A stretch of 64,000 nt of DNA from Desulfobacteraceae bacterium (GTDB lineage Bacteria > Desulfobacterota > Desulfobacteria > Desulfobacterales > Desulfosalsimonadaceae). Below are positions 1-64,000 of this stretch, piece by piece. The stretch spans positions 124,001-188,000 of the forward strand of contig JABZFM010000006.1 of the NCBI GenBank assembly GCA_014237465.1, written 5' to 3'. The position numbers were made by a program, and so were the translations under genes. Each line of letters starts with the position of its first letter. Positions within the stretch are counted from its first letter, which is position 1. A model generated the notes under the pieces. The model saw only the letters and a program-made list of their open reading frames with translations. It made no database searches and was not told where the DNA came from.

Positions 1-265
1 TCAGCCACAAAGACAGGTATCCGTAAATATTCATTGTTCCGATCAGCCAGTACAAAAGGGTGGCAAAATGAACCATTCCGGTTAAAACACCAAGGATAAA
101 ACTATTTCGGACAGAGATATTCCGTATGGCAAAAAGCAAAAATATCAGGGCAAACCATGCGGCATATGAAAACCCCACAAGGGGAAATCCCATGGTAAGG
201 GCAATGCCGCTGATAATGGACAAAAATATTTTTTCCCGGCCGATACCGGCTGTTTGAATCATCAT
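1..265 (-). CDS. lnt: apolipoprotein N-acyltransferase, N-terminal part (cut by window edge)
   Basis: The reverse strand from 265 to the window edge encodes about 88 residues beginning MMIQTAGIGREKIFLSIISG, followed by hydrophobic stretches typical of the N-terminal membrane segments of Lnt (GFPLVGFSYAAWFALIFLLF, then LTGMVHFATLLYWLIG). Lnt is the inner-membrane enzyme that adds the third acyl chain to lipoproteins; the catalytic nitrilase domain would lie beyond the window. Two adjacent ATG codons (265 and 262) are possible starts. The family call rests on the membrane-segment pattern only, so it is likely but not certain. Confidence 0.75.
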   Translation of the reverse strand, partial: MMIQTAGIGREKIFLSIISGIALTMGFPLVGFSYAAWFALIFLLFAIRNISVRNSFILGVLTGMVHFATLLYWLIGTMNIYGYLSLWL

Positions 266-542
266 TTTTTAAAATTTTCGCAGATTTTTTTTGAAAATCT
301 ATTTCATTATAACTTTAACATATTCAAATTGATAAAAAAACCAACCATTCTGAGACAGATAAGTTAGCATTAATACGGGTTATGTCAACATTGTTTACGC
401 AGCTTTCGTAACAGATTTACGAACAATTTAAAATGGTTTTTAAAAGTCACGCATGAAATGAAATTTTTGCGTATCTGTTATTTTTTGTAAAAAGAATAAT
501 TTTAATGTATATGAGATATTTAAAATTCAAACTTAATTGTCC

Positions 543-684
543 CGTAAAAAATCAGATTTCGACGGCAAAGTATAAAAATTCAAATTTGAGGCGTACAAAT
601 TCTGAGGAATGAGACGTAGCTTGCCTACTCCGCAGTGACGAGGAATGCAGTACAACAAAAAATTTGGATTTTTTACGAAGCCGG
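543..684. repeat. family A miniature repeat, copy A1
   Basis: A roughly 142-bp non-coding element with inverted ends: it starts CGTAAAAAATC and finishes GATTTTTTACGAAGCCGG. The interior (AATTCTGAGGAATGAG, then CTACTCCGCAGTGACGA) recurs in the copies near 40705 and 56536. It lies just upstream of rfbD. The remainder of the 266-713 gap is AT-rich and shows no gene; it should hold the divergent promoters for lnt and the rhamnose genes, but I cannot place them. Confidence 0.8.
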
Positions 685-713
685 TAAACTTCACAAACAG
701 GTAAAGACTCATA

Positions 714-1589
714 ATGAACATACTGATTACCGGCGGAAACGGTCAACTGGGAAAAGACTGTGAACATGTTTTTAAAAACAGCTGCCAAACAACCTGTATC
801 GACATTGAAGATCTTGATATCACTGATCCGGATCATGTCGAAGCCGTTGTCAAACAAGTCCGGCCGGGCATCATCATTAATTGTGCGGCGTTTACCCAGG
901 TGGACGCCTGTGAGACCCAAAAAAAACCGGCCTGGAATGTCAATGTCACCGGCCCGAAAAATCTGGCTAAAAGTGCCCGGAAAAATAACTCACTTTTAGT
1001 TCACATCTCAACCGACTATGTATTTGACGGAAAAAAGGAGCCGCCGGGACAATATTCAGAAACCGATACCGCAGCGCCGCTTTCTTATTACGGAATAACC
1101 AAACGCGAAGGCGAGCTTGCCGTCATTCATCACACAAGTAATCATATTATCCTCCGCACGGCATGGCTGTACGGATTTTACGGTCAGAACTTTTTGAAAA
1201 CCATCCTTAAAAAAGCCCTGAACCAACCGGCAATACCGCTTAAAATCGTAAACGACCAGTTTGGTACCCCCACCTGGAGCTACCGCCTGGCCCTTCAAAT
1301 AGCACATCTGGTTAAAAATAAAGGACAGGGCATTTACCACGCCTCTTCCGAAGGTGCCTGTTCCTGGTATGACTTTGCAAAATATTTTCTTGAAAAATTA
1401 AGTGTCGCCTATAATATAAGACCCTGTACAACTGATGAATATCCGACACCTGCCGCCCGGCCAAAATGTTCAATTCTTGACAACCGGCGCCTTAAAAATG
1501 AAAAACTAAACATAATGCAGCACTGGCAGAAGGATCTGGATGAGTATATCCATCAATACGGACAACGATTAATCACGACAATCTCGTAA
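714..1589 (+). CDS. rfbD: dTDP-4-dehydrorhamnose reductase
   Basis: A 291-residue extended SDR that reduces dTDP-4-dehydro-L-rhamnose to dTDP-L-rhamnose with NAD(P)H, the last step of activated rhamnose synthesis for surface polysaccharide. It shows the N-terminal nucleotide-binding motif ITGGNGQLG, the family segment STDYVFDG, and the YxxxK catalytic pair in SYYGITKREGE. Length is normal for RmlD. It is the first of four rhamnose genes on this strand. The last codons and the TAA stop lie inside a family A repeat (from 1584), so the C-terminus has been set by that element. Confidence 0.93.
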   Translation: MNILITGGNGQLGKDCEHVFKNSCQTTCIDIEDLDITDPDHVEAVVKQVRPGIIINCAAFTQVDACETQKKPAWNVNVTGPKNLAKSARKNNSLLVHISTDYVFDGKKEPPGQYSETDTAAPLSYYGITKREGELAVIHHTSNHIILRTAWLYGFYGQNFLKTILKKALNQPAIPLKIVNDQFGTPTWSYRLALQIAHLVKNKGQGIYHASSEGACSWYDFAKYFLEKLSVAYNIRPCTTDEYPTPAARPKCSILDNRRLKNEKLNIMQHWQKDLDEYIHQYGQRLITTIS

Positions 1590-1740
1590 AAAGTCGAATT
1601 TCGATGGCAAAGAAAAAACTCCACCAATCTTATAAAATTGGCAAGGCGCGCAAATTCTGAGTGATGATTCGTACTTAGCGTACTTTGAAGAAACGAAGAA
1701 TGCAGCGCAACGCAGAAGTTGGACTTTTTACGAAGCCATC
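1584..1740. repeat. family A miniature repeat, copy A2, overlapping the rfbD stop
   Basis: A 157-bp element with inverted ends TCGTAAAAAGTC and GACTTTTTACGA, the latter followed by AGCCATC. The left end contains the stop codon of rfbD. The interior resembles the other copies (GGCGCGCAAATTCTGAG) but has a diverged centre. It separates rfbD from rfbB. Confidence 0.85.
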
Positions 1741-1783
1741 AATCCTGGACTGCCGACAATAACCCTACACAGGAGCTGACTTA

Positions 1784-2830
1784 ATGAACCTGCTCGTCAC
1801 CGGCGGTTGCGGTTTTATCGGAACCAACTTTATCCGCTACCTTTTAAACAACTCCGATTTTACCGGACGCATTATCAATGTTGACCGGCTCACGTATGCC
1901 GGAAATCCGGAAAATCTGGCAGACATTGAAAAAATGTTTCCAGACCACTATACATTTGTTCAGGCCGATATCTGTGACCCGGAGAAAATGACCGGGATTT
2001 TTGACGACCATGACATAGACACGGTCTGTCACTTTGCCGCAGAATCCCATGTGGACCGGTCGATTGTCTCACCGGATGATTTTATCAAAACAAATATCAT
2101 CGGCACCTTTAACCTGCTTGAAACCTCAAGAAACCGAAAAAACCGGCTGGCCCGATTTCACCACATCAGCACGGACGAAGTATACGGCAGCCTGGGAAAA
2201 GACGGTTATTTTGTTGAAACAACCCCATACCAGCCCAGCAGCCCGTATTCAGCCTCCAAAGCATCCTCGGACCACCTGGTCCGGGCATACCACACCACCT
2301 ACAATCTGCCGGTGACCCTGTCCAATTGTTCAAACAATTACGGCCCTTACCAGTTTCCGGAAAAACTGATACCGCTCATGATTTTAAATGCTCTTGAAGG
2401 AAAGCCCCTGCCGGTATATGGTGACGGAAAAAATGTCCGGGACTGGCTGTATGTGGATGATCACTGCAGCGCCATCTGGAAAATTATCCGACACGGCAAG
2501 GAAGGAGAAACCTATAATGTCGGCGGGGACTGTGAACTGGAAAACATAAAACTGGTTGAAATGATTTGTGATGCCATTGACAACAGGATCGGTAAAGACT
2601 CAGACAAGTCCCGGAAAGAACTGATCACGTTTGTTACAGACAGACCCGGACATGACCAAAGATATGCCATTGACGCTTCGAAAATCAGAAATGAGATCGG
2701 ATGGACGCCAAAAACCACTATTGAAACAGGACTGGACCATACCATAAAATGGTACCTGGATCATATGGAATGGGTAGACCATGTCAAAAGCGGAGAATAC
2801 CAATCCTGGATCAGTAAGCATTATAAATAA
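1784..2830 (+). CDS. rfbB: dTDP-glucose 4,6-dehydratase
   Basis: A 348-residue extended SDR that converts dTDP-glucose to dTDP-4-dehydro-6-deoxyglucose, using a bound NAD+. Visible landmarks are VTGGCGFIGTNFIR at the N-terminus, HFAAESHVDRS, the active-site region STDEVYG and the catalytic YSASKASSDHLVRAY. The length is standard. The start is supported by an AGGAG ribosome site just before the ATG. It belongs to the rhamnose set, although a repeat separates it from rfbD. Confidence 0.96.
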   Translation: MNLLVTGGCGFIGTNFIRYLLNNSDFTGRIINVDRLTYAGNPENLADIEKMFPDHYTFVQADICDPEKMTGIFDDHDIDTVCHFAAESHVDRSIVSPDDFIKTNIIGTFNLLETSRNRKNRLARFHHISTDEVYGSLGKDGYFVETTPYQPSSPYSASKASSDHLVRAYHTTYNLPVTLSNCSNNYGPYQFPEKLIPLMILNALEGKPLPVYGDGKNVRDWLYVDDHCSAIWKIIRHGKEGETYNVGGDCELENIKLVEMICDAIDNRIGKDSDKSRKELITFVTDRPGHDQRYAIDASKIRNEIGWTPKTTIETGLDHTIKWYLDHMEWVDHVKSGEYQSWISKHYK

Positions 2831-2923
2831 ATCCTGATCCTGAAGATGGGGCATGATACGATTGAATCAATAGATAGCTTGAATTACCGTTATTAATATA
2901 AATTTAGATGATAAGGATTTATT

Positions 2924-3817
2924 ATGAAAGGGATTATTCTTGCCGGCGGTTCCGGAACACGCCTGTATCCGCTAACCCGGGTAACCAGTAAACAGCTTTT
3001 GCCTGTTTACGACAAGCCCATGATTTATTACCCCCTGGCAGTGCTGATGCTCGGCGGTATCCGCGACATTTTGATCATCTCAACCCCGCATGACCTGCCG
3101 AATTTCAAAGAGCTTCTGGGAGATGGATCCTGGCTTGGCATTTCCCTGAGTTATAAAGAACAGCCTCGTCCCGAAGGCCTGGCCCAGGCCTTTATCCTCG
3201 GAGAATCATTTATCGGGGATGATCCGGTCTGCCTGATCCTGGGCGACAACCTGTTCCACGGTCATAATCTTTCCGGAATCATCAAAAATGCATTGCATGT
3301 CAATCACGGCGGGTTAGTTTTCGGCTACCGGGTCAATGATCCGGAGCGGTATGGGGTCGTGGAATTCGGTGATAACGGAAATGTTGTCGGCATTGAAGAA
3401 AAACCCGAAAACCCCAAATCAAAATACGCGGTCTCCGGCCTTTATGTCTATGACAATAAGGTCGTTCAAATCGCAAAAGACCTGAAACCGTCTGATCGCG
3501 GGGAACTTGAGATCACGGATGTTAACAGGGAATATCTCCGCAAAGATGCCCTTAAAGTAGAAATCCTTGGTCGGGGGTTTGCCTGGATGGATATGGGGAC
3601 ACATGAATCCATGCAGCAGGCGGCCAGTTACGTTCGTGCGATCCAGAACCGACAGGGATTTAAAATTGCCTGTGTTGAAGAGATCGCCTACCGGCTGGGC
3701 TATATAAACAGCAATCAATTAAAACAAATTGCATCTGAAATGATAAAAAATGAGTATGGACAATATCTTCATGAAATTTCTGAACTAAAGCCCTCGGAAC
3801 TTGCCAAATGGATGTAA
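2924..3817 (+). CDS. rfbA: glucose-1-phosphate thymidylyltransferase
   Basis: A 297-residue nucleotidyltransferase that joins dTTP and glucose-1-phosphate to make dTDP-glucose, the entry step of rhamnose synthesis. It has the signature [11 protein letters not shown], then [16 protein letters not shown] and the metal-site segment LGDNLFHG. An AAGGA site precedes the ATG. It overlaps the next gene, rfbC, by 10 bases, consistent with translational coupling. Confidence 0.96.
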
Positions 3818-4371
3818 ATATCAAACAATTAGGCCTTCCGGGAGTCTATGTTATTGAACCGGTATGCTTTGAAGACCTTCGCGGTTTTTTCCTGGAAACC
3901 TTTCATCAGCAAAAGTATGAAGCCGCAGGCATTGCCCGGACATTTGTTCAGGACAACCTCTCCCATTCAAGCCGGGGGGTTCTCAGGGGACTCCATTATC
4001 AGCTGAAGCACCCCCAGGGAAAATTGATCTATGCGGTGACCGGCAGCATTTTTGATGTGGCGGTGGATATTCGCCTGGGGTCGCCCACTTTCGGCCAATG
4101 GACGGGGGCGAAATTATCGGCGGCAGACAAGCAACAAATTTATATCCCGGAAGGGTTTGCCCATGGATTTGTGGTTTTGAGTGAATCTGCGGATGTTATC
4201 TACAAATGCACGGATTTATATGCACCGGGGGATGAATATGGCATTTTATGGTCTGACCCTGCCATCGGAATCAACTGGCCGGTTGATTCCCCGGTCCTTT
4301 CCCGGAAAGATCTTGAGAATCCCGAGTTAAAAAAAATCCCCCGCACCTGCTTACCGATCTGGCATCGATAA
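3808..4371 (+). CDS. rfbC: dTDP-4-dehydrorhamnose 3,5-epimerase
   Basis: A 187-residue cupin-fold epimerase that makes dTDP-4-dehydro-L-rhamnose from the 6-deoxyglucose intermediate. Conserved segments are [29 protein letters not shown] (the His is part of the catalytic site) and [13 protein letters not shown]. The start overlaps the end of rfbA. It is the last gene of the rhamnose set. Confidence 0.96.
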
Positions 4372-4404
4372 AAAACAAAATATCCTTAGATTTCAATAAT
4401 ATGA

Positions 4405-4459
4405 ATTGACTTGATAAAATATGTATTGACTTTTAAAGTCAACGGCGTTACCTTAACGC
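4405..4459. promoter_or_regulatory. tandem palindromes upstream of the TetR/glycyl-radical operon
   Basis: Two adjacent inverted repeats are visible. TTGACTT-TTA-AAGTCAA spans 4426-4442 with perfect 7-base arms, and GCGTTA-CCT-TAACGC spans 4445-4459 with perfect 6-base arms. The half-site ATTGACTT also occurs 20 bases earlier (4405-4412). TTGACT at 4426 could serve as a -35 element with TACCTT at 4449 as a weak -10. Symmetry and location suit a TetR-type operator, probably for the regulator at 4645; this is inference. Confidence 0.5.
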
Positions 4460-4470
4460 TGTAAACTTAA

Positions 4471-4627
4471 CAGGGTGTTGTAAAACGTTATGAGCGCAGG
4501 CCAAATAAATCAAAATCAGACAAGGCAAAATTTACACGAAAAAACGGAGTTTATGTTTTATAAATGAGCATTTTGAGCGTCAATTTTAACGCTGTATGGC
4601 CAAGCGCAATAGTTTTTCAATAACCTG
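4471..4627. repeat. miniature inverted-repeat element, family C
   Basis: A 157-bp non-coding stretch with imperfect inverted ends: CAGGGTGTTGTAAAACGTTA at the left, and at the right a segment whose reverse complement begins CAGGTTATTGAAAAACTATT. It sits between the palindromes at 4426-4459 and the TetR start, so it may separate the promoter from its gene. No second copy was found in this window. Confidence 0.55.
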
Positions 4628-4644
4628 AAAAAAAGGATAAACCC

Positions 4645-5349
4645 ATGCCCCGGCCCAGAAAAAGTGTTGCTGAATTCGAAACCATTAAAGAACAAATTCT
4701 TGAAGAAGCATTGAAGCTGATGAACCGTCACGGGTTTGACGGTTTTTCCATGCGAAAGCTGGGCAGCCGGCTAGGGGTGTCGGCAAAAACCATTTACAAT
4801 TATTATCAAAACAAGGACGATCTCTACCTGGCCATTTTAACCCGCGGCTTTGAACAATTGTTTGACCGGTTTAACACGGCATTTTCAACCCATCAGGCCC
4901 CCCTGGAAAAATTGAAAGCCATGGGCCGGGCGTACCTGACATTCGGCCTGGAACATGCAAACATCTACAATCTCATGTTCACATGGCATGTGCCCAAATT
5001 CAAGGACTATATCGGAACCCCCATGGAACCGGTGGCCCAGCTTGAACTGGAAACCGCGCTCAAAGTATCGGAAATTTTTATGCAGGCGATTAAAGAGGCC
5101 GCCGGCAATGATGCCATGTCCGAAGATACAGCCCGGTTTCACATGATCTGTGCGTGGAGCCAGATGCACGGATTTATTGCCGGAATCAATAATACCCTGC
5201 TGGATTATATGCATGATAATCCTGTGACGTTAAAAGAGAAAATACTGGACCAGGTATTTGATCAGTTTAAATATCAGCTGAAAAATAAAAACACCGGAGA
5301 AAATGTTTATCCGATTCATTCTATCGAACCGACCGCCCCCAAACCATAA
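4645..5349 (+). CDS. TetR-family transcriptional regulator
   Basis: A 234-residue regulator with an N-terminal helix-turn-helix (about residues 12-60: EALKLMNRHGFDGFSMRKLG, then LGVSAKTIYNYYQNKDDLY) and a divergent ligand-binding C-terminal half, the usual TetR layout. These proteins repress transcription until a small molecule binds. An AAAGGAT site precedes the ATG. It is the first gene of the activase-SDR-glycyl-radical-enzyme run, with 19 bases to the activase, so it probably senses a substrate or product of that pathway; the ligand cannot be told from sequence. Confidence 0.88.
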   Translation: MPRPRKSVAEFETIKEQILEEALKLMNRHGFDGFSMRKLGSRLGVSAKTIYNYYQNKDDLYLAILTRGFEQLFDRFNTAFSTHQAPLEKLKAMGRAYLTFGLEHANIYNLMFTWHVPKFKDYIGTPMEPVAQLELETALKVSEIFMQAIKEAAGNDAMSEDTARFHMICAWSQMHGFIAGINNTLLDYMHDNPVTLKEKILDQVFDQFKYQLKNKNTGENVYPIHSIEPTAPKP

Positions 5350-5368
5350 CCTACTTTTCGATGATAAT

Positions 5369-6292
5369 ATGATGCAAAAAACACCGCTGATTCTTGACAT
5401 AAAAGGCAATTCATTAGATGACGGCCCCGGCATCCGGACGGTTGTTTTCTTTAAAGGATGTCCCCTGTCCTGTGTGTGGTGTCACAACCCGGAAAGCAAA
5501 AAAGCCGGTGCCGAGATATCTTTTGATAAAACAGAATGTGTTGGGTGCGACACCTGCATCCAGTCCTGCCCGGAAAACGCCCTGGATCGTAAAAATCCGT
5601 TTTTCATTGACCGGGCCCAATGCACCCTTTGCGGTGTCTGTGTGGAGAATTGTCCGTCGGGCGCCCTGTCCATGGTTGGTAAAACAATGCGCATAGAAGA
5701 TATCGTCGCAATGGCTGCAAAGGACAAACCGTTTTACAAAAATTCCAACGGCGGCGTGACATTGTCCGGCGGCGAACCCACGCTGTTTATGGACTTTTTA
5801 TCCGACCTGCTCAAACACCTCAAAGACGAGGGCATCCACACACTTGTCGAAACCTGCGGTCTTTTTGAATTCCAACAGTTTGAAAAAAAAATTTTGCCAT
5901 ATATTGACACCATCTATTATGATATCAAAATACATGATCCTGACGCTCACAAACAATTTTGCGGCGTTAAAAATGATCTGATCCTGAAAAACTTTATTAA
6001 GTTAAACGCCATTTCAGCTGAAAACGGCCTTGAACTGCTTGCCCGCACACCGCTCATACCCAACATTACTGCGACGGATAAAAACCTGAACCAAATAGCG
6101 GGTTTTTTAAAAACCCTGAAAATCCGGCAAGCCCGATTACTTGCTTACAATCCTTTGTGGCATGAAAAAAATGAAAAAATCGGAACCCAAAATTCCTTTC
6201 AAAACAACAAAGATATGACCACCTGGATCCCGAAAGAAAAACTCGAAACGTATCGATCCATATTCACTGAAAAAGGCATTCATACAGGATAA
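5369..6292 (+). CDS. glycyl-radical enzyme activating enzyme (radical SAM)
   Basis: A 307-residue radical SAM activase. Cys31, Cys35 and Cys38 in KGCPLSCVWCHNPE form the CX3CX2C site of the SAM-binding cluster. An inserted ferredoxin domain follows with two CX2CX2CX3C sets (CVGCDTCIQSCP and CTLCGVCVENCP), and GGVTLSGGEPTLF is the SAM-contact motif. Such enzymes abstract a hydrogen from glycine in a partner glycyl-radical enzyme, here almost certainly the protein at 7358. The reading frame is open back to 5303, but the ATG at 5369 is preferred because it avoids overlap with the TetR gene and begins at the usual family N-terminus (LDIKGNSLDDGPG). Confidence 0.95.
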   Translation: MMQKTPLILDIKGNSLDDGPGIRTVVFFKGCPLSCVWCHNPESKKAGAEISFDKTECVGCDTCIQSCPENALDRKNPFFIDRAQCTLCGVCVENCPSGALSMVGKTMRIEDIVAMAAKDKPFYKNSNGGVTLSGGEPTLFMDFLSDLLKHLKDEGIHTLVETCGLFEFQQFEKKILPYIDTIYYDIKIHDPDAHKQFCGVKNDLILKNFIKLNAISAENGLELLARTPLIPNITATDKNLNQIAGFLKTLKIRQARLLAYNPLWHEKNEKIGTQNSFQNNKDMTTWIPKEKLETYRSIFTEKGIHTG

Positions 6293-6313
6293 ATATTTAT
6301 GCAAGGGGGAACC

Positions 6314-7300
6314 ATGAGCAAAAAAGCGCTGGTGACAGGGGCCACCGGATTTATCGGAAGCCGGTTATGCAGGGAGTTGAAAAAAGAGAACTGGGAAATC
6401 CGGGCACTGGCTCTGGAAGGTGAAAACTGCGACCATATTTCAGATGATGTTTCAGAGATTGTCACAGGAGACATTACCCGCCGGCAAACCCTGGACGGAA
6501 TCGGCGACGGCATGGATGTGGTGTTTCACCTGGCAGCCCGTGTCCTGGATTACGGATCTAAAAAACAGTTTTATGCGCCTATTTATGACGGCACGCAAAA
6601 CATGCTTCAAGCCTGTGCAAACCAGGCGTCCAGATTCCTGTTTGTCAGCTCCATTGCCGCGTGCGGCCTGGGCAAACACTTAAAGGGGTTTACCGAAACG
6701 GATATCCCCAAAAAATCCGGGATCCCATATAATGATGCCAAAAATGACGCGGAAAAACGAGTCCGGTCCTATCAGGGCCAATTTAAAAACGGATGTGTCA
6801 TTGTCCGGCCGTCCAACGTGATCGGCCCAAGAAGCGCCTGGGTGGATGAACTGGGAAAGCAATTCCTCAAATCCGTTGTCCCCTTAATTGACAAGGGACA
6901 ATACAGTGCCAGCCTGATTTATGTGGATAACCTGGTCAATGGAATCCTGTTAGCCGGTGAAACAGACGCTGCATCCGGCCAGACATATCAGTTCAGGGAC
7001 GACTGGGATGTTACCTGGAAACAGTATTTAACGGATTTATCCGCCCTTGTCGGGAAAAAACCAATGGGCAGTGTCCCCTATTCCGTGGCATGGGCCATCG
7101 CCACTGTTGCCGAAAAGCTGACCACCCCCCTCGGCATCCGGCCGCCGGCAACCCGGCTGGCTGCTGCCGTCATGGGCCGAGACAATGACGTGGATACCTC
7201 CAAGGCACAGAAAGAACTGGGCTGGCAGACAAAAATTTCATACCCCGAAGCCATGGATCAGATCGGTACATGGGTTCGAGATAATTTATTAACTAATTAA
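6314..7300 (+). CDS. NAD(P)-dependent epimerase/dehydratase-type SDR (3-beta-HSD-like)
   Basis: A 328-residue extended SDR with TGATGFIGSRL at the N-terminus, the segment DVVFHLAARV, SSIAACG as the serine region and YNDAKNDAEK as the YxxxK catalytic pair. The layout resembles the 3-beta-hydroxysteroid dehydrogenase/NSDHL and dihydroflavonol-reductase branch rather than sugar-nucleotide enzymes; that placement is my reading of the pattern. The start is chosen at 6314 because AAGGGGGA lies 5 bases before it. It sits between activase and glycyl-radical enzyme, an unusual position, and presumably oxidises or reduces an alcohol/ketone in the same pathway. Confidence 0.85.
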   Translation: MSKKALVTGATGFIGSRLCRELKKENWEIRALALEGENCDHISDDVSEIVTGDITRRQTLDGIGDGMDVVFHLAARVLDYGSKKQFYAPIYDGTQNMLQACANQASRFLFVSSIAACGLGKHLKGFTETDIPKKSGIPYNDAKNDAEKRVRSYQGQFKNGCVIVRPSNVIGPRSAWVDELGKQFLKSVVPLIDKGQYSASLIYVDNLVNGILLAGETDAASGQTYQFRDDWDVTWKQYLTDLSALVGKKPMGSVPYSVAWAIATVAEKLTTPLGIRPPATRLAAAVMGRDNDVDTSKAQKELGWQTKISYPEAMDQIGTWVRDNLLTN

Positions 7301-7357
7301 AATTGACGGTGAAATAAATTGTAGCTTTTTGCAAAACCATCAAATAGGAGATTCCTT

Positions 7358-10300
7358 ATGTTCTTCTTCCAGCCAACCACCGCCAGGATAAAATTTTCCC
7401 CGACCAATATTTTATTAAATACCCTTTTGCGGGTGTTTGCGGCCAATTTTAATTTTCGGCCCGGACTGAAAAAATACTTAAAAAGCGACCAGGGCTGGAT
7501 CGATTTTACGATCGGGTTTCGAACAGATTCAGGTTCGGTAAAAGCCGCGGTACTGTTTAAGAACGGTAAAGTGAGTGTTTCGAAAATCATTCCTGAAAAA
7601 GTAGATACCATGCTGACGTTTCACTCAGACGGCGCTGTCCTTAAACTGCTGGGGGCAACGCCGACCGAGCAGATTTTTATGGTTTTAAAAGGCCAGTTAA
7701 GCCCCAAAGGAAATCAATCTTATCTTAATCTTTTCTTCTTTTTCCTGTCATTGCTCTTAAATTCCAAACAGAAAAAACTCATGGAAAAAGAGCGTAAAAT
7801 TTCGAAAAAAGAACTATTAAAGGAATCTCCGACCGCGAAAACGGAACTCAGCGACGACCTGATCAAACGATTTGGCGTTCGAATGAAAGCCGATACCATT
7901 GATAAAAATGTAAAATACCTGAAAGATCCGTTTTTATCTGATTACGGCCTGGATAATTTTCCCCGTGTAAAAAAATATTTAGACATTCATTTTGAAGTCA
8001 AGCCCGAGGTCTGCCCGGAACTGCCAAAGCTTGTGACGGATTGGCACAAGGCAAATGGCTATGAAACGGATAAAAACGGCAAGCCCTGGAATCCCCTTTT
8101 GAGAAAGGCCCATGCCTATAAATATTTAATGGAAAATCGAAAACCGCTTATCCGGGGAAACGATCTGATTGCCGGCACCACCACAACCAAAGATATCGGC
8201 GTGGTGGTTTACCCGGAAGGCCACGGCACCATGATCTGGGGGGAACTCCTGACCGTACCCCACCGGACATTAAATCCCTATGATGTATCCGAAGAAACAT
8301 TAAATATCCTTCACCATGAGATCTTTCCCTTTTGGTCAAAACGCAATTTCAAGGAATGGGTGAGGGAAGAATATGACAGCCCCCTGTGCCAGCAGATTGA
8401 TGAACGCTTTGCCATCTATTTTATCTGGAAATCGGTCACCATTTCCCATACCATCCCGGATTTCCCCAAACTCCTGAGCATGGGAACCAGCGGCATTATT
8501 TCTGAAATTAATGATCAGATGAAATCCTTTGCAAAAAATTCAAATGAAAAAAATACCCTTGAAGCCATGATTCTCTGCCTGGAAGGGCTGACCGCATATT
8601 CAAAAAATCTGGCCAAAACCGCGGCCAGTGCCGCAGCATCTGAAAATAATCCGCAGCGTAAGGCAGAGCTTGAAAAACTGGCCAAAACCTGCGATCAGGT
8701 GGTTGAAAAACCCGCCCGGACCCTGGATGAAGCGGTCAATGCCATGTGGATATCCTGGGTGGGCCTGCACATGGAGAGCACCAATGCCGGGCTGTCCCTG
8801 GGCCGCCTGGACCAGTGGCTCCAGCCCTATTTTCTGGCAGATATGGAAAAACTGAATTCCGGACCGGAACAAGCGAAATACATCAAACATGCTGTTGAAC
8901 TCATTGGCTGTTTTTACATGCGCTGCACCGACCACCTGCCCCTGACCCCGGATATTGCCAACTGGGTGTTTGGCGGCAGTTCCTCGGACCAGGCCATTAC
9001 GTTGGGCGGCGTAACGCCAGAAGGAGACGACGGGGTCTGCGACATGACCTATATCTTTTTAAAAGTCACGGAAATGCTTTCCATCCGGGACCCCAATGTC
9101 AATGCCCGGTTTAACCCGGACAAAAACAGCGACACCTATTTAAAGCGGCTGTGCGAAGTCAACCTGATCACGTCTGCCACACCGTCCATGCACAATGATA
9201 ACGAAGTCATGGCGTCTTTGGAAGAATTCAACTATGAGATTGAAGACCTGCGGAACTGGTCCGCTACTGGGTGCGTGGAGCCCACCCTGTCCGGTAAACA
9301 TATCGGCCATACCAATTTTCAGATGATGAACATGGTGGCCGCCCTTGAAATGGCGTTAAACAACGGAAAACACCCGCTGCTTAACTGGAAGTTAGGTCCA
9401 AACACAGGAGAAATTGGCACCGGAAAAATTAACAACGACAACATAGCAGATAAACCGTTTAAAACCTTTGATGATTTTTTTAACGCATTTATCACCCAGT
9501 TTAAGTTCATCATTGATCAGTCCATTGAATACAATGAAATGCTGGCCCAAGCCCATCAGGTCATCCGCCCCACGCCCCTGCTGTCTTCAGTAATCGGCGA
9601 CTGCATCAGTAAAGGAAAAGACGTGACTATCGGCGGCGCCAAATACAACAGCTCCGGCGCAGCGCTGATCGGGCTGGCAGATATCACGGATTCACTCCTG
9701 GTCATTAAAAAACTGGTGTATGATGACAAAAAAGTGTCGTTTGCTGACCTGAAAAAGGCGGTGGATGAAAATTTTGAAAATGATCCGGCCCTGCATGCCA
9801 TGGTCACTAAAAAAGTACCTTTGTTCGGGTCCGGCAGTGATGAAGCCGTGGCAATGGCGGACCGGATTGCCAAATTCGCCCATGATTATTATGGCAGCAA
9901 AAAACACTATCGCGGTGGCAAGTACACGGTGGGCTTCTGGTCCATGTCCAACCATGTGGCATACGGCACCTTGACCGGTGCCCTGCCGTCCGGGCGGCTG
10001 AGCGGCAAGGCATTCACCCCGGGACTGACCCCGGAACCCAATGCATCTAAAAATCTGCTGGACAATATCCGGGACGTGGCCCGGCTGGATACGAAAAACA
10101 TCAACAACAATATCGCGTTTAACGTGAAAGTGATTCCAACTCCCGAAGACACACGGGAAAAAACCGTTAATGACATGTTCTCCTATGTGAAAACCTATTT
10201 TGATCTGGGCGGCATGCAGATGCAGATGAACGTGGTGACCTCGGAAACACTCAAGGACGCCATGGCACACCCGGAGAACTACCGGAACCTGCTGGTGCGA

Positions 10301-10384
10301 ATTTCCGGATATAACGCCTATTTTGTGACTTTAAACAAGGACATGCAGCTGGAACTGATTGAACGAGCGGAATACGGGATGTAA
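7358..10384 (+). CDS. glycyl-radical enzyme with N-terminal SCP2-like domain
   Basis: A 1008-residue protein, about 150 residues longer than usual members. Residues about 30-135 resemble the SCP2 sterol/lipid-carrier fold (FKNGKVSVSK, VDTMLTFHSDGAVLKLLG, VLKGQLSPKGN). Residues about 160-1008 are a pyruvate formate-lyase-like barrel. The thiyl cysteine is Cys639 in SATGCVEPTLSG with Glu641 two residues on, the CxE pattern of glycerol, propanediol and hydroxyproline dehydratases and choline lyase. The radical glycine is Gly984 in VRISGYNAYF, 24 residues from the end. The ATG follows AGGAG. It is likely a C-O, C-N or C-S lyase or dehydratase acting on a hydrophobic substrate; the actual reaction is unknown. 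Confidence 0.93.
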   Translation: MFFFQPTTARIKFSPTNILLNTLLRVFAANFNFRPGLKKYLKSDQGWIDFTIGFRTDSGSVKAAVLFKNGKVSVSKIIPEKVDTMLTFHSDGAVLKLLGATPTEQIFMVLKGQLSPKGNQSYLNLFFFFLSLLLNSKQKKLMEKERKISKKELLKESPTAKTELSDDLIKRFGVRMKADTIDKNVKYLKDPFLSDYGLDNFPRVKKYLDIHFEVKPEVCPELPKLVTDWHKANGYETDKNGKPWNPLLRKAHAYKYLMENRKPLIRGNDLIAGTTTTKDIGVVVYPEGHGTMIWGELLTVPHRTLNPYDVSEETLNILHHEIFPFWSKRNFKEWVREEYDSPLCQQIDERFAIYFIWKSVTISHTIPDFPKLLSMGTSGIISEINDQMKSFAKNSNEKNTLEAMILCLEGLTAYSKNLAKTAASAAASENNPQRKAELEKLAKTCDQVVEKPARTLDEAVNAMWISWVGLHMESTNAGLSLGRLDQWLQPYFLADMEKLNSGPEQAKYIKHAVELIGCFYMRCTDHLPLTPDIANWVFGGSSSDQAITLGGVTPEGDDGVCDMTYIFLKVTEMLSIRDPNVNARFNPDKNSDTYLKRLCEVNLITSATPSMHNDNEVMASLEEFNYEIEDLRNWSATGCVEPTLSGKHIGHTNFQMMNMVAALEMALNNGKHPLLNWKLGPNTGEIGTGKINNDNIADKPFKTFDDFFNAFITQFKFIIDQSIEYNEMLAQAHQVIRPTPLLSSVIGDCISKGKDVTIGGAKYNSSGAALIGLADITDSLLVIKKLVYDDKKVSFADLKKAVDENFENDPALHAMVTKKVPLFGSGSDEAVAMADRIAKFAHDYYGSKKHYRGGKYTVGFWSMSNHVAYGTLTGALPSGRLSGKAFTPGLTPEPNASKNLLDNIRDVARLDTKNINNNIAFNVKVIPTPEDTREKTVNDMFSYVKTYFDLGGMQMQMNVVTSETLKDAMAHPENYRNLLVRISGYNAYFVTLNKDMQLELIERAEYGM

Positions 10385-11120
10385 TATCATGTGATGCCAT
10401 AAAATTATTGGGGGATGTTGAGTCTTTTAATCCCCATCTGCATATTATTGCAACAGGCGGCTGTTTTTTACGGAAACGGCATGTTCATCAAAGGGCTGGC
10501 GCCTGCCTCAAATGATCTTGAGGACGCCTTTTGCCTGGAAATATTCAAATTTCTCATAAAAAAATCGAATATTAACACGGAAAAATTTAAAGAAGACATA
10601 TAAATCCCCCCAAAAAAATATTACTGTAAACTAATTATTTCACCATCTTAACTTATTGATATTTTACAATCTATTTGTCGAATCGCCATCCCTGCTCACC
10701 AATCACTGTAACCTGATAGTCTACAAAAAATTTAAAATCCAAATTCAATCATTAAAAATTCCAAATAATTAATAATTATTACAAGCAATTAAAATCTGCC
10801 CCCCTAACAGATGCTTTGGCATATGTATTGCTTTAGTATTATTTAATACAGATTATATTTTTTATTTTACCCGTAATGTTTCAGGGCTGAAAACCATATC
10901 GGATACGACTGAATGAGAAAATAAAAAAAAATCTAATTCAATATAAAAATATTATTCAAAAATATATTGACATTATGTTCGGTCTCAGGTATTCACTTTT
11001 TCTTCGGTTTGTAACCGTTTAGGGAGATTCCGCCGCAATCGTTTCGACATACAATCACTTGTGTATTCCGGCGGAGCTTTTCGGTGACAATATAATAATA
11101 AGAAATAAGGAGGGGCGATC
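10385..11120. other. AT-rich intergenic region between two operons
   Basis: There is no convincing gene in this 736-bp stretch. Most of 10604-10975 is strongly AT-rich without coding pattern. TTGACA at 10967 is a possible -35 element for the downstream operon, but the matching -10 (TATTCA at 10990) is poor. A 62-codon open frame at 10415 was considered and not accepted. Confidence 0.6.
11005..11075 (+). promoter_or_regulatory. two stem-loops in the leader of the BKACE operon
   Basis: CGGTT-TGT-AACCG (11005-11017) is a perfect small hairpin. A second, larger inverted repeat pairs TCCGCCG (11029-11035) with CGGCGGA (11069-11075), with a possible inner stem ATACA/TGTAT. They end 45 bases before the BKACE start codon, so they would lie in its mRNA leader. 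No T-tract follows, so this is not a simple terminator. A regulatory role is inferred from structure only. Confidence 0.35.
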
Positions 11121-11975
11121 ATGACTAAAAAAGTAATCATCACTGCTGCATTATCAGGCGCGGGAACATTTAAAAACAACAATCCAGCCGTACCCTACAC
11201 CTCTGAAGAATTTGCTGAAGAGGCTGCTAAATGCTTCAAGGCCGGTGCCGCAATGGTTCATGTCCATGCACGTCAAGAAGACGGCATGCCGACCCATGAC
11301 GTGGAAAGAATCAGGGCGACCCACGATGCCATCAAGGACCGAACCCCGGAGCTTATCGTGAATTTAAGCTCGGCTGTTGGAATGGGAAAGACCCCTGAGC
11401 AAAGAATAACTCAGATCGTTGAAATCAAGCCTGAAATGGCATCTCTTAATACAAATACGATGAATTTCGGGATTGTGGATAGAAAATCAGGACAGGTTCT
11501 GGTGGACTATGTTTTTGAAAACACATTTACCATGCTTCAGGATTTTGGCAAAGCCATGGAGAAAAACGGCGTCAAACCGGAACTTGAAATTTATGATGCC
11601 GGCGGGCTTGATAATGTTCTTTTGATTATGAAGCAGGATATATTTTCATCCCCGATGAATTTTAATTTTGTATGGGGGGTTGCCGGCGGCCAACGGTTCA
11701 GGCCCGAAGCCTTTGTTACACTTGTAAATGCCCTGCCGCCCAATGCGAACTATACAACATGCGGGGTTGGAAATGATGAATTTCCGGCAATTATGCAGTC
11801 GTGCCTGATGAACGGCCATATGAGGGTAGGGCTTGAAGACAATGTCAAAGTGCCCAACGGAGAGCTTGCAAAAGGAAACTATGAGCTGGTGGAATGGGCG
11901 GTAAGAATTGCTGAGATAATGGGCAAGGAACCGGCAACACCTGATGAAGCAAGGAAAATAATGGGACTGGGATAA
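11121..11975 (+). CDS. beta-keto acid cleavage enzyme (BKACE/DUF849 family)
   Basis: A 284-residue TIM-barrel enzyme of the 3-keto-5-aminohexanoate cleavage family, which uses a metal ion to split a beta-keto acid with acetyl-CoA, giving acetoacetate and a new CoA ester. The family metal ligands are visible in MVHVHAR (two histidines) and in the late VGLEDN (glutamate), and the N-terminus VIITAALSGAG is characteristic. AAGGAGGGG gives a strong ribosome site. It leads a run with CoA-transferase genes, as lysine-fermentation genes do, but the other lysine genes are absent here. The substrate is therefore open; DUF849 members accept many side chains. Confidence 0.9.
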   Translation: MTKKVIITAALSGAGTFKNNNPAVPYTSEEFAEEAAKCFKAGAAMVHVHARQEDGMPTHDVERIRATHDAIKDRTPELIVNLSSAVGMGKTPEQRITQIVEIKPEMASLNTNTMNFGIVDRKSGQVLVDYVFENTFTMLQDFGKAMEKNGVKPELEIYDAGGLDNVLLIMKQDIFSSPMNFNFVWGVAGGQRFRPEAFVTLVNALPPNANYTTCGVGNDEFPAIMQSCLMNGHMRVGLEDNVKVPNGELAKGNYELVEWAVRIAEIMGKEPATPDEARKIMGLG

Positions 11976-12023
11976 AATAGATAAGCGAACCCTCAGAGTT
12001 GAAATTTTGTAAGGAGGATCATT

Positions 12024-13013
12024 TTGGATATTATAGATCAAGGCCAGGGAACACTGTTTGCGGATCCGGATCCGGACAAGGCCAGGGAGTTTTTCCGGGC
12101 AAAAAATCGTAAGATGGAAAACAAGGTTATGAATCTTAAAGATGCCATCACAAAATATGTTCATGACGGTGACTATTTGGCAATAGGAGGATTCGGGGCC
12201 AACAGAACCCCTGTTGCGGCATGTCACGAAATTGTCCGGCAGGGAAGGAAAAATATGGGATTTGCAGGGCATACGGCAACCCATGATATGGAAATACTAA
12301 GTGCGGGAGAAATTTACAATCGGCTTGATGTGGCTTATGTCGTGGGACTCGAAGCACGAGGGCTATCCCCCTGTTCCCGCAGCTATCTTGAATCCGGCAA
12401 GGTCAAGGTTACGGAATGGACCAACTACAGTCTTACTGCAAGATTAAAGGCTGCGGCAATGGGTGTGCCCTATGTCCCCATAAGGAATATAATGGGAACG
12501 GATACATTAAAATACAGCGCCGCAAAAACAACAAAGTGTCCGTATACCGGGAAAAAGGTTGTGCTTATGCCGGCCCTTTATCCCGATGTTTCAATCATAC
12601 ACGTGCATGAGGCGGATGTCTTTGGGAACTCAAAATTTAGGGGGATAGCTGTATCCGACCTGGATCTGGCCAACGCCACCAGGCGCTTAATCATTACAAC
12701 CGAGAGGTTGATCCGCCACGATGAGATCACAATAAATCCGTCTTTAACCCGCATTCCGTATATTCTTGTCGATGCCGTCTGCGAAGTTCCGTTTGGGGCA
12801 TATCCCGGAACCATGCCGTATGAGTATTTTTCAGACGAGGACCACCTGAGGGAATGGATGGCTGTTGAAAAGGACCATGAGAAATTCAAGGAGTTTTTAA
12901 GCCGCAACATATTTGATTGCAAGGACCACGATGAGTACATCGCCAGAAACGGTGGGCCAAAAAAAATGCGTGAACTCAGAGCCAAAGAATTGCTTTTACA
13001 TAAGGAGGTTTGA
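12024..13013 (+). CDS. CoA-transferase, alpha subunit (GctA-like)
   Basis: A 329-residue class I CoA-transferase subunit resembling glutaconate CoA-transferase A. Landmarks are DYLAIGGFGANRTPVA near residue 55 and IIHVHEADVFGNSKF in the middle. With the next gene it would move CoA between acyl-CoA and a free acid, for instance activating the substrate or product of the BKACE step. The likely start is TTG at 12024, preceded by AAGGAGG; the frame has no better placed ATG. Its stop is 2 bases before the start of the beta subunit. Confidence 0.88.
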   Translation: MDIIDQGQGTLFADPDPDKAREFFRAKNRKMENKVMNLKDAITKYVHDGDYLAIGGFGANRTPVAACHEIVRQGRKNMGFAGHTATHDMEILSAGEIYNRLDVAYVVGLEARGLSPCSRSYLESGKVKVTEWTNYSLTARLKAAAMGVPYVPIRNIMGTDTLKYSAAKTTKCPYTGKKVVLMPALYPDVSIIHVHEADVFGNSKFRGIAVSDLDLANATRRLIITTERLIRHDEITINPSLTRIPYILVDAVCEVPFGAYPGTMPYEYFSDEDHLREWMAVEKDHEKFKEFLSRNIFDCKDHDEYIARNGGPKKMRELRAKELLLHKEV

Positions 13014-13015
13014 TT

Positions 13016-13786
13016 GTGACAGAATATACTGAAATTGAAATGATGATATGCGTTGCAGCCAGAGAGCTCGAAAACGGCGCCACCGTCGGTGTCGGAACCG
13101 GAGCCCCATGCGCGGCTTCAATGCTTGCGCAAAAAACATCCGCGCCGGATCTGGTAATTATTTTTGAGGCAGGCGGAATATGTCCGGAGCTTCCTGAAAT
13201 GCCCATATCCGTCGGAGATTCCCGAACGTTTTATAAAGCAGCCATGGCCGGAAGTATGGGGGATACAATGGAGGCCTGCTCAAGAGGTTTGGTTGATTAT
13301 ACTTTTTTAGGCGGCGCACAGATCGACATGTACGGCAACCTGAATTCGACCATCATCGGTACTGATCATCAAAAACCCAAAGTCCGGCTTCCAGGCAGCG
13401 GCGGCGCCAATGATTTTGCATCATTTTGCTGGCGGATGATGGTAATAACGCCCCAGGATAAACGTAGATTTGTGGAAAAGCTCGACTTTAGAACCACTCC
13501 CGGGTGGCTTGAGGGTGGTAACTCCAGGGATGAGTCAGGGCTGCCGCTTGGCAGTGGACCTTACAAGATTATTACCAATATGGCGGTTATGGATTTCGAA
13601 CCGGAAACCAAACGAATGCGTGTTATTTCCATCAATCAGGGATATTCATTAACAGATGTTCAGGAAAACTGCGGGTTCGAACTGCTTACGGCATCCAATA
13701 TGGTGGAGACACTGCCCCCGCAGGAAAATGAACTTCACATATTAAGGGAAGAGGTTGACCCATATCGCTATGTGATCGGCAGGTAG
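13016..13786 (+). CDS. CoA-transferase, beta subunit (GctB-like)
   Basis: A 256-residue partner of the preceding subunit. It has VGVGTGAPCAASMLA, then IIFEAGGICPE, whose glutamate sits where GctB-type enzymes carry the residue that forms the CoA thioester, and the segment FLGGAQIDMYGNLNST. The GTG at 13016 is favoured over the TTG at 13010 because AAGGAGG (13002-13008) is correctly spaced only for the former. It is followed after 15 bases by the acetyl-CoA hydrolase/transferase gene. Confidence 0.87.
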   Translation: MTEYTEIEMMICVAARELENGATVGVGTGAPCAASMLAQKTSAPDLVIIFEAGGICPELPEMPISVGDSRTFYKAAMAGSMGDTMEACSRGLVDYTFLGGAQIDMYGNLNSTIIGTDHQKPKVRLPGSGGANDFASFCWRMMVITPQDKRRFVEKLDFRTTPGWLEGGNSRDESGLPLGSGPYKIITNMAVMDFEPETKRMRVISINQGYSLTDVQENCGFELLTASNMVETLPPQENELHILREEVDPYRYVIGR

Positions 13787-13801
13787 CAAAGAGGCCCATC
13801 C

Positions 13802-15694
13802 ATGTTAGAAACTTCAAATGGTAATTCGCAGCAGTCCTGGCTGGAAGCTTTCGGTGGAGACAAGCAGGTCAGCGCTGAAACGGCCATATCCAAAATCAAA
13901 AACGGAAGCCGGATATTCATCGGCACGGGATGCGGTGAACCCCAGCATCTGATCAAGTCCATGGTGAATGATCACAGCAAGAAAAACATGATCATTTATC
14001 AGATGCTGTCCATCACCCTGGCCGATTATATGGACGACGAATCGTTCCTGAAACGGTTTGCCCTGAAGCTTTTTTTTATCAGCCGGCCACTTCGCAAAGC
14101 TGCTTTTGAAGGTAAACTCGACTATATCCCGGCATATCTGTCGCAAATACCGGGCCTGTTTGCCAGCCAACGGATCGGTCTGGATGTGGCCCTGATTCAG
14201 GTAAGTCCGCCGGATCGTTTCGGATACTGCAGCCTTGGCGTTTCGGTGGATATCACCCGTTCCGGCATTGAGAATGCCAAATTGGTCATTGCCCAGGTAA
14301 ACCCCCAAATGCCGCGAACCTGGGGGGACAGTTTTGTACATGTTGACGAAATCGACTACCTGGTTTTTCATGAAGAACCGCTGGTTGAAGGTCTGAAAGA
14401 TATATTGGATAATGATATCTCCCGCCGGATCGGTCATTATGTTTCCCAGCTGATCGGAGATGGCGCAACCATCCAGATTGGTTTTGGACAGTTGCCGTAT
14501 ACGATTCTGAAATATCTGGAAAACAAGAAAGATTTAGGGCTCCACACCCAGCTGATCACGGACGGGTTATTGCCGCTTTTTGAAAAAGGCGTTATCACCA
14601 ATCGTAAAAAAAGCCTGCTGCCCGGGCGCGTGGTTGCCTCCATGTGCATGGGTACCAAGAAGATTTACGACTACATTAACAACAACCCCATCTTCTATTT
14701 CAGGTCATCCGAATTTGTAAACGATCCAACGGTAATTGCACGGAACGACAACATGGTTTCCATCAGCTCGGCTTTGGAAGTGGATTTGACCGGACAGGTA
14801 TCCACGGATTCGATTGGTTACCTTTTTTACAGCGGGATTGGTGATCAGGTCGATTTCCTGCGGGGAACCGCCATGTCAAAGAATGGTTTTTCCATCATCG
14901 CTCTTCCTTCTACGGCTCAGGATGGTCAGCTTTCACGTATTGTTTCTTCTTTAAGCGAAGGCGCCGGAGTCGCCACTACCCGCGGAGATATCAATTTTAT
15001 TGTCACTGAATATGGTATTGCCGAACTACAGGGAAAGAGCATCTATCAGCGGGTGATTGAAATGGCCCAGATCGCCCATCCCAAATTCAGGGAGGACTTG
15101 ATCAAGGTCGCCAAAAAACATCACTATATTTTTAAAGGCCAGCTTCCCCCGGCCAAAGAGGATTTACTGTTTCTTGAAAACTACAAAAGCAGCCTGCTGC
15201 TTCCCAATGGTAAAACCATAAATTTTCGTCCGATACTTCCTTCAGATGAATTATCATCGCGTAATTTTATCTACTCATTGAAGAAAGAAACATTGTATCA
15301 AAGATTCTTCAGCGAATTCATTTCTCATAAAATAGTCAATAAGCAATGGGCCCTTATAGATTATCATAACAATATGGCGATTATCGGCCTGGTGCAGAGA
15401 GGCGGGCATAAGGAAATCATGGCCATTGGGTCATATGCCAAAATGAATGAGACCACCGTTGAAGTCGGTTTTGTCGTAAGAGAGGATTTCCAGGGAGTTG
15501 GTATCTGCAGTTATGTGTTAAAGGTGCTTGAGAAGATTGCCAAAGAAAACGGATTTTCTAAATTTTCGGCAACCGTGCTTCGCAGTAACAAGAATATGCA
15601 AAATGTATTTCAAAAAAGATTCCCTGATGCCCAGTTTAAATATGATGGTTCTGAAGTCTATGTGACAATGAATCTTGCAGAAGCGGCTGATTAG
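13802..15694 (+). CDS. acetyl-CoA hydrolase/transferase-like protein fused to a GNAT domain
   Basis: A 630-residue two-domain protein. Residues about 20-440 match the acetyl-CoA hydrolase/4-hydroxybutyrate CoA-transferase family (IQIGFGQLPYTIL, NDNMVSISSALEVDLTGQVS, GIGDQVDFLRGTAMSKNG, FIVTEYGIAEL). Residues about 465-625 form a GNAT acetyltransferase domain (VEVGFVVREDFQGVGICSYV). The position where I expect the catalytic glutamate of the family (pattern HTEM/L-xSDG) reads LHTQLITDG, so Gln250 replaces Glu; transferase activity is therefore in doubt. It closes the BKACE operon. The fusion resembles acyl-CoA-sensing or protein-acylating enzymes. Confidence 0.85.
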   Translation: MLETSNGNSQQSWLEAFGGDKQVSAETAISKIKNGSRIFIGTGCGEPQHLIKSMVNDHSKKNMIIYQMLSITLADYMDDESFLKRFALKLFFISRPLRKAAFEGKLDYIPAYLSQIPGLFASQRIGLDVALIQVSPPDRFGYCSLGVSVDITRSGIENAKLVIAQVNPQMPRTWGDSFVHVDEIDYLVFHEEPLVEGLKDILDNDISRRIGHYVSQLIGDGATIQIGFGQLPYTILKYLENKKDLGLHTQLITDGLLPLFEKGVITNRKKSLLPGRVVASMCMGTKKIYDYINNNPIFYFRSSEFVNDPTVIARNDNMVSISSALEVDLTGQVSTDSIGYLFYSGIGDQVDFLRGTAMSKNGFSIIALPSTAQDGQLSRIVSSLSEGAGVATTRGDINFIVTEYGIAELQGKSIYQRVIEMAQIAHPKFREDLIKVAKKHHYIFKGQLPPAKEDLLFLENYKSSLLLPNGKTINFRPILPSDELSSRNFIYSLKKETLYQRFFSEFISHKIVNKQWALIDYHNNMAIIGLVQRGGHKEIMAIGSYAKMNETTVEVGFVVREDFQGVGICSYVLKVLEKIAKENGFSKFSATVLRSNKNMQNVFQKRFPDAQFKYDGSEVYVTMNLAEAAD

Positions 15695-15853
15695 CGGTTG
15701 TCCGCAAGCATTACTGCAGCAATGATCTCAGATAATCCATTTTTTCAGCGCCTGACGCAGCTGGGCAGACAGGGCTCCGATACTTTCAACATCTGGATAA
15801 CATAGGTGTTTTATTTTTTTATTCAATTATTTTAGGCTATTATTACGAAATTA

Positions 15854-16048
15854 AGTAACCTCTCAATAAACCAGGGCAAAACGTTGATTCAGTATCTGGC
15901 TGGAATAAACCCCGCCACTACGATATTTATCGTAAAACTGTGTAGCGGAGGTCTTTAGACCTCCATTTGTAACTGACTTATGGAAGGCTAAAGCCTTCCG
16001 CTACATTGAGTTATATGTGAAATGACATATTATAGCCCAGACTTATTG
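15854..16048. repeat. family B element, copy B1 (inverted and one-end truncated)
   Basis: About 195 bp that match the reverse complement of the element at 47423-47627. The left end reads GTAACCTCTCAATAAA. The interior holds two hairpins (GGAGGTCTTTAGACCTCC and GGAAGGCTAAAGCCTTCC) enclosed by GTAG and CTAC. The right terminal repeat is cut after ACTTATTG, where the sequence joins the methyltransferase pseudogene. The rest of the 15695-15853 gap shows no gene. Confidence 0.85.
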
Positions 16049-16775
16049 TTCTTCAGCCCATTCCGGGAACAGTTTCGGGAAAGGCGCATAGCGTTCCAAT
16101 GGCTCATAATTGTAACGCCACTTTTCAAATGCCATATTTTTCCACTGCGCTGGCGGAAACAGCCCTCTAATTCTGTCTATATCGGCCATAATGAACATTT
16201 CATGCCCATGAAAGTGCATGGGCACATCAAAATACACCTGCCCCCCAGGTTTTAACACCCGAAAATTTCTGCCATGCACTCCTTATAATCTGATGGCTCT
16301 CTGAGTCCGCCAGTGGATTTTTGCCCCCAGTGCGCAATGGTTTGAACGCCACAAATAATATCAAAGGTTTTGTCGGAAAAGAAAATTTCAGTCGCACGAC
16401 CATAACCACCGCGGCCAAATACCGGCACCTTGCTCTTTGGTTGCAGGGGATCAATGCCCGTCCATACGCCACCGCTGCGTTTGATGAGGTTTTTTGCCAG
16501 AGCAAACCGACCAAAACCTATTTCGAGTACATTCTTATCCCTGCAATCGTACAGGTGGGCTTCAATACTTGAGACAACACACTTTCTAAGCGGGGTGCCG
16601 AAATTAACCGTACAAGCTTTTTTTACTGCCTCAAACCTTGGGCAATGCCGGCAACGGTACGAATGCCTGATTCATCTTCGCGCCAATAGACATCACCCCA
16701 TAATCGTTTCATCACCTCTGGATTTGCAACAAGACTGTGCCACCGTTTGCGCAGAGAGTTGAATGCACTATGCAT
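16043..16775 (-). pseudogene. class I SAM-dependent methyltransferase, frameshifted
   Basis: Read on the minus strand from the ATG at 16775, the protein begins MHSAFNSLRKRWHSLVANPE, is knocked out of frame near 16625 (an AAAAAA run), resumes with NVLEIGFGRFALAKNLI (the SAM-binding loop), is shifted again near 16270, and resumes with FRVLKPGGQVYFDVPMHFHG. Three frames together give one methyltransferase of about 240 residues. The final TAA lies in the end of repeat B1, which appears to have removed the true 3' end. Sequencing error could explain one shift but hardly two plus the junction. Confidence 0.8.
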
Positions 16776-16981
16776 TATTCTGATCGCTCCTTTTAGAACT
16801 GATTCAAAAACTTTTCATATCTTATCAAAATATGTTAAATGATTCTATCGAAAAAAAATCGAAAAAATCCCTTTGATCAAGACGTGGTGTAAAAAAATTC
16901 TTCCAAAATACATCGAATGAATTATGATGGCTTTTACATCACTTCGATGAAATCCATGTTCACACATTTTAGGAGAAAACC

Positions 16982-17497
16982 ATGAAACACAGGACACACA
17001 GTCTGTATCTTTTGACTTTATTGACTTTAATTTGTCTTCCCGTAATTTGCGATGCCTTTCGGATGGTTTCCGGTCAGATTACCCAGGCAGGTATTTATGA
17101 AGCAGAATCCATTGAAAAGGTTAAAGCACCGGAAACAACCACCGGATATACGACTAACGCAACCGGATTGAAACTTGTTAAAACCACGGATACCATCCCT
17201 GCGAAACTCGGATTATCCTTTGGGTTTGAATATGTGCTAATCGGCCTGGAACCCAATAAAAACTTCAGACTCAAAAAAATTATTTCTCATCCAAAAATCA
17301 CCAAACCGGATGGCAGTGTTTCTGAAGGCTATGAAATGATGATCACAAAAAAAGCAGATGCCTTCGGCACCATAAAAGATATATCCGGGTATATATTTAA
17401 CAATGATTATGAAATTCAACCCGGGGAATGGAAATTCACGCTGATGTATGAAGATGAAAAGCTGATTGAAAAAACTTTTGTTGTTGTCAAGGAATAA
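16982..17497 (+). CDS. DUF3859-like secreted protein
   Basis: A 171-residue protein with a signal peptide (LYLLTLLTLICLPVICDAF, cleavage probably near residue 25). The mature part has TDTIPAKLGLSFGFEYVLIG and YEIQPGEWKFTLMYEDE, which resemble DUF3859 proteins, beta-rich periplasmic proteins of unknown role. AGGAGAA precedes the ATG. It appears to be a single-gene unit. No function can be assigned. Confidence 0.75.
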   Translation: MKHRTHSLYLLTLLTLICLPVICDAFRMVSGQITQAGIYEAESIEKVKAPETTTGYTTNATGLKLVKTTDTIPAKLGLSFGFEYVLIGLEPNKNFRLKKIISHPKITKPDGSVSEGYEMMITKKADAFGTIKDISGYIFNNDYEIQPGEWKFTLMYEDEKLIEKTFVVVKE

Positions 17498-17698
17498 CCA
17501 CAGGCACACTGATCAGGATGCAGGGGCAAAGAAAATAGTCGGTGCCGGAGAAATCAGAATCTCCCCCCTTCCTGTTTGCCGTAAACCGGAAGTCAAAAAA
17601 ATACCTGTCAAAAAAAATACCTACGCATTTTCAGAAAATTCTGGTAATCTTAACATATAATCTTCTTATCGTGAAAAAACATGAAAGGAGGGTTCATC

Positions 17699-17995
17699 AT
17701 GTCTGTAAAAATTTTCATTAAACGAAAATTCCCAAAAGGCCGGGAAAAAGAACTTTTTAAATGCATCCGTTCCATCAGAAGCCTTGTCCCCAAGCAATCC
17801 GGGTATATTTCAGGTGAATACCTCAGATCAATCGAAGATGCGAATGAAATTGTCACCATCAGCACCTGGTTCTCCCATGATGACTGGGTGGCCTGGTTTA
17901 ACAGCGATCAGCGAAAAAAAATCCAGGCCAAAATTGATGCGATTGACGGAGTGACATCCGAACACACAGTGTACAGATACATTAAAACCCGCTAA
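17699..17995 (+). CDS. ABM-type (antibiotic biosynthesis monooxygenase fold) small protein
   Basis: A 98-residue ferredoxin-like-fold protein of the ABM/HmoA kind, with GYISGEYLRSIEDANEIVTI followed by STWFSHDDWVAWF. These are small dimeric proteins that include haem-degrading and quinol monooxygenases, but many have no known reaction. The start is set at 17699 because AAAGGAGGG precedes it; an in-frame ATG at 17681 lies upstream of that site. It stands alone. Confidence 0.75.
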   Translation: MSVKIFIKRKFPKGREKELFKCIRSIRSLVPKQSGYISGEYLRSIEDANEIVTISTWFSHDDWVAWFNSDQRKKIQAKIDAIDGVTSEHTVYRYIKTR

Positions 17996-18265
17996 CTAGT
18001 GCCCGACCGAAAACCGCCAATTATGTAATTTAAGATCCGGGTGCATAAACCACAGGTGCCAAATATTTCAGGCCAACCCGGTAAGACCGGTGCTATATCA
18101 AAACAAGGCTTTGATAAAAATATCATGGTGCGATAAGAATATCATAATACCTGGATAAATCAGGACCGGCCGTATTTTCTATTGACTCGCCGAACAAATA
18201 TATTTTATGTCCTGAAGGACATGGCCTGAATACGATCCCATAAAAACGGTATAAGGAGACCCGAC

Positions 18266-19810
18266 ATGCACAAACGATCACCGGTCAAGTTGATCATCAT
18301 ACTCATCACGGTCGCTCTGGTTAGTGCCTGCAGCACAACACCTCCCAAGCCGGTTGCTGAATTGCCGGAATCTGATTCAAACCCGATAGATGAAGTTAAT
18401 AAAATAGAAAATGAAATTACCGTCGCCAAACAAAATCAGATTGATATTCTGTCTCCCGACATGTTTGCCCGGGCGGAAAATTCATATTTAAAAGCCAAAA
18501 ACGAAGCTGAAAAGAAAAGTGATATCTCGGTGGTATCAGAATATACGGATACGGCGAGGAAATATCTTCACAATGCTGAAGAAAATGCCAAGGTTGCCCG
18601 GACCGTCCTTGAACAGGTTATCGAAAGCCGCAGCAAAGCGCGTATTGCCGGCGCCACCAAGCTGGAAAAAGACTACCAGCGTGTTGAAGACCAATTTTTA
18701 ATCCTGACACATGCCATTGAAAAAAACAACATTCGCTATTCTCAAAAAAACGCCCCTGAAGTTGATAATGAATATAGAAAGCTGGAATTACGGGCCATTA
18801 AAATAGAAACCATCGGTGAAGTAAGAGCCATACTTAAAAAGGCAAAAAAAGATGATATCACCCAGTACGCCCCTGAATCGTTTGCACTGGCAAAAAAACT
18901 GTTAAATGAAACAGATGCATTTATTTCCGAAAACCCTTATGCCAAGGAAGAAATGTATAAAATGGCCCAGAACAACCTGTTCATGGCCAGGCGAGCCCTT
19001 GCAATCGCCGATCAATGCAAAGCAATTGAATCCATGCCGCCGGAAGAAATCGCATTTTACGTGGAAGATACGTTAGGCCTTATCACCACCAAGCTTGGGG
19101 CTCCGGATATGCGTGATCAAAAATTTTATATCCAGGTGGACAATATCGAAGAATCGATTCAGTCCTTTCTGGATAATAATCAGTTTATGGCTGAAAAATT
19201 AAAATTAAAGCGCGCCGAAATGGAAGCCTTGCAGGCCGAGGATGAGAAGCGCATAGATGAACTGAACCAGCAGATCGCATTTCTGGAAGGCAAGACAATA
19301 GAGGAGCAAGCCGCCAATGAACGGCTGATGGCACAACAAAGGTCCATGGAACAGAAACTTGCGGCTGCAAGACAGTTTAATCAATTGTTTACTGAAGTTC
19401 AGAATTACTTTGATGCCAGTGAAGCAGAAGTATACAAAAAAGGCAACCAACTGGTGATCCGTTTAAAAGGAATCCAGTTCCCTGTCGGCCAGGCGATTAT
19501 CATGCCGGACAACTATCTGCTGCTCAGCAAAGCCCAGCGGGCCATTCGAACCTTTGGCGAACCGTCGGTGGTTATCGAAGGACATACTGACAGCACGGGG
19601 ACCCATGAATTGAACAAACACCTGTCCCAGCAAAGAGCCGAATCCGTGCGGGAATACCTGATCGCCAACCAGACACTTCCGGCTGAAAAGGTCATTGCAG
19701 TGGGTTACGGCCCTGAACGGCCATTAGCATCGAATTCAACTCCTGAGGGCCGCGCCATCAACAGACGCATTGACATGATCATTGTCCCGGAGTCACTGCC
19801 TGAGGAATAA
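18266..19810 (+). CDS. OmpA-family lipoprotein with long coiled-coil region
   Basis: A 514-residue outer-membrane lipoprotein. The lipobox is LVSAC, with the acylated cysteine near residue 22. Residues about 45-250 are helical repeats rich in Ala, Glu and Lys (DUF4398-like), residues about 310-370 are a predicted coiled coil, and the C-terminal 110 residues are an OmpA-type peptidoglycan-binding domain (GHTDSTGTHELNKHLSQQRA, then INRRIDMII). It should tether the outer membrane to the cell wall. AAGGAGA precedes the ATG, and a terminator follows at 19861. Confidence 0.9.
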   Translation: MHKRSPVKLIIILITVALVSACSTTPPKPVAELPESDSNPIDEVNKIENEITVAKQNQIDILSPDMFARAENSYLKAKNEAEKKSDISVVSEYTDTARKYLHNAEENAKVARTVLEQVIESRSKARIAGATKLEKDYQRVEDQFLILTHAIEKNNIRYSQKNAPEVDNEYRKLELRAIKIETIGEVRAILKKAKKDDITQYAPESFALAKKLLNETDAFISENPYAKEEMYKMAQNNLFMARRALAIADQCKAIESMPPEEIAFYVEDTLGLITTKLGAPDMRDQKFYIQVDNIEESIQSFLDNNQFMAEKLKLKRAEMEALQAEDEKRIDELNQQIAFLEGKTIEEQAANERLMAQQRSMEQKLAAARQFNQLFTEVQNYFDASEAEVYKKGNQLVIRLKGIQFPVGQAIIMPDNYLLLSKAQRAIRTFGEPSVVIEGHTDSTGTHELNKHLSQQRAESVREYLIANQTLPAEKVIAVGYGPERPLASNSTPEGRAINRRIDMIIVPESLPEE

Positions 19811-19860
19811 TATGTAAACGCTGACGTTATACTATTGACTTTCCCTATATTCATATAAAA

Positions 19861-19893
19861 GCGCGGAATCCTTCAAAGATCCCGCGTTTTCAT
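19861..19893 (+). terminator. rho-independent terminator after the OmpA-type lipoprotein gene
   Basis: GCGCGGAATC and GATCCCGCGT form a stem with one mismatch and a short loop, followed by TTTTCATTTT. It lies 50 bases after the stop codon of the lipoprotein gene. Confidence 0.7.
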
Positions 19894-20002
19894 TTTAACC
19901 CGTAATTAACAATGAATTTATTTTAGGATTTAATATATTTTTAAATTCGGATTAAACAATTTAATAATAAGGATATGGCCGGATGACCGGCCGAATAATA
20001 AA

Positions 20003-20461
20003 ATGACCGATGACATGAATACGTATGAAGTAAAATGCCGCACATGCCGCACCCGTTTCAAGGTGCAGCTTTTTGACTCCCATGAAAAAAACCTGTTTGT
20101 CGTGGATAAAAAGGACTGGCATTGTGAAAAATGTAAAAAAGAGTATTTCAGGAAACAGACGTCTGAACTTTCTAAGGTTCACAAAGAAATCGGATTTCAA
20201 GAACTAAAAGGCTCAGAAAAAATGATTTCATGGGCGGAAAAAATCCGGGGGGAACTGATTAACAAGGTGAACTACCTGAAAGAAAGCCTGACGATTAAAG
20301 ATGATGCCGAGAAAGTATTGTCAGACAAGGCTTTTGAAAAATTTTTCACACATTGGCATACCGAAACCGAAGCAAAGTGGTGGATTGATAACCGTAAAAT
20401 GACGGTCCGGGATATTTCAAACCAGATCGCAACGATATCTGAAGAAATAGAAAAGGCATGA
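20003..20461 (+). CDS. hypothetical zinc-ribbon protein
   Basis: A 152-residue protein of unknown function. Two pairs of cysteines, CRTC near residue 12 and CEKC near residue 42, look like a zinc ribbon; the rest is charged and helical (KVHKEIGFQELKGSEKMISW). No signal or membrane segment is seen. A perfect hairpin GGCCGG-ATGA-CCGGCC lies at 19977-19992, and a three-codon frame (Met-Ala-Gly-stop) with its own AAGG site overlaps it, so translation may be modulated. Nucleotide-binding or RNA-related roles are possible but unsupported. Confidence 0.6.
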   Translation: MTDDMNTYEVKCRTCRTRFKVQLFDSHEKNLFVVDKKDWHCEKCKKEYFRKQTSELSKVHKEIGFQELKGSEKMISWAEKIRGELINKVNYLKESLTIKDDAEKVLSDKAFEKFFTHWHTETEAKWWIDNRKMTVRDISNQIATISEEIEKA

Positions 20462-20531
20462 TCCGGGTCCAAATGACCAGGTTTTCTAATAATAAATTAA
20501 CTACCCCATGAACAACGATTGATTGAAAATA

Positions 20532-22121
20532 ATGCCCGCATCAAAATCGTTATATCAAAAAATCGGGATCGCCTCTCTGATCATGATGGCATCGGTTTTC
20601 TTAAGCCGGGTGATCGGGCTGTTCCGGGAAATGGTCATCGCTTATGCCGGCGGTGCCGAAGCCTCGGTTGACGCCTACCAGATTGCCTTTGTGCTGCCTG
20701 AAATCTTAAACCACATTGTTGCCAGCGGTTTTTTATCTGTTGTCTTTATTCCCATTTTTTCCCGATACCTGGCCGAAGACCGGGAAGCAGACGGGTGGAA
20801 GGTTTTTTCCGTCATCCTTACCGGGTTTGGGAGCTTATTACTGCTTTTGATTCTCCTTGCCGAATGGTTTGCTCCGGAACTGGTCGGCATTGTCGCTCCC
20901 GGTATAAAAAACCCGGCGGTGAAAGCGGACGCCATTCACATGACCCGAATTATTCTGCCGGCCCAGTTTTTCTTTTTTACCGGCGGCATGCTGTCTGCTG
21001 TTCAGTTTGCCAAAGAAAAATTCGCCATTCCCGCACTTGCCCCTCTGATCTATAACCTGGGAATCATCGTTGGCGGCATAATACTGCATCACAGGTTTGG
21101 GATGGCCGGATTTTCCTGGGGAGTTCTCGCAGGCTCATTTATCGGAAATTTTGCTATACAGATCTGGGGGGCCAGACGCGTGGGCATGACATTTTTCATT
21201 CTTTTTGATTTTAAGCACCCGGATTTGAGAAAATACATCCTGCTGACCCTGCCTCTGATGCTTGGGCTGACCATGACATTTTCAACGGAATTCTTTCTCA
21301 AATTCTTCGGATCTTTTCTGCCTGAAGGCAGCATTGCCGCATTAAATTACAGCCTGCGGGTCATGCTCATGCTGGTGGGATTTTTCGGCCAGGCCGTGGG
21401 GGTGGCGTCTTTTCCGTTTATGGCCCGCATGGCTGCGGAAAACAAGCTGGCCGAAATGAACCAGCTGCTGAATAACACGCTTCAATATCTGGCACTGGTA
21501 ATTCCGTTTTCTGTCTTGTTTATGGTGCTTCGCCACGAAATGATATTGATTCTGTTTCAACGCGGACAATTTGACGAAACCGCCACCGCCCTGACATCCG
21601 ACGTGCTGGTTTTCATGATGGTGGGCGCTTTTGCCTTTGCCGCCCAGACCGTTGTGGTCAGAGGTTTTTTTGCCGTCCAGAATACGCTGTTTCCAGCCAT
21701 TTATGGAACCATTGCCGTGATATTAAGCCTGCCCCTCTATTATTTCGGAATGCAGAAAATGGGGGTACAAGGGGTTGCACTGGCTGTTTCCCTGGCTGCC
21801 ATCGTCCAGGTTCTGATGCTCTACAGCATCTGGAACAAAAAGAGCCGGAACAATGGATATCCCAGGGTCTGGAAATTCTATATTAAAATCATTTTCTTAA
21901 GTGCGGCCATGGGCGTATGCCTGGAATGGTTTCGTAAAACCGCCCTTTCCGGTATCAACGAGATGACCTTACCCGGCAGCTTTCTTGTCTGCCTGATCAT
22001 TGGAACGCTTTTTATCGTATTGTTCATCACCGCCGGCCAGATTCTGGGAATTTCCGAAATTTCGGACCTCCTGCACCGGATCAGAAACAAACTGTTTAAG
22101 AAAAAACGCCCGGCAAACTAA
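20532..22121 (+). CDS. murJ: lipid II flippase MurJ
   Basis: A 529-residue integral membrane protein with about 14 hydrophobic segments, belonging to the MurJ/MviN family that moves lipid II across the inner membrane for peptidoglycan synthesis. The N-terminal signature ASVFLSRVIGLFREMVIAYA and the motif GFLSVVFIPIFSRYL are characteristic. The ATG at 20532 is chosen; a TTG three codons earlier is also open. The length fits the family. Confidence 0.93.
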   Translation: MPASKSLYQKIGIASLIMMASVFLSRVIGLFREMVIAYAGGAEASVDAYQIAFVLPEILNHIVASGFLSVVFIPIFSRYLAEDREADGWKVFSVILTGFGSLLLLLILLAEWFAPELVGIVAPGIKNPAVKADAIHMTRIILPAQFFFFTGGMLSAVQFAKEKFAIPALAPLIYNLGIIVGGIILHHRFGMAGFSWGVLAGSFIGNFAIQIWGARRVGMTFFILFDFKHPDLRKYILLTLPLMLGLTMTFSTEFFLKFFGSFLPEGSIAALNYSLRVMLMLVGFFGQAVGVASFPFMARMAAENKLAEMNQLLNNTLQYLALVIPFSVLFMVLRHEMILILFQRGQFDETATALTSDVLVFMMVGAFAFAAQTVVVRGFFAVQNTLFPAIYGTIAVILSLPLYYFGMQKMGVQGVALAVSLAAIVQVLMLYSIWNKKSRNNGYPRVWKFYIKIIFLSAAMGVCLEWFRKTALSGINEMTLPGSFLVCLIIGTLFIVLFITAGQILGISEISDLLHRIRNKLFKKKRPAN

Positions 22122-22150
22122 CAAAATTAAAACAGCCGATTCTACGGATT

Positions 22151-22468
22151 ATGAAGAATCATTTGAAAAAACAATTCTGGACGGTATATATTTTAAGAAA
22201 TGAAAAAAATGCATTATACACCGGAATTACGACAAATCTTAAAAGGCGTTTAATTGAGCACAAAAATAAACTTTTAAAAGGCGCCAAATTCACCCGGTCG
22301 TGTAAAGCGCTGGATTTGGTGTATCAGTGTGAAATCGGAGAAAGAGGACAAGCCCTTAAAGTTGAAGCAAAAATCAAACGCCTTAAAAAAGACAAAAAAG
22401 AGAGAATCGTTGCGGCAGGATTGAAAAAGGCCGAACTTTATAAATTTTTATCCTTGATGGCTTCGTAA
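22151..22468 (+). CDS. GIY-YIG nuclease-superfamily protein (UPF0213/YhbQ type)
   Basis: A 105-residue single-domain protein with the GIY-YIG core seen as TVYILRNEKNALYTGITTNL followed by KRRLIEHK. The canonical YxG residues are YTG here. Stand-alone members of this type have been linked to DNA repair, but their substrate is uncertain. The last four residues and the stop codon come from a family A repeat end (TTGATGGCTTCGTAA), so the original C-terminus may be lost. It follows murJ after 29 bases. Confidence 0.85.
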   Translation: MKNHLKKQFWTVYILRNEKNALYTGITTNLKRRLIEHKNKLLKGAKFTRSCKALDLVYQCEIGERGQALKVEAKIKRLKKDKKERIVAAGLKKAELYKFLSLMAS

Positions 22469-22473
22469 AAAAG
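22454..22473. repeat. solo terminal repeat of family A at the end of the GIY-YIG gene
   Basis: The 20 bases TTGATGGCTTCGTAAAAAAG match the end of the family A elements (GATGGCTTCGTAAAAAGTC), without the body of the element. The stop codon of the GIY-YIG gene lies inside it. Confidence 0.7.
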
Positions 22474-22502
22474 ACAGCGCAATTTAACAGGAATAACACC
22501 CC

Positions 22503-23315
22503 ATGGATATAAAAAAATACACGTTAAAGCTTGTTGAAAAAATAAAAAACACGTCTCCGCTGATCCACAATATTACCAACTTTGTGGTAATGAATTCTTC
22601 GGCAAACATCCTTTTAGGCATCGGTGCGTCTCCGGTCATGGCCCATTGCCTGGGAGAAGTTGAAGAAATGACATCACTGGCTGATGCTCTGGTGCTGAAC
22701 ATCGGCACATTACAGGACGATTGGGTCGAGTCCATGATTCGTGCCGCAAAAGCCGCCAACTCCAAAGGCATACCGGTCATCCTGGATCCTGTGGGGTCCG
22801 GCGCGACGTCGTTGCGCACGCAGGCCGTCAAAAAAATCATGAATTCAGCACACGTTTCAGTTCTGAGGGGAAATGCGTCGGAAATATTCTCACTGGCGTC
22901 AGCAGATGTCCGGACCCGGGGGGTCGACTCATCCCTCTCCGTCACCGCTGGAATTATCGATGCTGCCCAAAAACTCGCGTCTGACATGAATTGCATCATC
23001 GCCATCTCCGGCGCAGAAGACATTATTACCGATGGCCGGGGGATTTTCCGGGTGACCAACGGCCAGCCCATAATGACGAAAGTAACCGGAATCGGCTGCG
23101 GCCTGAGCGCGGTTACCGGTGCTTTTTGCGCGATTTCCGATGGTGAACTGCTAACCGCCACTGCCGCGGCATTTGGTGTTTACGGGCTTTGCGGTGACCT
23201 GGCAATAAAGATCAGCGATAAGCCGGGAAGCTTTTTTGTTACATTTATCGATACCCTTTATTCAATTAATCAAAAAGACATCGACGCCTTTTTAAAAATA
23301 GATATTGCCAGATAA
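22503..23315 (+). CDS. thiM: hydroxyethylthiazole kinase
   Basis: A 270-residue ribokinase-fold enzyme that phosphorylates 4-methyl-5-hydroxyethylthiazole, a thiamine salvage step. Landmarks are the N-terminal PLIHNITNFVVMN, VILDPVGSGAT, and the catalytic and anion-hole region MTKVTGIGCGLSAVTGAF. No other thi gene or TPP-type riboswitch is seen around it, so it looks like an isolated salvage gene. Confidence 0.95.
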   Translation: MDIKKYTLKLVEKIKNTSPLIHNITNFVVMNSSANILLGIGASPVMAHCLGEVEEMTSLADALVLNIGTLQDDWVESMIRAAKAANSKGIPVILDPVGSGATSLRTQAVKKIMNSAHVSVLRGNASEIFSLASADVRTRGVDSSLSVTAGIIDAAQKLASDMNCIIAISGAEDIITDGRGIFRVTNGQPIMTKVTGIGCGLSAVTGAFCAISDGELLTATAAAFGVYGLCGDLAIKISDKPGSFFVTFIDTLYSINQKDIDAFLKIDIAR

Positions 23316-23362
23316 CCGAAATACGTAAATCAATCTGTACATCAAAAAACCGGTTAATCATC

Positions 23363-23824
23363 ATGTCTCATATAATCGTTAAAAACAGCTATTCCCGTCT
23401 GGCAAAGCGCCTGAACCGCTTTCCCCAGGGGGCTCCGGTGTCAGATCTTTTGTTTCAAATTCTTGGCATGATGTTTAGCGAAAAAAAAGCCGGCCTGAAC
23501 AAGGAGATATGCCTTGGCTGCGGTCTTTGCGCCCGGGCATGCCCGGAAAATCATATTCACGTCAAGCCCCGCCCCAAAAGAGTTGTCACTCCCCTCAACA
23601 GCACCCACCGGGCCGTTGTAATGGCTGTTGAACGCGGAAACCTGCATGACCTGATTTTTGACAACCGGGTTTTGTGGAGCCACCGCGCCCTGGCAGCGCT
23701 TCTCGGGGTCATTCTTCGTCTTCCGCCCCTCAAACAGATCCTTGCCAGCCAACAAATGAAATCCCGCTACCTGGAAACCCTGGTTGAAAAATACAACAAA
23801 CGGTCCATTCCATTTCATCTTTAA
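23363..23824 (+). CDS. small protein with a single 4Fe-4S motif
   Basis: A 153-residue protein with one ferredoxin-type motif, CLGCGLCARACPE, near residue 51, enough for one [4Fe-4S] cluster. The flanks are basic (KRLNRFPQG, then KPRPKRVV) and the C-terminal half has a hydrophobic segment LAALLGVILRLPPL. It does not look like a plain ferredoxin. I do not recognise the family; electron transfer or a complex subunit is plausible. Confidence 0.65.
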   Translation: MSHIIVKNSYSRLAKRLNRFPQGAPVSDLLFQILGMMFSEKKAGLNKEICLGCGLCARACPENHIHVKPRPKRVVTPLNSTHRAVVMAVERGNLHDLIFDNRVLWSHRALAALLGVILRLPPLKQILASQQMKSRYLETLVEKYNKRSIPFHL

Positions 23825-23838
23825 AAGATTTCTTTACA

Positions 23839-23861
23839 ATATGTCATGCTTACTGACATAT
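23839..23861. promoter_or_regulatory. perfect palindrome upstream of the orp-like cluster
   Basis: ATATGTCA-TGCTTAC-TGACATAT has perfect 8-base arms with a 7-base spacer. It lies about 270 bases before the first gene of the cluster, a distance typical of an upstream activator site. Desulfovibrio orp operons are sigma-54 dependent, but no correctly spaced sigma-54 promoter is visible downstream here. The binding protein is unknown. Confidence 0.5.
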
Positions 23862-23968
23862 GCCTATATAATATCAAATATGCTGATTTTATTCTATTTA
23901 TATATGCTTTGAATTTCAACGGATTGAACCCGTCTTCAAATTATTGGACATATTCTTAAAAAAATAAT

Positions 23969-24067
23969 TTGACAATCCACAACCGAATCATTAATTTCAG
24001 TTGAGCATATACTCATAAATTGGATTATTCAACTGCACTCCCCTTCACAGGGGAAGAATGAGTATAT
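23969..24067 (+). promoter_or_regulatory. candidate promoter and structured leader of the orp-like cluster
   Basis: TTGACA at 23969-23974 and TAATTT at 23992-23997, 17 bases apart, form a plausible sigma-70-type promoter. Directly downstream ATATACTCAT (24007-24016) pairs perfectly with ATGAGTATAT (24058-24067), enclosing a smaller hairpin TCCCC-TTCACA-GGGGA. The structure may be an RNA leader stem or a DNA operator overlapping transcription start. Confidence 0.4.
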
Positions 24068-24132
24068 CCTGCAATACAATAATTTGATTGTATAAAATCA
24101 GAATGTTAACGAGAAACAAAAAGGAGTGTGTC

Positions 24133-24501
24133 ATGGATAAAATTGCCGTAACCTGTGAAGAAGCCAGCCTGGATTCCCAGGTCGACCCTCGGTTTGGCCG
24201 TGCTGCCGGATTTTTAATTGTTGATCCGGATACCATGGAATTTGAATACATTGATAATGGGTCGACCCAGGTCATGGCCCAGGGAGCAGGCATTCAGGCG
24301 GCTGAAAATGTTGCAAATAGCGGCGCGAAAATCCTTTTAACCGGCAATGTAGGCCCCAAGGCATTTCAAGGCCTTGAAGCAGCCGGAATCAAAATCGGCC
24401 AGAATCTTGCAGCAATGACGGTGCGCCAGGCCATTGAAAAGTTTAAAGCCGGCGATGTCGACTTTGCCACTTCATTCAACAAAGAGGGACACTGGAAATG
24501 A
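24133..24501 (+). CDS. NifX/NifB-type metal-cluster-binding protein
   Basis: A 122-residue protein of the dinitrogenase iron-molybdenum cofactor family (MTH1175-like), marked by SQVDPRFGRAAGFLIVDPD and IQAAENVANSGAKILLTGN. Such proteins carry metal-sulfur clusters; in Desulfovibrio they occur in the orange protein (Orp) complex. The start at 24133 is selected because AAAAAGGAG precedes it. Its stop overlaps the start of the following ATPase gene by 4 bases. Confidence 0.88.
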   Translation: MDKIAVTCEEASLDSQVDPRFGRAAGFLIVDPDTMEFEYIDNGSTQVMAQGAGIQAAENVANSGAKILLTGNVGPKAFQGLEAAGIKIGQNLAAMTVRQAIEKFKAGDVDFATSFNKEGHWK

Positions 24502-25391
24502 AAATAGCAATCGCCAGCGGTAAAGGGGGAACCGGAAAAACCACCGTCGCCTCTTCCTTGATATCCGTCTGGGAATCACCGGTCATTGCAATGGATCTGG
24601 ATGTCGAAGAACCCAACCTTCACTTGTTTTTAAAGCCGACACTCACCGGAAAACGCACGGCCAACATGGAAATTCCCAAAGCAGATGACACCCTGTGCAG
24701 CAAGTGCGGAAAATGCGGCGAACTTTGCCAGTTCAAGGCCATCAGTTTGATGGGGGAAATCCTGATGATCTTTCCGGAAATGTGCCATGGATGCGGCGGA
24801 TGTATTGCCATCTGCCCGGAAGGCGCTTTAACGACTGAATTTCGCGAACTGGGTGAAGTCACCTGGGGTCAGAGCAGAAACGCCGAATTCCTCATGGGAC
24901 GTCTCAGGGTCGGTGAGGCCATGAGCCCGCCACTGATGCGGGCAGTCAAGGAAAAACTGGAAGAAATGATGGATACCGCATCCAAAGATGTGATACCAAA
25001 AGATGTAATAATTGACGCGCCGCCAGGTGTTTCCTGTCCGGCGATTAACGCAGTGATGGACAGTGATGTCATCCTTCTGGTGACCGAACCGACACCCTTT
25101 GGTTTTTATGACATGAAACTGGCCCATGAAGCTTTTTTTCCCATGGGTAAACCCATGGGAGTAATTGTCAACCGGGCCGGACTGGGAAATGCCGAAGTCT
25201 ATGATTACTGTGCCGAAAAGGAGCTTGACATCATGGCGGAAATTCCCTATGACCGCCAGATCGCAGAGACGTATGCCAGGGGCAGCATCATTTCCGAATC
25301 ATCGGATGAAATAAAACAAATTTTCATATCCCTTGCGGAAAAGATAAAACAAAAAGCCGGTTCTAAAAAAATCCTGGGAGGTGTGCTGTGA
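24498..25391 (+). CDS. MinD-family ATPase with inserted ferredoxin domain (1)
   Basis: A 297-residue P-loop ATPase. The deviant Walker A motif is SGKGGTGKTTVASS near residue 7, and two 4Fe-4S motifs are inserted after about residue 60 (CSKCGKCGELCQF and CHGCGGCIAICPE). The switch region reads IIDAPPGVSCPAI. It has the architecture of the Orp ATPases of anaerobes, where two such proteins act together with NifX-like partners. It overlaps the genes on both sides, so the set is translationally coupled. Confidence 0.93.
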   Translation: MKIAIASGKGGTGKTTVASSLISVWESPVIAMDLDVEEPNLHLFLKPTLTGKRTANMEIPKADDTLCSKCGKCGELCQFKAISLMGEILMIFPEMCHGCGGCIAICPEGALTTEFRELGEVTWGQSRNAEFLMGRLRVGEAMSPPLMRAVKEKLEEMMDTASKDVIPKDVIIDAPPGVSCPAINAVMDSDVILLVTEPTPFGFYDMKLAHEAFFPMGKPMGVIVNRAGLGNAEVYDYCAEKELDIMAEIPYDRQIAETYARGSIISESSDEIKQIFISLAEKIKQKAGSKKILGGVL

Positions 25392-26266
25392 TTGAAATTC
25401 TTATTATCAGCGGAAAAGGCGGCACCGGAAAAACTTCGCTGGCCGCAGCATTCGCCCATTTGGCCAAAAATCATGTCATCTGTGATCTGGATGTTGACGC
25501 ACCGGATATGCATTTGATATTAAAACCGGAAAATACAATAAAAGAGGATTTTGTCTCCGGTAATGAAGCAGTCATCATTGAAGACAAATGCGACGCCTGC
25601 GGCAAATGCCTGGAAATGTGCCAATACGGGGCGGTTAATGAGACAGACACCATTTTTTCCATTGACCCTTTAAAATGTGAAGGATGCAAGGTCTGTGTTG
25701 AATTCTGCCCGGTCAATGCGATTGATTTTCCGGAAAAACATTGCGGGTCCTGGTACTATTCAGATACCCGTTTCGGCCCAATGATCCATGCCCAGCTCTT
25801 TCCGGGAGAAGAAAACTCGGGTCTGCTGGTGTCCCTTCTCAGAAAAAAAGCCAAAGAGCTGGCTGAACAAAAAGGATTGGAAGTGATCCTGTCAGACGGC
25901 ACTCCCGGGATCGGATGCCCGGTTATCGCTTCCCTGTCCGGTGTCACACTTGCGGTGATCGTGACGGAACCCACGCCTTCAGGACGTCATGACATGGAGC
26001 GGGTAGCGGAACTTTGCGGCCACTTTAATATTCCGGCCGGAATTATCATCAACAAATGCGACCTGAACGAAAAAGAGGCGGCGGCAATTAAAGCTTACAG
26101 CCACGAAAAGGGATTTACACTTTTCGGGGAACTGCCCCATGATCCGGTCATTACCCGGGCCATGATCAACGCGCAGGCCATTACCGAATATGAGAAAAAT
26201 GGTTTTGCAGAACAGGTCGCCGATATCTGGAACCGGATTATCCACATGGCAGCACCGATTAAATAA
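25388..26266 (+). CDS. MinD-family ATPase with inserted ferredoxin domain (2)
   Basis: A 292-residue paralogue of the previous gene, with Walker A SGKGGTGKTSLAAA and two cluster motifs (CDACGKCLEMCQY and CEGCKVCVEFCPV). The switch region is DGTPGIGCPVIAS. It starts with GTG at 25388 behind GGGAGGTG, overlapping the previous stop. The two ATPases probably form a heterodimer that loads or uses iron-sulfur clusters in the Orp-like complex. Confidence 0.93.
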   Translation: MIEILIISGKGGTGKTSLAAAFAHLAKNHVICDLDVDAPDMHLILKPENTIKEDFVSGNEAVIIEDKCDACGKCLEMCQYGAVNETDTIFSIDPLKCEGCKVCVEFCPVNAIDFPEKHCGSWYYSDTRFGPMIHAQLFPGEENSGLLVSLLRKKAKELAEQKGLEVILSDGTPGIGCPVIASLSGVTLAVIVTEPTPSGRHDMERVAELCGHFNIPAGIIINKCDLNEKEAAAIKAYSHEKGFTLFGELPHDPVITRAMINAQAITEYEKNGFAEQVADIWNRIIHMAAPIK

Positions 26267-26332
26267 TGTTGATATAAAAAAAAAATTTAATATAAGAGAA
26301 AATTTAAATAAATGAATCACAAGGAGAATAAA

Positions 26333-26713
26333 ATGAGTACCATAATAGCAATCCCTTCCACTTCACCGGGTGGACTGGAAGCGCCGCTGGGCGCACATTT
26401 CGGTCATTGCGACCTTTATACGATCGTTTCCGTTGAAGACAAAGAAATCAAATCTGTTGAAGTCATTCCCAACATGCCCCATCAACAGGGCGGATGCATG
26501 GCCCCTGTACAGTATCTGGCCGATAATGGCGCCAACAAACTGATTGCCGGCGGCATGGGGCTTCGGCCGCTTATGGGATTTAACCAGGTGGGTATTGAAG
26601 TCTATTTCGGCGGTGAATTTCAGACCATTGGCGATGCGGTAAATGCGTTTATCGAAGGGCAACTCCCGCAATTTTCTCAGGAACATACCTGCGGCGGTGG
26701 CGGCGGTCAGTAA
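26333..26713 (+). CDS. NifX-like protein with glycine-rich cysteine tail
   Basis: A 126-residue dinitrogenase iron-molybdenum cofactor family protein (GAHFGHCDLYTIVSVEDKEI; ADNGANKLIAGGMGLRPLMG). The tail HTCGGGGGQ contains one cysteine and a glycine run, as in several Orp-associated proteins. The start at 26333 follows AAGGAGAA. It is the second NifX-like gene of the cluster and may hold or deliver the metal cluster. Confidence 0.88.
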   Translation: MSTIIAIPSTSPGGLEAPLGAHFGHCDLYTIVSVEDKEIKSVEVIPNMPHQQGGCMAPVQYLADNGANKLIAGGMGLRPLMGFNQVGIEVYFGGEFQTIGDAVNAFIEGQLPQFSQEHTCGGGGGQ

Positions 26714-26723
26714 TTCATGAGAT

Positions 26724-26933
26724 ATGGCAATGGGAAAAGAAAACCGGTTACATGAAAAAAACCATGATCATGATCATACGCTCTTGAGTGAACGTTTTAT
26801 CCGCCACGCCAACCTGCCCATACATATGGGTAAATTGCCCGGCGCAAACGGATATGCAAAAGGCGTCGGAACTTGCGGGGACGCCATTGAAGTTTATTTA
26901 TCAATCCATGATCAAAAAATAAAGGCACGTTAA
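26724..26933 (+). CDS. miniature NifU/IscU-like scaffold fragment
   Basis: A 69-residue protein that matches only the N-terminal segment of IscU/NifU scaffolds: GANGYAKGVGTCGDAIEVYL, where full scaffolds continue for about 60 more residues with two further cluster cysteines. Only one cysteine remains, and an internal His-rich stretch (HEKNHDHDHT) occurs near the N-terminus. The next gene begins immediately after the stop (TAA-ATG). It is either a truncated relic kept in frame or a genuine minimal protein of the cluster. Confidence 0.6.
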   Translation: MAMGKENRLHEKNHDHDHTLLSERFIRHANLPIHMGKLPGANGYAKGVGTCGDAIEVYLSIHDQKIKAR

Positions 26934-27299
26934 ATGACACATTTTTTGATTGTTACATCCAATGAACATAAATTTTCAGAATTTACGAACGCACTGACCA
27001 GCGAAAACACAGTAGAAACCAGCCGGGCCGCTTCTTCAAAAGAAGCGCTGGATGCTATTTCCGGTGCCATTCCTGATTTAGTCATCATTGACGAAGAAGT
27101 AGGCGGAACACCGGGCCTGGAAATTGCCCGGAGCATCCTCATGAAAAATGCCATGGTGAATCAGGCCGTTGTGAGCCGGTTATCTTCGGAAGAATTTCAT
27201 GAAGTTTCCGAAGGGCTTGGCATTCTCGCCCAGCTGTCCCTGGAACCCGATGCTGCTCAGGCGAAAACCCTGCTGGATCTTTTAAAAAAGATGCCATAA
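26934..27299 (+). CDS. stand-alone receiver-like domain protein
   Basis: A 121-residue protein with the alpha/beta pattern of a response-regulator receiver: a likely phospho-acceptor aspartate in PDLVIIDEEVGG, then LEIARSILMKNAMVNQAVVS. The acidic pocket near the N-terminus is poorly conserved (SNEHKFSEF), so phosphorylation is uncertain. Its start codon directly abuts the stop of the scaffold fragment, making it the last gene of the orp-like run. Confidence 0.65.
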   Translation: MTHFLIVTSNEHKFSEFTNALTSENTVETSRAASSKEALDAISGAIPDLVIIDEEVGGTPGLEIARSILMKNAMVNQAVVSRLSSEEFHEVSEGLGILAQLSLEPDAAQAKTLLDLLKKMP

Positions 27300-27355
27300 A
27301 TCCCAAGGTCTTTTCTCTCTTTCCGAAAAAAGGCTTTTAAACATTTTAATCCTTG

Positions 27356-27393
27356 TGCCGTCTTTTCTGTTAATTCTTACAGAGAAGACGGCA
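27356..27393. terminator. strong hairpin after the orp-like cluster
   Basis: TGCCGTCTTTTCTGT pairs with ACAGAGAAGACGGCA (14 of 15 positions) across a short loop. No T-tract follows on the plus strand, so it may stall or process RNA rather than act as a simple terminator. The rest of the 27300-27529 gap shows nothing else. Confidence 0.45.
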
Positions 27394-27529
27394 TCATTGC
27401 CTGACTACCTTTCCCCGAACACTTCATTACGCATTGTCTTTATAAAACTTCTTTGACATCACAGTGTTTATTAGTATTAACTTTACTTGGGATCATTATT
27501 TATTTTGAACACGTAAAGATCTAAACGCG

Positions 27530-27994
27530 GTGATTTCTTTTTTTAGGGACATCTGGATTGTATTACGAAATATGTATTATGTACTGGAATTTTCATTAAT
27601 CACAATCTATCATGTATATCGCGAACAATATAACCGGGCGGTTACCACTAAAGGCGCCCGCAATTACTGGGCGGCCAAAACATTTAAGTCCGTAAAACTG
27701 ACATATGATGTCATTGCCCCGGAAGGAACCCGTTCCCGAACCAGACAATTAAATCCATTTAAAAAAGGCGGATTTATGGTCGCGCTTCAGACAAACGCGA
27801 TTATCATCCCCATCGGAATCTGGGGCACGGAAAGAGTCCTTCCCCCTGACGCCTGGCGATCCCGGATTGGTGGACATGTGGAAGTCCATATTGAAAAACC
27901 CATTGATACATCAAACTATACTATTGAAGACCGCGATGCCTTAATGGAAAAAGTCAGAAAGGAAATCAACGTACTGGGTGGTTATGACTCATAA
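27530..27994 (+). pseudogene. PlsC-like acyltransferase lacking the catalytic histidine motif
   Basis: A 154-residue open frame. The N-terminus (FFRDIWIVLRNMYYVLEFSL) and the substrate-binding motif PEGTRSR near residue 69 match 1-acyl-glycerol-3-phosphate acyltransferases. The usual 70 or so residues between them, including the NHxxxxD catalytic motif, are missing; AAKTFKSVKLTYDV joins directly to IAPEGTRSR. The frame is intact, so this is an internal deletion rather than a frameshift. There is no clear ribosome site at the GTG start. It is probably inactive as an acyltransferase. Confidence 0.75.
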
Positions 27995-28038
27995 ATTCAG
28001 GCAATTAATTAAATCCGATTATCAAGAAAGGAGCGTTT

Positions 28039-28560
28039 ATGGACGGCTGGAGCGAAGACGAAATTAAAAATAAAGAATTAATGGCACCCTGCGGCCTGTA
28101 TTGTGGAACCTGCGGCGTATACATTGCAAACCGGGACAAAAATGAAAAGTTCCGGGCGGTGATGGGCGGACTTTACGGCACCAAACCAGAAGAGACATCC
28201 TGTTCCGGATGCATGCAGCCGGACCCGCCCAAAGATCTCTATGTATATTGTAAAATGTGCAAAATCCGTGATTGCGTCAAATCAAAAGGATTTTATTCCT
28301 GCCATCAATGCGATGAGTGGCCTTGTGACGAGATCGAAAAATTCGGCCTTGAAACCGGCAAACGGGTCATGATGCGGACAATACCTGTATGGCGGGAAAA
28401 GGTTGCCGAACTCGGCGATGAAAAAGGAAGTGTGGAATGGGCCCGATCGGAATGTGAACGTTATCATTGTTCGTCCTGCGGTTATCCCCTTTTCAGGGGC
28501 GCCCAACGCTGCAGACAATGCAAAAAAGAGGTGGCCGATGAGCTGGACGGGTCACTCTGA
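28039..28560 (+). CDS. DUF3795-family cysteine-rich protein
   Basis: A 173-residue protein with 15 or so cysteines, including APCGLYCGTCGVYI at the N-terminus, CSGC, CKMC, CHQCDEWPCDEI and a C-terminal zinc-ribbon pair (CSSC, CRQC). The pattern is that of DUF3795, common in anaerobes and probably metal-binding; its function is not known. AAAGGAG precedes the ATG. Confidence 0.82.
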   Translation: MDGWSEDEIKNKELMAPCGLYCGTCGVYIANRDKNEKFRAVMGGLYGTKPEETSCSGCMQPDPPKDLYVYCKMCKIRDCVKSKGFYSCHQCDEWPCDEIEKFGLETGKRVMMRTIPVWREKVAELGDEKGSVEWARSECERYHCSSCGYPLFRGAQRCRQCKKEVADELDGSL

Positions 28561-28611
28561 TTGACGAGCGCAAAAAATTTCAACCTTTCTTGTTTTGCAG
28601 GAGGTCAGGCG

Positions 28612-28965
28612 ATGAAAATTTTTCACTACACGGAGCATAAACCTTTTCCAGCCAAAACATTGGGGATAGAAGATGCATCCGGCTTATCCATCCGGTTTCT
28701 GATTACCCAGGGTGATGGGGCTCCGAATTTTGCCATGATGCATCTTGAACTTGAACCCGGAGGCTGTACACCGAATCACCAGCATGGATGGGAAGAGGAA
28801 ATCTTTGTAAAAACCGGGGCCGGCAAGATAAAATCCGGCGACCAGACAACCGCCATCTGCCCGGGAGATGTAATCTATATCGCCCCGGATGAAGCCCACC
28901 AGTTTGTCAATACCGGTGAAGAAAACCTTGAACTTTTATGCGTGATACCGAACAATCCCGGTTGA
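28612..28965 (+). CDS. cupin-domain protein
   Basis: A 117-residue single cupin. Metal-binding motif 1 is visible as CTPNHQHGWEEEIFVKTGAG, and motif 2 as DVIYIAPDEAHQFVNTG. GGAGG precedes the ATG at 28612. Small cupins of this type bind a metal and a small ligand; no pathway context is visible. It may be co-transcribed with the DUF3795 gene. Confidence 0.85.
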   Translation: MKIFHYTEHKPFPAKTLGIEDASGLSIRFLITQGDGAPNFAMMHLELEPGGCTPNHQHGWEEEIFVKTGAGKIKSGDQTTAICPGDVIYIAPDEAHQFVNTGEENLELLCVIPNNPG

Positions 28966-29080
28966 TTTTTTTGATAAAATCTGTTGACCCGAAAAAATTC
29001 GGCATCCATCCATCCACAAAAATTGAGCAGATAGATAATACGCAATTTGTCATCCGCATTGAAAAAAAAGCCGCATTATC

Positions 29081-29365
29081 ATGAAAGACGGGGAAAAAAA
29101 ATTAGATAACGTTTCAAAACGATTTCAGGCCATCCCGGGGGTGGGCAAAAGTCTTTCCAAGGACCTTGTTGATTTGGGGTATCAAACAGTTGAAGAACTG
29201 AAAAACGAAAACCCGGAAACCATGTACCGGAATCTGTGCCGCCGCAGGGACCGCCATATTGACCGATGCGTCCTTTATGTGTTCCGGTGTGCGGTTTATT
29301 ATGTCAGTCATGCCGAACACAACCCGGAACTGCTCAAGTGGTGGAACTGGAAAGACGCACCCTGA
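29081..29365 (+). CDS. helix-hairpin-helix protein of the Cdd1 (pathogenicity locus) type
   Basis: A 94-residue protein with a helix-hairpin-helix element, FQAIPGVGKSLSKDLVDLGY, followed by a conserved basic region with Cys (MYRNLCRRRDRHIDRCVLYV). It matches the small Cdd1-type family named from a pathogenicity locus; a DNA-binding role is likely from the fold, but the biological role is unknown. No ribosome site is evident before the ATG. Confidence 0.78.
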   Translation: MKDGEKKLDNVSKRFQAIPGVGKSLSKDLVDLGYQTVEELKNENPETMYRNLCRRRDRHIDRCVLYVFRCAVYYVSHAEHNPELLKWWNWKDAP

Positions 29366-29485
29366 TACCTGTCAAACATCAGAGTCAATACTTCACTGTT
29401 GATCAATTACAAAAACCATATTATCAATAATATATGAAATCCGGTTGCCTTAGGGTTCACAAACCGTACTTTATGTAAGGAGGAT

Positions 29486-29917
29486 GTGATGGATTCAATG
29501 CATTTAATAGCACCCTGCGGCCTGGCTTGCAGTGCTTGCCCCATGCATCTGGCAAAAGACTCACCGGGCCTGAAAATTTCATTATCCGACAAACTGGGTT
29601 TCCATCGAAAAGGTAAGGTGACATTTTCCGGGTCTGAGATTCGATTTTATCCGGCATTCAAACGGAAAAAGGGTTATTCAATGGACTTAAATGAAATCAT
29701 TAATTTTTTTCATCGATTGATAGTGTTTCATCCATTCATTTCCATGGGCATTGCAGCAGCCCTCGGTATTCTGGTATATATTAAGCTCAAAGAAGTATTG
29801 AAAATAATATTTATCTCTCTGGCAATCGGTGCTGTCTGTTATATTCTTTATTGTTTACTGGGCGCAACTGAATCCGGTTTTTTTCAAAAAAAGAAAATGA
29901 TACATAAGAGCTTGTGA
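29486..29917 (+). CDS. chimeric protein: truncated DUF3795 start joined to a two-helix membrane protein
   Basis: A 143-residue frame. Residues 1-40 resemble the first part of DUF3795 proteins (LIAPCGLACSACPMHL). After about residue 65 an independent-looking protein begins, MDLNEIINFFHRLIVFHPFI, with two hydrophobic helices (ISMGIAAALGILVYI and IFISLAIGAVCYILYCLLGA). AAGGAGG precedes the first ATG. I think it is a DUF3795 gene truncated by a deletion that fused it to a neighbouring membrane gene. The second start may be the functional one. Confidence 0.55.
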   Translation: MMDSMHLIAPCGLACSACPMHLAKDSPGLKISLSDKLGFHRKGKVTFSGSEIRFYPAFKRKKGYSMDLNEIINFFHRLIVFHPFISMGIAAALGILVYIKLKEVLKIIFISLAIGAVCYILYCLLGATESGFFQKKKMIHKSL

Positions 29918-30573
29918 TGCAAAAATATATTCAATCATCGCCAACAATTGACTTTGAACATCCGGCGGTACAGGAATTTGTCCAAAAACATGCCGGAAGT
30001 TCGGAAAACCAGACAACGCAGGCGGTCCGTCTTTATTACGCGGTTCGCGACAAAATCCGGTACGACCCCTACTCCCTCGACCTGACCGTTAAAGGGCTCA
30101 GCGCCAGCAATACGCTCATAAGTGGCCGCGGCTGGTGTGTTGCCAAAGCCATCCTCCTGGCCGCGTGCTGCAGAAGCCTGAAAATTCCGGCACGCCTCGG
30201 CTTCGCGGATATCCGCAACCATCTGTCAACCCAACGCCTGCGCGAACAAATGCAGACCGATATATTTTACTGGCACGGGTATACATCCATCTATTTAGAC
30301 GACAAATGGGTCAAGGCAACTCCGGCCTTTAACATTGAACTGTGCAACAAGTTCAATCTTCGGGGGCTTGATTTTGACGGAACCGGCGACTCGATTTACC
30401 ACCCGTTTGATTTAAACGGCAACCGGCACATGGAATATTTAAATGACCGCGGCGACTTTGATGATGTTCCCATTGATGCAATTATTGAGACTTTTCAAAA
30501 AAAATATATTGTGGATGATTCACTGGAAAAAGCAGATTTTGAAAAGGATGTGGACCGGGAAACCGCCGGATAG
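29917..30573 (+). CDS. transglutaminase-like cysteine protease-fold protein
   Basis: A 218-residue transglutaminase-core protein. The nucleophile is probably the Cys in SGRGWCVAKAILLAA, with the His in FYWHGYTSIYL completing the core. No signal peptide is seen. These proteins hydrolyse or remodel peptide bonds, and the substrate is unknown. The ATG overlaps the stop of the preceding gene. A damaged copy of its C-terminal part lies at 35891, nearly identical in DNA over about 68 bases. Confidence 0.83.
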   Translation: MQKYIQSSPTIDFEHPAVQEFVQKHAGSSENQTTQAVRLYYAVRDKIRYDPYSLDLTVKGLSASNTLISGRGWCVAKAILLAACCRSLKIPARLGFADIRNHLSTQRLREQMQTDIFYWHGYTSIYLDDKWVKATPAFNIELCNKFNLRGLDFDGTGDSIYHPFDLNGNRHMEYLNDRGDFDDVPIDAIIETFQKKYIVDDSLEKADFEKDVDRETAG

Positions 30574-30691
30574 CCCGCGTTTCTCAATTACTAACTATTT
30601 TTAAATATTTGTTCAAAAAATGTTCTGTTGATTTCCCTTTATGCCGGAGGGACACTTTTTACGCCATCTTGTTCAATGTAAATTCTCATTT

Positions 30692-31300
30692 TTACTTCTG
30701 CAAGGACTTGCTCTCCTGTATGTCATCATAGAAGAATCTTTCCATCAGGCCTGCCGCAAACCGGGCGGCTTCGGATTTATCTTCTTCATCCGGATGTTTA
30801 GGATAGGTACGAAATATTTTATGAAATCCATTGCATTTGAACCTTCCCAGACTTGTTTGATGCAGCTTTTTTTCCATGGAATTAAGGCAGGCGTTTGCCG
30901 TAAGGGTACCGAATAACGGCGCCCCATAAGTAACAAAAACGGCGGACGCCTTAACGGATTCCAGTCCGGATAAAAATGTGTCAATTTTATCCGTTGGCAT
31001 TCCGCCGTGAACCGGTGACCCCACAACAATCAGATCATAGTCTTCCATCACGCATTCGCCTGCGCTATCTACATGAACAGAAGGACAGTTCAGTACGCTG
31101 GCGACTTCATCCGCGATCAGTTTAGTATTGCCGCTCCAGCTGTCATACACCACAATGGCTTTAAGGTCCTCAAAACCTGTTTGAACAGTTCTGTCAGCCT
31201 CCTTGTTAAAAGTCATCACCGCGTTGTGGGTGGTGCATCCCGAAAAAAGGATATTCACGAAAAAAGCTATGAAAATTGAGCAAAATAACCGTCTATTCAT
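30692..31300 (-). CDS. flavodoxin-like lipoprotein
   Basis: A 202-residue protein with a lipoprotein signal (FVNILFSGC; Cys near residue 22) followed by a flavodoxin fold: IVVYDSWSGNTKLIADEVAS is the FMN-phosphate loop, and IVVGSPVHGGMPTDKI and VFVTYGAPLFG form the isoalloxazine loops. A flavodoxin exported as a lipoprotein is unusual, as flavodoxins are normally cytoplasmic. The start at 31300 follows GGGGGATGAA. Confidence 0.8.
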   Translation of the reverse strand: MNRRLFCSIFIAFFVNILFSGCTTHNAVMTFNKEADRTVQTGFEDLKAIVVYDSWSGNTKLIADEVASVLNCPSVHVDSAGECVMEDYDLIVVGSPVHGGMPTDKIDTFLSGLESVKASAVFVTYGAPLFGTLTANACLNSMEKKLHQTSLGRFKCNGFHKIFRTYPKHPDEEDKSEAARFAAGLMERFFYDDIQESKSLQK

Positions 31301-31414
31301 TTCATCCCCCATTAATTTTCAATTAATGACAACAAACAGGTTTACTTTGAAAAATGATTATTTTTTAGCATATGTTCATAATTAATACAAGGTGAACGTT
31401 TTGTGATTTTAAAT

Positions 31415-31642
31415 CTAATTCGGGAATAAAATGACACTTTCCAGGTCATCCAGCATTCTCTGGATATTTAAATCGTATTTTTTTGCAACCGCTGCTAACG
31501 TCTCAAAAAGTGCATTGCAGCAGATACACTCCCCTGCGGGTTCGTCATACTGCTTAAATACGACTTCAGTCTCACGATATTGGCTGACAATGTCGAGAAC
31601 TGTCATTTCCGGCGTGATTTCAGGTTTTTTTGTTTGGCCCAT
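31415..31642 (-). CDS. DUF1858-like protein
   Basis: A 75-residue protein with MTVLDIVSQYRETEVVFKQY followed by CICCNALFETLAAVAKKYDL, the DUF1858 pattern that often accompanies hybrid-cluster or redox proteins. The frame stays open for about 34 codons upstream without an ATG (residues like IAGNPSKPVVVARV), so an alternative start or a lost 5' end is possible. No partner gene is adjacent. Confidence 0.7.
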   Translation of the reverse strand: MGQTKKPEITPEMTVLDIVSQYRETEVVFKQYDEPAGECICCNALFETLAAVAKKYDLNIQRMLDDLESVILFPN

Positions 31643-31807
31643 CGTCTGTCTGCCTGTTTCCGGCAGTGCCGCCAGGGCCCGATTGTTTACTTTTTTGACC
31701 CGTGCGACGACTACCGGTTTTGATGGATTGCCGGCAATCAGCGTTTAGGCCAATGACTGCGCGGCTGGTTTTTAATGAAATTTGGCACAAATATCTATCT
31801 GCATAAA

Positions 31808-32947
31808 TTAAAATCCAAATGCCGCCTGAACAGTAACAATGTCGACGGTATGATCGTCATCATCCGCCACGGACCATTCCGCGGTTAATTTATTGGCAGG
31901 GCCGTTAATATAGTAATTGCATCCAACGCCATATACGGTTGTATCATCGGCGCCACTCACGTCCGGTATGATCTTTTCATAATGTCCGAAAGGTTGAATA
32001 TTACCGGCAAACAAAACTCCTGCCTTGACTGTCACGATTTCGCAATTCCCACCAGACTTCAGATCAGTCCATGTAATACCGTTCACAGAGTTTTTAATTG
32101 TGATATAGGAAGCTTCCGCAGTCACGGCAACATCACCCATCGGGAAGTCAAGATGTACGTCGCCTGTATATGCTTCATAATTACATTTCTTGCCATCGAG
32201 AATCAGATCCGACTGAGAGTCAAAACCTGCGCCAATGGCTAAGATCTTCTTTTTACCAAGGTAGGTCCCCTTGTTAAACCATGAGGTTTCAGGGTCGAAC
32301 AGATTCAGGCTAATCCGGCCCGCGAACCTTAACGTGTCATCCGGATTGGTTGCCGCACTTTCCGCCCCTTCACCGACCATGAAGCGGTACTGGAGTTTAT
32401 CATCTATAACGTTACCCCACAGTGTGATGCTGTCATCCCGTCCCACCTTGCTCGGATAAAAAATATTGCTGCGAAGACCGCCCTGACCCCAGTCGAGATC
32501 CGTGGTCAGCAACGCTTTGGTGGAAGTAGTGCCGTAATTTCGGGTAAAGGGGATGTACATCCGCCCGACCTGAACCATTAAATCGTTATCGTAGAGTTTG
32601 TAAGTGACCCAGGCGTCTCTTACTGCAAGGCCGCTGCCAAGCCCCATACTTGGATTATCCATACCTTCTTGCCCGATACGGTCAGCGGCATAATGCATAA
32701 ATAAGCTCAGTTCAGGTGTAACGGTACCTTTGACGCTAAAATAGGAACGTCGGACCATGAAATCATTCAAACTGTCATCCCCCTCCCCGTCGCCGTCCCG
32801 ATCATAATCTCCGAGATACTGGTACCATGCCTGACCCCAGTATCCGACACTTAAAGAAATATCGCCATCCCGATACACTTCAAGTGACCATGCCATTGAC
32901 GGTAATAAAATCAGCCCGATTAATAAAAACAGGGTTCTTCGAATCAT
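31808..32947 (-). CDS. outer-membrane porin (phosphate-selective/OprP-like)
   Basis: A 379-residue protein with a signal peptide (TLFLLIGLILLPSMAWSLEV) and alternating beta-strand pattern ending in VQAAFGF with the terminal aromatic residue of outer-membrane barrels. Segments such as RRSYFSVKGTVTPELSLFMH and VGRMYIPFTRNYGT resemble the porin O/P family. AAAGGAG precedes the ATG. It begins 27 bases after the kinase-like gene and is probably the last member of the yedE operon, giving that transport unit an outer-membrane entry. Confidence 0.8.
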   Translation of the reverse strand: MIRRTLFLLIGLILLPSMAWSLEVYRDGDISLSVGYWGQAWYQYLGDYDRDGDGEGDDSLNDFMVRRSYFSVKGTVTPELSLFMHYAADRIGQEGMDNPSMGLGSGLAVRDAWVTYKLYDNDLMVQVGRMYIPFTRNYGTTSTKALLTTDLDWGQGGLRSNIFYPSKVGRDDSITLWGNVIDDKLQYRFMVGEGAESAATNPDDTLRFAGRISLNLFDPETSWFNKGTYLGKKKILAIGAGFDSQSDLILDGKKCNYEAYTGDVHLDFPMGDVAVTAEASYITIKNSVNGITWTDLKSGGNCEIVTVKAGVLFAGNIQPFGHYEKIIPDVSGADDTTVYGVGCNYYINGPANKLTAEWSVADDDDHTVDIVTVQAAFGF

Positions 32948-32974
32948 TTCAGCATCTCCTTTTCGTTAAAATTT

Positions 32975-33847
32975 TTATAAATTTAAATGGTTTTCAGAAT
33001 AAAACCGTTTCAGACTTTCCGGGATCTGTTTGATGATGTCAATTACCTGCGTACCGGGATCCGGTTCTGCCATTTCTCCGACCATGCGGCTGATTATTGA
33101 CGAATATATGCAGGCTGCCTGAACATCTTTTCCCATCCCTGTCAAAGCGGCAACCAGACCGGTAATAATATCACCGGTGCCGCCGATGGCTTCCAGCGAA
33201 GGAATCATCGGTTCTGAAACGATTTTTAAAATTCCGGTTGCATCCGCCAGAATATCCTGTTCCCCCTTTACCAGCAGATAGCGGGCCGCATTGCTGTATT
33301 GATACGCCTTTGCAATCAATTCCGACACGCGGTTTTCTTCATGAAAAATAAATCCACGCGTATAAAACGGATGGGGCGCTGATTCATCGGCCAGAAACGC
33401 CAGTTCTCCGATGTCCGGAGTGAACACATCATAGGCATCTGCCTGTCCGCTCATTTTTGCCGCATACATAAAACCGGCATCAGCGATCAGCACCGGTCGC
33501 TCGGACATTTCAGAAACAGCAAACAGCACCCGATTATGCCAGTCCACATCCGGCTGAATATAATGAAACGTTAAACCGTCATATTCCCGGCCGGGAAGTG
33601 TCTTTTCAAGATATGCATAGAGTTTGCGGCTGCCCGCTCCCCTTCCGATATCACCAATGAGGTATGCGACCGGAGGTTGCGCATCAAAAAATTCACACAC
33701 CTGCACGGCAGTTGCCAGCAACGCAGGGGTGCCCCGATTGATGTCAACCGTCTGATTTTCTATGATCAATTTCCGGCCGGACAGGGTTACCGGGCCGCAG
33801 GTCAATGGAAAATTTTCATTCGGCACCGTACCGACTATTGCGAACAT
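32975..33847 (-). CDS. ribokinase-/NAD(P)HX dehydratase-like protein
   Basis: A 290-residue protein whose C-terminal motif AIGGTGDIITGLVAALTGMG matches the ATP-binding and catalytic region of the ribokinase/NAD(P)H-hydrate dehydratase fold; FTPDIGELAFLADE is also typical. Its first bases overlap the DUF3343-like gene by 13 bases. Similar genes sit beside yedE in other anaerobes, to my knowledge, but no reaction is established. Metabolite repair and a kinase function are both possible. Confidence 0.7.
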   Translation of the reverse strand: MFAIVGTVPNENFPLTCGPVTLSGRKLIIENQTVDINRGTPALLATAVQVCEFFDAQPPVAYLIGDIGRGAGSRKLYAYLEKTLPGREYDGLTFHYIQPDVDWHNRVLFAVSEMSERPVLIADAGFMYAAKMSGQADAYDVFTPDIGELAFLADESAPHPFYTRGFIFHEENRVSELIAKAYQYSNAARYLLVKGEQDILADATGILKIVSEPMIPSLEAIGGTGDIITGLVAALTGMGKDVQAACIYSSIISRMVGEMAEPDPGTQVIDIIKQIPESLKRFYSENHLNL

Positions 33848-34383
33848 TTTCGTATCATTTCTTCATAGGCTAGTTGAAGGGCATAGCCGCATAACGTGTG
33901 ACCGATACTGCGCGGGGCAGGTGCCTCATCCAGAGGTTTACCGATCATTTCGCCGGCCAGATACGGCACATCCGGACATCCGCCGCCGGAAATATTCACC
34001 ACCGTCATGGATGTTTTATCTACGGTGATTTTCATATTCGCGGCTCGGACCATCAGAAACTGTCCGTAATCTTTGGTAAAAAAAATATTCACCGGCTCCA
34101 GCAAAGGCCCTGAGACCGGCACCACTTTCAGGGGGAAAATATTTTCCGTTTCCAGAGCCCTGAGGATTTCAAGCTCCTCTATCAATGGAAATTCAATCAC
34201 CAGATCACACCCGGTGCGAATTTCCGGCGGCGGTCCCATGACACGGATCCGCCAATCTCCTTTTTTCAGGATGGTTTCGCACCGGATCACTTCACTGGTA
34301 TTTTCAAATACCATTATTCCTCGGTCTTTGATCACTTTGACCGGAGAGTGCTTCTTTTTTTTGAAAAGTGTTAAAAGGCCCAC
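33835..34383 (-). CDS. DUF3343-like protein of the yedE cluster
   Basis: A 182-residue protein. The first half (IMVFENTSEVIRCETILKKG, then IRVMGPPPEIRTGCDLVIEF) matches DUF3343, a short domain that often travels with selenium/sulfur carrier genes. The second half, with VNISGGGCPDVPYLAGEMIG, is unfamiliar and contains a conserved-looking GGGC motif. It lies 3 bases after tusA and overlaps the kinase-like gene, so it is tightly coupled. Confidence 0.7.
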   Translation of the reverse strand: MGLLTLFKKKKHSPVKVIKDRGIMVFENTSEVIRCETILKKGDWRIRVMGPPPEIRTGCDLVIEFPLIEELEILRALETENIFPLKVVPVSGPLLEPVNIFFTKDYGQFLMVRAANMKITVDKTSMTVVNISGGGCPDVPYLAGEMIGKPLDEAPAPRSIGHTLCGYALQLAYEEMIRKCSQ

Positions 34384-34386
34384 GCT

Positions 34387-34605
34387 TTATCCCCTGTGAA
34401 TCTCTAATCGGTAAGAGTCTTCTTCTTCCGTGATATTTAGAACTTTCCACCCCTGGCTCTCAACCGCACGGCTGACATTTTCTTTAGAAGCTTCCGTATC
34501 CACCAGAACCACGATTTCAGCTGCGGTTGTTTTTTTTAATTCATCAAGGGTCATTAATACCGGTTGCGGGCAGGAAAGCCCCCGGGCATCAACTGTTGTT
34601 TCCAT
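34387..34605 (-). CDS. TusA/SirA-like sulfur (or selenium) carrier protein
   Basis: A 72-residue protein of the TusA fold with the defining motif VDARGLSCPQPVL, whose cysteine carries persulfide or selenosulfide. GTAAGGAGG precedes the ATG. It stands 11 bases after yedE and 3 bases before the DUF3343-like gene. In this setting it resembles YedF, the carrier associated with putative selenium transport. Confidence 0.9.
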   Translation of the reverse strand: METTVDARGLSCPQPVLMTLDELKKTTAAEIVVLVDTEASKENVSRAVESQGWKVLNITEEEDSYRLEIHRG

Positions 34606-34616
34606 TGTTTACCTCC

Positions 34617-35699
34617 TTACTGTCTTTGTTTCATTGTGAAACCGATCACCATACAAACGGCCAGGCCGATGACAACAACTGCGATGCCGTGGGGTCCCAA
34701 ACCGTTGGGCGAACTGGCCAATCCGAAATTATGCGAAAAAGCAGCGCCGGCCACCATTCCGATGACAAAAATCGCCGCATCCGCATCCCCCTCTCCGGAT
34801 AAGAATAACTGCCGGCCCGGGCATCCGCCGGCAAGCGCAAAGGCAAGTCCGGCCAGGACCATCCCCAAGGCGTTCCAGAAATGCAGGGTATGCGCGACCG
34901 GCTGACCCTCAAAACCGGGATGAAACTGTCCGAGAAAAAAATTGGTGATAAATGCGGTGATAACCAGCGCGATCACGCCGGAAAACAGATGGATTTGCTT
35001 GAACAAAATCAAGTCCCGGAAGGCACCCATGGTGCAGAAACGGCTTCTCTGGGCAATAAAACCGATGATTAAACCAACCACAATTGAAACAATGACCGGC
35101 GCATGCATGGCCCCAGGCCCTTTGAGGCTGTACAACAGGACCCCGCTTTTTGCCATGCCTTCGGATTGTGGACTTAAAAGCATTAACAGGAAAAAACCGG
35201 CAAAAATGACCGGCAGAATCCACCCGGCAGCCGAAGAAAACTTATGGGTACGTCCCAGGGTATACCCATTTTTTAAAAACCGGGTCCCGATCCATATTCC
35301 GGCAATCAGGCCGATAATTCCTAAAATGGCATTCCCATCACCGCCGGCCAGTCTCAGCATCGCCCGCCACGGACATCCCAGAAAAACAAGCGCCCCGATC
35401 ATGGCAAATACGCCGAGAACAAACCGGACAATCGGCGCGGAACCGCCCCGCGGCCGAAACTCCTTGAAAATCAGCGCAGCCGCTAAAGAGCCGATCACAA
35501 ATCCGATGATTTCGGGCCGCAGGTACTGCACCACCCCGGCCCGGTGCAGCCCCAGCGCTCCGGTGATATCCCTCACGAAACAGGCGACACAGATTCCCAT
35601 GTTCCCCGGATTCCCCCAATACTGAAGCAGTGCGGCAATCACACCGATAAATCCCCCCACACCAATGATTCCCCATCGTGTTACAAAAACATTCTTCAT
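34617..35699 (-). CDS. yedE: YedE-family putative selenium (or thiosulfate) transporter
   Basis: A 360-residue membrane protein with about 9-10 hydrophobic helices and the conserved cysteine motifs of YedE/YeeE: NMGICVACFVRDITGALGLH, FLGCPWRAMLRLAGGDGNAI, RSRFCTMGAFRD and GGCPGRQLFLSGEGDADAA. The match to the putative selenium-transporter subfamily is strong by motif; related YeeE proteins move thiosulfate. The start is set at 35699, where GGCAGGAT lies upstream, rather than the ATG at 35735. It heads a five-gene minus-strand unit (yedE, tusA-like, DUF3343-like, kinase-like, porin). Confidence 0.88.
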   Translation of the reverse strand: MKNVFVTRWGIIGVGGFIGVIAALLQYWGNPGNMGICVACFVRDITGALGLHRAGVVQYLRPEIIGFVIGSLAAALIFKEFRPRGGSAPIVRFVLGVFAMIGALVFLGCPWRAMLRLAGGDGNAILGIIGLIAGIWIGTRFLKNGYTLGRTHKFSSAAGWILPVIFAGFFLLMLLSPQSEGMAKSGVLLYSLKGPGAMHAPVIVSIVVGLIIGFIAQRSRFCTMGAFRDLILFKQIHLFSGVIALVITAFITNFFLGQFHPGFEGQPVAHTLHFWNALGMVLAGLAFALAGGCPGRQLFLSGEGDADAAIFVIGMVAGAAFSHNFGLASSPNGLGPHGIAVVVIGLAVCMVIGFTMKQRQ

Positions 35700-35890
35700 T
35701 ATATCCTGCCTTTTTTTAATCAGTTGTTTCATCACTTAAGCGAATAATGTGGCACAAAAAGACCTTCATCATTGCCGTAATATTTTAATGCGTATCTCAT
35801 ATATGGATTTTTTCGATTTGTAAAATTGATATTTTCAATATTAATCACTTGAATAATTGAAAATATCTATATTCAGGAAAATCGATCGAA

Positions 35891-36131
35891 TTGATCGGAA
35901 TAGATTTTGTTGCGGGGTTCACTGACTGTTTTGTCAGGGACACGATCTATCATCCGTTTGATTTAAACGGCAACCGGCACATGGAATATTTAAATGACCG
36001 CGGCGACTTTGATGATGTTCCCATCGATGCGATCATAGAGACTTTCACAAAAGAATATGTTGCCGATGATTCGCTGGAAAAAAGTGGATTTTGAAAAAAA
36101 TGTGGAAAAAGAGATTAGCAGGTGTCCATAA
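35891..36131 (+). pseudogene. duplicated C-terminal fragment of the transglutaminase-like gene, frameshifted
   Basis: The sequence encodes IYHPFDLNGNRHMEYLNDRG and the following residues just like the gene at 29917, with about 68 bases nearly identical. A single extra A near 36080 shifts the frame: the open frame ends LEKSGF, while the corrected frame gives LEKVDFEKNVEKE and then a stop at 36131. The N-terminal two thirds, including the catalytic residues, are absent. It is therefore a partial duplication that has decayed. Confidence 0.85.
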
Positions 36132-36146
36132 AAATTATGATTCTGA

Positions 36147-37478
36147 TCAAATATCTATTTTAACCCTCACACCGCCAACAATTGCCGTATTTATATCATT
36201 AAAAGCTGAGCTAATGACTTGAATATCCGGAGTGATATGCATCCAGGGAGTCACTTCAAAATTGTAGAAAAATTCAAAACCCTCTGCATTGCTTATTATA
36301 TCCGGGTAACCCGGTGTATCATCGCTGACACCTGTATAATAGTAACCAATGCCGAAAGTGTCCCTGTTTCTGGTAGGAATGACACCGGTCCCGAAAATAC
36401 CAAAACTGTAACACCAGTCAATGGGATTTGATTTTTTATCAGAAATCCCCAGCTTTAAGAAATAACCGAGGCCCTGTTTGGGATCGTTTTTCTCGTAATA
36501 TAAAATTTGATCATAATTATAATAGATACTCCAGGAATTACGTTTGTCACTCTCGGTAACGTCAGAACTTTCTATGCCGGCAATGGTTAGCCAGGGAGCG
36601 TTGTCAACCAGCGCATAATCCTTTGTGCCATATGAAATACCGAACAACTGGTGCGCCCTCAGTCCCAAAGGTTCAAAATGCATGCGATATTCCAGCATAA
36701 AGGAAATACCATCACTAAAGGCATCATCAAAACGTGTATCATCAGGATGCCCATCGGCATCCATGACAGTAAGTGAAAACTTATCTTCATTATCCGGAAA
36801 CAAAAAGAAAAGGCCGGCGCCAAGCGCAGAATCAGGTACTGTTACCATCGTCACCGGGTTAAATACAAAATTCTGGTTTAAAAAATTGACTTTCCCTTTT
36901 CCCCCGGCAAATTCATTGGTATCCCTATCAAGGGTGTCCAACTTTCCTAAATAGAACCCCAGATTTTCCAGGATGTACTGGTAATAAGTAGCACTCATTA
37001 ATTCAGTCGTGTTCTCATCGGCAAGCGGGAACAGGCCGTCCATATTGGCGGCAGTTAAGGCCCCTGTATATTTGTTAACAAAGTTGCCGTAACGGGTTTT
37101 ACCATATAGCCTGATAAAAGCGCCCTCCCAAAGACCCATTTTTTTAAAATTCATCCGAAGCTCATAATCTACAGATCCGCCAAAGGCACCGGTCTCTTTA
37201 AGCCCGCCATTGATGATACTCTGGTATGTCCCGGTCGTATCAACATTCAAGATAAATCCTTTGTCAGCTAAATTCGTTCTCACGCCTCCCCAGTTTCCTG
37301 TCAGCATCGGTCTGGCGGTCCACTCCCCTTTATAATCTGTTTCCGGCCACAGAAAATTGCTGCTTTCTCCCATGGCATATCCGTAAGGTGAAAGAATAAA
37401 AATAACCAATAATGCCATCAGCGGTATTCTTTTGGAGTTCGTTTTCATGGAAAAATTTTTATTAATATTGTCAGGCAT
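36147..37478 (-). CDS. OprB-family carbohydrate-type porin
   Basis: A 443-residue outer-membrane protein with signal peptide (LMALLVIFILSPYGYAMG) and OprB landmarks: LTGNWGGVRTNLADKGFILN near the N-terminus, YYQYILENLGFYLGKLDTLD, and a C-terminal run of beta strands. OprB porins admit sugars or other small organic solutes. An alternative ATG at 37448 would give a more typical signal peptide length. The next gene on the strand (37544) is another envelope protein. Confidence 0.83.
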   Translation of the reverse strand: MPDNINKNFSMKTNSKRIPLMALLVIFILSPYGYAMGESSNFLWPETDYKGEWTARPMLTGNWGGVRTNLADKGFILNVDTTGTYQSIINGGLKETGAFGGSVDYELRMNFKKMGLWEGAFIRLYGKTRYGNFVNKYTGALTAANMDGLFPLADENTTELMSATYYQYILENLGFYLGKLDTLDRDTNEFAGGKGKVNFLNQNFVFNPVTMVTVPDSALGAGLFFLFPDNEDKFSLTVMDADGHPDDTRFDDAFSDGISFMLEYRMHFEPLGLRAHQLFGISYGTKDYALVDNAPWLTIAGIESSDVTESDKRNSWSIYYNYDQILYYEKNDPKQGLGYFLKLGISDKKSNPIDWCYSFGIFGTGVIPTRNRDTFGIGYYYTGVSDDTPGYPDIISNAEGFEFFYNFEVTPWMHITPDIQVISSAFNDINTAIVGGVRVKIDI

Positions 37479-37543
37479 GGTTCATTATTACCTTGAATTT
37501 ATGCCAACCCGGCCGCATTCAATACAGTGAATGTACATGATGC

Positions 37544-38659
37544 TTATAATTCCCAGAATAGCATGTCAAAGCCAAACCTTAGTGCGGGTATTGGTTCCCA
37601 GTCGCTTTCATTGCGGTATTCCAGCTCAGGCCCGAGATAAAAAAACAGCCATTGTCTGTAAATAAGTCTTCTGTGTTCTAGTGAGAGGCGATATTTGTCT
37701 ATAATGCCTGTTCCGGTTTTGTATCCAAATACGCTGCATTTTCCCCAGACACTTTGGGGATGCTGTTTAAACTCTTTTCCAATTTTGTAACCGATACGAA
37801 AACTCTGTTCCCATTCAACACCTGTTGTCACGTCTCCCCACTTTGCGGCGGTTAAAGAACTTGTTACGAAAGCATCATCCGGCCACCATTCAAAAACAAC
37901 CGAGGTGATTTGGCCAAAACCATCATCGCTGAGCCAGAAGCCTTTTATTTGGGGCACAATATGGAGTCGTCCCCTGCTAACTTTTTTCCTGAAAAGAAGT
38001 TCTGTATATAACACGGGCGGAATTCTCGCCTTGACACCAACGCGCACAGATCCGAAAGGAATCTTGCGTGGTCCAAGGGTACTCCTCAAACCAACATAAA
38101 GAGCATCATCAACTTCATCAGGGTTTCTTCCGGGAAGGGCCTCAGGTGCGGTTGTTTCCAGGAAAATACCCAGACGATCTTCGGTTTTAGGCAGGTTGAT
38201 ATCTGCTGAAATGTTAAAGTCAAGTTTTAATGGGGTACCGTTATTGTCTTCGATCTTCAATCCGGTTGTCACATTAAATCGCGATGAGTTTAAAGGATAT
38301 ATATCATCTTCATTGGAGGCGCTCAGGAACATATCCGTTTTATAGACAGCCCCACGAAATAAAACAGTTGTTTGATCATAAAAAGAGTCAAGCTTGTCCT
38401 CTCCAGTGGTTTTATCCGTCGCGTTGTCATCGGCTTTTTCGCCGGCAAAGATATTTTCGTTAATTTTAATCTCTTGGGTTGAGATAGTATCCTGGGAGTC
38501 TGAATCCGTTTTTGTGCTGTTTTCTGAAATAGCTGTGGTATTTTCAATAGAAGAATCTGCAGATGAAAGAGGGATGAAGCAGAAGCAGCCGGAACAGAAT
38601 ATAAACATGACTATGCCGGTTGTTATATATAATTTGGGGAGTATACTGCTTTTCTTCAT
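37544..38659 (-). CDS. hypothetical outer-membrane beta-barrel protein
   Basis: A 371-residue secreted protein of unknown family. It has a signal segment (LYITTGIVMFIFCSGCFCFI), a low-complexity Ser/Thr/Asp-rich linker up to about residue 90, then beta-strand-like alternation (VRVGVKARIPPVLYTELLFR; WLFFYLGPELEYRNE) with an aromatic-rich C-terminus FGFDMLFWEL. The pattern suggests a barrel in the outer membrane. GGGGA precedes the ATG. It may be co-transcribed with the OprB-type porin. Confidence 0.6.
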   Translation of the reverse strand: MKKSSILPKLYITTGIVMFIFCSGCFCFIPLSSADSSIENTTAISENSTKTDSDSQDTISTQEIKINENIFAGEKADDNATDKTTGEDKLDSFYDQTTVLFRGAVYKTDMFLSASNEDDIYPLNSSRFNVTTGLKIEDNNGTPLKLDFNISADINLPKTEDRLGIFLETTAPEALPGRNPDEVDDALYVGLRSTLGPRKIPFGSVRVGVKARIPPVLYTELLFRKKVSRGRLHIVPQIKGFWLSDDGFGQITSVVFEWWPDDAFVTSSLTAAKWGDVTTGVEWEQSFRIGYKIGKEFKQHPQSVWGKCSVFGYKTGTGIIDKYRLSLEHRRLIYRQWLFFYLGPELEYRNESDWEPIPALRFGFDMLFWEL

Positions 38660-38693
38660 GTTTAGTTCCCCGACCGAAAACCGTCAAAATTTA

Positions 38694-38752
38694 GGGGTCT
38701 GCTCTTAACTCATTTTAAAATTTTATCAAGAGTCAAGGGCAGACTTGACCCC
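38694..38752. repeat. short inverted-repeat element, family F
   Basis: GGGGTCTGCTCTTAAC and a segment whose reverse complement is GGGGTCAAGTCTGCCC face each other over about 25 AT-rich bases. The outer GGGGTC/GACCCC arms are perfect. Immediately upstream (38668-38685) the sequence CCCGACCGAAAACCG also appears at 18003, hinting at another dispersed repeat. Confidence 0.5.
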
Positions 38753-38756
38753 AGTC

Positions 38757-39167
38757 CTATCTTTTTTCATTTGATGACAACACTTTTAAACCGCAATGAT
38801 TCTCAATAGGCTGAAAATCCTTATCATTGTGTAGAAGTGGTATATCCTTTTCAATGGCAGTTGAGGCAATCATGCAGTCTAAGGGTTTTCGAATAGTTAT
38901 ACCTTTTTTACGTAATTTTCGGTAAATTTCTGCAGAACGTAAAAAGACAGTGTAGGGCATTGGAAGCCAAATCAAAGTATTGAACAAGTCCCTTGTTTTT
39001 CTGAATTCAGTGTCTTTTCGAATGCCTTGAAGTACCTCTGTCAGAATGATTCCACAGGTACAAATGTCTTCTCTGTGTTCAATAAGATCCTCTAAAACTG
39101 CCACATGTGGTAATGATCGTGCTGCAAAAAAATCAATCCATACAGTCGTATCGATGAGGATTATCAT
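38757..39167 (-). CDS. vapC: VapC-type PIN-domain toxin
   Basis: A 136-residue PIN-domain ribonuclease with the acidic residues in LIDTTVWIDFF (first Asp), ILTEVLQGI (Glu), KPLDCMIASTA and LLHNDKDF (late aspartates), the usual set for metal-dependent RNA cleavage. The ATG at 39167 overlaps the stop of the antitoxin gene (ATGA arrangement), so translation is coupled; an upstream start at 39188 is less likely. It belongs to a VapBC toxin-antitoxin pair. Confidence 0.9.
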   Translation of the reverse strand: MIILIDTTVWIDFFAARSLPHVAVLEDLIEHREDICTCGIILTEVLQGIRKDTEFRKTRDLFNTLIWLPMPYTVFLRSAEIYRKLRKKGITIRKPLDCMIASTAIEKDIPLLHNDKDFQPIENHCGLKVLSSNEKR

Positions 39168-39367
39168 ATATCTCGACCTTGCCGCCACTCGTTAAGATCA
39201 CCCTCCCAATTGATTTTGCCTTTGAGTTCAAGAATTTTAGCTTGAGATTCATGACGGTACAACTCACGCAATGCATGATCAATCAGAGCTTTGCGAGTTT
39301 TTATTCCGGTCGCTCTTAAGCAATCTTCCACAAGTTTATCATCAAGCACAATATTTGTACGTTTCAC
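39164..39367 (-). CDS. vapB: VapB-type antitoxin
   Basis: A 67-residue protein with the type II VapB N-terminal domain (MKRTNIVLDDKLVEDCLRAT, then TRKALIDHALREL), a ribbon-helix-helix fold that binds the promoter and, with its tail (LELKGKINWEGDLNEW), blocks the toxin. AAAGGAGGT precedes the ATG. It overlaps vapC by 4 bases. Confidence 0.9.
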   Translation of the reverse strand: MKRTNIVLDDKLVEDCLRATGIKTRKALIDHALRELYRHESQAKILELKGKINWEGDLNEWRQGRDI

Positions 39368-39466
39368 TTAACACCTCCTTTACACTTTTATATACACCTT
39401 ATCATGAAAATTATGTGTATACAAATAAAATTATGCGGAATGCAAAATTATGCGGAAGATAACGCT

Positions 39467-39572
39467 GCGGTTCACCTGGCACAGGGGATTCCAGAAAATT
39501 CTAAATATTGAAACATTTCGCTAACCCAAATACTTTCTAAACGGCTCAGCCCCTGCGATCTGGTGAAACCGC
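39467..39572. repeat. long imperfect inverted repeat between vapB and a methyltransferase
   Basis: GCGGTTCACC at 39467-39476 pairs with GGTGAAACCGC at 39562-39572, and inside these CAGGGG pairs with CCCCTG. About 65 AT-rich bases separate the arms. It resembles a miniature element; it was tested as a possible integron attC site and does not fit. Confidence 0.45.
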
Positions 39573-39583
39573 TCGAAAACACA

Positions 39584-40336
39584 TTATACGGCTTTCATGA
39601 TATAAAACGAGTACCCATAAAATTTTTCATATTCTTCGAAGAATTTCATTTCCTCTTCTGTTTCACTAATAACGGATTGCATGATGCTGTCATTTGAATT
39701 CTTAAAAGATTTCATGTTTTTTCGAAGTGGCTCATAGTAATTATTCCACCACGCATTTGACGGCAAACGGTGTATTCCTAAGACTTCAAAACCTGATGAA
39801 TTTACAATATCGGAGTTTTCTGACTCGGTTTTGATAGCAGGGTAAGCGTTTTGCATAAATATTTTTACATGTTCTGGCACTTCACTTGTGAAATAGTTCA
39901 TTTCCGAAATGACAGCGATTCCATTAGATGCCATTAATGGCCTCCAAGCTTTCAACGCACCTTCAAATGTTATGTTATAAGCGGCTCCCTCAGACCATAG
40001 AAAATTAATGGTTCCTGACTCCCAATCAAGATTTCCCATGTCACATTCGATAGTTTCTACCAAATGTTCAAGCCCTCGCTGTTTTGCTCGATCTTCGAGT
40101 TCATCTAAAAATTCTCGCGAGAAGTCTACTGCCCGTATCTTTGATTTAAATTTGTCCGCCAGAATTAGTGTTCCTGCACCAGCACCGCAACCGATGTCTG
40201 CTATACGTGGATTTGTTGGCAGCTCTGGAATTTGTGAAATTATATAGTTCGAATAATCTGTATCACCAGGGCCTTGCCTCTCAAGGCCTCGATGTAATTC
40301 GATAAGCGCCCTAATATATTTTTTTTGTTCTTCCAT
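39584..40336 (-). CDS. class I SAM-dependent methyltransferase
   Basis: A 250-residue methyltransferase with the SAM loop IADIGCGAGAGTLILA and the following acidic strand RAVDFSREFLDELEDRA. The substrate region is not diagnostic. The start at 40336 follows AAGGTG. The gene looks somewhat more AT-rich than its neighbours and has repeats on both sides, so lateral arrival is possible. Confidence 0.82.
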   Translation of the reverse strand: MEEQKKYIRALIELHRGLERQGPGDTDYSNYIISQIPELPTNPRIADIGCGAGAGTLILADKFKSKIRAVDFSREFLDELEDRAKQRGLEHLVETIECDMGNLDWESGTINFLWSEGAAYNITFEGALKAWRPLMASNGIAVISEMNYFTSEVPEHVKIFMQNAYPAIKTESENSDIVNSSGFEVLGIHRLPSNAWWNNYYEPLRKNMKSFKNSNDSIMQSVISETEEEMKFFEEYEKFYGYSFYIMKAV

Positions 40337-40619
40337 AAAAATCACCTTTATATAAGTTTGTGCATTAGCCTACCGGATGATGTCGCTACTATCGCGAAGT
40401 GGTCATATGACGCCAGGTGGCGGGCTATCCCATCAAAAAAGAGTGCAAACCCGCTTTTTTTCCGGATACCACATTTCTCAATATGATCAATTTGCTGCAT
40501 TACAATTCATTTACATCTTTTTTGCAGTTGAGCATTTTAGATTACATTTTATTTTTAACACTTTGAATTATTAGCATATAAATGCTTCAATTGCAACTAT
40601 AGCAATCAACTAAAGCGGA

Positions 40620-40690
40620 TGGGATTCGTTCTTTTGCAAGGCTTCCGGGATGAAGCTGTAGCCCGCTGCCGCGATTTTTATCCTATTCAA
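40620..40690. repeat. family D element, partial copy
   Basis: GATTCGTTCTTTTGCAAGGC and GAAGCTGTAG match the left half of the element at 50815-50910; the right half is missing. The surrounding 40346-40619 holds no gene that I can see. Confidence 0.55.
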
Positions 40691-40704
40691 CAACTTTCAC
40701 GGGG

Positions 40705-40829
40705 CGATGGCAAAGAAAAAAGGTCCAAATTCAAGGCGCACAAATTCTGAGGAATGAGGCATAGCTTGCTACTCCGCAGTGACGAAGAATGCAGAGCAAC
40801 GCAGAAGTTGGACTTTTTACGAAGCCATC
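40705..40829. repeat. family A miniature repeat, copy A3 (left end truncated)
   Basis: The copy starts in the interior (CGATGGCAAAGAAAAAAGGT) and ends GGACTTTTTACGAAGCCATC. It is close to copy A4 through AAATTCTGAGGAATGAGGC and CTACTCCGCAGTGACGAAGA. It ends one base from the stop codon of the radical SAM gene. Confidence 0.85.
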
Positions 40830-40830
40830 G

Positions 40831-41709
40831 TTAGAGGCCCCGCATTTGTTCAGAACGTAGTGCCCCCGTATCCCTTGTCTCAAGAACCGCATTCACCGCA
40901 TCCAGCATCTTTGCCTTGTCTTTCTGAAGCGTGCCGCTGACCGGCAGATAGTTAGATGCATGGACCCCGACAAATTTTAAATTGTCCATGGTGATATTTT
41001 CAAACATCAGCTTCATTTCTTCAAGCGTATCAAACGGGTCCGGCAGTTCAAACTCTCCTTTTTGCACCTTGTGATACAACACCGTGCCGGGCACCGGGGT
41101 GGTGGTCAGGGCCGCCAGATACCGGGGTTTCATTTTGTTGGTAATTTCGGCCGTGGCAATGGCATGCTCCCGGGCACGCTCCCCTTTTCCGGCAATTCCC
41201 AGCAGTACCATGGAAGACAGGTTAATATCCGCGCTGACCAGGTTCTGTCCGGCTTCGAGCATCTGAGCGGCAGTCACCCCTTTTTTAATTTCCGCAAGCA
41301 GCCGGTCGTCTCCGGTCTCCACCCCCAGGTAGGCCTTGGTCAGCCCGGCCGCCCGCAAGGCGGTCAGTTCGGACATGGATTTTGCCAGTGTGCTCTGGGG
41401 TCCCACATAGGTGCCCACATGTCTCAGGGACGGGAATGCCTGATAAAGATCTTTTAAAATCTCCAAAAGTTTATCGGTTTCAATGGCCACGGCGTCGCCG
41501 TCGCATAAAAACACTTTTTCAAGGTCGCCGTAATGGGCTTTTGCCATTTGAATATCTTCTTTTATTTCCTCAAGGCTGCGCACCCGGTATTTGCGGTCCT
41601 TGTACATGCCGCAGAACGTACACTGGTTATGGGAGCATCCGATGGTGCACTGAAGCAGGTAGCTGTTGGCCTCGCTAAACGGTCTGAAAATCTGTCCTTC
41701 GTATCTCAT
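40831..41709 (-). CDS. radical SAM protein with CX4CX2C motif
   Basis: A 292-residue radical SAM enzyme of the HemN/B12-free coproporphyrin-like group, with the cluster motif CTIGCSHNQCTFCGMYKDRK (Cys spacing 4 and 2). The strand GTYVGPQSTLAK and the helix-turn segment YLGVETGDDRLL support the fold. It lacks a recognisable extra domain, so the reaction is unknown. Its stop touches a family A repeat. The NYN protein gene lies 25 bases upstream and is probably in the same transcript. Confidence 0.88.
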   Translation of the reverse strand: MRYEGQIFRPFSEANSYLLQCTIGCSHNQCTFCGMYKDRKYRVRSLEEIKEDIQMAKAHYGDLEKVFLCDGDAVAIETDKLLEILKDLYQAFPSLRHVGTYVGPQSTLAKSMSELTALRAAGLTKAYLGVETGDDRLLAEIKKGVTAAQMLEAGQNLVSADINLSSMVLLGIAGKGERAREHAIATAEITNKMKPRYLAALTTTPVPGTVLYHKVQKGEFELPDPFDTLEEMKLMFENITMDNLKFVGVHASNYLPVSGTLQKDKAKMLDAVNAVLETRDTGALRSEQMRGL

Positions 41710-41734
41710 GTGATGTTTCCGATTTTAATTTTTT

Positions 41735-42478
41735 TTATTTCTTCCGCATATCTTTCAAATAAACAGACTTTGACGTGCCGTCTCCGACTGATCTTTCTTC
41801 AATCTGGAACAGTTTTATAGCTACCACTAGCCCGCCCAGCTTTTTATATCCGTAATTTCTCGGATCAAATTCAGAAGACTGTTTGGCAATATTGCTGCCG
41901 ACGGCTGCCAGGTGGGCCCAGCCGCTGTCGTCCGATGAGGCATCCACCGCGTTTCTCAACAAATTGACCAGCTTTGTATCCCGCTTTAATTCAGTGGTTG
42001 TTTTTCGATTCATTTTCTCAACATCATCATCATCTTTGAAACGAAGCACTTCCGTGAATATGAATTTATCACAGGCGGCAACAAACGGTTCGGGTGTTTT
42101 TTTCTCACCAAATCCATAAACAAACAAACCGGCTTCCCTGATCCGTGATGCCAGCTTGGTAAAATCACTGTCACTGGAAACAATGCAAAACCCGTCAAAT
42201 TTTGCCGAGTACAGCAGGTCCATTGCGTCGATAATCATGGCGCTGTCAGTGGCATTTTTTCCCGTGGTATACCCAAACTGCTGGATGGGCTGAATGGAAT
42301 ACTTCAGTAAAACTTCCTTCCACCCTTTTAAGCCCGGTGCTGTCCAATCACCGTAAATCCTTTTGACATTGGCAGTCCCATATTTTGCGATTTCCGCCAT
42401 AAGCCCTTCCACAATGGAAGGCTGCGCGTTATCCGCATCGATTAATACCGCCAGTTTTTCAGTTTTGACTTCTGACAT
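41735..42478 (-). CDS. NYN-domain (LabA/DUF88) protein with OST-HTH-like C-terminus
   Basis: A 247-residue protein with the NYN PIN-like nuclease domain: LAVLIDADNAQPSIVEGLM carries the first aspartates, and IVSSDSDFTKLASRIREAG the later ones. The C-terminal 90 residues (GWAHLAAVGSNIAKQSSEFD, then YGYKKLGGLV) look like the OST-HTH/LOTUS RNA-binding domain. It is a likely RNA-processing enzyme. The ATG at 42478 follows AAAGGAC; the frame is open to 42523 without support. Confidence 0.88.
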   Translation of the reverse strand: MSEVKTEKLAVLIDADNAQPSIVEGLMAEIAKYGTANVKRIYGDWTAPGLKGWKEVLLKYSIQPIQQFGYTTGKNATDSAMIIDAMDLLYSAKFDGFCIVSSDSDFTKLASRIREAGLFVYGFGEKKTPEPFVAACDKFIFTEVLRFKDDDDVEKMNRKTTTELKRDTKLVNLLRNAVDASSDDSGWAHLAAVGSNIAKQSSEFDPRNYGYKKLGGLVVAIKLFQIEERSVGDGTSKSVYLKDMRKK

Positions 42479-42561
42479 CTGATGTCCTTTCCACCGGGGA
42501 AAGTACGACCAAAGCAATCTCATTAAAACCTACGGATTACTTTGTCGTTCGTTCCCTCCCT

Positions 42562-42580
42562 GCCACGCCAACGGCGTGGC
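42562..42580. repeat. perfect 8-bp hairpin
   Basis: GCCACGCC-AAC-GGCGTGGC is a perfect stem in the gap between the NYN gene and the methyltransferase gene. No T-tract follows. It may be part of a short dispersed element. Confidence 0.5.
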
Positions 42581-42765
42581 TCGTAATGGCAACTTGGATT
42601 TAAAGGTTTTTGTTCAATTTCTAATTATATATCAGATAATAAAATTCTTTTCTAATGCAAAATAGCGGGCGACGATAGCAAACCCGGAACCATCTGCTGG
42701 TTTAATATTGTAAAAGTTCGCCTTAACTGTCTTTTCAGGGGCTTTTAAATTTAAAATCCCTGATT

Positions 42766-43479
42766 TTACAGGATATCCGTTATTTTTGGTTTATTAAACA
42801 GAATCACATCTTTATCAAGAAGCACCAGGTCCGCCTGCCATCGGCCAGCCAACCACGCAAAGGTCCTGCGGGAAAAAAAGCAGACATGGGTGAGATCGTT
42901 CTTATAATGCCATTGTGCAAACGCCTTTTTGCCAATGGCGAGTTTGGTCATAATGCCGAACCAGCCGCTGGTCTTCAAGCACCCCCACAACCTGGCCAAT
43001 GTTTTCTCCGGATTGTGAAGATGTTCCACCACTTCAGTGGCGGTGATAAAATCATATTGTTTTTCCAGTGCCTGGGAATTTTTGGCATAAAATTTGTCGT
43101 AAATTTCCATCAAATATCCGGACTCTTCAAACATCAGCGAAAGGGTCGGGCCCGGGCCGGAACCAAAATCCAGGCCACGGCTGTTCGCCTGAATCCGCTC
43201 CTGTATGGGCGTAAACAGCCGATTCAAAAACCTTCGATATGCCGGATCACCCGGTATGTTTTCGTGCAGATCATATTCAGCCTTTTCATCGTCCGCAGAT
43301 AAAAACTGATCCGGCGGCACAAAAATCAGACAGCAGGTACGGCATTGAAAATAGTCCCGGTGCCGGTCGGAAAAAAACACATTGCTACCCGGTATTTTAC
43401 ATAAAGGGCAGACCGGATTTTTTATATGTGGGTTTACCGTCAATTTATAACTCTTGTCACCTTGTTTAGAATACTTCAT
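42766..43479 (-). CDS. SAM-dependent methyltransferase with N-terminal zinc ribbon
   Basis: A 237-residue protein with two cysteine pairs (CPLC, CRTCC) near the N-terminus and a class I methyltransferase body: GLDFGSGPGPTLSLMFEESG is the SAM loop and FITATEVVEHLHNPEKTLAR the acceptor segment. This arrangement resembles methyltransferases that act on sugars or small metabolites. The ATG at 43479 is used; TTG at 43488 is also open. Confidence 0.82.
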   Translation of the reverse strand: MKYSKQGDKSYKLTVNPHIKNPVCPLCKIPGSNVFFSDRHRDYFQCRTCCLIFVPPDQFLSADDEKAEYDLHENIPGDPAYRRFLNRLFTPIQERIQANSRGLDFGSGPGPTLSLMFEESGYLMEIYDKFYAKNSQALEKQYDFITATEVVEHLHNPEKTLARLWGCLKTSGWFGIMTKLAIGKKAFAQWHYKNDLTHVCFFSRRTFAWLAGRWQADLVLLDKDVILFNKPKITDIL

Positions 43480-43511
43480 GTCAGCCAAAAACAGGTTTTC
43501 AGATAAATTTT

Positions 43512-44831
43512 TTATCCCGGCACTATATTTACGCGATGATGTCGTGCGATTTCAGCAATATAGTCATTTCCGACACCGGCTTTGCGGGCAAACTCCGGCC
43601 ATTGTTTCACGGAATCACCCACCTGGCGGATAATTTCCAGCGGCTTTGGAATGCTGATTAATTCGCCCACAGCCATCAGATCCGCTGCCGTAAAGTGATC
43701 CCGTTTGCCGTTAATACTCATCTGGTGTTGGTTCGTCCATTTGCCGACCGGGTTGTGTGAATAAATCACGTCAAAGGCGGGCGATAATCGCCAGCGCCCG
43801 TCTTGTTCCATCAGAAACGCGATATTCTTTGTGTGATCATCCTGGTTTCGGGCAATCACATTAAACACCATCCGCCGGTACTGCGCAATGGCATCGGCCC
43901 TGCTCAGCCGGAGTTTCCTCATCACGGAAAAAGCCTGTTCATAACCGTAGGCACCGGCAGCATTAAAATCATAATGTGCCACACCGCACAATGACTGCAT
44001 GTGTATTTTTTCACCATTGCTGCGGTCAAACCGTCTGGTCAAAAAATGGGCCCGCCCGTTTTCCTCGAGCAGACGGCAGGCGGCCATCTCGATTCCGGCA
44101 TCTTTCGCCATTAAATAATAGGCATATTCGATACGGCCGAATCCTTTGGGTTCCCCCAGCTCAAGGTCGGTCACCCCGTCAAATTTCAATATCCAGTAAT
44201 CATAACCCGCTGGCACATCCGCCTGGCCGGACAGTACGTTATCTTTGTCATTAATTGCTATGACCGCCTTGGGCCGTGCGCCGCCGGCCGAAGTGCCGAC
44301 ACGCAGGATATCCATAACAGCATCCGCGTTTTCCTTTTCATTCATACCGATCTCAACATCTAATGCCAGCCGCCGATTCATCACCTGCCGGGCCAGCTCG
44401 ACCATTTCCGAAACTTCCACATGAACCGGACGCTCCAGATCCCGGTAAACCGGTGGCGCGAACTCCAGTGCGCCCATTGCTCGTCTGCCGGTATAACACA
44501 GGCGCTCCACAGGGCTGAAACCGGCGGCATCCCGTCCGTTTCGGGCCAGCCACGCATCAATAATACTGTTGCCGAACTTATCCGGTAAAGCATCTGCAAG
44601 CAGCCCGGGCAGGCCGATAAAAGTTTCCCTGTTTAAGCCCGGAAATGAGAATATACCGTCCCCCTGCCGGGCGGCATCCAGACCCATATGCAGCGGTGAG
44701 ATATCAAGCCCTTTTTTCAGAAACACCGGATCATATTCAAACACACCAACACCGCGATCTTCCAGCCACGCCACGGCACCGGCGATTTCCCCCCACAGAC
44801 GAACAACGGCGGTCTCCACCTTATCTACCAT
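43512..44831 (-). CDS. hipA: HipA-type serine/threonine kinase toxin
   Basis: A 439-residue HipA-family kinase. Landmarks are the N-terminal subdomain (VFLKKGLDISPLHM, PGLLADALPDKFGNSIID), the glycine-rich loop SAGGARPKAV, the catalytic ARNQDDHTKNIAFL and the metal-binding SPAFDVIYSHNPVG. It phosphorylates a protein target to induce growth arrest, by analogy with HipA. It overlaps the HipB-like gene upstream by 7 bases. Confidence 0.92.
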   Translation of the reverse strand: MVDKVETAVVRLWGEIAGAVAWLEDRGVGVFEYDPVFLKKGLDISPLHMGLDAARQGDGIFSFPGLNRETFIGLPGLLADALPDKFGNSIIDAWLARNGRDAAGFSPVERLCYTGRRAMGALEFAPPVYRDLERPVHVEVSEMVELARQVMNRRLALDVEIGMNEKENADAVMDILRVGTSAGGARPKAVIAINDKDNVLSGQADVPAGYDYWILKFDGVTDLELGEPKGFGRIEYAYYLMAKDAGIEMAACRLLEENGRAHFLTRRFDRSNGEKIHMQSLCGVAHYDFNAAGAYGYEQAFSVMRKLRLSRADAIAQYRRMVFNVIARNQDDHTKNIAFLMEQDGRWRLSPAFDVIYSHNPVGKWTNQHQMSINGKRDHFTAADLMAVGELISIPKPLEIIRQVGDSVKQWPEFARKAGVGNDYIAEIARHHRVNIVPG

Positions 44832-45157
44832 TGCTCATTCTCCGGCAAATCCCGTTTCAAACGCCGGCCGGATGCCCGCTGTCGTTTTTTCCCCTGCTGT
44901 CGGACCAGCTGCATGGGGCTGATTGCCGGTTCAGGGATAAAGCTGTCCAGCGCATCCAGGGCACCCAGTTCCCGGAGCACCGCAATCAGGGTCAGCAGCT
45001 TTCCCTTTCCGGATTCAACGGACTTAACGGCATTGAGCGATAATGCGGCCGCATCCGCCACCTGCTGCTGGGTCCGGTCCCGGCGCAAACGCTGGGACCG
45101 GACACGGTTCCCCAGTTCCACCCCGATCCCCCTGTCTGTCATTGAATAAAAATCCAT
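44825..45157 (-). CDS. hipB: HipB-like XRE-family antitoxin
   Basis: A 110-residue helix-turn-helix protein (LGNRVRSQRLRRDRTQQQVA, LSLNAVKSVESGKG) with a long basic tail. It should repress the hipBA promoter and neutralise HipA. The ATG at 45157 follows AAAAAGG; the second ATG at 45142 is less well placed. Two 23-bp direct repeats upstream at 45199 and 45300 are likely operators. Confidence 0.88.
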   Translation of the reverse strand: MDFYSMTDRGIGVELGNRVRSQRLRRDRTQQQVADAAALSLNAVKSVESGKGKLLTLIAVLRELGALDALDSFIPEPAISPMQLVRQQGKKRQRASGRRLKRDLPENEQW

Positions 45158-45198
45158 AAAAGCCTTTTTAAAATCTGTTATTTCTTAATTTAAAAAAT

Positions 45199-45221
45199 AA
45201 AATACTTATTTAAGGCTATTA
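45199..45221. promoter_or_regulatory. hipBA operator-like site 1
   Basis: A 23-bp sequence beginning AAAATACTTATTTAAGGC recurs exactly at 45300. Its core CTTA-TT-TAAG is a small palindrome, as expected for an XRE repressor site. It lies 42 bases upstream of hipB. Confidence 0.6.
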
Positions 45222-45299
45222 TATTCAGTAAACAAAAAATGTCAAGGTACAAATAAATAAAAGACCTAAAAAAGACTGATAAAAGAATTTATTCAGATT

Positions 45300-45322
45300 A
45301 AAATACTTATTTAAGGCTATTA
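45300..45322. promoter_or_regulatory. hipBA operator-like site 2
   Basis: An exact second copy of the 23-bp sequence at 45199, start-to-start distance 101 bases. Two spaced operators upstream of a hipB-like gene fit cooperative HipB binding. The role is inferred. Confidence 0.6.
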
Positions 45323-45358
45323 AATAAACCAACAACCATTTTAAACCAGACAGATTAT

Positions 45359-45646
45359 GTGCTGCAACTCCGGACAGTTTATTTGCTTCTTACAAGGCAA
45401 GGTTTCTTTATTGCAAACGATAGCGGCAATGGTTCCGGTGAAGAGCCGGAAAATAATGATGGCGATGGGGTTTCGACAGGCCAGGGGGATTGCAATGACA
45501 ATGCGATTTATCCGGGTGCCATTGAAATATGCGGGGACGGCATCGACCAGGACTGTAACGGCTCAGACCTTGCGAGCATGGATCCGCCGTCACCGCCGAC
45601 AGGGGTCTCGGCAACCGACAATGCTTACACCGGTAAACAGGATTAA
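45359..45646 (+). pseudogene. orphan fragment with MopE-type metal-binding motif
   Basis: A 95-residue frame carrying NDGDGVSTGQGDCNDNAIYP and ICGDGIDQDCNGSD, the DG-rich, Asp/Cys motif repeated in MopE-like secreted and surface proteins. The end (PPSPPTGVSATD) looks like the beginning of a fibronectin-type module but stops after a few residues. There is no signal peptide, so this is a remnant of a larger extracellular protein. Confidence 0.65.
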
Positions 45647-45757
45647 ATCAACATTCAGCTGCTAATAGAAAACCATCCACCAGGGCGACCGGGTTTATTT
45701 TGACGGGAGTGGACGGTCGCTAAACAACCCCCCTCCCGAATTAAAGGTCAGAAATAT

Positions 45758-47005
45758 TTATTTTCCGGCTGTTGCCCGCATCTTTTGTGCGAGTTCTTTA
45801 ATTTCCACCAGATCTTTTTTCAGTTTGGCATAGCCATACCAGGTGGAATAATCATAATTGAGATGGAATGCGCCCTGGAAAGTTTTCATCCGGTGATCCA
45901 TGAACATCTCATACAGAATTCCTTCGATCTTGGTATTGACATCATAAAATGTCAGGAGATCAACATACTTCAACTGTCCCTCCTTGGGCGTGATAATCCC
46001 GTCAACATACAAACCAGCTACAATCTCAATGGCCTGGGCAAAAAGTTTATCTCCCTCTTTGAGAAGCGCATCGGCATTTTTCATATTTTCCGAAACAAAA
46101 TTCGGAGAATGGCATTGGGCGCAAATTGCGGTAAAGCGCGCGCGTTCCGCATCAAATGCTTCTTTGGTCAACCGGGCAACCTGGCCGGCCTTCACGACGT
46201 CAAGACGTGCCGTGGGTTTTCCTTCCGGATCCAGTACGCCGAGACCCTTCAGGATCGTTGCGCGGTACCCCATCCATTCCGCATCCGCTTCAGGCAAACG
46301 GACCCCAAGAAATCCCCATGCCGAGTAAACGCGATGGTCACCGCCAGACATATGACATGTCTGGCATTTCGGCGCCCGGTCCCGATTTTCAGGATCAATG
46401 TCCCGGTTCATCAGATAAGTGACACCATGTTTTGAACCGGACCACATTTCCCATTGGGCATGATCAAAACCCATGTGGCAGGTCATACAGGCTTCCGGCT
46501 CGGACGCCTCGGCTTTGGAAAATGAATGCCGGGTATGACAGTTCTGACAGTCCATACCATACTTATAGTAATGCCTGCCTTCGGTCTGCCGTTTTGTTTC
46601 ATCGGTTAAACCCAGTGTATGGCAACCACCGCAACCTTTCTGGCCTTCAATAAAAGATTTTGGCTGCATGTGGGTGTAAGGCATGGCTTCCAGGGCGATC
46701 AAGCCCAGGGCATGCTTTCCGCTTAAATATTGTTTTGCCTGGTCTTCATGGCATTGACTGCAGGTTGCGATGGTTGGCAGCACTGCCTTTTCCACATCAT
46801 TTTTACTCATGTGGGCTTCACCATGACAACTCGCACAGGTCAATGATTCGGACATTTTACCGCGATGAAAATCCTTCACCATGGCCGGGGAAATTTTTAT
46901 ATGGCATCCTTCGCAGTCCAATGATTCGGCAAATCCGCCGTCGGTACATACAAAAACAGAAGCCATTATAAAAAGGGCCAATACTGCTATTTTTATTAAC
47001 TTCAT
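45758..47005 (-). CDS. octaheme cytochrome c, hydroxylamine oxidoreductase-like
   Basis: A 415-residue exported protein with signal peptide (AVLALFIMASVFVCTDGGFA) and eight CXXCH haem sites: CEGCH, CASCH, CSQCH, CGGCH, CQNCH, CMTCH, CQTCH and CAQCH. The spacing and conserved segments (SGSKHGVTYLMNRDIDPENR, CQTCHMSGGDHRVYSAWGFL) match the HAO/octaheme family, which oxidises hydroxylamine or reduces nitrite or hydroxylamine. The ATG at 47005 follows GGGGAGG. No quinol-oxidising partner gene is adjacent, so its electron partner is unknown. Confidence 0.9.
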   Translation of the reverse strand: MKLIKIAVLALFIMASVFVCTDGGFAESLDCEGCHIKISPAMVKDFHRGKMSESLTCASCHGEAHMSKNDVEKAVLPTIATCSQCHEDQAKQYLSGKHALGLIALEAMPYTHMQPKSFIEGQKGCGGCHTLGLTDETKRQTEGRHYYKYGMDCQNCHTRHSFSKAEASEPEACMTCHMGFDHAQWEMWSGSKHGVTYLMNRDIDPENRDRAPKCQTCHMSGGDHRVYSAWGFLGVRLPEADAEWMGYRATILKGLGVLDPEGKPTARLDVVKAGQVARLTKEAFDAERARFTAICAQCHSPNFVSENMKNADALLKEGDKLFAQAIEIVAGLYVDGIITPKEGQLKYVDLLTFYDVNTKIEGILYEMFMDHRMKTFQGAFHLNYDYSTWYGYAKLKKDLVEIKELAQKMRATAGK

Positions 47006-47062
47006 AAAACACCTCCCCAAGGAATTCATAAGGCCGCAAGAACACCTTATCCCCCGAATCAA

Positions 47063-47422
47063 AAAAGTTATATGCCCTTAATCTATTTAAGCGCACATTC
47101 ACCAGAAAACCACTCTATAAAGCCCATATTGGTTAAAGTAAATAGCATACGCTCATATTCGGATCAACATAAAACATTTCACCTGTTTACGCTGACTCCA
47201 GAACTGATCCGCATCCAATGGCAAACCAGGCTCAATATCAAAGATACCGATTTGACACGAACAGATATTTAACGGAAATCTTCATATAAATTAATATGTT
47301 ATAGAATTATATGCCTCTTGTCAGGGATGAATAAAAATCTATAAATTGATTGCTTTTTTCAAATTGTCAGGCACGATCAAAGTTGATGTTCCCGGAAAAA
47401 AGTCGGATATTAAGAGGAATAT
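47063..47422. other. intergenic stretch without a gene
   Basis: The 360 bases between the cytochrome start and the family B element show only short unconvincing frames. A promoter for the cytochrome gene should lie here, but no element is clear. Confidence 0.5.
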
Positions 47423-47627
47423 CGTAACTTCTCAATAAGTCTGGGCTATAATATGTCATTTCACATATAACTCAATGTAGCGGAAGGCTTGAGCCTTCCA
47501 TAAGTCAGTTACAAATGGAGGTCTAAAGACCTCCGCTACACAGTTTTACGATAAATATCGTAGTGGCGGGGTTTATCCCAGCCAGATACTGAATCAACGT
47601 TTTGCCCTGGTTTATTGAGATGTTACG
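47423..47627. repeat. family B element, copy B2 (complete, with target duplication)
   Basis: A 205-bp element with 16-base terminal repeats (CGTAACTTCTCAATAA against the complement of TTATTGAGATGTTACG, one mismatch) flanked on both sides by the 6-base direct repeat GAATAT (47417-47422 and 47628-47633). Inside are two hairpins, GGAAGGCTTGAGCCTTCC and GGAGGTCTAAAGACCTCC, bounded by GTAG and CTAC, a REP/BIME-like arrangement. The other copy, B1, is inverted at 15854. Confidence 0.88.
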
Positions 47628-47699
47628 GAATATATTCTTAACATTCCGAATTTATTGATCATAAAAATAAGTAAACCGTCATTTTTAAAAACTAAATAA

Positions 47700-48671
47700 A
47701 TGTTGAAAGCGTCGACCAAAATGACATGCAGAATTTTAATTCTTGATTTTGACAAACAGGGACTGTTTCAAGCGACTGACCCGAACACAATAGCCCGGAC
47801 CAGCGAGCTATGGGAAAAAGATATCCAATTACTCAGCCCCTGGGGGAAAGTCTGCTCACCTGGATTTGACGACAATGACGATACATGGACCTGGCAGCCG
47901 GAAAATGCCGGTGACGGACCGGCCGTCCTTGTGTGCGGTCATTGCACTTCGACCATGGATGCGGCGTGGCATTTTATTGAAAACCGTCAGATGAACATTT
48001 GGGATTCGGTGATTGCCGTTGAACAGACTGCCGGCCGCGGTCAGCAGAAACGGCAATGGATTTCCCCTGCCGGAAATATCCACGCGTCCTGGCTCTGGCC
48101 TTTGCCGGATTTTGACGAAAAAAATAAGGCGGACTGGGGCGGTTTGCTGTCCCTGGTGGTGGGGTTTGTTTTTGCCCGGGTTTTTAAGGAACTGAATGTA
48201 CCGGTGCGAATCAAATGGCCCAACGACCTGCTGCTCTATGAGCAAAAATTCGGAGGTGACCGGAAGTTCGGCGGCATCCTGGTGGAAAGACGAGACCACC
48301 ATATTCTGGTGGGAACCGGCATCAATATAAATTATTCACCGGAAGACAGACTGTTGCGTGATGAGTTTGCCGTACCCGCCACGCATCTTGCTGCTCAGGG
48401 ATGTGAAATGTCGCCGCTTTCCTTATGGATGATGCTGGTGGAAAAGGGAAAATCTTTGTTTGAAAAACTGGTTCAAACTTCAACGCCGGCTGAGTTTATC
48501 AAGATGATTGATACGCAGATGGCATGGGTCGGCAAAAAAGTCCTGATCCGCCAAATGAACGCGGATATTTTTGAAGCAATCATTCTGGGACTGGCCAAAG
48601 ATGGCGGCCTGCGGATAAAAAAAGAAAACATAGAAGAAGTGATGTATTCGGGCAGTGTTATCCCTTTGTAA
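47700..48671 (+). CDS. birA: biotin--protein ligase (BirA-type catalytic domain)
   Basis: A 323-residue enzyme that activates biotin as biotinyl-AMP and attaches it to carboxylase carrier domains. Motifs are EQTAGRGQQKRQWISPAGN (the GRGxxxRxW biotin/ATP loop), RIKWPNDLLLY and GGILVERRDHHILVGTGINI. The N-terminal 75 residues are not the DNA-binding domain of E. coli BirA, so it is probably not a repressor. A terminator follows at 48692. Confidence 0.93.
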   Translation: MLKASTKMTCRILILDFDKQGLFQATDPNTIARTSELWEKDIQLLSPWGKVCSPGFDDNDDTWTWQPENAGDGPAVLVCGHCTSTMDAAWHFIENRQMNIWDSVIAVEQTAGRGQQKRQWISPAGNIHASWLWPLPDFDEKNKADWGGLLSLVVGFVFARVFKELNVPVRIKWPNDLLLYEQKFGGDRKFGGILVERRDHHILVGTGININYSPEDRLLRDEFAVPATHLAAQGCEMSPLSLWMMLVEKGKSLFEKLVQTSTPAEFIKMIDTQMAWVGKKVLIRQMNADIFEAIILGLAKDGGLRIKKENIEEVMYSGSVIPL

Positions 48672-48691
48672 TTACATTATCAAATAAAGAT

Positions 48692-48716
48692 CCGGGTCCA
48701 GCGGGCCCGGGTTTTT
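48692..48716 (+). terminator. rho-independent terminator after birA
   Basis: CCGGGTCC-AGC-GGGCCCGG forms an 8-bp stem with one G-T pair, followed by TTTTT. It lies 20 bases after the birA stop. Confidence 0.8.
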
Positions 48717-48772
48717 ACTAAGGCCATACGTCAAAACCCATTCCGGGTTATCACACATCTTCCGACCAGTTT

Positions 48773-49249
48773 TTAAGAAGCCTTTAGCCAATCTTTAAAC
48801 GGATATTTGATCAAATTGGCATTATAATACCTTGGGTCATCGGTCACTTCCGTCAGCACCCATGGCGGCAGTTCAATTTTCTGATTTTCAGATGCCAGTT
48901 CAATTTCCGCTATGATCAGCCCCGCATTCTCACCATCAAACACATCCACTTCCCAGGTTGCCCCGGCATAATTGACAAGATACCGTGTTTTTTCGATAAA
49001 GGGCCGCTCACACAGTTCATCCAGGATCTGATGCGCATCTGTTAACGGGATGGGGTATTCAAATTCAGACCGGACAGGCCCCTTGTTTTCACCTTTGATG
49101 GTCAGCCAGGCACTGTCCCCGGTAACGCGGACACGGACCGCTGTTTTGCCGGATATCGGCAGATATCCCTGCCGGACCCGTACGCCTGCATCACCGGGAT
49201 TCCAGCTACTTTTATCTACTGTAAACTTTCTTTCTATCTCTTTGGCCAT
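48773..49249 (-). CDS. CYTH-domain protein
   Basis: A 158-residue CYTH-fold protein (inorganic triphosphatase/adenylate cyclase superfamily). The signature ExExK appears as EIERKFTVD at the N-terminus, and RVRVTGDSAWLTIKGENKG and IIAEIELASE supply the remaining basic and acidic tunnel residues. It most likely hydrolyses inorganic triphosphate. GGAGGG precedes the start, directly adjoining the family E repeat. Confidence 0.92.
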   Translation of the reverse strand: MAKEIERKFTVDKSSWNPGDAGVRVRQGYLPISGKTAVRVRVTGDSAWLTIKGENKGPVRSEFEYPIPLTDAHQILDELCERPFIEKTRYLVNYAGATWEVDVFDGENAGLIIAEIELASENQKIELPPWVLTEVTDDPRYYNANLIKYPFKDWLKAS

Positions 49250-49261
49250 TTTTCACCCTCC

Positions 49262-49377
49262 AAATAACTTCATAATGTTCGATCAAATAATTCGTAGGTC
49301 GGGATTCTTTCCCGACAAATAAAAATGTCATGTCAATCGCCGGGTAAGAAACCCGGCCTACCCCATAGAAGTTATTT
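49262..49377. repeat. family E element with paired GTAG hairpins
   Basis: A 116-bp element with perfect 10-base terminal inverted repeats (AAATAACTTC/GAAGTTATTT). Inside, GTAG precedes the hairpin GTCGGGATTCTTTCCCGAC, and the inverted unit GCCGGGTAAGAAACCCGGC is followed by CTAC. The GTAG-hairpin/hairpin-CTAC layout is like bacterial REP pairs (BIMEs). The rest of the 49250-49587 gap shows no gene. Confidence 0.8.
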
Positions 49378-49587
49378 TTAATACATAGCCGCGCATTTCA
49401 AATTGAGTATGATTCTTAAACCGGATTCCAGTAAAATTTTCATGGAGACAATAAAATAGCACATAATAACAGCACCATAAACAATTTATTCATATTAAGC
49501 ATAAAACAGGAAAATATCTTCTTGTTTACAAATTCTTTATTGTGGTTAAAATTGATGTCTCCATAAAAAATCGGACGTGTAAAAAAA

Positions 49588-50655
49588 ATGTCAAAAAAGA
49601 ATAAACAGAATATACTCCTGCTGATCAGCTCGATGCTCTTGGGCGTCTTTAGTGATACCCCGGGTTTTGCAGCCCCAGGATACAAAGGCCCGGTGACCGA
49701 TCATTTTGATGGAGAAAAATTCTACAACCGTGTTGACAGCGATGTCGGGTTAATCGATTTTTTCAGATTCAGCCTGCCTTTTAACTTTATCAAGGAAGAC
49801 TGGCCGGACTGGATTGACTCAACCCCTCGAAAAATATCACAGCCAAGGCAAACAGGAGACGAAATATCCGTCACATTTATTAACCATTCAACAGTCCTCA
49901 TCCAGGTGGACGGGGTCAATATTCTCACAGACCCGATTTTTACCCAACGGACCAGTTCATTGTCATGGATCGGTCCCAAACGGGTACGCAACCCGGGTGT
50001 GAATATAGAGGACCTGCCGCCCCTTGACGTCATCCTGGTCACCCATAACCACTATGATCATTTAGACATTGAGTCATTGCAGCTTCTGCAGGCTCAAAAC
50101 CCGGAAAAGCAGCCGCCCTTGATCCTGTCCGGCCTGGGGAATGGATTGCTTTTTAAAGACAGCCAGTTAACCGATTTCAAAGATCTGGACTGGGAACAGT
50201 TGTTTCAATTTAAGAACATTGAATTTGTCTTTACGGAAACCCGGCACCGCAGCGGAAGGGGTATCACGGACCAGAACAAAACCCTGTGGGGGGGATTTGT
50301 CATTAAAACCCGTTTGGGCAATATTTATTTTGCTGGTGATACGGGTTACGGCCCCCATTTTAAAAATGCCCGAAAAACCCATGGCGGTTTTATCCTGTCC
50401 CTCCTGCCCATCGGCGCATATGAACCCCGCTGGTTTATGAAAATCGCCCATTTAAACCCTGAAGAGGCGGTATCCGCGCACATGGATTTAAACGCGCAAA
50501 AAAGCATGGGCATCCATTTCGGCACCTTTCAGCTTACGTATGAAAGCATTGATCAGCCGATCATGGACCTGAAAAAAGCGTTAAAGGATAAACAAATTCC
50601 GGAAACAGATTTTTTTGTGCCGGAATTCGGCAAAACACATATTTTAAAACCCTGA
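49588..50655 (+). CDS. metallo-beta-lactamase-fold hydrolase (NAPE-PLD/UlaG-like), exported
   Basis: A 355-residue protein with a hydrophobic signal-like N-terminus (ILLLISSMLLGVFSDTPGFA), then an MBL domain: VTFINHSTVLIQVDGVNILT, the metal motif THNHYDHLD, TETRHRSGRG, IYFAGDTGYGPHF, and the late histidine in MGIHFGTFQLT. It resembles NAPE-phospholipase D-like lactonase/phosphodiesterase proteins. The substrate is unknown; export to the periplasm or membrane is likely. Confidence 0.87.
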   Translation: MSKKNKQNILLLISSMLLGVFSDTPGFAAPGYKGPVTDHFDGEKFYNRVDSDVGLIDFFRFSLPFNFIKEDWPDWIDSTPRKISQPRQTGDEISVTFINHSTVLIQVDGVNILTDPIFTQRTSSLSWIGPKRVRNPGVNIEDLPPLDVILVTHNHYDHLDIESLQLLQAQNPEKQPPLILSGLGNGLLFKDSQLTDFKDLDWEQLFQFKNIEFVFTETRHRSGRGITDQNKTLWGGFVIKTRLGNIYFAGDTGYGPHFKNARKTHGGFILSLLPIGAYEPRWFMKIAHLNPEEAVSAHMDLNAQKSMGIHFGTFQLTYESIDQPIMDLKKALKDKQIPETDFFVPEFGKTHILKP

Positions 50656-50696
50656 GTTTCCCTCTTGACAATTTATTTCATAAAGGAGAATCCGTC

Positions 50697-50735
50697 ATGA
50701 GTATTTACGATAAACTGCAACAAATCCTTTTATAG
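50697..50735 (+). other. 12-codon open frame with a strong ribosome site
   Basis: AAAGGAG lies 9 bases before an ATG that opens a frame of only 12 codons (MSIYDKLQQILL, then TAG). The start signal is as good as those of nearby real genes, which suggests the remnant of a gene destroyed by the repeat-containing sequence downstream, or a leader peptide. Confidence 0.4.
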
Positions 50736-50814
50736 GTTGATGCAACGAATTAATTCGACTATATTTTTATTTTTCTGATAACAAGAACCATCAGATTGTT
50801 AGCCCGGATTCTCA

Positions 50815-50910
50815 CAAGCTTGATTCGTTCATTTGCAAGGCATAAGGGGAGAAGCTGTAATGGTTTACCGCGATCCGCTTATAACGCAGCAAATGGGCGA
50901 ATCAGGCTTG
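50815..50910. repeat. family D inverted-repeat element
   Basis: A 96-bp element with imperfect ends CAAGCTTGATTCGTTCATTT and, reading inward from the right on the other strand, CAAGCCTGATTCGCCCATTT, about 17 of 20 matching. A partial copy lies at 40620. The surrounding gap 50736-51076 has no other visible feature. Confidence 0.7.
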
Positions 50911-51076
50911 CCTTTGGTGAAGAAAATTAAAAAAAATTTCTTTAAGGCTCGATCGCGCGAACTGTTTTATAAATATATGTTTATGTTTAGTTTAATTTAT
51001 TGAAATCATTTTCTTTAAATTTTTTAATTTTTTCATGAGAAGTTCGGGTTAGCGGCACTGACCCTGGATGTAAATA

Positions 51077-51550
51077 ATGGATGACAAACTCAAACGCATC
51101 GGACTGATTTCAGATACTCACGGCCTGTTAAGAGACAGTGCTGTGAAGGCATTAGCGGATTCCGACATCATCATTCACGCCGGCGATATTGACACGCCGG
51201 ACATCATCGACACGCTGAAAAAAATCGCACCGGTATTTCCGGTACGCGGCAACATGGACAGAAATCCCAAAGGTGCCGTCCTTCCCAAATATGAAATTGT
51301 TGAGATGGATGAAATTGCCATCTATGTATTACACGATCTTTATCAACTGGATTTAGACCCGGCGACGGCCGGTTTTGATGTGGTTGTATCGGGTCATTCT
51401 CACCGGCCAAAGATAGAATACAGGGACGGTGTTTTATACATTAACCCGGGCAGCGCGGGCCCCAGAAGATTCACGCTGCCGATTTCCGTCGGCAGGCTTG
51501 AAATAGAAAACGGCAGAATAACGCCTAAAATTATTGAAATTCATGAGTGA
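51077..51550 (+). CDS. YfcE/MJ0936-type metallophosphoesterase
   Basis: A 157-residue calcineurin-like phosphoesterase with the metal-binding set IGLISDTHGLL, IIHAGDID, RGNMDRN and VVSGHSHRPKIE, followed by the usual family end INPGSAGPRRF. It hydrolyses phosphodiesters in vitro for related proteins; the natural substrate is unknown. The ATG lies just after a TAAATA stretch, with no strong ribosome site. Confidence 0.92.
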   Translation: MDDKLKRIGLISDTHGLLRDSAVKALADSDIIIHAGDIDTPDIIDTLKKIAPVFPVRGNMDRNPKGAVLPKYEIVEMDEIAIYVLHDLYQLDLDPATAGFDVVVSGHSHRPKIEYRDGVLYINPGSAGPRRFTLPISVGRLEIENGRITPKIIEIHE

Positions 51551-51597
51551 AGATATCGTAATGAGCTAATTTAAACAATTCTTAAAGGAGATTTTTA

Positions 51598-52203
51598 ATG
51601 ATGAAATTTTCAAAAACCATTCTTATACTGGCTGTTTTTTCAGTTGTCACCTTTGCTTTTTCAACCGCAGCAGTTGCCGACGACGTCACCGATTATATCA
51701 ATGAATCGCTTCAATACTACAAGGACGGGCAGTATTCAGATGCCGTGGACAGTCTGAATTTTGCCGAGCAGCTGATTCAGCAGAAAAAAAGCGCCGGCCT
51801 GGAAGCCTTTCTCCCGGAACCGCTCAAGGGCTGGAATGCCACAATCGCAACATCCCAGGCAGCCAGTTCCGCCATGCTGGGCGGCGGCATCACTGCCGAG
51901 CGTGAATACAGCAAAGGCGACAGTTCGATTCAGATTCAAATCATGGCGGATTCACCAATGCTGCAGGGCGTGCTGATGATGATGTCAAACCCCATGTTTG
52001 CCACATCAGACGGCGGGAAAATGGAACGCATCGGAAAGCAGAAGGCGATTGTCAAATTTAACCCCAACACCAAAGAAGGCGATATTCAGATTGTTGTTGC
52101 CAACCGTTTTCTGGTATCGATTGAGGGTCAAGGCATTACCAATAAAGTCCTGAAAGACTATGCCAAGGCAATTAACTACGATAAAATGTCTAATTTACCA
52201 TAG
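51598..52203 (+). CDS. hypothetical secreted protein
   Basis: A 201-residue protein with a signal peptide (ILILAVFSVVTFAFSTAAVA; cleavage near residue 28) and a mature region starting with a TPR-like helix pair (INESLQYYKDGQYSDAVDSL) and then a beta-rich segment (FLPEPLKGWNATIATS, SIQIQIMADSPMLQGVLMMM). It is probably periplasmic. AAAGGAG precedes the ATG. The family is not recognised. A hairpin with a long C run follows the stop. Confidence 0.75.
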   Translation: MMKFSKTILILAVFSVVTFAFSTAAVADDVTDYINESLQYYKDGQYSDAVDSLNFAEQLIQQKKSAGLEAFLPEPLKGWNATIATSQAASSAMLGGGITAEREYSKGDSSIQIQIMADSPMLQGVLMMMSNPMFATSDGGKMERIGKQKAIVKFNPNTKEGDIQIVVANRFLVSIEGQGITNKVLKDYAKAINYDKMSNLP

Positions 52204-52211
52204 CTGATTTA

Positions 52212-52262
52212 CCGAACCGAGGGCCTTATATATTGCCCCCCCCCCCCCCCCCCGGTTCTTCG
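52212..52262 (+). terminator. hairpin containing an 18-base C run
   Basis: GAACCGAGGG and CCCCGGTTC pair around a loop that contains an uninterrupted run of 18 C (52236-52253). It lies just after the stop of the secreted protein gene. A terminator is likely, but the homopolymer may be length-variable or an assembly artefact. Confidence 0.5.
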
Positions 52263-52335
52263 TTAACCCTGTCCGGTTCAGCTGTTTTAATATGACACGG
52301 CAGTTAAAAAAATCATTCGCTGAATCTCATCAATA

Positions 52336-53973
52336 TCATAATCCGGCATCGTCTAAAACTTTGCGAACGGTTTTTGCCAGTTCTTTTTTGATCAGCGGTT
52401 TCATTTGAAATGCTTTAATGCCGTTTTCAAGCGCTTCAACGTCTGAAAATTTTTTACTGTACCCGGTACATAAAATAACAGGAATATCCGGCCGTATTTT
52501 CATCATTTCAAATGAAAGCCGGTCACCGGTCATATTGGGCATCGTCATGTCCGTAATGACCAGATCAAAAATATCCGCCCTGTACTTGAACAATTCCAGT
52601 GCTTCTATGCTGCTGGTACGGGTTGTTACACGGTATCCAAGAGATTCCAGCATCCTTTGACCCAGCCGCGCGATCGTTACTTCATCGTCAACGAACAGAA
52701 TATGCTCGCTGCCCATGAGAACCTCCGTTGGGTCAAACCGCTTTTCCGTTCCAATACTTTTGATCACCGGCAAATAAATTTTAAACAAAGACCCTTTGCC
52801 GACCTGGCTGGTAACAAAGACTTCCCCGCCGTAACTTTTAACAATGCCGTGAACTACCGCAAGTCCCAACCCGGTCCCTTCCCCGGATTCCTTGGTCGTA
52901 AAATACGGCTCAAATATGGAGTCTAAAATTTTCTCCTCAATACCGACGCCTGTGTCTTCAACCTCCAGCTTTAAAAAAAAACCGGGCACAAGGTCCGGAT
53001 AATGGTCTGTAATCTGCGGCCCCAGAACTGCATCCTTAATACTTACCTTGAGCGTTCCCCCCTCCGCTTCCATGGCGTGCGCGGCATTGCCGCACAAATT
53101 CATAATGATCTGGTGAATCTGAACGGGATCCGCCATCACCAGGGATTTGCTTTTAAAATAATGCACGATCTCTATGGTTGTCGGAACGGTTGAACGAATC
53201 AGCTTAAGCGCTTCCTTGGCAATCAGGTCAAGCCGTATCGGCTTGAGTTCCTGCTCCGTCTGCCGGGCAAATGCCAGGATTTGCTTGACCAGATCGCGCG
53301 CGCGGATTCCGGCGTTGTAGACTTCATCCAGTAGCTCTCTAACGCCTGATTCGCCATCAACCTCTTCTAAGGCAATTTCCGTATATCCCAGAATCGCTGT
53401 CAAGATATTATTAAAATCATGAGAAATGCCGCCCGCCAATGTCCCGATGGCTTCCAGCTTCTGGGATTGACGTAATTTTTTCTCCAACTCAATCTTTTCT
53501 GATTTCTCTCTTTTAATATCTGTCGTATCCCGGATCACAGCCGTTATTCCGATGTCCTTTTCGTCACTGTCCGATAGCCGCTGTTTGACCACATGGAATG
53601 ACCAATTTTCGAATTTTATTTCATCGGAAATATATCCATTCTTCAAGGCTGCCAGATCACTCTTCTGAAAATTTTCAGCCACTTCATGCGGCATAAAATC
53701 AAAATCTGTTTTTCCGACCGGCTCATCGGTATTTTTGACATTTAACAAATTCTCACACATCGCTTTATTGGTAAAAATGTATTTTTGATCCATGTCTTTT
53801 GCCCAGATCATGTCCGGGACATTGTCACATATCATACGCATCATGAAATACAGGCGCTTGTATTTTTCTTCACTATCTTTCAGCATTTTTTCGGTTTGAT
53901 TCTGACGGGCAATCAGTTCTTCCAGTTCAGCCACCCTTTTTTCCAGCGCACCGCATTCCGGATTTTCCTTCAT
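52336..53973 (-). CDS. hybrid sensor histidine kinase
   Basis: A 545-residue soluble kinase. After an N-terminal coiled coil comes a PAS domain (residues about 45-155, with MIWAKDMDQKYIFTNKAM), then the phospho-acceptor helix GGISHDFNNILTAILGYTE, the ATP-binding domain (MNLCGNAAHAM, DTGVGIEE, GTGLGLAVVHGIVK), and a C-terminal receiver (ILFVDDEVTIARLGQRML, DLVITDMTMPN). No membrane segments are seen, so it senses a cytoplasmic signal. Its partner may be the signalling genes downstream on the same strand, but none is adjacent. Confidence 0.93.
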   Translation of the reverse strand: MKENPECGALEKRVAELEELIARQNQTEKMLKDSEEKYKRLYFMMRMICDNVPDMIWAKDMDQKYIFTNKAMCENLLNVKNTDEPVGKTDFDFMPHEVAENFQKSDLAALKNGYISDEIKFENWSFHVVKQRLSDSDEKDIGITAVIRDTTDIKREKSEKIELEKKLRQSQKLEAIGTLAGGISHDFNNILTAILGYTEIALEEVDGESGVRELLDEVYNAGIRARDLVKQILAFARQTEQELKPIRLDLIAKEALKLIRSTVPTTIEIVHYFKSKSLVMADPVQIHQIIMNLCGNAAHAMEAEGGTLKVSIKDAVLGPQITDHYPDLVPGFFLKLEVEDTGVGIEEKILDSIFEPYFTTKESGEGTGLGLAVVHGIVKSYGGEVFVTSQVGKGSLFKIYLPVIKSIGTEKRFDPTEVLMGSEHILFVDDEVTIARLGQRMLESLGYRVTTRTSSIEALELFKYRADIFDLVITDMTMPNMTGDRLSFEMMKIRPDIPVILCTGYSKKFSDVEALENGIKAFQMKPLIKKELAKTVRKVLDDAGL

Positions 53974-54153
53974 TTAACGTAGTCTCCACTTAAACAGAAT
54001 TTATTTCGATGATAATAAAAAATCAGACTTTCGGGAAATTCGGGCGGAGCATTCCGCTCATTGGTCATTTAATATATCGCAAAAACGCTTTAAATAAAAT
54101 AACTGAGACAGTAAAACGCTGAATTTAATTTTAACCAGACACGTTTTAATTAT

Positions 54154-54915
54154 TTACGAAGCTTCTGTTGGGATAGAAAAATACGGGGCAAACAAATGGC
54201 GTATTTCTTCTAATTGCTCTTCAATTACAAGTGGCATTGTGTGGGCAAAAACATCCAGTAAAACGATGGCATTGATTGAAGACTCAGTACAGGCTGCATT
54301 GCGCAGGCGCTCGGCAATATTCATGTTCAACAGATTCATATTGTTGTATATTTGCTTAAGCCCCTGCAGATTTAAATCCCTGACCAAACCTGTTTCCCCT
54401 AAAAAATACTGGGCCAGCAAAAACATGCCGCTGGCGCGGAATATCGTGTCTTGTTCAGTGGCCAGCGGCAAATGAAAGCGAACCATTGGTTTAAAAAATG
54501 CAGTGTGCGGGCAGCCGCTGGCCGGGAACAATACCCCGAGAAGGGAACTGATGCCTCTTTGTGCCGTGGTACGCTGAAAAACATGACGCGCTGACGTGGT
54601 GACCTCCAGGTCAACTTCATCGTAAGACAATACATTTTCAAATCGCTTCACAACATCAACGAGGTATGCCGCAACCGGACAAAGCGAATTTGTTATTAGA
54701 TTCAGCGGACAATGCGGGCATTGATGGAAATCAAGCTTTGTCCAGAACGGTAAATCGTCACCGGGACCGTTAACCAGCTCCAGTGTTAGCGGATCCAGCT
54801 GCAAATCAATAATCTCAGATCGTTGTTTATCCAGCTTGAAAGCATATTGAATGTTTATCATATCCATATTTAAACCAAAATCATTCAAATTCAATTGAAC
54901 CGGAAAGACTGCCAA
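54154..54915 (-). CDS. conserved hypothetical protein coupled to an HD-GYP regulator
   Basis: A 253-residue cytoplasmic protein of unknown family. It has a cysteine cluster CPHCPLNLITNSLCPVAAYL near residue 66 and further conserved-looking segments (VFQRTTAQRGISSLLGVLFP, ASGCPHTAFFKPMV). There is no signal or membrane helix. It lies 3 bases after the HD-GYP response regulator, which suggests translational coupling and a role in that signalling step, perhaps sensing metal or redox state through the cysteines. Confidence 0.65.
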   Translation of the reverse strand: MAVFPVQLNLNDFGLNMDMINIQYAFKLDKQRSEIIDLQLDPLTLELVNGPGDDLPFWTKLDFHQCPHCPLNLITNSLCPVAAYLVDVVKRFENVLSYDEVDLEVTTSARHVFQRTTAQRGISSLLGVLFPASGCPHTAFFKPMVRFHLPLATEQDTIFRASGMFLLAQYFLGETGLVRDLNLQGLKQIYNNMNLLNMNIAERLRNAACTESSINAIVLLDVFAHTMPLVIEEQLEEIRHLFAPYFSIPTEAS

Positions 54916-54918
54916 TAA

Positions 54919-56001
54919 TTAACTCAGCTTGATCAGATTATTCTCAAACAGGTAGCAGCAGGTATCCACGACATCCGGATCAAACATCCGGCCCCTGTTC
55001 TTTCTAATTTCATCAAGCGCAATATCAACACCAAGGGACGGACGGTACGGACGGTGGGATGCCATGGCTTCTACAACATCGGCAACGGCAAGAATCTTTG
55101 CTTCCATATAGGTTTCATCACCAGACAGTCCATTCGGATATCCGGATCCATCCAACCTTTCATGGTGCTGATAGACAATTTTAGCCAGAGGATATGGAAA
55201 TTCAATTTCTTTCAGAATCTTAAATCCGGTTAACGGATGTTCTTTCATAATGTTAAACTCTGAATCCGACAGGCGGGTCGGCTTGCAGAGAATTTCCGCG
55301 GGCACCGAAATTTTGCCGATATCATGAATCAAGCCGGCCATTTTCAGGTACTGAATTCTTTCCAGGGAAAAATTCATTCGGATGGCAATGGCCACTGCGA
55401 TATCCGCAACCCGCTGCTGATGGCCTGCCGTGTAAGGGTCCCTTGATTCAACGGCCAGCGACATTGCTTTTATGATACCGTCAAGAATATTGTTCAGTCT
55501 TTCATTTGCCTTAAATAAATCCTGGGTCTGGTCTTGAATGATATTTTCCAGATTCTGAACTTCAAACTGACTCTGGAGATCCAGTGCCCTGCGCCTGAGT
55601 GCATTGGAAACACTGATCAGCACCTGTTTTTTTTGAAACGGCTTTAACAAAAAATCATAAGCGCCCATTGAGATGACCGATTCCGCTGTTTTTCTGGTGC
55701 TGATGCCGGAAATCATCAAGGTCGGTACATTCGGATGATTCTTCTTGATTTCTTTCAATAATTGAATACCTGATTTTCCGGGCATGGCCACATCACTGAT
55801 AACCAGATCAACGCTCTGGGTTTTCAAAAAATCAATCGCTTCCTCGGCATCACAGGCCCGTTCACAGGTATATCCTTCCTTCGCCAGGATTCTCCTTAGC
55901 AGGTCGCGTATGGCTTCATCATCATCAACGATTAATATTTTTTCCCTTTTAAACGTTTTTCTCTCTGAATTGCCTTTTTCTTTAAGCTGCGTGTGCAACA
56001 T
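54919..56001 (-). CDS. response regulator with HD-GYP phosphodiesterase domain
   Basis: A 360-residue protein with a receiver domain (LIVDDDEAIRDLLRRIL; phospho-acceptor in DLVISDVAMPGKSG) followed by a coiled linker and an HD-GYP domain: GLIHDIGKISVP, KEHPLTGFKIL, YQHHERLDGSGYPNGLSG. The HD and GYP residues needed for cyclic-di-GMP breakdown are present. It should lower c-di-GMP upon phosphorylation and affect attachment or motility. The cysteine-motif gene at 54154 follows directly. Confidence 0.93.
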   Translation of the reverse strand: MLHTQLKEKGNSERKTFKREKILIVDDDEAIRDLLRRILAKEGYTCERACDAEEAIDFLKTQSVDLVISDVAMPGKSGIQLLKEIKKNHPNVPTLMISGISTRKTAESVISMGAYDFLLKPFQKKQVLISVSNALRRRALDLQSQFEVQNLENIIQDQTQDLFKANERLNNILDGIIKAMSLAVESRDPYTAGHQQRVADIAVAIAIRMNFSLERIQYLKMAGLIHDIGKISVPAEILCKPTRLSDSEFNIMKEHPLTGFKILKEIEFPYPLAKIVYQHHERLDGSGYPNGLSGDETYMEAKILAVADVVEAMASHRPYRPSLGVDIALDEIRKNRGRMFDPDVVDTCCYLFENNLIKLS

Positions 56002-56535
56002 GATTTTCGCTCCCCCAAAATCAACATTAATAATATATTATTGTATATTAAAGCATGTTAAATATAATGTCTTTTTTTCTTTTTTAATCGATTTTCAGGC
56101 GATGCCACCTCATGCAAATGAATTATATTCCTTTTTTTTTCAGATAGATTGTCAGGATTCATCCGTTTACCTGAAGCTTGATTTTGATGATGCGGGGATT
56201 GTAATTTCATGTTGATCCCATGTTCTGTTAGACAATTAAATCCATACGCCATGAATATATATTACAAAAAGTATGCCAACCCCCCTTAAAAATAAAATAT
56301 TATTATATTATCAAATAGTTAGACATATAACGACACAAACACCGATAAAATTTTCCCATCGGTTTGCTGTAATTTTATTGTAAAGCAGGAATTTTTTCCT
56401 GCCTGGCAGGAATTCATCCCGGTTTTCCCACGATTTGAAGCGATTCAGGAACAAGGCCTTTCGGCCTGAACTTGTTGGGAACTTGAGAGGAAACTGAATA
56501 AAATTTTAAAAAAAATAGACAAGAGACTTGATGAT
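56002..56535. other. intergenic region with GCAGGAA inverted repeats
   Basis: There is no gene. At 56385-56412 the sequence GCAGGAA/TTCCTGC occurs as overlapping inverted repeats (TTCCTGCC-T-GGCAGGAA is perfect), and at 56453-56466 AAGGCC-TTTC-GGCCT forms a hairpin. They lie about 380 bases upstream of the HD-GYP start and downstream of the NtrC-type gene, so they may be operator or terminator features. No sigma-54 promoter with correct spacing was found. Confidence 0.4.
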
Positions 56536-56680
56536 CCTGTAAAAAGTCAAATTCGGATGGCAAAGAAAAAAGCTCCAAATTCAAGGCGCACAAATTCTAA
56601 GGAATGAGGCGTAGCTCGCCTACTCCGCAGTGACGAAGAATGCAGTGCAACACAGAATTTGGACTTTTTGCGAAGCCATC
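56536..56680. repeat. family A miniature repeat, copy A4
   Basis: A 145-bp copy bounded by CCTGTAAAAAGTCAAATTC and GGACTTTTTGCGAAGCCATC, with the interior ACAAATTCTAAGGAATGAGG and CTACTCCGCAGTGACGAAGA shared with A1 and A3. It lies 27 bases from the end of the NtrC-type gene. Confidence 0.85.
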
Positions 56681-56706
56681 AGGCTTGATTTGAAAAACAA
56701 GGTGCG

Positions 56707-58131
56707 TCAGGAACGGGGAATTTGATACTTCTTCAAAAGGGAATACAGGCGTGATTGGGACAGGCCGGAGATCCGGATGGCTTCTTTCATATTTCTTTTC
56801 GTATGTTCCATGAGATCTTTCAGATACTGTTTTTCCGCTTCTGCCACAGCAGATTCCCGGACCTCCTGGAGCTTGCGAAAAGTGTTCACGTGCTTTTCAG
56901 ACGGAATATTTTCATTTTTCACTTCATCTCTGTTTACTGAACTCCGGGCCTGGTGAACCCTGATCTTTGTGGGAAGATGGCGGGAAAATAATGTCGGATC
57001 AAAACGTGCAACGGTAAACACTCTTTCCATGGTATGAATGAGTTCCCGGATATTCCCCGGCCAGTCGTATGTCATGAGTGTTTCAAAAAAATCAGGAGAA
57101 AAGCCCTTGGTTTCAATCCCCTGTTTCTCACATAAAATGTTAATCCAATGCTGTGACATTTCCTTGATGTCCTGGGGCCTTGATTTTAAAGGCGGCAAAT
57201 GAATATTAAAGGACTGAATCCGGTAAAGCAGGTCCTTCCGGAACTGTCCTGAATTTACCATTTCATTCAAATCCCGGTTGGTGGCGGCAATCAGCCGGAA
57301 GTCACTTTCAATTTCCCGGTTACTCCCGATGGGCCGAAAACGATTTTCCTGCAGAACCCTTAAAAACTCTTTTTGATGCGCCAGGGAAAGCTCTCCCACT
57401 TCATCTAAAAAAAGCGTCCCGCCATCCGCCTCTTTGATTAACCCGGACCGATCCATCTGAGCACCGGTAAAAGACCCTTTCTTGTGCCCGAAAAGCATAC
57501 TGTTAACAAGCATCTCCGGAAGAGAAGCGCAATCAACCACAACAAAATTTTTACCCGCCCGAAAACTGTTATTATGAATGGTACGCGCGAAAAGTTCCTT
57601 GCCGGTTCCGGTTTCACCGGTGATCAGGACATTCACGTCACTACCCGCCACCTGTGCCACCTGGGAAAGGCAGGATTCCAGCTGGGGGCTGCTGCCGACA
57701 ATACCTTCCCGTTTAAGGATTGAGGGCCGTTGCCGCTGCTCTTTTTCTTCACGGTATTGAAGGACCCGGTTCAGCTGCAGAATGATATCAGACATTAAAG
57801 GGGGTTTTTGTATATATGTCCAGGCACCGCTTCTGATGGCGAGTTCCGCTCCGTCCGGGTTTCCGGCACCTGTAATAATAATGACATCCGGTGATGACGG
57901 GGCTTTCTTGAAAGCCGACAGGGCATCCAGACCATTCCCGTCCGGAAGGTTGACATCCAGAAAAATAACATCAAAGTTTCCGTCAGCAGCACACGTCTTG
58001 CCTTGCTTGAGTGTCAGGGCATACTCCACATGATGTTGTTCCCGCTGAATTGGTCTGGCCAGCAGGTTACATATCGCCTCTTCATCATCTATAATCAGAA
58101 CATTTGCCAATGATCTATTCTTCCTTTTCAT
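56707..58131 (-). CDS. NtrC-family sigma-54-dependent response regulator
   Basis: A 474-residue activator: receiver domain (VLIIDDEEAICNLL; acceptor in FDVIFLDVNLPDG), AAA+ domain with Walker A GETGTGKELFARTI, the sigma-54 contact loop reading GSFTGA instead of the usual GAFTGA, Walker B GGTLFLDEVGEL, and a C-terminal Fis-type helix-turn-helix (MKEAIRISGLSQSRLYSLLK). The Ala-to-Ser change in the loop is tolerated in some members. No sensor kinase gene is adjacent and the target promoter is not identified. Confidence 0.94.
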   Translation of the reverse strand: MKRKNRSLANVLIIDDEEAICNLLARPIQREQHHVEYALTLKQGKTCAADGNFDVIFLDVNLPDGNGLDALSAFKKAPSSPDVIIITGAGNPDGAELAIRSGAWTYIQKPPLMSDIILQLNRVLQYREEKEQRQRPSILKREGIVGSSPQLESCLSQVAQVAGSDVNVLITGETGTGKELFARTIHNNSFRAGKNFVVVDCASLPEMLVNSMLFGHKKGSFTGAQMDRSGLIKEADGGTLFLDEVGELSLAHQKEFLRVLQENRFRPIGSNREIESDFRLIAATNRDLNEMVNSGQFRKDLLYRIQSFNIHLPPLKSRPQDIKEMSQHWINILCEKQGIETKGFSPDFFETLMTYDWPGNIRELIHTMERVFTVARFDPTLFSRHLPTKIRVHQARSSVNRDEVKNENIPSEKHVNTFRKLQEVRESAVAEAEKQYLKDLMEHTKRNMKEAIRISGLSQSRLYSLLKKYQIPRS

Positions 58132-58412
58132 AATGACATTATTGCTGTCCGTAAATGAACCGGAATAATTTATTATAATTTTATATACATAAACATCAGA
58201 ATTTGAAAGGTTTTTTGTGGTTAAAAAAAATTTTAATGCGCCATATTTTAAATTTCATCTGTGAACATACCATCTGGACATATAGAATTGGCAATATATT
58301 TTTATTTCATCTGCTACAGACTTCCTGCGATCATCTGAGTCTTTAAATAAGTTCGGCCTTCAAACCACAAAATTCCGTTGACATTAGGCACACATTCTAT
58401 TAGGTTTAATTT

Positions 58413-58694
58413 ATGGACCATTATAGATGGAATAAAGAAAAAAATGAACGGCTTAAAATAGAACGTGGTGTGAGTTTTGAGCAAATAACCATGCATATTG
58501 AGCGAGGTGATGTGCTTGATATTGTAACTCATCCCAACCAAGAAAAATATCCTAACCAGCAATTACTCGTGGTTGAAATTAATGATTATGTTTATCTTGT
58601 TCCATTTGTGGAAAATGAAAATGGTAAGTTTTTAAAAACAATAATTCCAAGTCACAAAGCCACTCGTGATTATTTAGGAGGCAAGAATGGATAA
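58413..58694 (+). CDS. BrnT-like toxin
   Basis: A 93-residue protein with YRWNKEKNERLKIERGVSFE near the N-terminus, resembling BrnT ribonuclease toxins (pattern WDxxKxxxNxxxHGVSFE). The middle QLLVVEINDYVYLVPFVENE matches the beta-sheet core. It lacks the canonical histidine of the N-terminal motif (Arg here), so catalysis may differ. It overlaps the antitoxin gene by 8 bases. Confidence 0.72.
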   Translation: MDHYRWNKEKNERLKIERGVSFEQITMHIERGDVLDIVTHPNQEKYPNQQLLVVEINDYVYLVPFVENENGKFLKTIIPSHKATRDYLGGKNG

Positions 58695-58995
58695 AATTAA
58701 ACTCGATAAAGACGAACAAGAAATTCTCGAATCCTTTGAGCGAGGTGAGTGGAAGTCGGTGCAAAATGTTAAAGCAGAAATAATGCAACACCAGCAGTAT
58801 GCACGCAAAACCTTGAAAAAGGATAAAAGAGTTAATATCAGAATATCTTCAAAAGTTCTGGAGGAAATCAAAGCTCTTGCTGTAGAAAATGGGATTCCAT
58901 ATCAAACACTTATGTCTAGTGTTCTGCACCGTTATGTTTCCGGCTATCTTATAGAAAAACCAAGGCCGAACAAATCATTTGAGCCTGACGCCTAA
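58687..58995 (+). CDS. CopG/BrnA-like antitoxin
   Basis: A 102-residue protein; residues about 48-85 (RVNIRISSKVLEEIKALAVE, then PYQTLMSSVLHRYVSG) form a ribbon-helix-helix DNA-binding domain as in BrnA and CopG antitoxins. Its start overlaps the toxin gene, the BrnT-then-BrnA order. It should repress the operon and neutralise the toxin. The C-terminal tail (KSFEPDA) may be added from flanking sequence. Confidence 0.78.
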   Translation: MDKIKLDKDEQEILESFERGEWKSVQNVKAEIMQHQQYARKTLKKDKRVNIRISSKVLEEIKALAVENGIPYQTLMSSVLHRYVSGYLIEKPRPNKSFEPDA

Positions 58996-59147
58996 TATCT
59001 CGCGGTTTTGGAAGTTATTGCTTTCAACTTATATCTTTCGATATTAATTGTTTCCGGTATTTACTCGGCGCAGCTCAATTTAGCGTAAAATAACTCCAAC
59101 TGCAGGGCTTTATTGATTTATCACAAAATCAGAAAGTTTGCTGTATC

Positions 59148-62100
59148 TTATTGAATATCCGCATGATACTCCTGTAAAGACTTGGGCATTGAAGCCCCCT
59201 GCCTCCGCGCACGGATACCCTTTGCCGCAGCCTGGGCCGAAGCAATCGTGGTAATATGGAGCACCTTGTAATTAATCGCCGCCTTGCGGATATAGGAATC
59301 ATCATCCTGGCTTTCTTTGCCGCTAGGGGTATTAATCACCAGATGAATATTCCCGTTTTTAATCTCATCAACAATATCCGGCCGGCCATAACCGAGCTTT
59401 TTGATCGGTTCTGAATCAATCCCCTGCGCTTGAAGAAATTTATGGGTTCCATTGGTGGCGTAAATTTTAAAATTCAGCTCTTTAAACAACCGGGCCGTTT
59501 CCAGGGCACTGGTTTTATCAGCATCCGCCAGGGTGATCAAAACCGATCCTTCCAGCGGCAGGACCACCTTTGTGGCTTCCTGTGATTTGAAAAATGCCAG
59601 TCCGAAAGAATCCGCCATCCCTAAAACTTCACCAGTGGATCGCATTTCAGGGCCCAGCACGGGATCCACTTCCGGGAACATGTTAAACGGGAAGACCGCT
59701 TCCTTGACGCCAAAATGCGGAATGGGTTTGTGCTTTAAATCAAATTCGGACAGCTTTTTGCCCAGCAAAATCTGGGTGGCAATATTGGCCATTGAAATAT
59801 TGCAGACCTTGGATACCAGGGGCACTGTCCGGGAAGCCCGGGGATTGGCTTCAAGAATATAGACCGTATCATCGGCAATGGCATACTGGATATTCATCAA
59901 TCCGACGACCCCCAGTTCGATGGCAATTTTACGGGTATATTCATTGATGGTTTCAATATGCTTGACGGGAATACTGACCGGCGGAATCACGCAGGCCGAG
60001 TCGCCGGAATGGACACCGGCCAGTTCGATATGCTCCATCACTGCCGGTACAAACGCGTCCGTGCCGTCGGCAATCGCATCCGCTTCCGCCTCAATGGCAT
60101 TTTGCAGGAATCTATCAATCAGAATCGGCCGCTCCGGGGACACATCCACGGCCGCCGCCATGTAATGTTTTAGCATCTCTTCATCAGACACCACCATCAT
60201 GGCACGGCCGCCCAGTACATAAGAGGGGCGGACCATCAACGGGTATCCGATTCGCTTGGCCACATCCAGGGCCTGTGCTTCCGAATGCGCCATCCCGGAT
60301 TCCGGCTGGGGAATGCCCAGTTTTTTAATCACCTGCCGGAAACGATCCCGGTCTTCCGCCAAATCGATGGTTTCCGGCGATGTTCCCAAAATTTTAACCC
60401 CGGCGTCTTCCAGCTCCCTGGCAATATTTAAAGGCGTCTGACCGCCGAACTGAACAATCACCCCTTCGGGTTTTTCTTTTTCATAAATACTTAAAACGTC
60501 TTCAACCGTCAGGGGTTCAAAATACAGTTTTTCAGACGTGTCATAATCGGTGGACACGGTTTCCGGATTGCAGTTGACCATGATGGATTCGAATTTCGCG
60601 TCCCGAATGGCAAAAGCCGCATGAACACAGCAATAATCAAATTCAATCCCCTGTCCGATCCGGTTCGGGCCGCCGCCAAGCACCATAATTTTCTTGTTAT
60701 CACTAACAGCCACCTTATCTGGGGCATTGTAGGTGGAATAATAATATGCCGCATCTTCCACACCGCTGACCGGCACCGGTTCCCATGCTTCATTAATACC
60801 CAGCGATAACCGTTTTTCCCGGATTCCCTTTTCGGAAACGCTCAGGATCTGTGCCAGGTATTTGTCCGAAAACCCGTCTTTTTTCGCCTGCGTCAAAAGA
60901 TCATCCGGCGGCAATTTCCTCTTGTATTTCAGGATCTTTTCTTCAAGTTCCACCATTTCTTTCATCTGCTCGATAAACCAGGCCTTGATATGCGTTACTT
61001 CATGCAGTTCGTCAATATCCGCCCCTTTTCGCAAGGCTTCGTACATGATAAACTGGCGTTCGCTGGTCGGCGTGCTCACCAGTGTCATCAATTCATCTAA
61101 GGATTTTTCATTAAAATCCTTTGCAAATCCCAGCCCGTACCGGCTGTTCTCAAGGGACCGGATGGCTTTTTGAAACCCTTCCTTGTAATTTTTACCGATA
61201 CTCATGACCTCGCCGACAGCGCGCATCTGGGTACCGAGCTTATCTTCAACCCCTTCAAACTTTTCAAAAGCCCACCGGGCAAACTTTACCACCACGTATT
61301 CTCCGGACGGCGTGTATTTTTCCAAAGTACCGTCCCGCCAGTAGGGAATTTCATCCATAGTCAAACCGCCGGCCAGTAAGGAGGATACCATGGCAATGGG
61401 AAAACCCGTGGCCTTGGATGCCAGTGCCGAGGAACGGGATGTTCGGGGATTGATCTCAATGACCACCACCCGTCCGGTTTTCGGATCATGGGCAAACTGA
61501 ACATTTGTGCCGCCGATCACCTCAATGGCCTCAACGATGGCGTATGAATAGTCCTGAAGACGTTTCTGCAGTTCCGGTGAGATGGTCAACATAGGGGCCG
61601 TGCAATAAGAATCACCCGTATGAACCCCCATTGCATCGACATTTTCAATAAAACACACGGTGATCATCTGATTTTTGGCGTCACGAACCACTTCAAGCTC
61701 CAGTTCCTCCCATCCAAGCACGGATTCTTCCACAAGAACCTGATGCACGAGGCTTGCGGCCAATCCACGGGCGGCAATGGTTCTGAGCTCTTCAATATTG
61801 TAGACCAGGCCGCCGCCGGTTCCCCCCATTGTATATGCCGGCCGGATAACCACCGGATATCCCAGGGACTCCGCCACCTTTTCCGCGTCTTCTAAAGTAT
61901 TGACCGCCTGACTTTCCGGCATTTCAATGCCGATTTTATCCATGGTTTCCTTAAAGGCCGTCCGGTCCTCGCCCCGCTCAATGGCCCCCAGGTTTACCCC
62001 GATAATTTTGACGCCATATTTTTCCAGCACCCCGTTTTCAGCCAGTTCAGAGGTCAGGTTCAGTGCGGATTGCCCGCCGAGGTTCGGTAGCAGCGCATCC

Positions 62101-62348
62101 GGACGCTCTTTTTCAATAATCCACGTCATTGTCTGTAAATTCAACGGTTCAATATATGTTACATCCGCCATGCCCGGATCAGTCATAATGGTTGCCGGAT
62201 TTGAATTCACCAGCACAATCTCATAACCCAGAGAACGCAATGCCTTACACGCCTGAGTGCCTGAGTAATCAAATTCACAGGCCTGACCGATTATGATCGG
62301 ACCGGACCCGATGATCATTACCTTTTTGATATCATCTAATCTGGGCAT
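59148..62348 (-). CDS. carB: carbamoyl-phosphate synthase large subunit
   Basis: A 1066-residue enzyme that makes carbamoyl phosphate for pyrimidine and arginine synthesis. Two ATP-grasp halves are visible: [20 protein letters not shown] at the N-terminus and [20 protein letters not shown] near residue 555, each followed by the nucleotide-binding motifs ([34 protein letters not shown]). The C-terminal allosteric domain is present. The length is normal. The small subunit carA is not in the window. Confidence 0.97.
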   Translation of the reverse strand: [1066 protein letters not shown]

Positions 62349-62427
62349 ATCTTCTCCTTATATTTTATTCGATTTATAATTTATTCAGTATGGATTCCCA
62401 CGGACCGTGGGAACCAGAAAAGTGATA

Positions 62428-62570
62428 CTCTCATAAAAACTCGAATGGCTAAGTTAAAAGTTCCATATACAAGGCGTAGTGATTTTTCAGGCAAGAAATC
62501 ATACATGTAGTATTTTGATTGGCTGAAAAATCACTACAACGCAGTAGATGGGGCTTTTAACGACGCCATC
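62428..62570. repeat. family A-like repeat, diverged copy A5, overlapping the end of the PurF-like gene
   Basis: A 143-bp element whose outer ends resemble family A (TCATAAAAACTCGAATGGC; the right end reads GCTTTTAACGACGCCATC) but whose centre is a different long inverted repeat (GTAGTGATTTTTCAG with CTGAAAAATCACTAC). The TGA stop codon of the PurF-like gene spans its right end. Confidence 0.75.
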
Positions 62571-63972
62571 AAAAGTGGCTGGTGCCATCCCAGCAGTGGG
62601 TGCATAGCCTTTCCTTGGGCAGACCAATGGCCGTCACCAGATCTTCCATGGTTTGATATTTCAGTGATGTCATCTTTAACCGGTCCCGGGTGCGTTCCAC
62701 CATGGCAAGATTCTCAGCTGAGCCTGAAACCGCATATTTTTCTATGTCCAGAAAATCCGGCCCCTCGATTTCATGGATTACTTTTCTCCCGATCAAATCC
62801 AGGGTGGAACGAGACGTTGAGAAATTCAAAAATTCACACGGAAAAATCAATGTGGGACAAGCAGTCCGCATATGGACTTCTTTCGCACCGGCATCAAACA
62901 ATAGCTGAATGTTCTCCTTCAGCTGCGTCCCCCGCACAATGGAATCATCACAGAATAACAGCCGTTTGCCGTTAATCAATTCCTGGACGGGAATCAATTT
63001 CATCCGGGCAACCAGGTCCCGGGTCCCCTGGTCCTGGGGCATAAAACTTCTCGGCCAGGTGGGGGTATATTTCACAAACGGCCGGCAATACGGCACTTTT
63101 TTCTCATTCGCATAACCCAGGGCATGACCAATCCCGGAATCAGGAATTCCTGAAACAGTATCAACTTCCACCGTGTCGTTTCGAGCAAGGGCGCACCCGC
63201 ACCGATATCGCACATCTTCAACATTGATCTGTTCATAACCAGAGGCGGGATATCCGTAATATACCCACAAAAATGAACAGACCTGCATCTCATCGCCCGG
63301 TTTTTTCACCTGCTCATATCCGTCGGCATCAAAAAAAACAATTTCACCCGGGCCGAGATATTTTTCAATTTTGTAGCCTAAGTTAAAAAACGCACAGGTT
63401 TCAAAGCTTGCCGCATGGGCATCTTCTTTTTTGCCAATGGCAATGGGCGTCCTGCCCAGCTTGTCCCGGGCCGCGTAAATCCCTTTTTCCGTCAGCAAAA
63501 GAATGGAACAGGAACCGGAAATGGCCTCCTGGGCGCTCGCAATACCGTCCTCAAAAGAACTCCCCCGGCTGATCAGCATGGCGACCAGTTCCGTGGGATT
63601 GACCTGGCTTTCACCGGATTCTGAAAAATTGATCTTCTGATTAAAGGCATTTTGCGCAAGTTCCGACAGATTATTAATTTTCCCCACCGTGGCAATCCCG
63701 AATGTTCCCAAATGCGAACCGATAATCAGCGGCTGGGAATCCGTATCACTAATCACCCCGATCCCTTTTTTACCAGCAAGATTCGGAAGCTCGGGTTCCA
63801 GCTTTGTCCGAAAATAGCTATTCTCTATATTTTTAATCGTTTTTTTAATACCGTCCCTGTTTCTGACGGCAAGGCCACCCCGTTTTGTTCCCAGGTGGGA
63901 ATGGTAATCTGTCCCGTAAAACACATCCTGAGTACAATCCTTTTTAGATACACATCCAAAAAATCCACCCAT
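62569..63972 (-). CDS. PurF-family amidophosphoribosyltransferase-like protein lacking the N-terminal Cys
   Basis: A 467-residue homologue of glutamine PRPP amidotransferase. The PRPP loop RLLFCDDSIVRGTQL and the C-terminal cysteine motif LCTHCWDG are in place, suggesting an iron-sulfur cluster as in the Bacillus type. In canonical PurF the residue after Met (or the propeptide) is the catalytic cysteine (CGI/CGV); here the N-terminus is MGGFFGCVSKKDC, so the nucleophile is replaced by Gly. The same MGGFFG start occurs, to my recollection, in a PurF-like clade of other anaerobes. It may use free ammonia or have another role. Confidence 0.85.
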   Translation of the reverse strand: MGGFFGCVSKKDCTQDVFYGTDYHSHLGTKRGGLAVRNRDGIKKTIKNIENSYFRTKLEPELPNLAGKKGIGVISDTDSQPLIIGSHLGTFGIATVGKINNLSELAQNAFNQKINFSESGESQVNPTELVAMLISRGSSFEDGIASAQEAISGSCSILLLTEKGIYAARDKLGRTPIAIGKKEDAHAASFETCAFFNLGYKIEKYLGPGEIVFFDADGYEQVKKPGDEMQVCSFLWVYYGYPASGYEQINVEDVRYRCGCALARNDTVEVDTVSGIPDSGIGHALGYANEKKVPYCRPFVKYTPTWPRSFMPQDQGTRDLVARMKLIPVQELINGKRLLFCDDSIVRGTQLKENIQLLFDAGAKEVHMRTACPTLIFPCEFLNFSTSRSTLDLIGRKVIHEIEGPDFLDIEKYAVSGSAENLAMVERTRDRLKMTSLKYQTMEDLVTAIGLPKERLCTHCWDGTSHF

Positions 63973-64000
63973 ACTAATAAAGTCTCCAGTTTTTTATTAA

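Follow-up and report, generated by a model that had tools for sequence, protein, structure and literature searches.

Glycyl radical enzymes (GREs) carry out much of the hard chemistry in anoxic habitats, and the named classes known to us act mainly on small soluble molecules or on hydrocarbons. The locus considered here lies in a window of 64,000 nucleotides (the whole stretch of DNA analysed) from a Desulfobacteraceae bacterium, and encodes a GRE that appears to bring a lipid carrier with it. This raises three questions: (i) whether the enzyme and its N-terminal SCP2-type (sterol-carrier) domain are what they seem, (ii) whether the two parts work together, and (iii) what kind of substrate such a combination would handle. 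The gene and its parts are:

7358..10384, + strand: SCP2-GRE gene, a single open frame encoding a GRE of 1008 aa with an N-terminal SCP2-type domain
7391..7795, + strand: predicted SCP2-type lipid-carrier domain, residues about 12-146 (Pfam SCP2 among relatives, AF2 model and fold matches)
7994..9967, + strand: PFL-like barrel domain, residues 213-870 (Pfam PF02901, E 2e-158)
8429..8431, + strand: Lys358 codon (Lys in 63/63 rows of the full-length alignment)
8447..8449, + strand: His364 codon, counterpart of glycerol dehydratase His164 (His in 62/63 rows)
9272..9274, + strand: Cys639 codon, thiyl-radical cysteine (aligns with Cys433 of glycerol dehydratase 1r8w)
9278..9280, + strand: Glu641 codon, general base of eliminase GREs in a GCVE motif (aligns with Glu435 of 1r8w)
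10013..10327, + strand: glycyl radical domain, residues 886-990 (Pfam PF01228, Gly_radical, E 7e-24)
10307..10309, + strand: Gly984 codon, glycyl radical site in RISGYNAYF (conserved in the alignment)

An AGGAG stands at about 7346-7350, upstream of the ATG, and a linker leads from the SCP2-type domain to the region of GRE homology, which begins near residue 200. The features that define the GRE superfamily are present: the PFL-like and Gly_radical domains, the barrel cysteine, the glycine loop and the fold. In the full-length alignment (the window protein and 62 relatives), Cys639, Glu641 and Gly984 are each invariant in all 63 rows, so the Cys-X-Glu active-site pair of GRE eliminases (C639 and E641) is a constant of the family. 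The sequence-only reading had described a complete GRE with these three residues, and the Pfam domains and the invariance bear it out. Two further positions stand out. Thr652, found in 63/63 rows, aligns with CutC Thr502, a residue that presumably has a functional role there. Position 358 is lysine in all fused rows and all covering split rows of a group-wise residue comparison, and lysine is outside the three or fewer commonest residues given at this position for other GRE groups.

The identity of the N-terminal domain is carried by its relatives and by its predicted structure. A Pfam scan of residues 1-161 of the window protein gave no match at E<=10, SCP2 (PF02036) included, and searching the PDB sequences with an HMM of the N-domain profile likewise returned nothing at E<=10. 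PF02036 is nevertheless the commonest Pfam match among the aligned N-domains, being found in 31 of 61 (best E 1.7e-4; the window's own N-domain is outside the 31) against 3 of 61 for the next family. Alignment of the N-domain profile with 14 SCP2 domains of the same genome by hhalign gave E 0.0023, at a probability of just 12.7%. The AF2 model of residues 1-146 (pLDDT 83) finds SCP2 proteins as its best PDB matches in Foldseek (6h6p, UbiJ-SCP2, E 2e-6). In VIA-align the SCP2 rows score Z 13.1 to 7.9, the top ones about 11-13 (1ikt: Z 12.3, rmsd 2.6 over 111 residues), and acetyltransferase rows reach at most 7.8. On the strength of the relatives' Pfam matches and the model, the predicted fold of residues about 12-146 is that of SCP2. 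The sequence-only reading had placed such a domain at about residues 30-135: its type stands and its extent is slightly wider. The profile check proposed with it, on residues 1-160, gives no match for the window protein itself and matches in about half of the aligned relatives, and the modelled fold is SCP2-like.

Full-length homologs of the SCP2-GRE occur in several phyla, and in a split lineage the two parts are encoded separately. Here a standalone SCP2 gene directly adjoins the GRE gene in 15 of the 18 loci fetched, with the activase on the other side of the GRE in 13 of the 18; L140 is a further locus with a GRE and a separate SCP2 gene. That the carrier gene sits beside the enzyme gene gives independent support to the view that both parts work together. 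DUF6765 (PF20551) adjoins nine split loci; it has no match in the PDB, and its similarity to zinc-dependent phospholipase C, at E about 0.02 in two members, makes it a lead at most. For a gene of about 820 aa beside several split loci, Pfam gave no match in one of the two members tested and a chance-level match in the other.

In the trees the fused enzymes group with the split ones in a single clade (100/100), which excludes the characterised GREs sampled; HypD, HPAD, indoleacetate decarboxylase, IslA/IseG, BssA and MasD are not represented in that sample by characterised sequences. The larger tree kept 61 of 74 rows, omitting L140, L147, L148 and ten near-duplicates, and the careful-search tree used 36 of those 61, without the PflB row. 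Within this sampling, a separate SCP2-bearing clade is supported. Curated NCBIfam models agree: the SCP2-GRE scores below every cut-off for HypD, CutC, HpsG/HpfG, HPAD, indoleacetate decarboxylase, PflB and PFL2-3, the best score being 488 bits for TIGR01774 (cut-off 678), with 410 for HypD (1100), 373 for HpsG (1000) and 367 for CutC (1050). Together these results point to the SCP2-coupled GREs being an uncharacterised GRE class in bacteria of anoxic habitats. A literature search, with most subscription papers outside its reach, found no published work linking a GRE with SCP2; PMC9172201 holds both terms but concerns wheat bunt fungi.

Three genes precede the SCP2-GRE on the same strand, in one operon with it:

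4645..5349, + strand: TetR-family regulator (Pfam TetR_N, E 2e-14)
5303..6292, + strand: radical SAM activase of the GRE, carrying CX3CX2C and a pair of ferredoxin-type 4Fe-4S motifs (NCBIfam TIGR02494 PFLE_PFLC, 291 bits, cut-off 174); the frame is counted from the first start codon, and the true start is probably further in
6299..7300, + strand: SDRe, an extended short-chain dehydrogenase/reductase (SDR) resembling 3beta-HSD, HpnA and OleD (Pfam Epimerase E 1e-31, 3Beta_HSD E 2e-27)

Among the 41 SCP2-GRE loci with enough flank, a co-directional activase lies within 4.5 kb in 37 and a TetR gene in 27. SDRs, also co-directional, are found at this distance in 15 loci (SDRc in 12, SDRe in 9, both in 6) and are absent from the other 26. 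The farther-out flanks, 228 kb in total, hold one TetR and one SDRc, a contrast favoured by construction because it was from the neighbours at these loci that the family HMMs were made. Loci L044 and L073 have SDRe and SDRc as a single fused protein, for which the best NCBIfam model is PRK07201, whose layout we take to be that of fatty-acyl-CoA reductase.

The genes downstream in the window, considered as the next steps of a ketone or beta-keto-acid pathway, were dropped; those for beta-keto acid cleavage and CoA transfer are not common to orthologous loci. BLAST of the other loci found no homolog of the BKACE gene (beta-keto acid cleavage, 11121-11975), and for the CoA transferase (12024-13013) found only a 30% homolog near the L149 SCP2-GRE and a fragment in L135. 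The third downstream gene (13802-15694) has relatives near SCP2-GREs in L193 and L198, on the same strand, and in L083, on the other. The MaoC and hydantoinase-like genes adjoining the paralog L137/L189 form no family in other loci. Paralog C61 has beside it genes named by eye as acyl-CoA-synthetase-like and deacetylase-like, and these reappear only next to the paralog's close relatives L190, L193, L198 and L200.

Cys639, Glu641 and His364 make up the catalytic set known from C-O, C-N and C-S lyases, and we infer that the SCP2-GRE is an eliminase that works without O2 on a lipid-like hydroxy substrate. A GRE eliminase class with a lipid-binding module of its own, with 1-O-alkylglycerol or a similar vicinal-diol lipid as the guess for its substrate, is the explanation we tentatively adopt, at a confidence slightly short of even. 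The activase would put a radical on Gly984, from where it would move to Cys639, and the thiyl radical would abstract hydrogen from an amphiphile at its carbinol carbon while the SCP2 domain binds the alkyl tail. Glu641 would take the proton from that carbinol hydroxyl, and the neighbouring group would depart, protonated near His364, to give a carbonyl product and a leaving group. The SDR dehydrogenases, where an operon has them, would process the long-chain carbonyl or alcohol. A substrate of the 1-O-alkylglycerol type would yield a long-chain alcohol and a C3 carbonyl (an ether lyase reaction), or else be dehydrated. The pocket by itself gives no indication of a glycerol head group, because His281, Ser282 and Asp447 of glycerol dehydratase 1r8w, which we take to bind the diol, are replaced by Ala477, Gly478 and Asn653. 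Lys358, invariant in the alignment, might hint at an anionic group instead.

Alkylglycerol (ether-lipid) cleavage is the leading guess at the reaction, an unproven one, and derives from two loci with FGGY kinase and GlpD-like genes, from a neighbour in L086 and from co-occurrence across genomes. In L216 the opposite strand beside the operon encodes an FGGY kinase and a GlpD-like protein, together with a protein that resembles AGPS (4bby) at 212 bits, against 74.5 for the next family; in L104 an FGGY kinase and a GlpD-like protein lie downstream of the activase on the same strand. The L086 neighbour is a PF04116 protein that presumably resembles alkylglycerol monooxygenase; a PDB search gave no related chain, and there is no curated alkylglycerol monooxygenase model against which to score it. 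Glycerol or ether genes stand beside the GRE in these few loci only, apart from a GlpK on the other strand in L180, as judged by BLAST with a handful of queries in loci L001-L188, the L216 genes being searched also against L209-L228.

In the phylum of the Spirochaete that holds L104, AGPS-like genes (E<=1e-60) occur in 20 of 23 genomes with an SCP2-GRE match (A2) and in 63 of 273 without. In the window's own phylum, AGPS-like genes of at least 430 bits, a cut chosen after the data were seen, occur in 17 of 21 genomes with an SCP2-GRE and in 4 of 20 without. This co-occurrence ignores kinship, and its query is from an SCP2-GRE-positive genome. Counted by hand per family, the contrast in the window's phylum narrows to 5 of 6 families against 4 of 16, with f43 represented in both groups. 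Two AGPS-like genes are present in the window's genome; three genomes of family f26 (G095, G329, G424) have the GRE and lack an AGPS-like gene. The fullest version of the idea is a glycyl radical lyase for alkylglycerols whose lipid carrier is either part of the enzyme or encoded apart from it, an anaerobic counterpart of alkylglycerol monooxygenase with which sulfate reducers, syntrophs and spirochaetes would recycle the ether lipids that dead cells leave in anoxic sediment; we regard it as unlikely in this specific form.

With the same catalytic core, the substrate could be a lipid with a different head group: the enzyme would dehydrate long-chain 1,2-diols, or dehydrate or deaminate amino-diols (sphingoids), with the SDRs reducing or oxidising the carbonyl product. 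SDRc presumably resembles SDRs of the 3-ketosphinganine-reductase type, and an SDR fragment related to it, upstream of the GRE at L135 in the window's own genome, scores 84 bits with the KdsR model, whose cut-off is 400. For the SDRc of L065 itself, however, the top models are general SDR ones (PRK06181, 175 bits against a cut-off of 215), KdsR being outside its 25 best. SDRe does score best with HpnA and OleD, but far under the curated cut-offs, and the annotated neighbours, a minority of all neighbours, include none recognised as a gene for sphingolipids or diol lipids. A different head group of this kind is rather unlikely, and is a variant of lipid elimination.

In another reading the SCP2-type domain serves for structure, for membrane attachment or for contact with a protein, on a GRE with a small and soluble substrate. 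The very hydrophobic long helix after the domain core (residues 120-140) would suit such a role, as would the weaker fold matches to acetyltransferases such as Eis. Against this, the domain is kept, fused or as a separate adjoining gene, as would be expected of a functional partner, and SDRs cluster with the SCP2-GRE in 15 of 41 loci; we consider such a role, with a soluble substrate, to be improbable.

An isoprenoid, hopanoid or sterol substrate is very unlikely: the top fold matches include UbiJ, an SCP2 protein of ubiquinone synthesis, and SDRe, best with HpnA, also matches the sterol demethylase SdmB, but the HpnA and SdmB scores are far under cut-off and no isoprenoid-specific gene was recognised among the annotated neighbours, a minority of the listed neighbours. 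Addition of hydrocarbons to fumarate, with the SCP2 domain delivering an alkane to an alkylsuccinate-synthase-like enzyme, is disfavoured and equally remote. Carriers of the SCP2-GRE do include Desulfatibacillum alkenivorans, Desulfosudis oleivorans and Smithella, which we take to be alkane or alkene users, but those GREs of their genomes that resemble X-succinate synthases lie outside the clade (on long branches that leave their own position uncertain). Both the GCVE core and His364 are of the eliminase type, and many carriers belong to the phylum of a Spirochaete or to that of an actinobacterium.

If lipid elimination is the right reading, a lipid-carrier-coupled clade spanning several phyla extends radical eliminase chemistry to membrane-type lipids, and the O2-free breakdown of long-lived lipids, such as the alkyl ethers that serve as sediment biomarkers, becomes testable. 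The split lineage, with carrier and enzyme as separate genes, offers an experimental handle on what the carrier does.

Hydrophobic substrates have precedent among GREs in the (1-methylalkyl)succinate and benzylsuccinate synthases (MasD, BssA) of anaerobic hydrocarbon users (PMC12358834 and PMC12583861). The X-succinate-synthase-like rows in our trees, which are long-branched paralogs of unsure placement rather than characterised Bss or Mas enzymes, lie outside the SCP2-GRE clade and differ from it in the active site. Nearest to the clade in the larger tree are Archaeoglobus fulgidus PFL2 (2f3o) and the GRE paralogs L131-L134, L139 and L142, all without an SCP2 domain; 2f3o is also the best PDB sequence match, and its record title names no function. 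The GCxE eliminase motif is common to the SCP2-GRE, CutC (choline TMA-lyase) and HpsG (sulfopropanediol dehydratase), yet the SCP2-GRE scores far under the cut-offs of their curated models. Foldseek places 1,2-propanediol dehydratase, glycerol dehydratase, HypD, A. fulgidus PFL2 and CutC among the nearest structures to the barrel, at about 27% identity. The B12-independent glycerol and 1,2-propanediol dehydratases (1r8w, 5i2g, 9rco) are the closest folds, with a TM to target of about 0.9, and Cys433, Glu435 and His164 of glycerol dehydratase, which we take to be catalytic, align with Cys639, Glu641 and His364; these dehydratases lack an SCP2 domain and fall outside the clade. The carrier has its own counterpart in the alkylsulfatases SdsA1, PisA1 and YjcS, enzymes of alkyl chains whose SCP2 domain matches the N-domain in fold (Z up to 13.1). 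In these zinc hydrolases the domain sits at the C-terminus. By this precedent it is plausible that, as the sequence-only reading proposed, the SCP2-type domain presents a hydrophobic substrate to the radical barrel.

The defining feature of the protein encoded at 7358-10384 of the window is the union, in one chain, of a predicted SCP2-type N-terminal domain and a glycyl radical enzyme (GRE). We classify this protein and its relatives (SCP2-GREs) as a GRE eliminase clade defined by the SCP2 partner; the literature searched had nothing on a GRE combined with SCP2 or with a lipid-carrier, ether-lipid or fatty-alcohol theme. The gene belongs to an operon:

4645-5349, + strand, TetR regulator, first gene
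5303-6292, + strand, GRE activase, second gene
6299-7300, + strand, extended SDR (short-chain dehydrogenase/reductase), third gene
7358-10384, + strand, SCP2-GRE, fourth gene, after the extended SDR

A dTDP-rhamnose cluster (rmlD, rmlB, rmlA, rmlC; 714-4371) lies directly 5' of the operon. Window positions 13802-15694 encode a single protein of combined CoA-transferase/hydrolase and acetyltransferase type, whose relatives lie near the SCP2-GREs of loci L193 and L198 on the same strand and of L083 on the opposite one.

The product has 1008 residues, with PFL-like (213-870) and Gly_radical (886-990) Pfam domains. None of the curated NCBIfam GRE classes is reached at its cut-off: the top score is to the broad PFL2-3 subfamily (488 bits against a cut-off of 678), and the HypD and HPAD models are far under theirs. 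The sequence-only reading of the N-terminus as an SCP2-type domain is borne out by fold and by relatives, and not by Pfam in the window protein, whose N-domain alone gives no match; PF02036 (SCP2) is matched by 31 of 61 aligned N-domains (best E 1.7e-4) and any other family by at most three. For the whole protein, AF2 gives a mean pLDDT of 87 and a pTM of 0.91, with each ten-residue block of residues 21-90 above 90; modelled separately, the N-domain has a pLDDT of 83. In a structure search with this model, SCP2 structures rank first (UbiJ-SCP2 6h6p, E 2e-6; also alkylsulfatase SCP2 domains), with VIA-align Z scores of 13.1 (4axh, 2yhe), 12.3 (1ikt, human SCP2-like domain) and 11.5 (1pz4, fatty acid bound); acetyltransferase rows rank under them at 7.8 or less. 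In the window's genome, 20 matches to SCP2 reach E<=0.1 and 16 of these exceed the Pfam cut-off; hhalign of the N-domain profile against SCP2 domains of this genome gives a weak match (E 0.0023, probability 12.7%). On the models, a predicted SCP2 fold is accepted at about residues 12-146. Its long, very hydrophobic final helix (120-140) may cap the pocket or contact the membrane.

SCP2-GREs are a family, not an oddity. A search of genome contigs found relatives encoded by 109 stretches, the closest titled Desulfococcus, Desulfobacteraceae and Desulfobacterales. From the own genome's loci and the best 80 of the 109, at least 87 ORFs pass a full-length filter, at least 71 of them non-identical. 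Among the matches listed, record titles span Desulfobacterales, Syntrophaceae/Smithella, Spirochaetes, Actinomycetota, Myxococcota, Gammaproteobacteria and Chloroflexi (two matches, both partial). In the own phylum, a profile of the N-domain (E<=1e-5) matches 44/395 genomes when fused and standalone matches are pooled. It matches 23/296 in the phylum to which L104, titled as a Spirochaete, belongs, 7/296 in that of L054 (Candidatus Solincola), which includes L070, titled Acidimicrobium, and 1/274 in the class of L086, the one being L086's own. Three fused copies are present in the window's genome, which has nine GRE genes in all (contigs C66, which holds the window, C21, C61, C47, C5, C57, C3, C46, C49). 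Locus L081:4305-14270, from a Desulfobacterium MAG, clusters three SCP2-GRE genes, with a lone activase between the first and second.

In the own phylum, the N-domain profile further matches 20 short frames. Across the loci of 18 of them (two weak ones from one genome, G189, being left out), a GRE gene directly adjoins the standalone SCP2 gene in 15 (L155-L164, L166, L167, L176-L178), and the activase is on the opposite side from the GRE in 13. L165 has neither GRE nor activase beside its SCP2 gene; L175, on a 3.6-kb contig, has an activase but no GRE; L179 has a GRE stub only. L140 is one more split case, its GRE frame broken. In two split loci (L140:4847-7331, L167:4450-7038) the GRE gene is in two open frames, through assembly error or decay. 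Split-lineage GREs share about 38-45% identity with fused ones (best BLAST match). Because GRE and SCP2 stay together, fused or as neighbours, the SCP2 domain appears to matter to the reaction; in our view this linkage is the strongest evidence for such a role. Two further genes recur beside split loci:

DUF6765 (PF20551; by Pfam scan in L140, L160 and L162, otherwise by alignment): L160:7903-8985, L161:6910-7971, L164:7678-8739, L163:7893-8957, L166:5900-6973, L162:2616-3737, L179:2659-3780, L140:8760-9866, L155:5115-6209
protein of roughly 800-820 residues (similarity assessed by eye): L160:1592-4003, L161:504-2975, L163:1515-3974, L164:1260-3728, L166:7217-9673

Invariant His/Asp residues and a faint zinc phospholipase C match (E about 0.02) suggest that DUF6765 is a zinc hydrolase. 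Pfam assigns no significant family to two members of the 800-820-aa group.

In a tree of 36 GRE bodies with the N-domain removed, the 21 fused and split GREs form one side of a 100/100 branch, a clade separate from the other GREs sampled. The fused GREs are themselves a clade (100/100); the split group has 84/55, and 91 SH-aLRT in a larger tree of 61 rows. In these trees, built without characterised HypD, HPAD, IslA, BssA and MasD sequences, both are set apart from glycerol dehydratase, propanediol dehydratase, CutC, HpsG, N-methyl-hydroxyproline dehydratase, YbiW and X-succinate-synthase-like rows and, in the 61-row tree, from PflB. Closest to the clade in the 61-row tree stand A. fulgidus PFL2 (2f3o) and uncharacterised GREs from related genomes. 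Two other GREs, L145:925-4281 (G018:C74; 1118 aa) and L146:328-3732 (G010:C109; 1134 aa), have a fused activase-like radical SAM region preceding the GRE (L145: Radical_SAM 50-207, PFL-like from 291, Gly_radical 997-1101; L146 assigned by HMM), and are predicted to be enzymes bearing their own activase.

Operon neighbours were counted within 4.5 kb on the same strand at the 41 of 81 GRE loci whose flanks measure 2.5 kb or more upstream and 3 kb or more downstream. An activase is present in 37/41, TetR in 27/41 and any SDR in 15/41 (SDRc type 12, SDRe type 9, both 6). Further out in these loci (228 kb) there are one TetR and one SDRc, a contrast favoured by construction, the HMMs having been built from genes of these very loci; no activase, TetR or SDR match is on the opposite strand. 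In L044 and L073 SDRe and SDRc are fused (top NCBIfam model PRK07201, 178 and 180 bits against a cut-off of 549), a layout known from a Marinobacter alcohol-forming fatty-acyl-CoA reductase.

Leads to the substrate point to ether lipids. L216 has, after the operon on the other strand, an FGGY kinase, a protein like alkyl-dihydroxyacetone-phosphate synthase (AGPS; 212 bits to 4bby against 74.5 to D-lactate dehydrogenase) and a GlpD-like protein. In L104 the activase is followed, co-directionally, by genes for a kinase of the FGGY family and for a GlpD-like protein that shares 56% identity with its L216 counterpart. In L086 the next gene encodes a PF04116 protein, which we take to resemble alkylglycerol monooxygenase. 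In the Spirochaete set, AGPS-like proteins (E<=1e-60) occur in 20/23 genomes with an N-domain match against 63/273 without (Fisher 1.2e-9, kinship ignored and the query taken from an SCP2-GRE-positive genome). In the own phylum, the comparison covered every one of the 21 genomes that have a strong fused match and 20 that have no match, leaving out five whose fused matches are all divergent. With a query from an SCP2-GRE-positive genome and kinship ignored, the counts are 17/21 against 4/20 at >=430 bits (Fisher 1.4e-4) and 18/21 against 5/20 at E<=1e-60; by family (hand count), 5/6 against 4/16. AGPS is absent from three GRE-bearing genomes of one family (f26). A GlpD-like or FGGY neighbour accompanies 13 of 20 AGPS loci inspected (4/10 and 9/10), including both of the window's genome; in L239 the GlpD-like neighbour has only 27% identity. 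No SCP2-GRE adjoins AGPS in these 20 loci, L216 being the only case seen. A regulator, GlpD-like, AGPS-like and FGGY kinase cluster recurs in anaerobes, and looks like an alkylglycerol-phosphate module:

L241:9158-15114
L244:6767-12508
L243:6354-10593
L239:9203-13193 (incomplete, window's genome)
L240:7728-12007 (incomplete, window's genome)

Given these leads and their limits, we hold with moderate confidence that the substrate is a lipid-like vicinal-hydroxy compound, and with low-to-moderate confidence that it is an alkylglycerol. The alkyl ether lipids of D. alkenivorans are made by another enzyme, Ger (PMC11150832).

The GRE core picked out by the sequence-only reading is invariant: Cys639, Glu641 and Gly984 are kept in 63/63 rows, and His364 in 62/63. 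Lys358 marks the clade, being Lys in all fused and all covering split rows and outside the commonest residues printed for every other GRE group; Asn476 and Trp861 are conserved as well, and shared with part of the neighbouring group. In alignment, Cys639, Glu641 and His364 fall on the catalytic residues Cys433, Glu435 and His164 of glycerol dehydratase (1r8w numbering). A conserved glutamate likewise deprotonates the substrate hydroxyl in the mechanism proposed for isethionate lyase (PMC6453916). The diol-binding His281, Ser282 and Asp447 of glycerol dehydratase are replaced by Ala477, Gly478 and Asn653 in the window protein. Because the eliminase residues are kept and the diol-binding residues replaced, SCP2-GREs are predicted to work like eliminases on a substrate other than glycerol.
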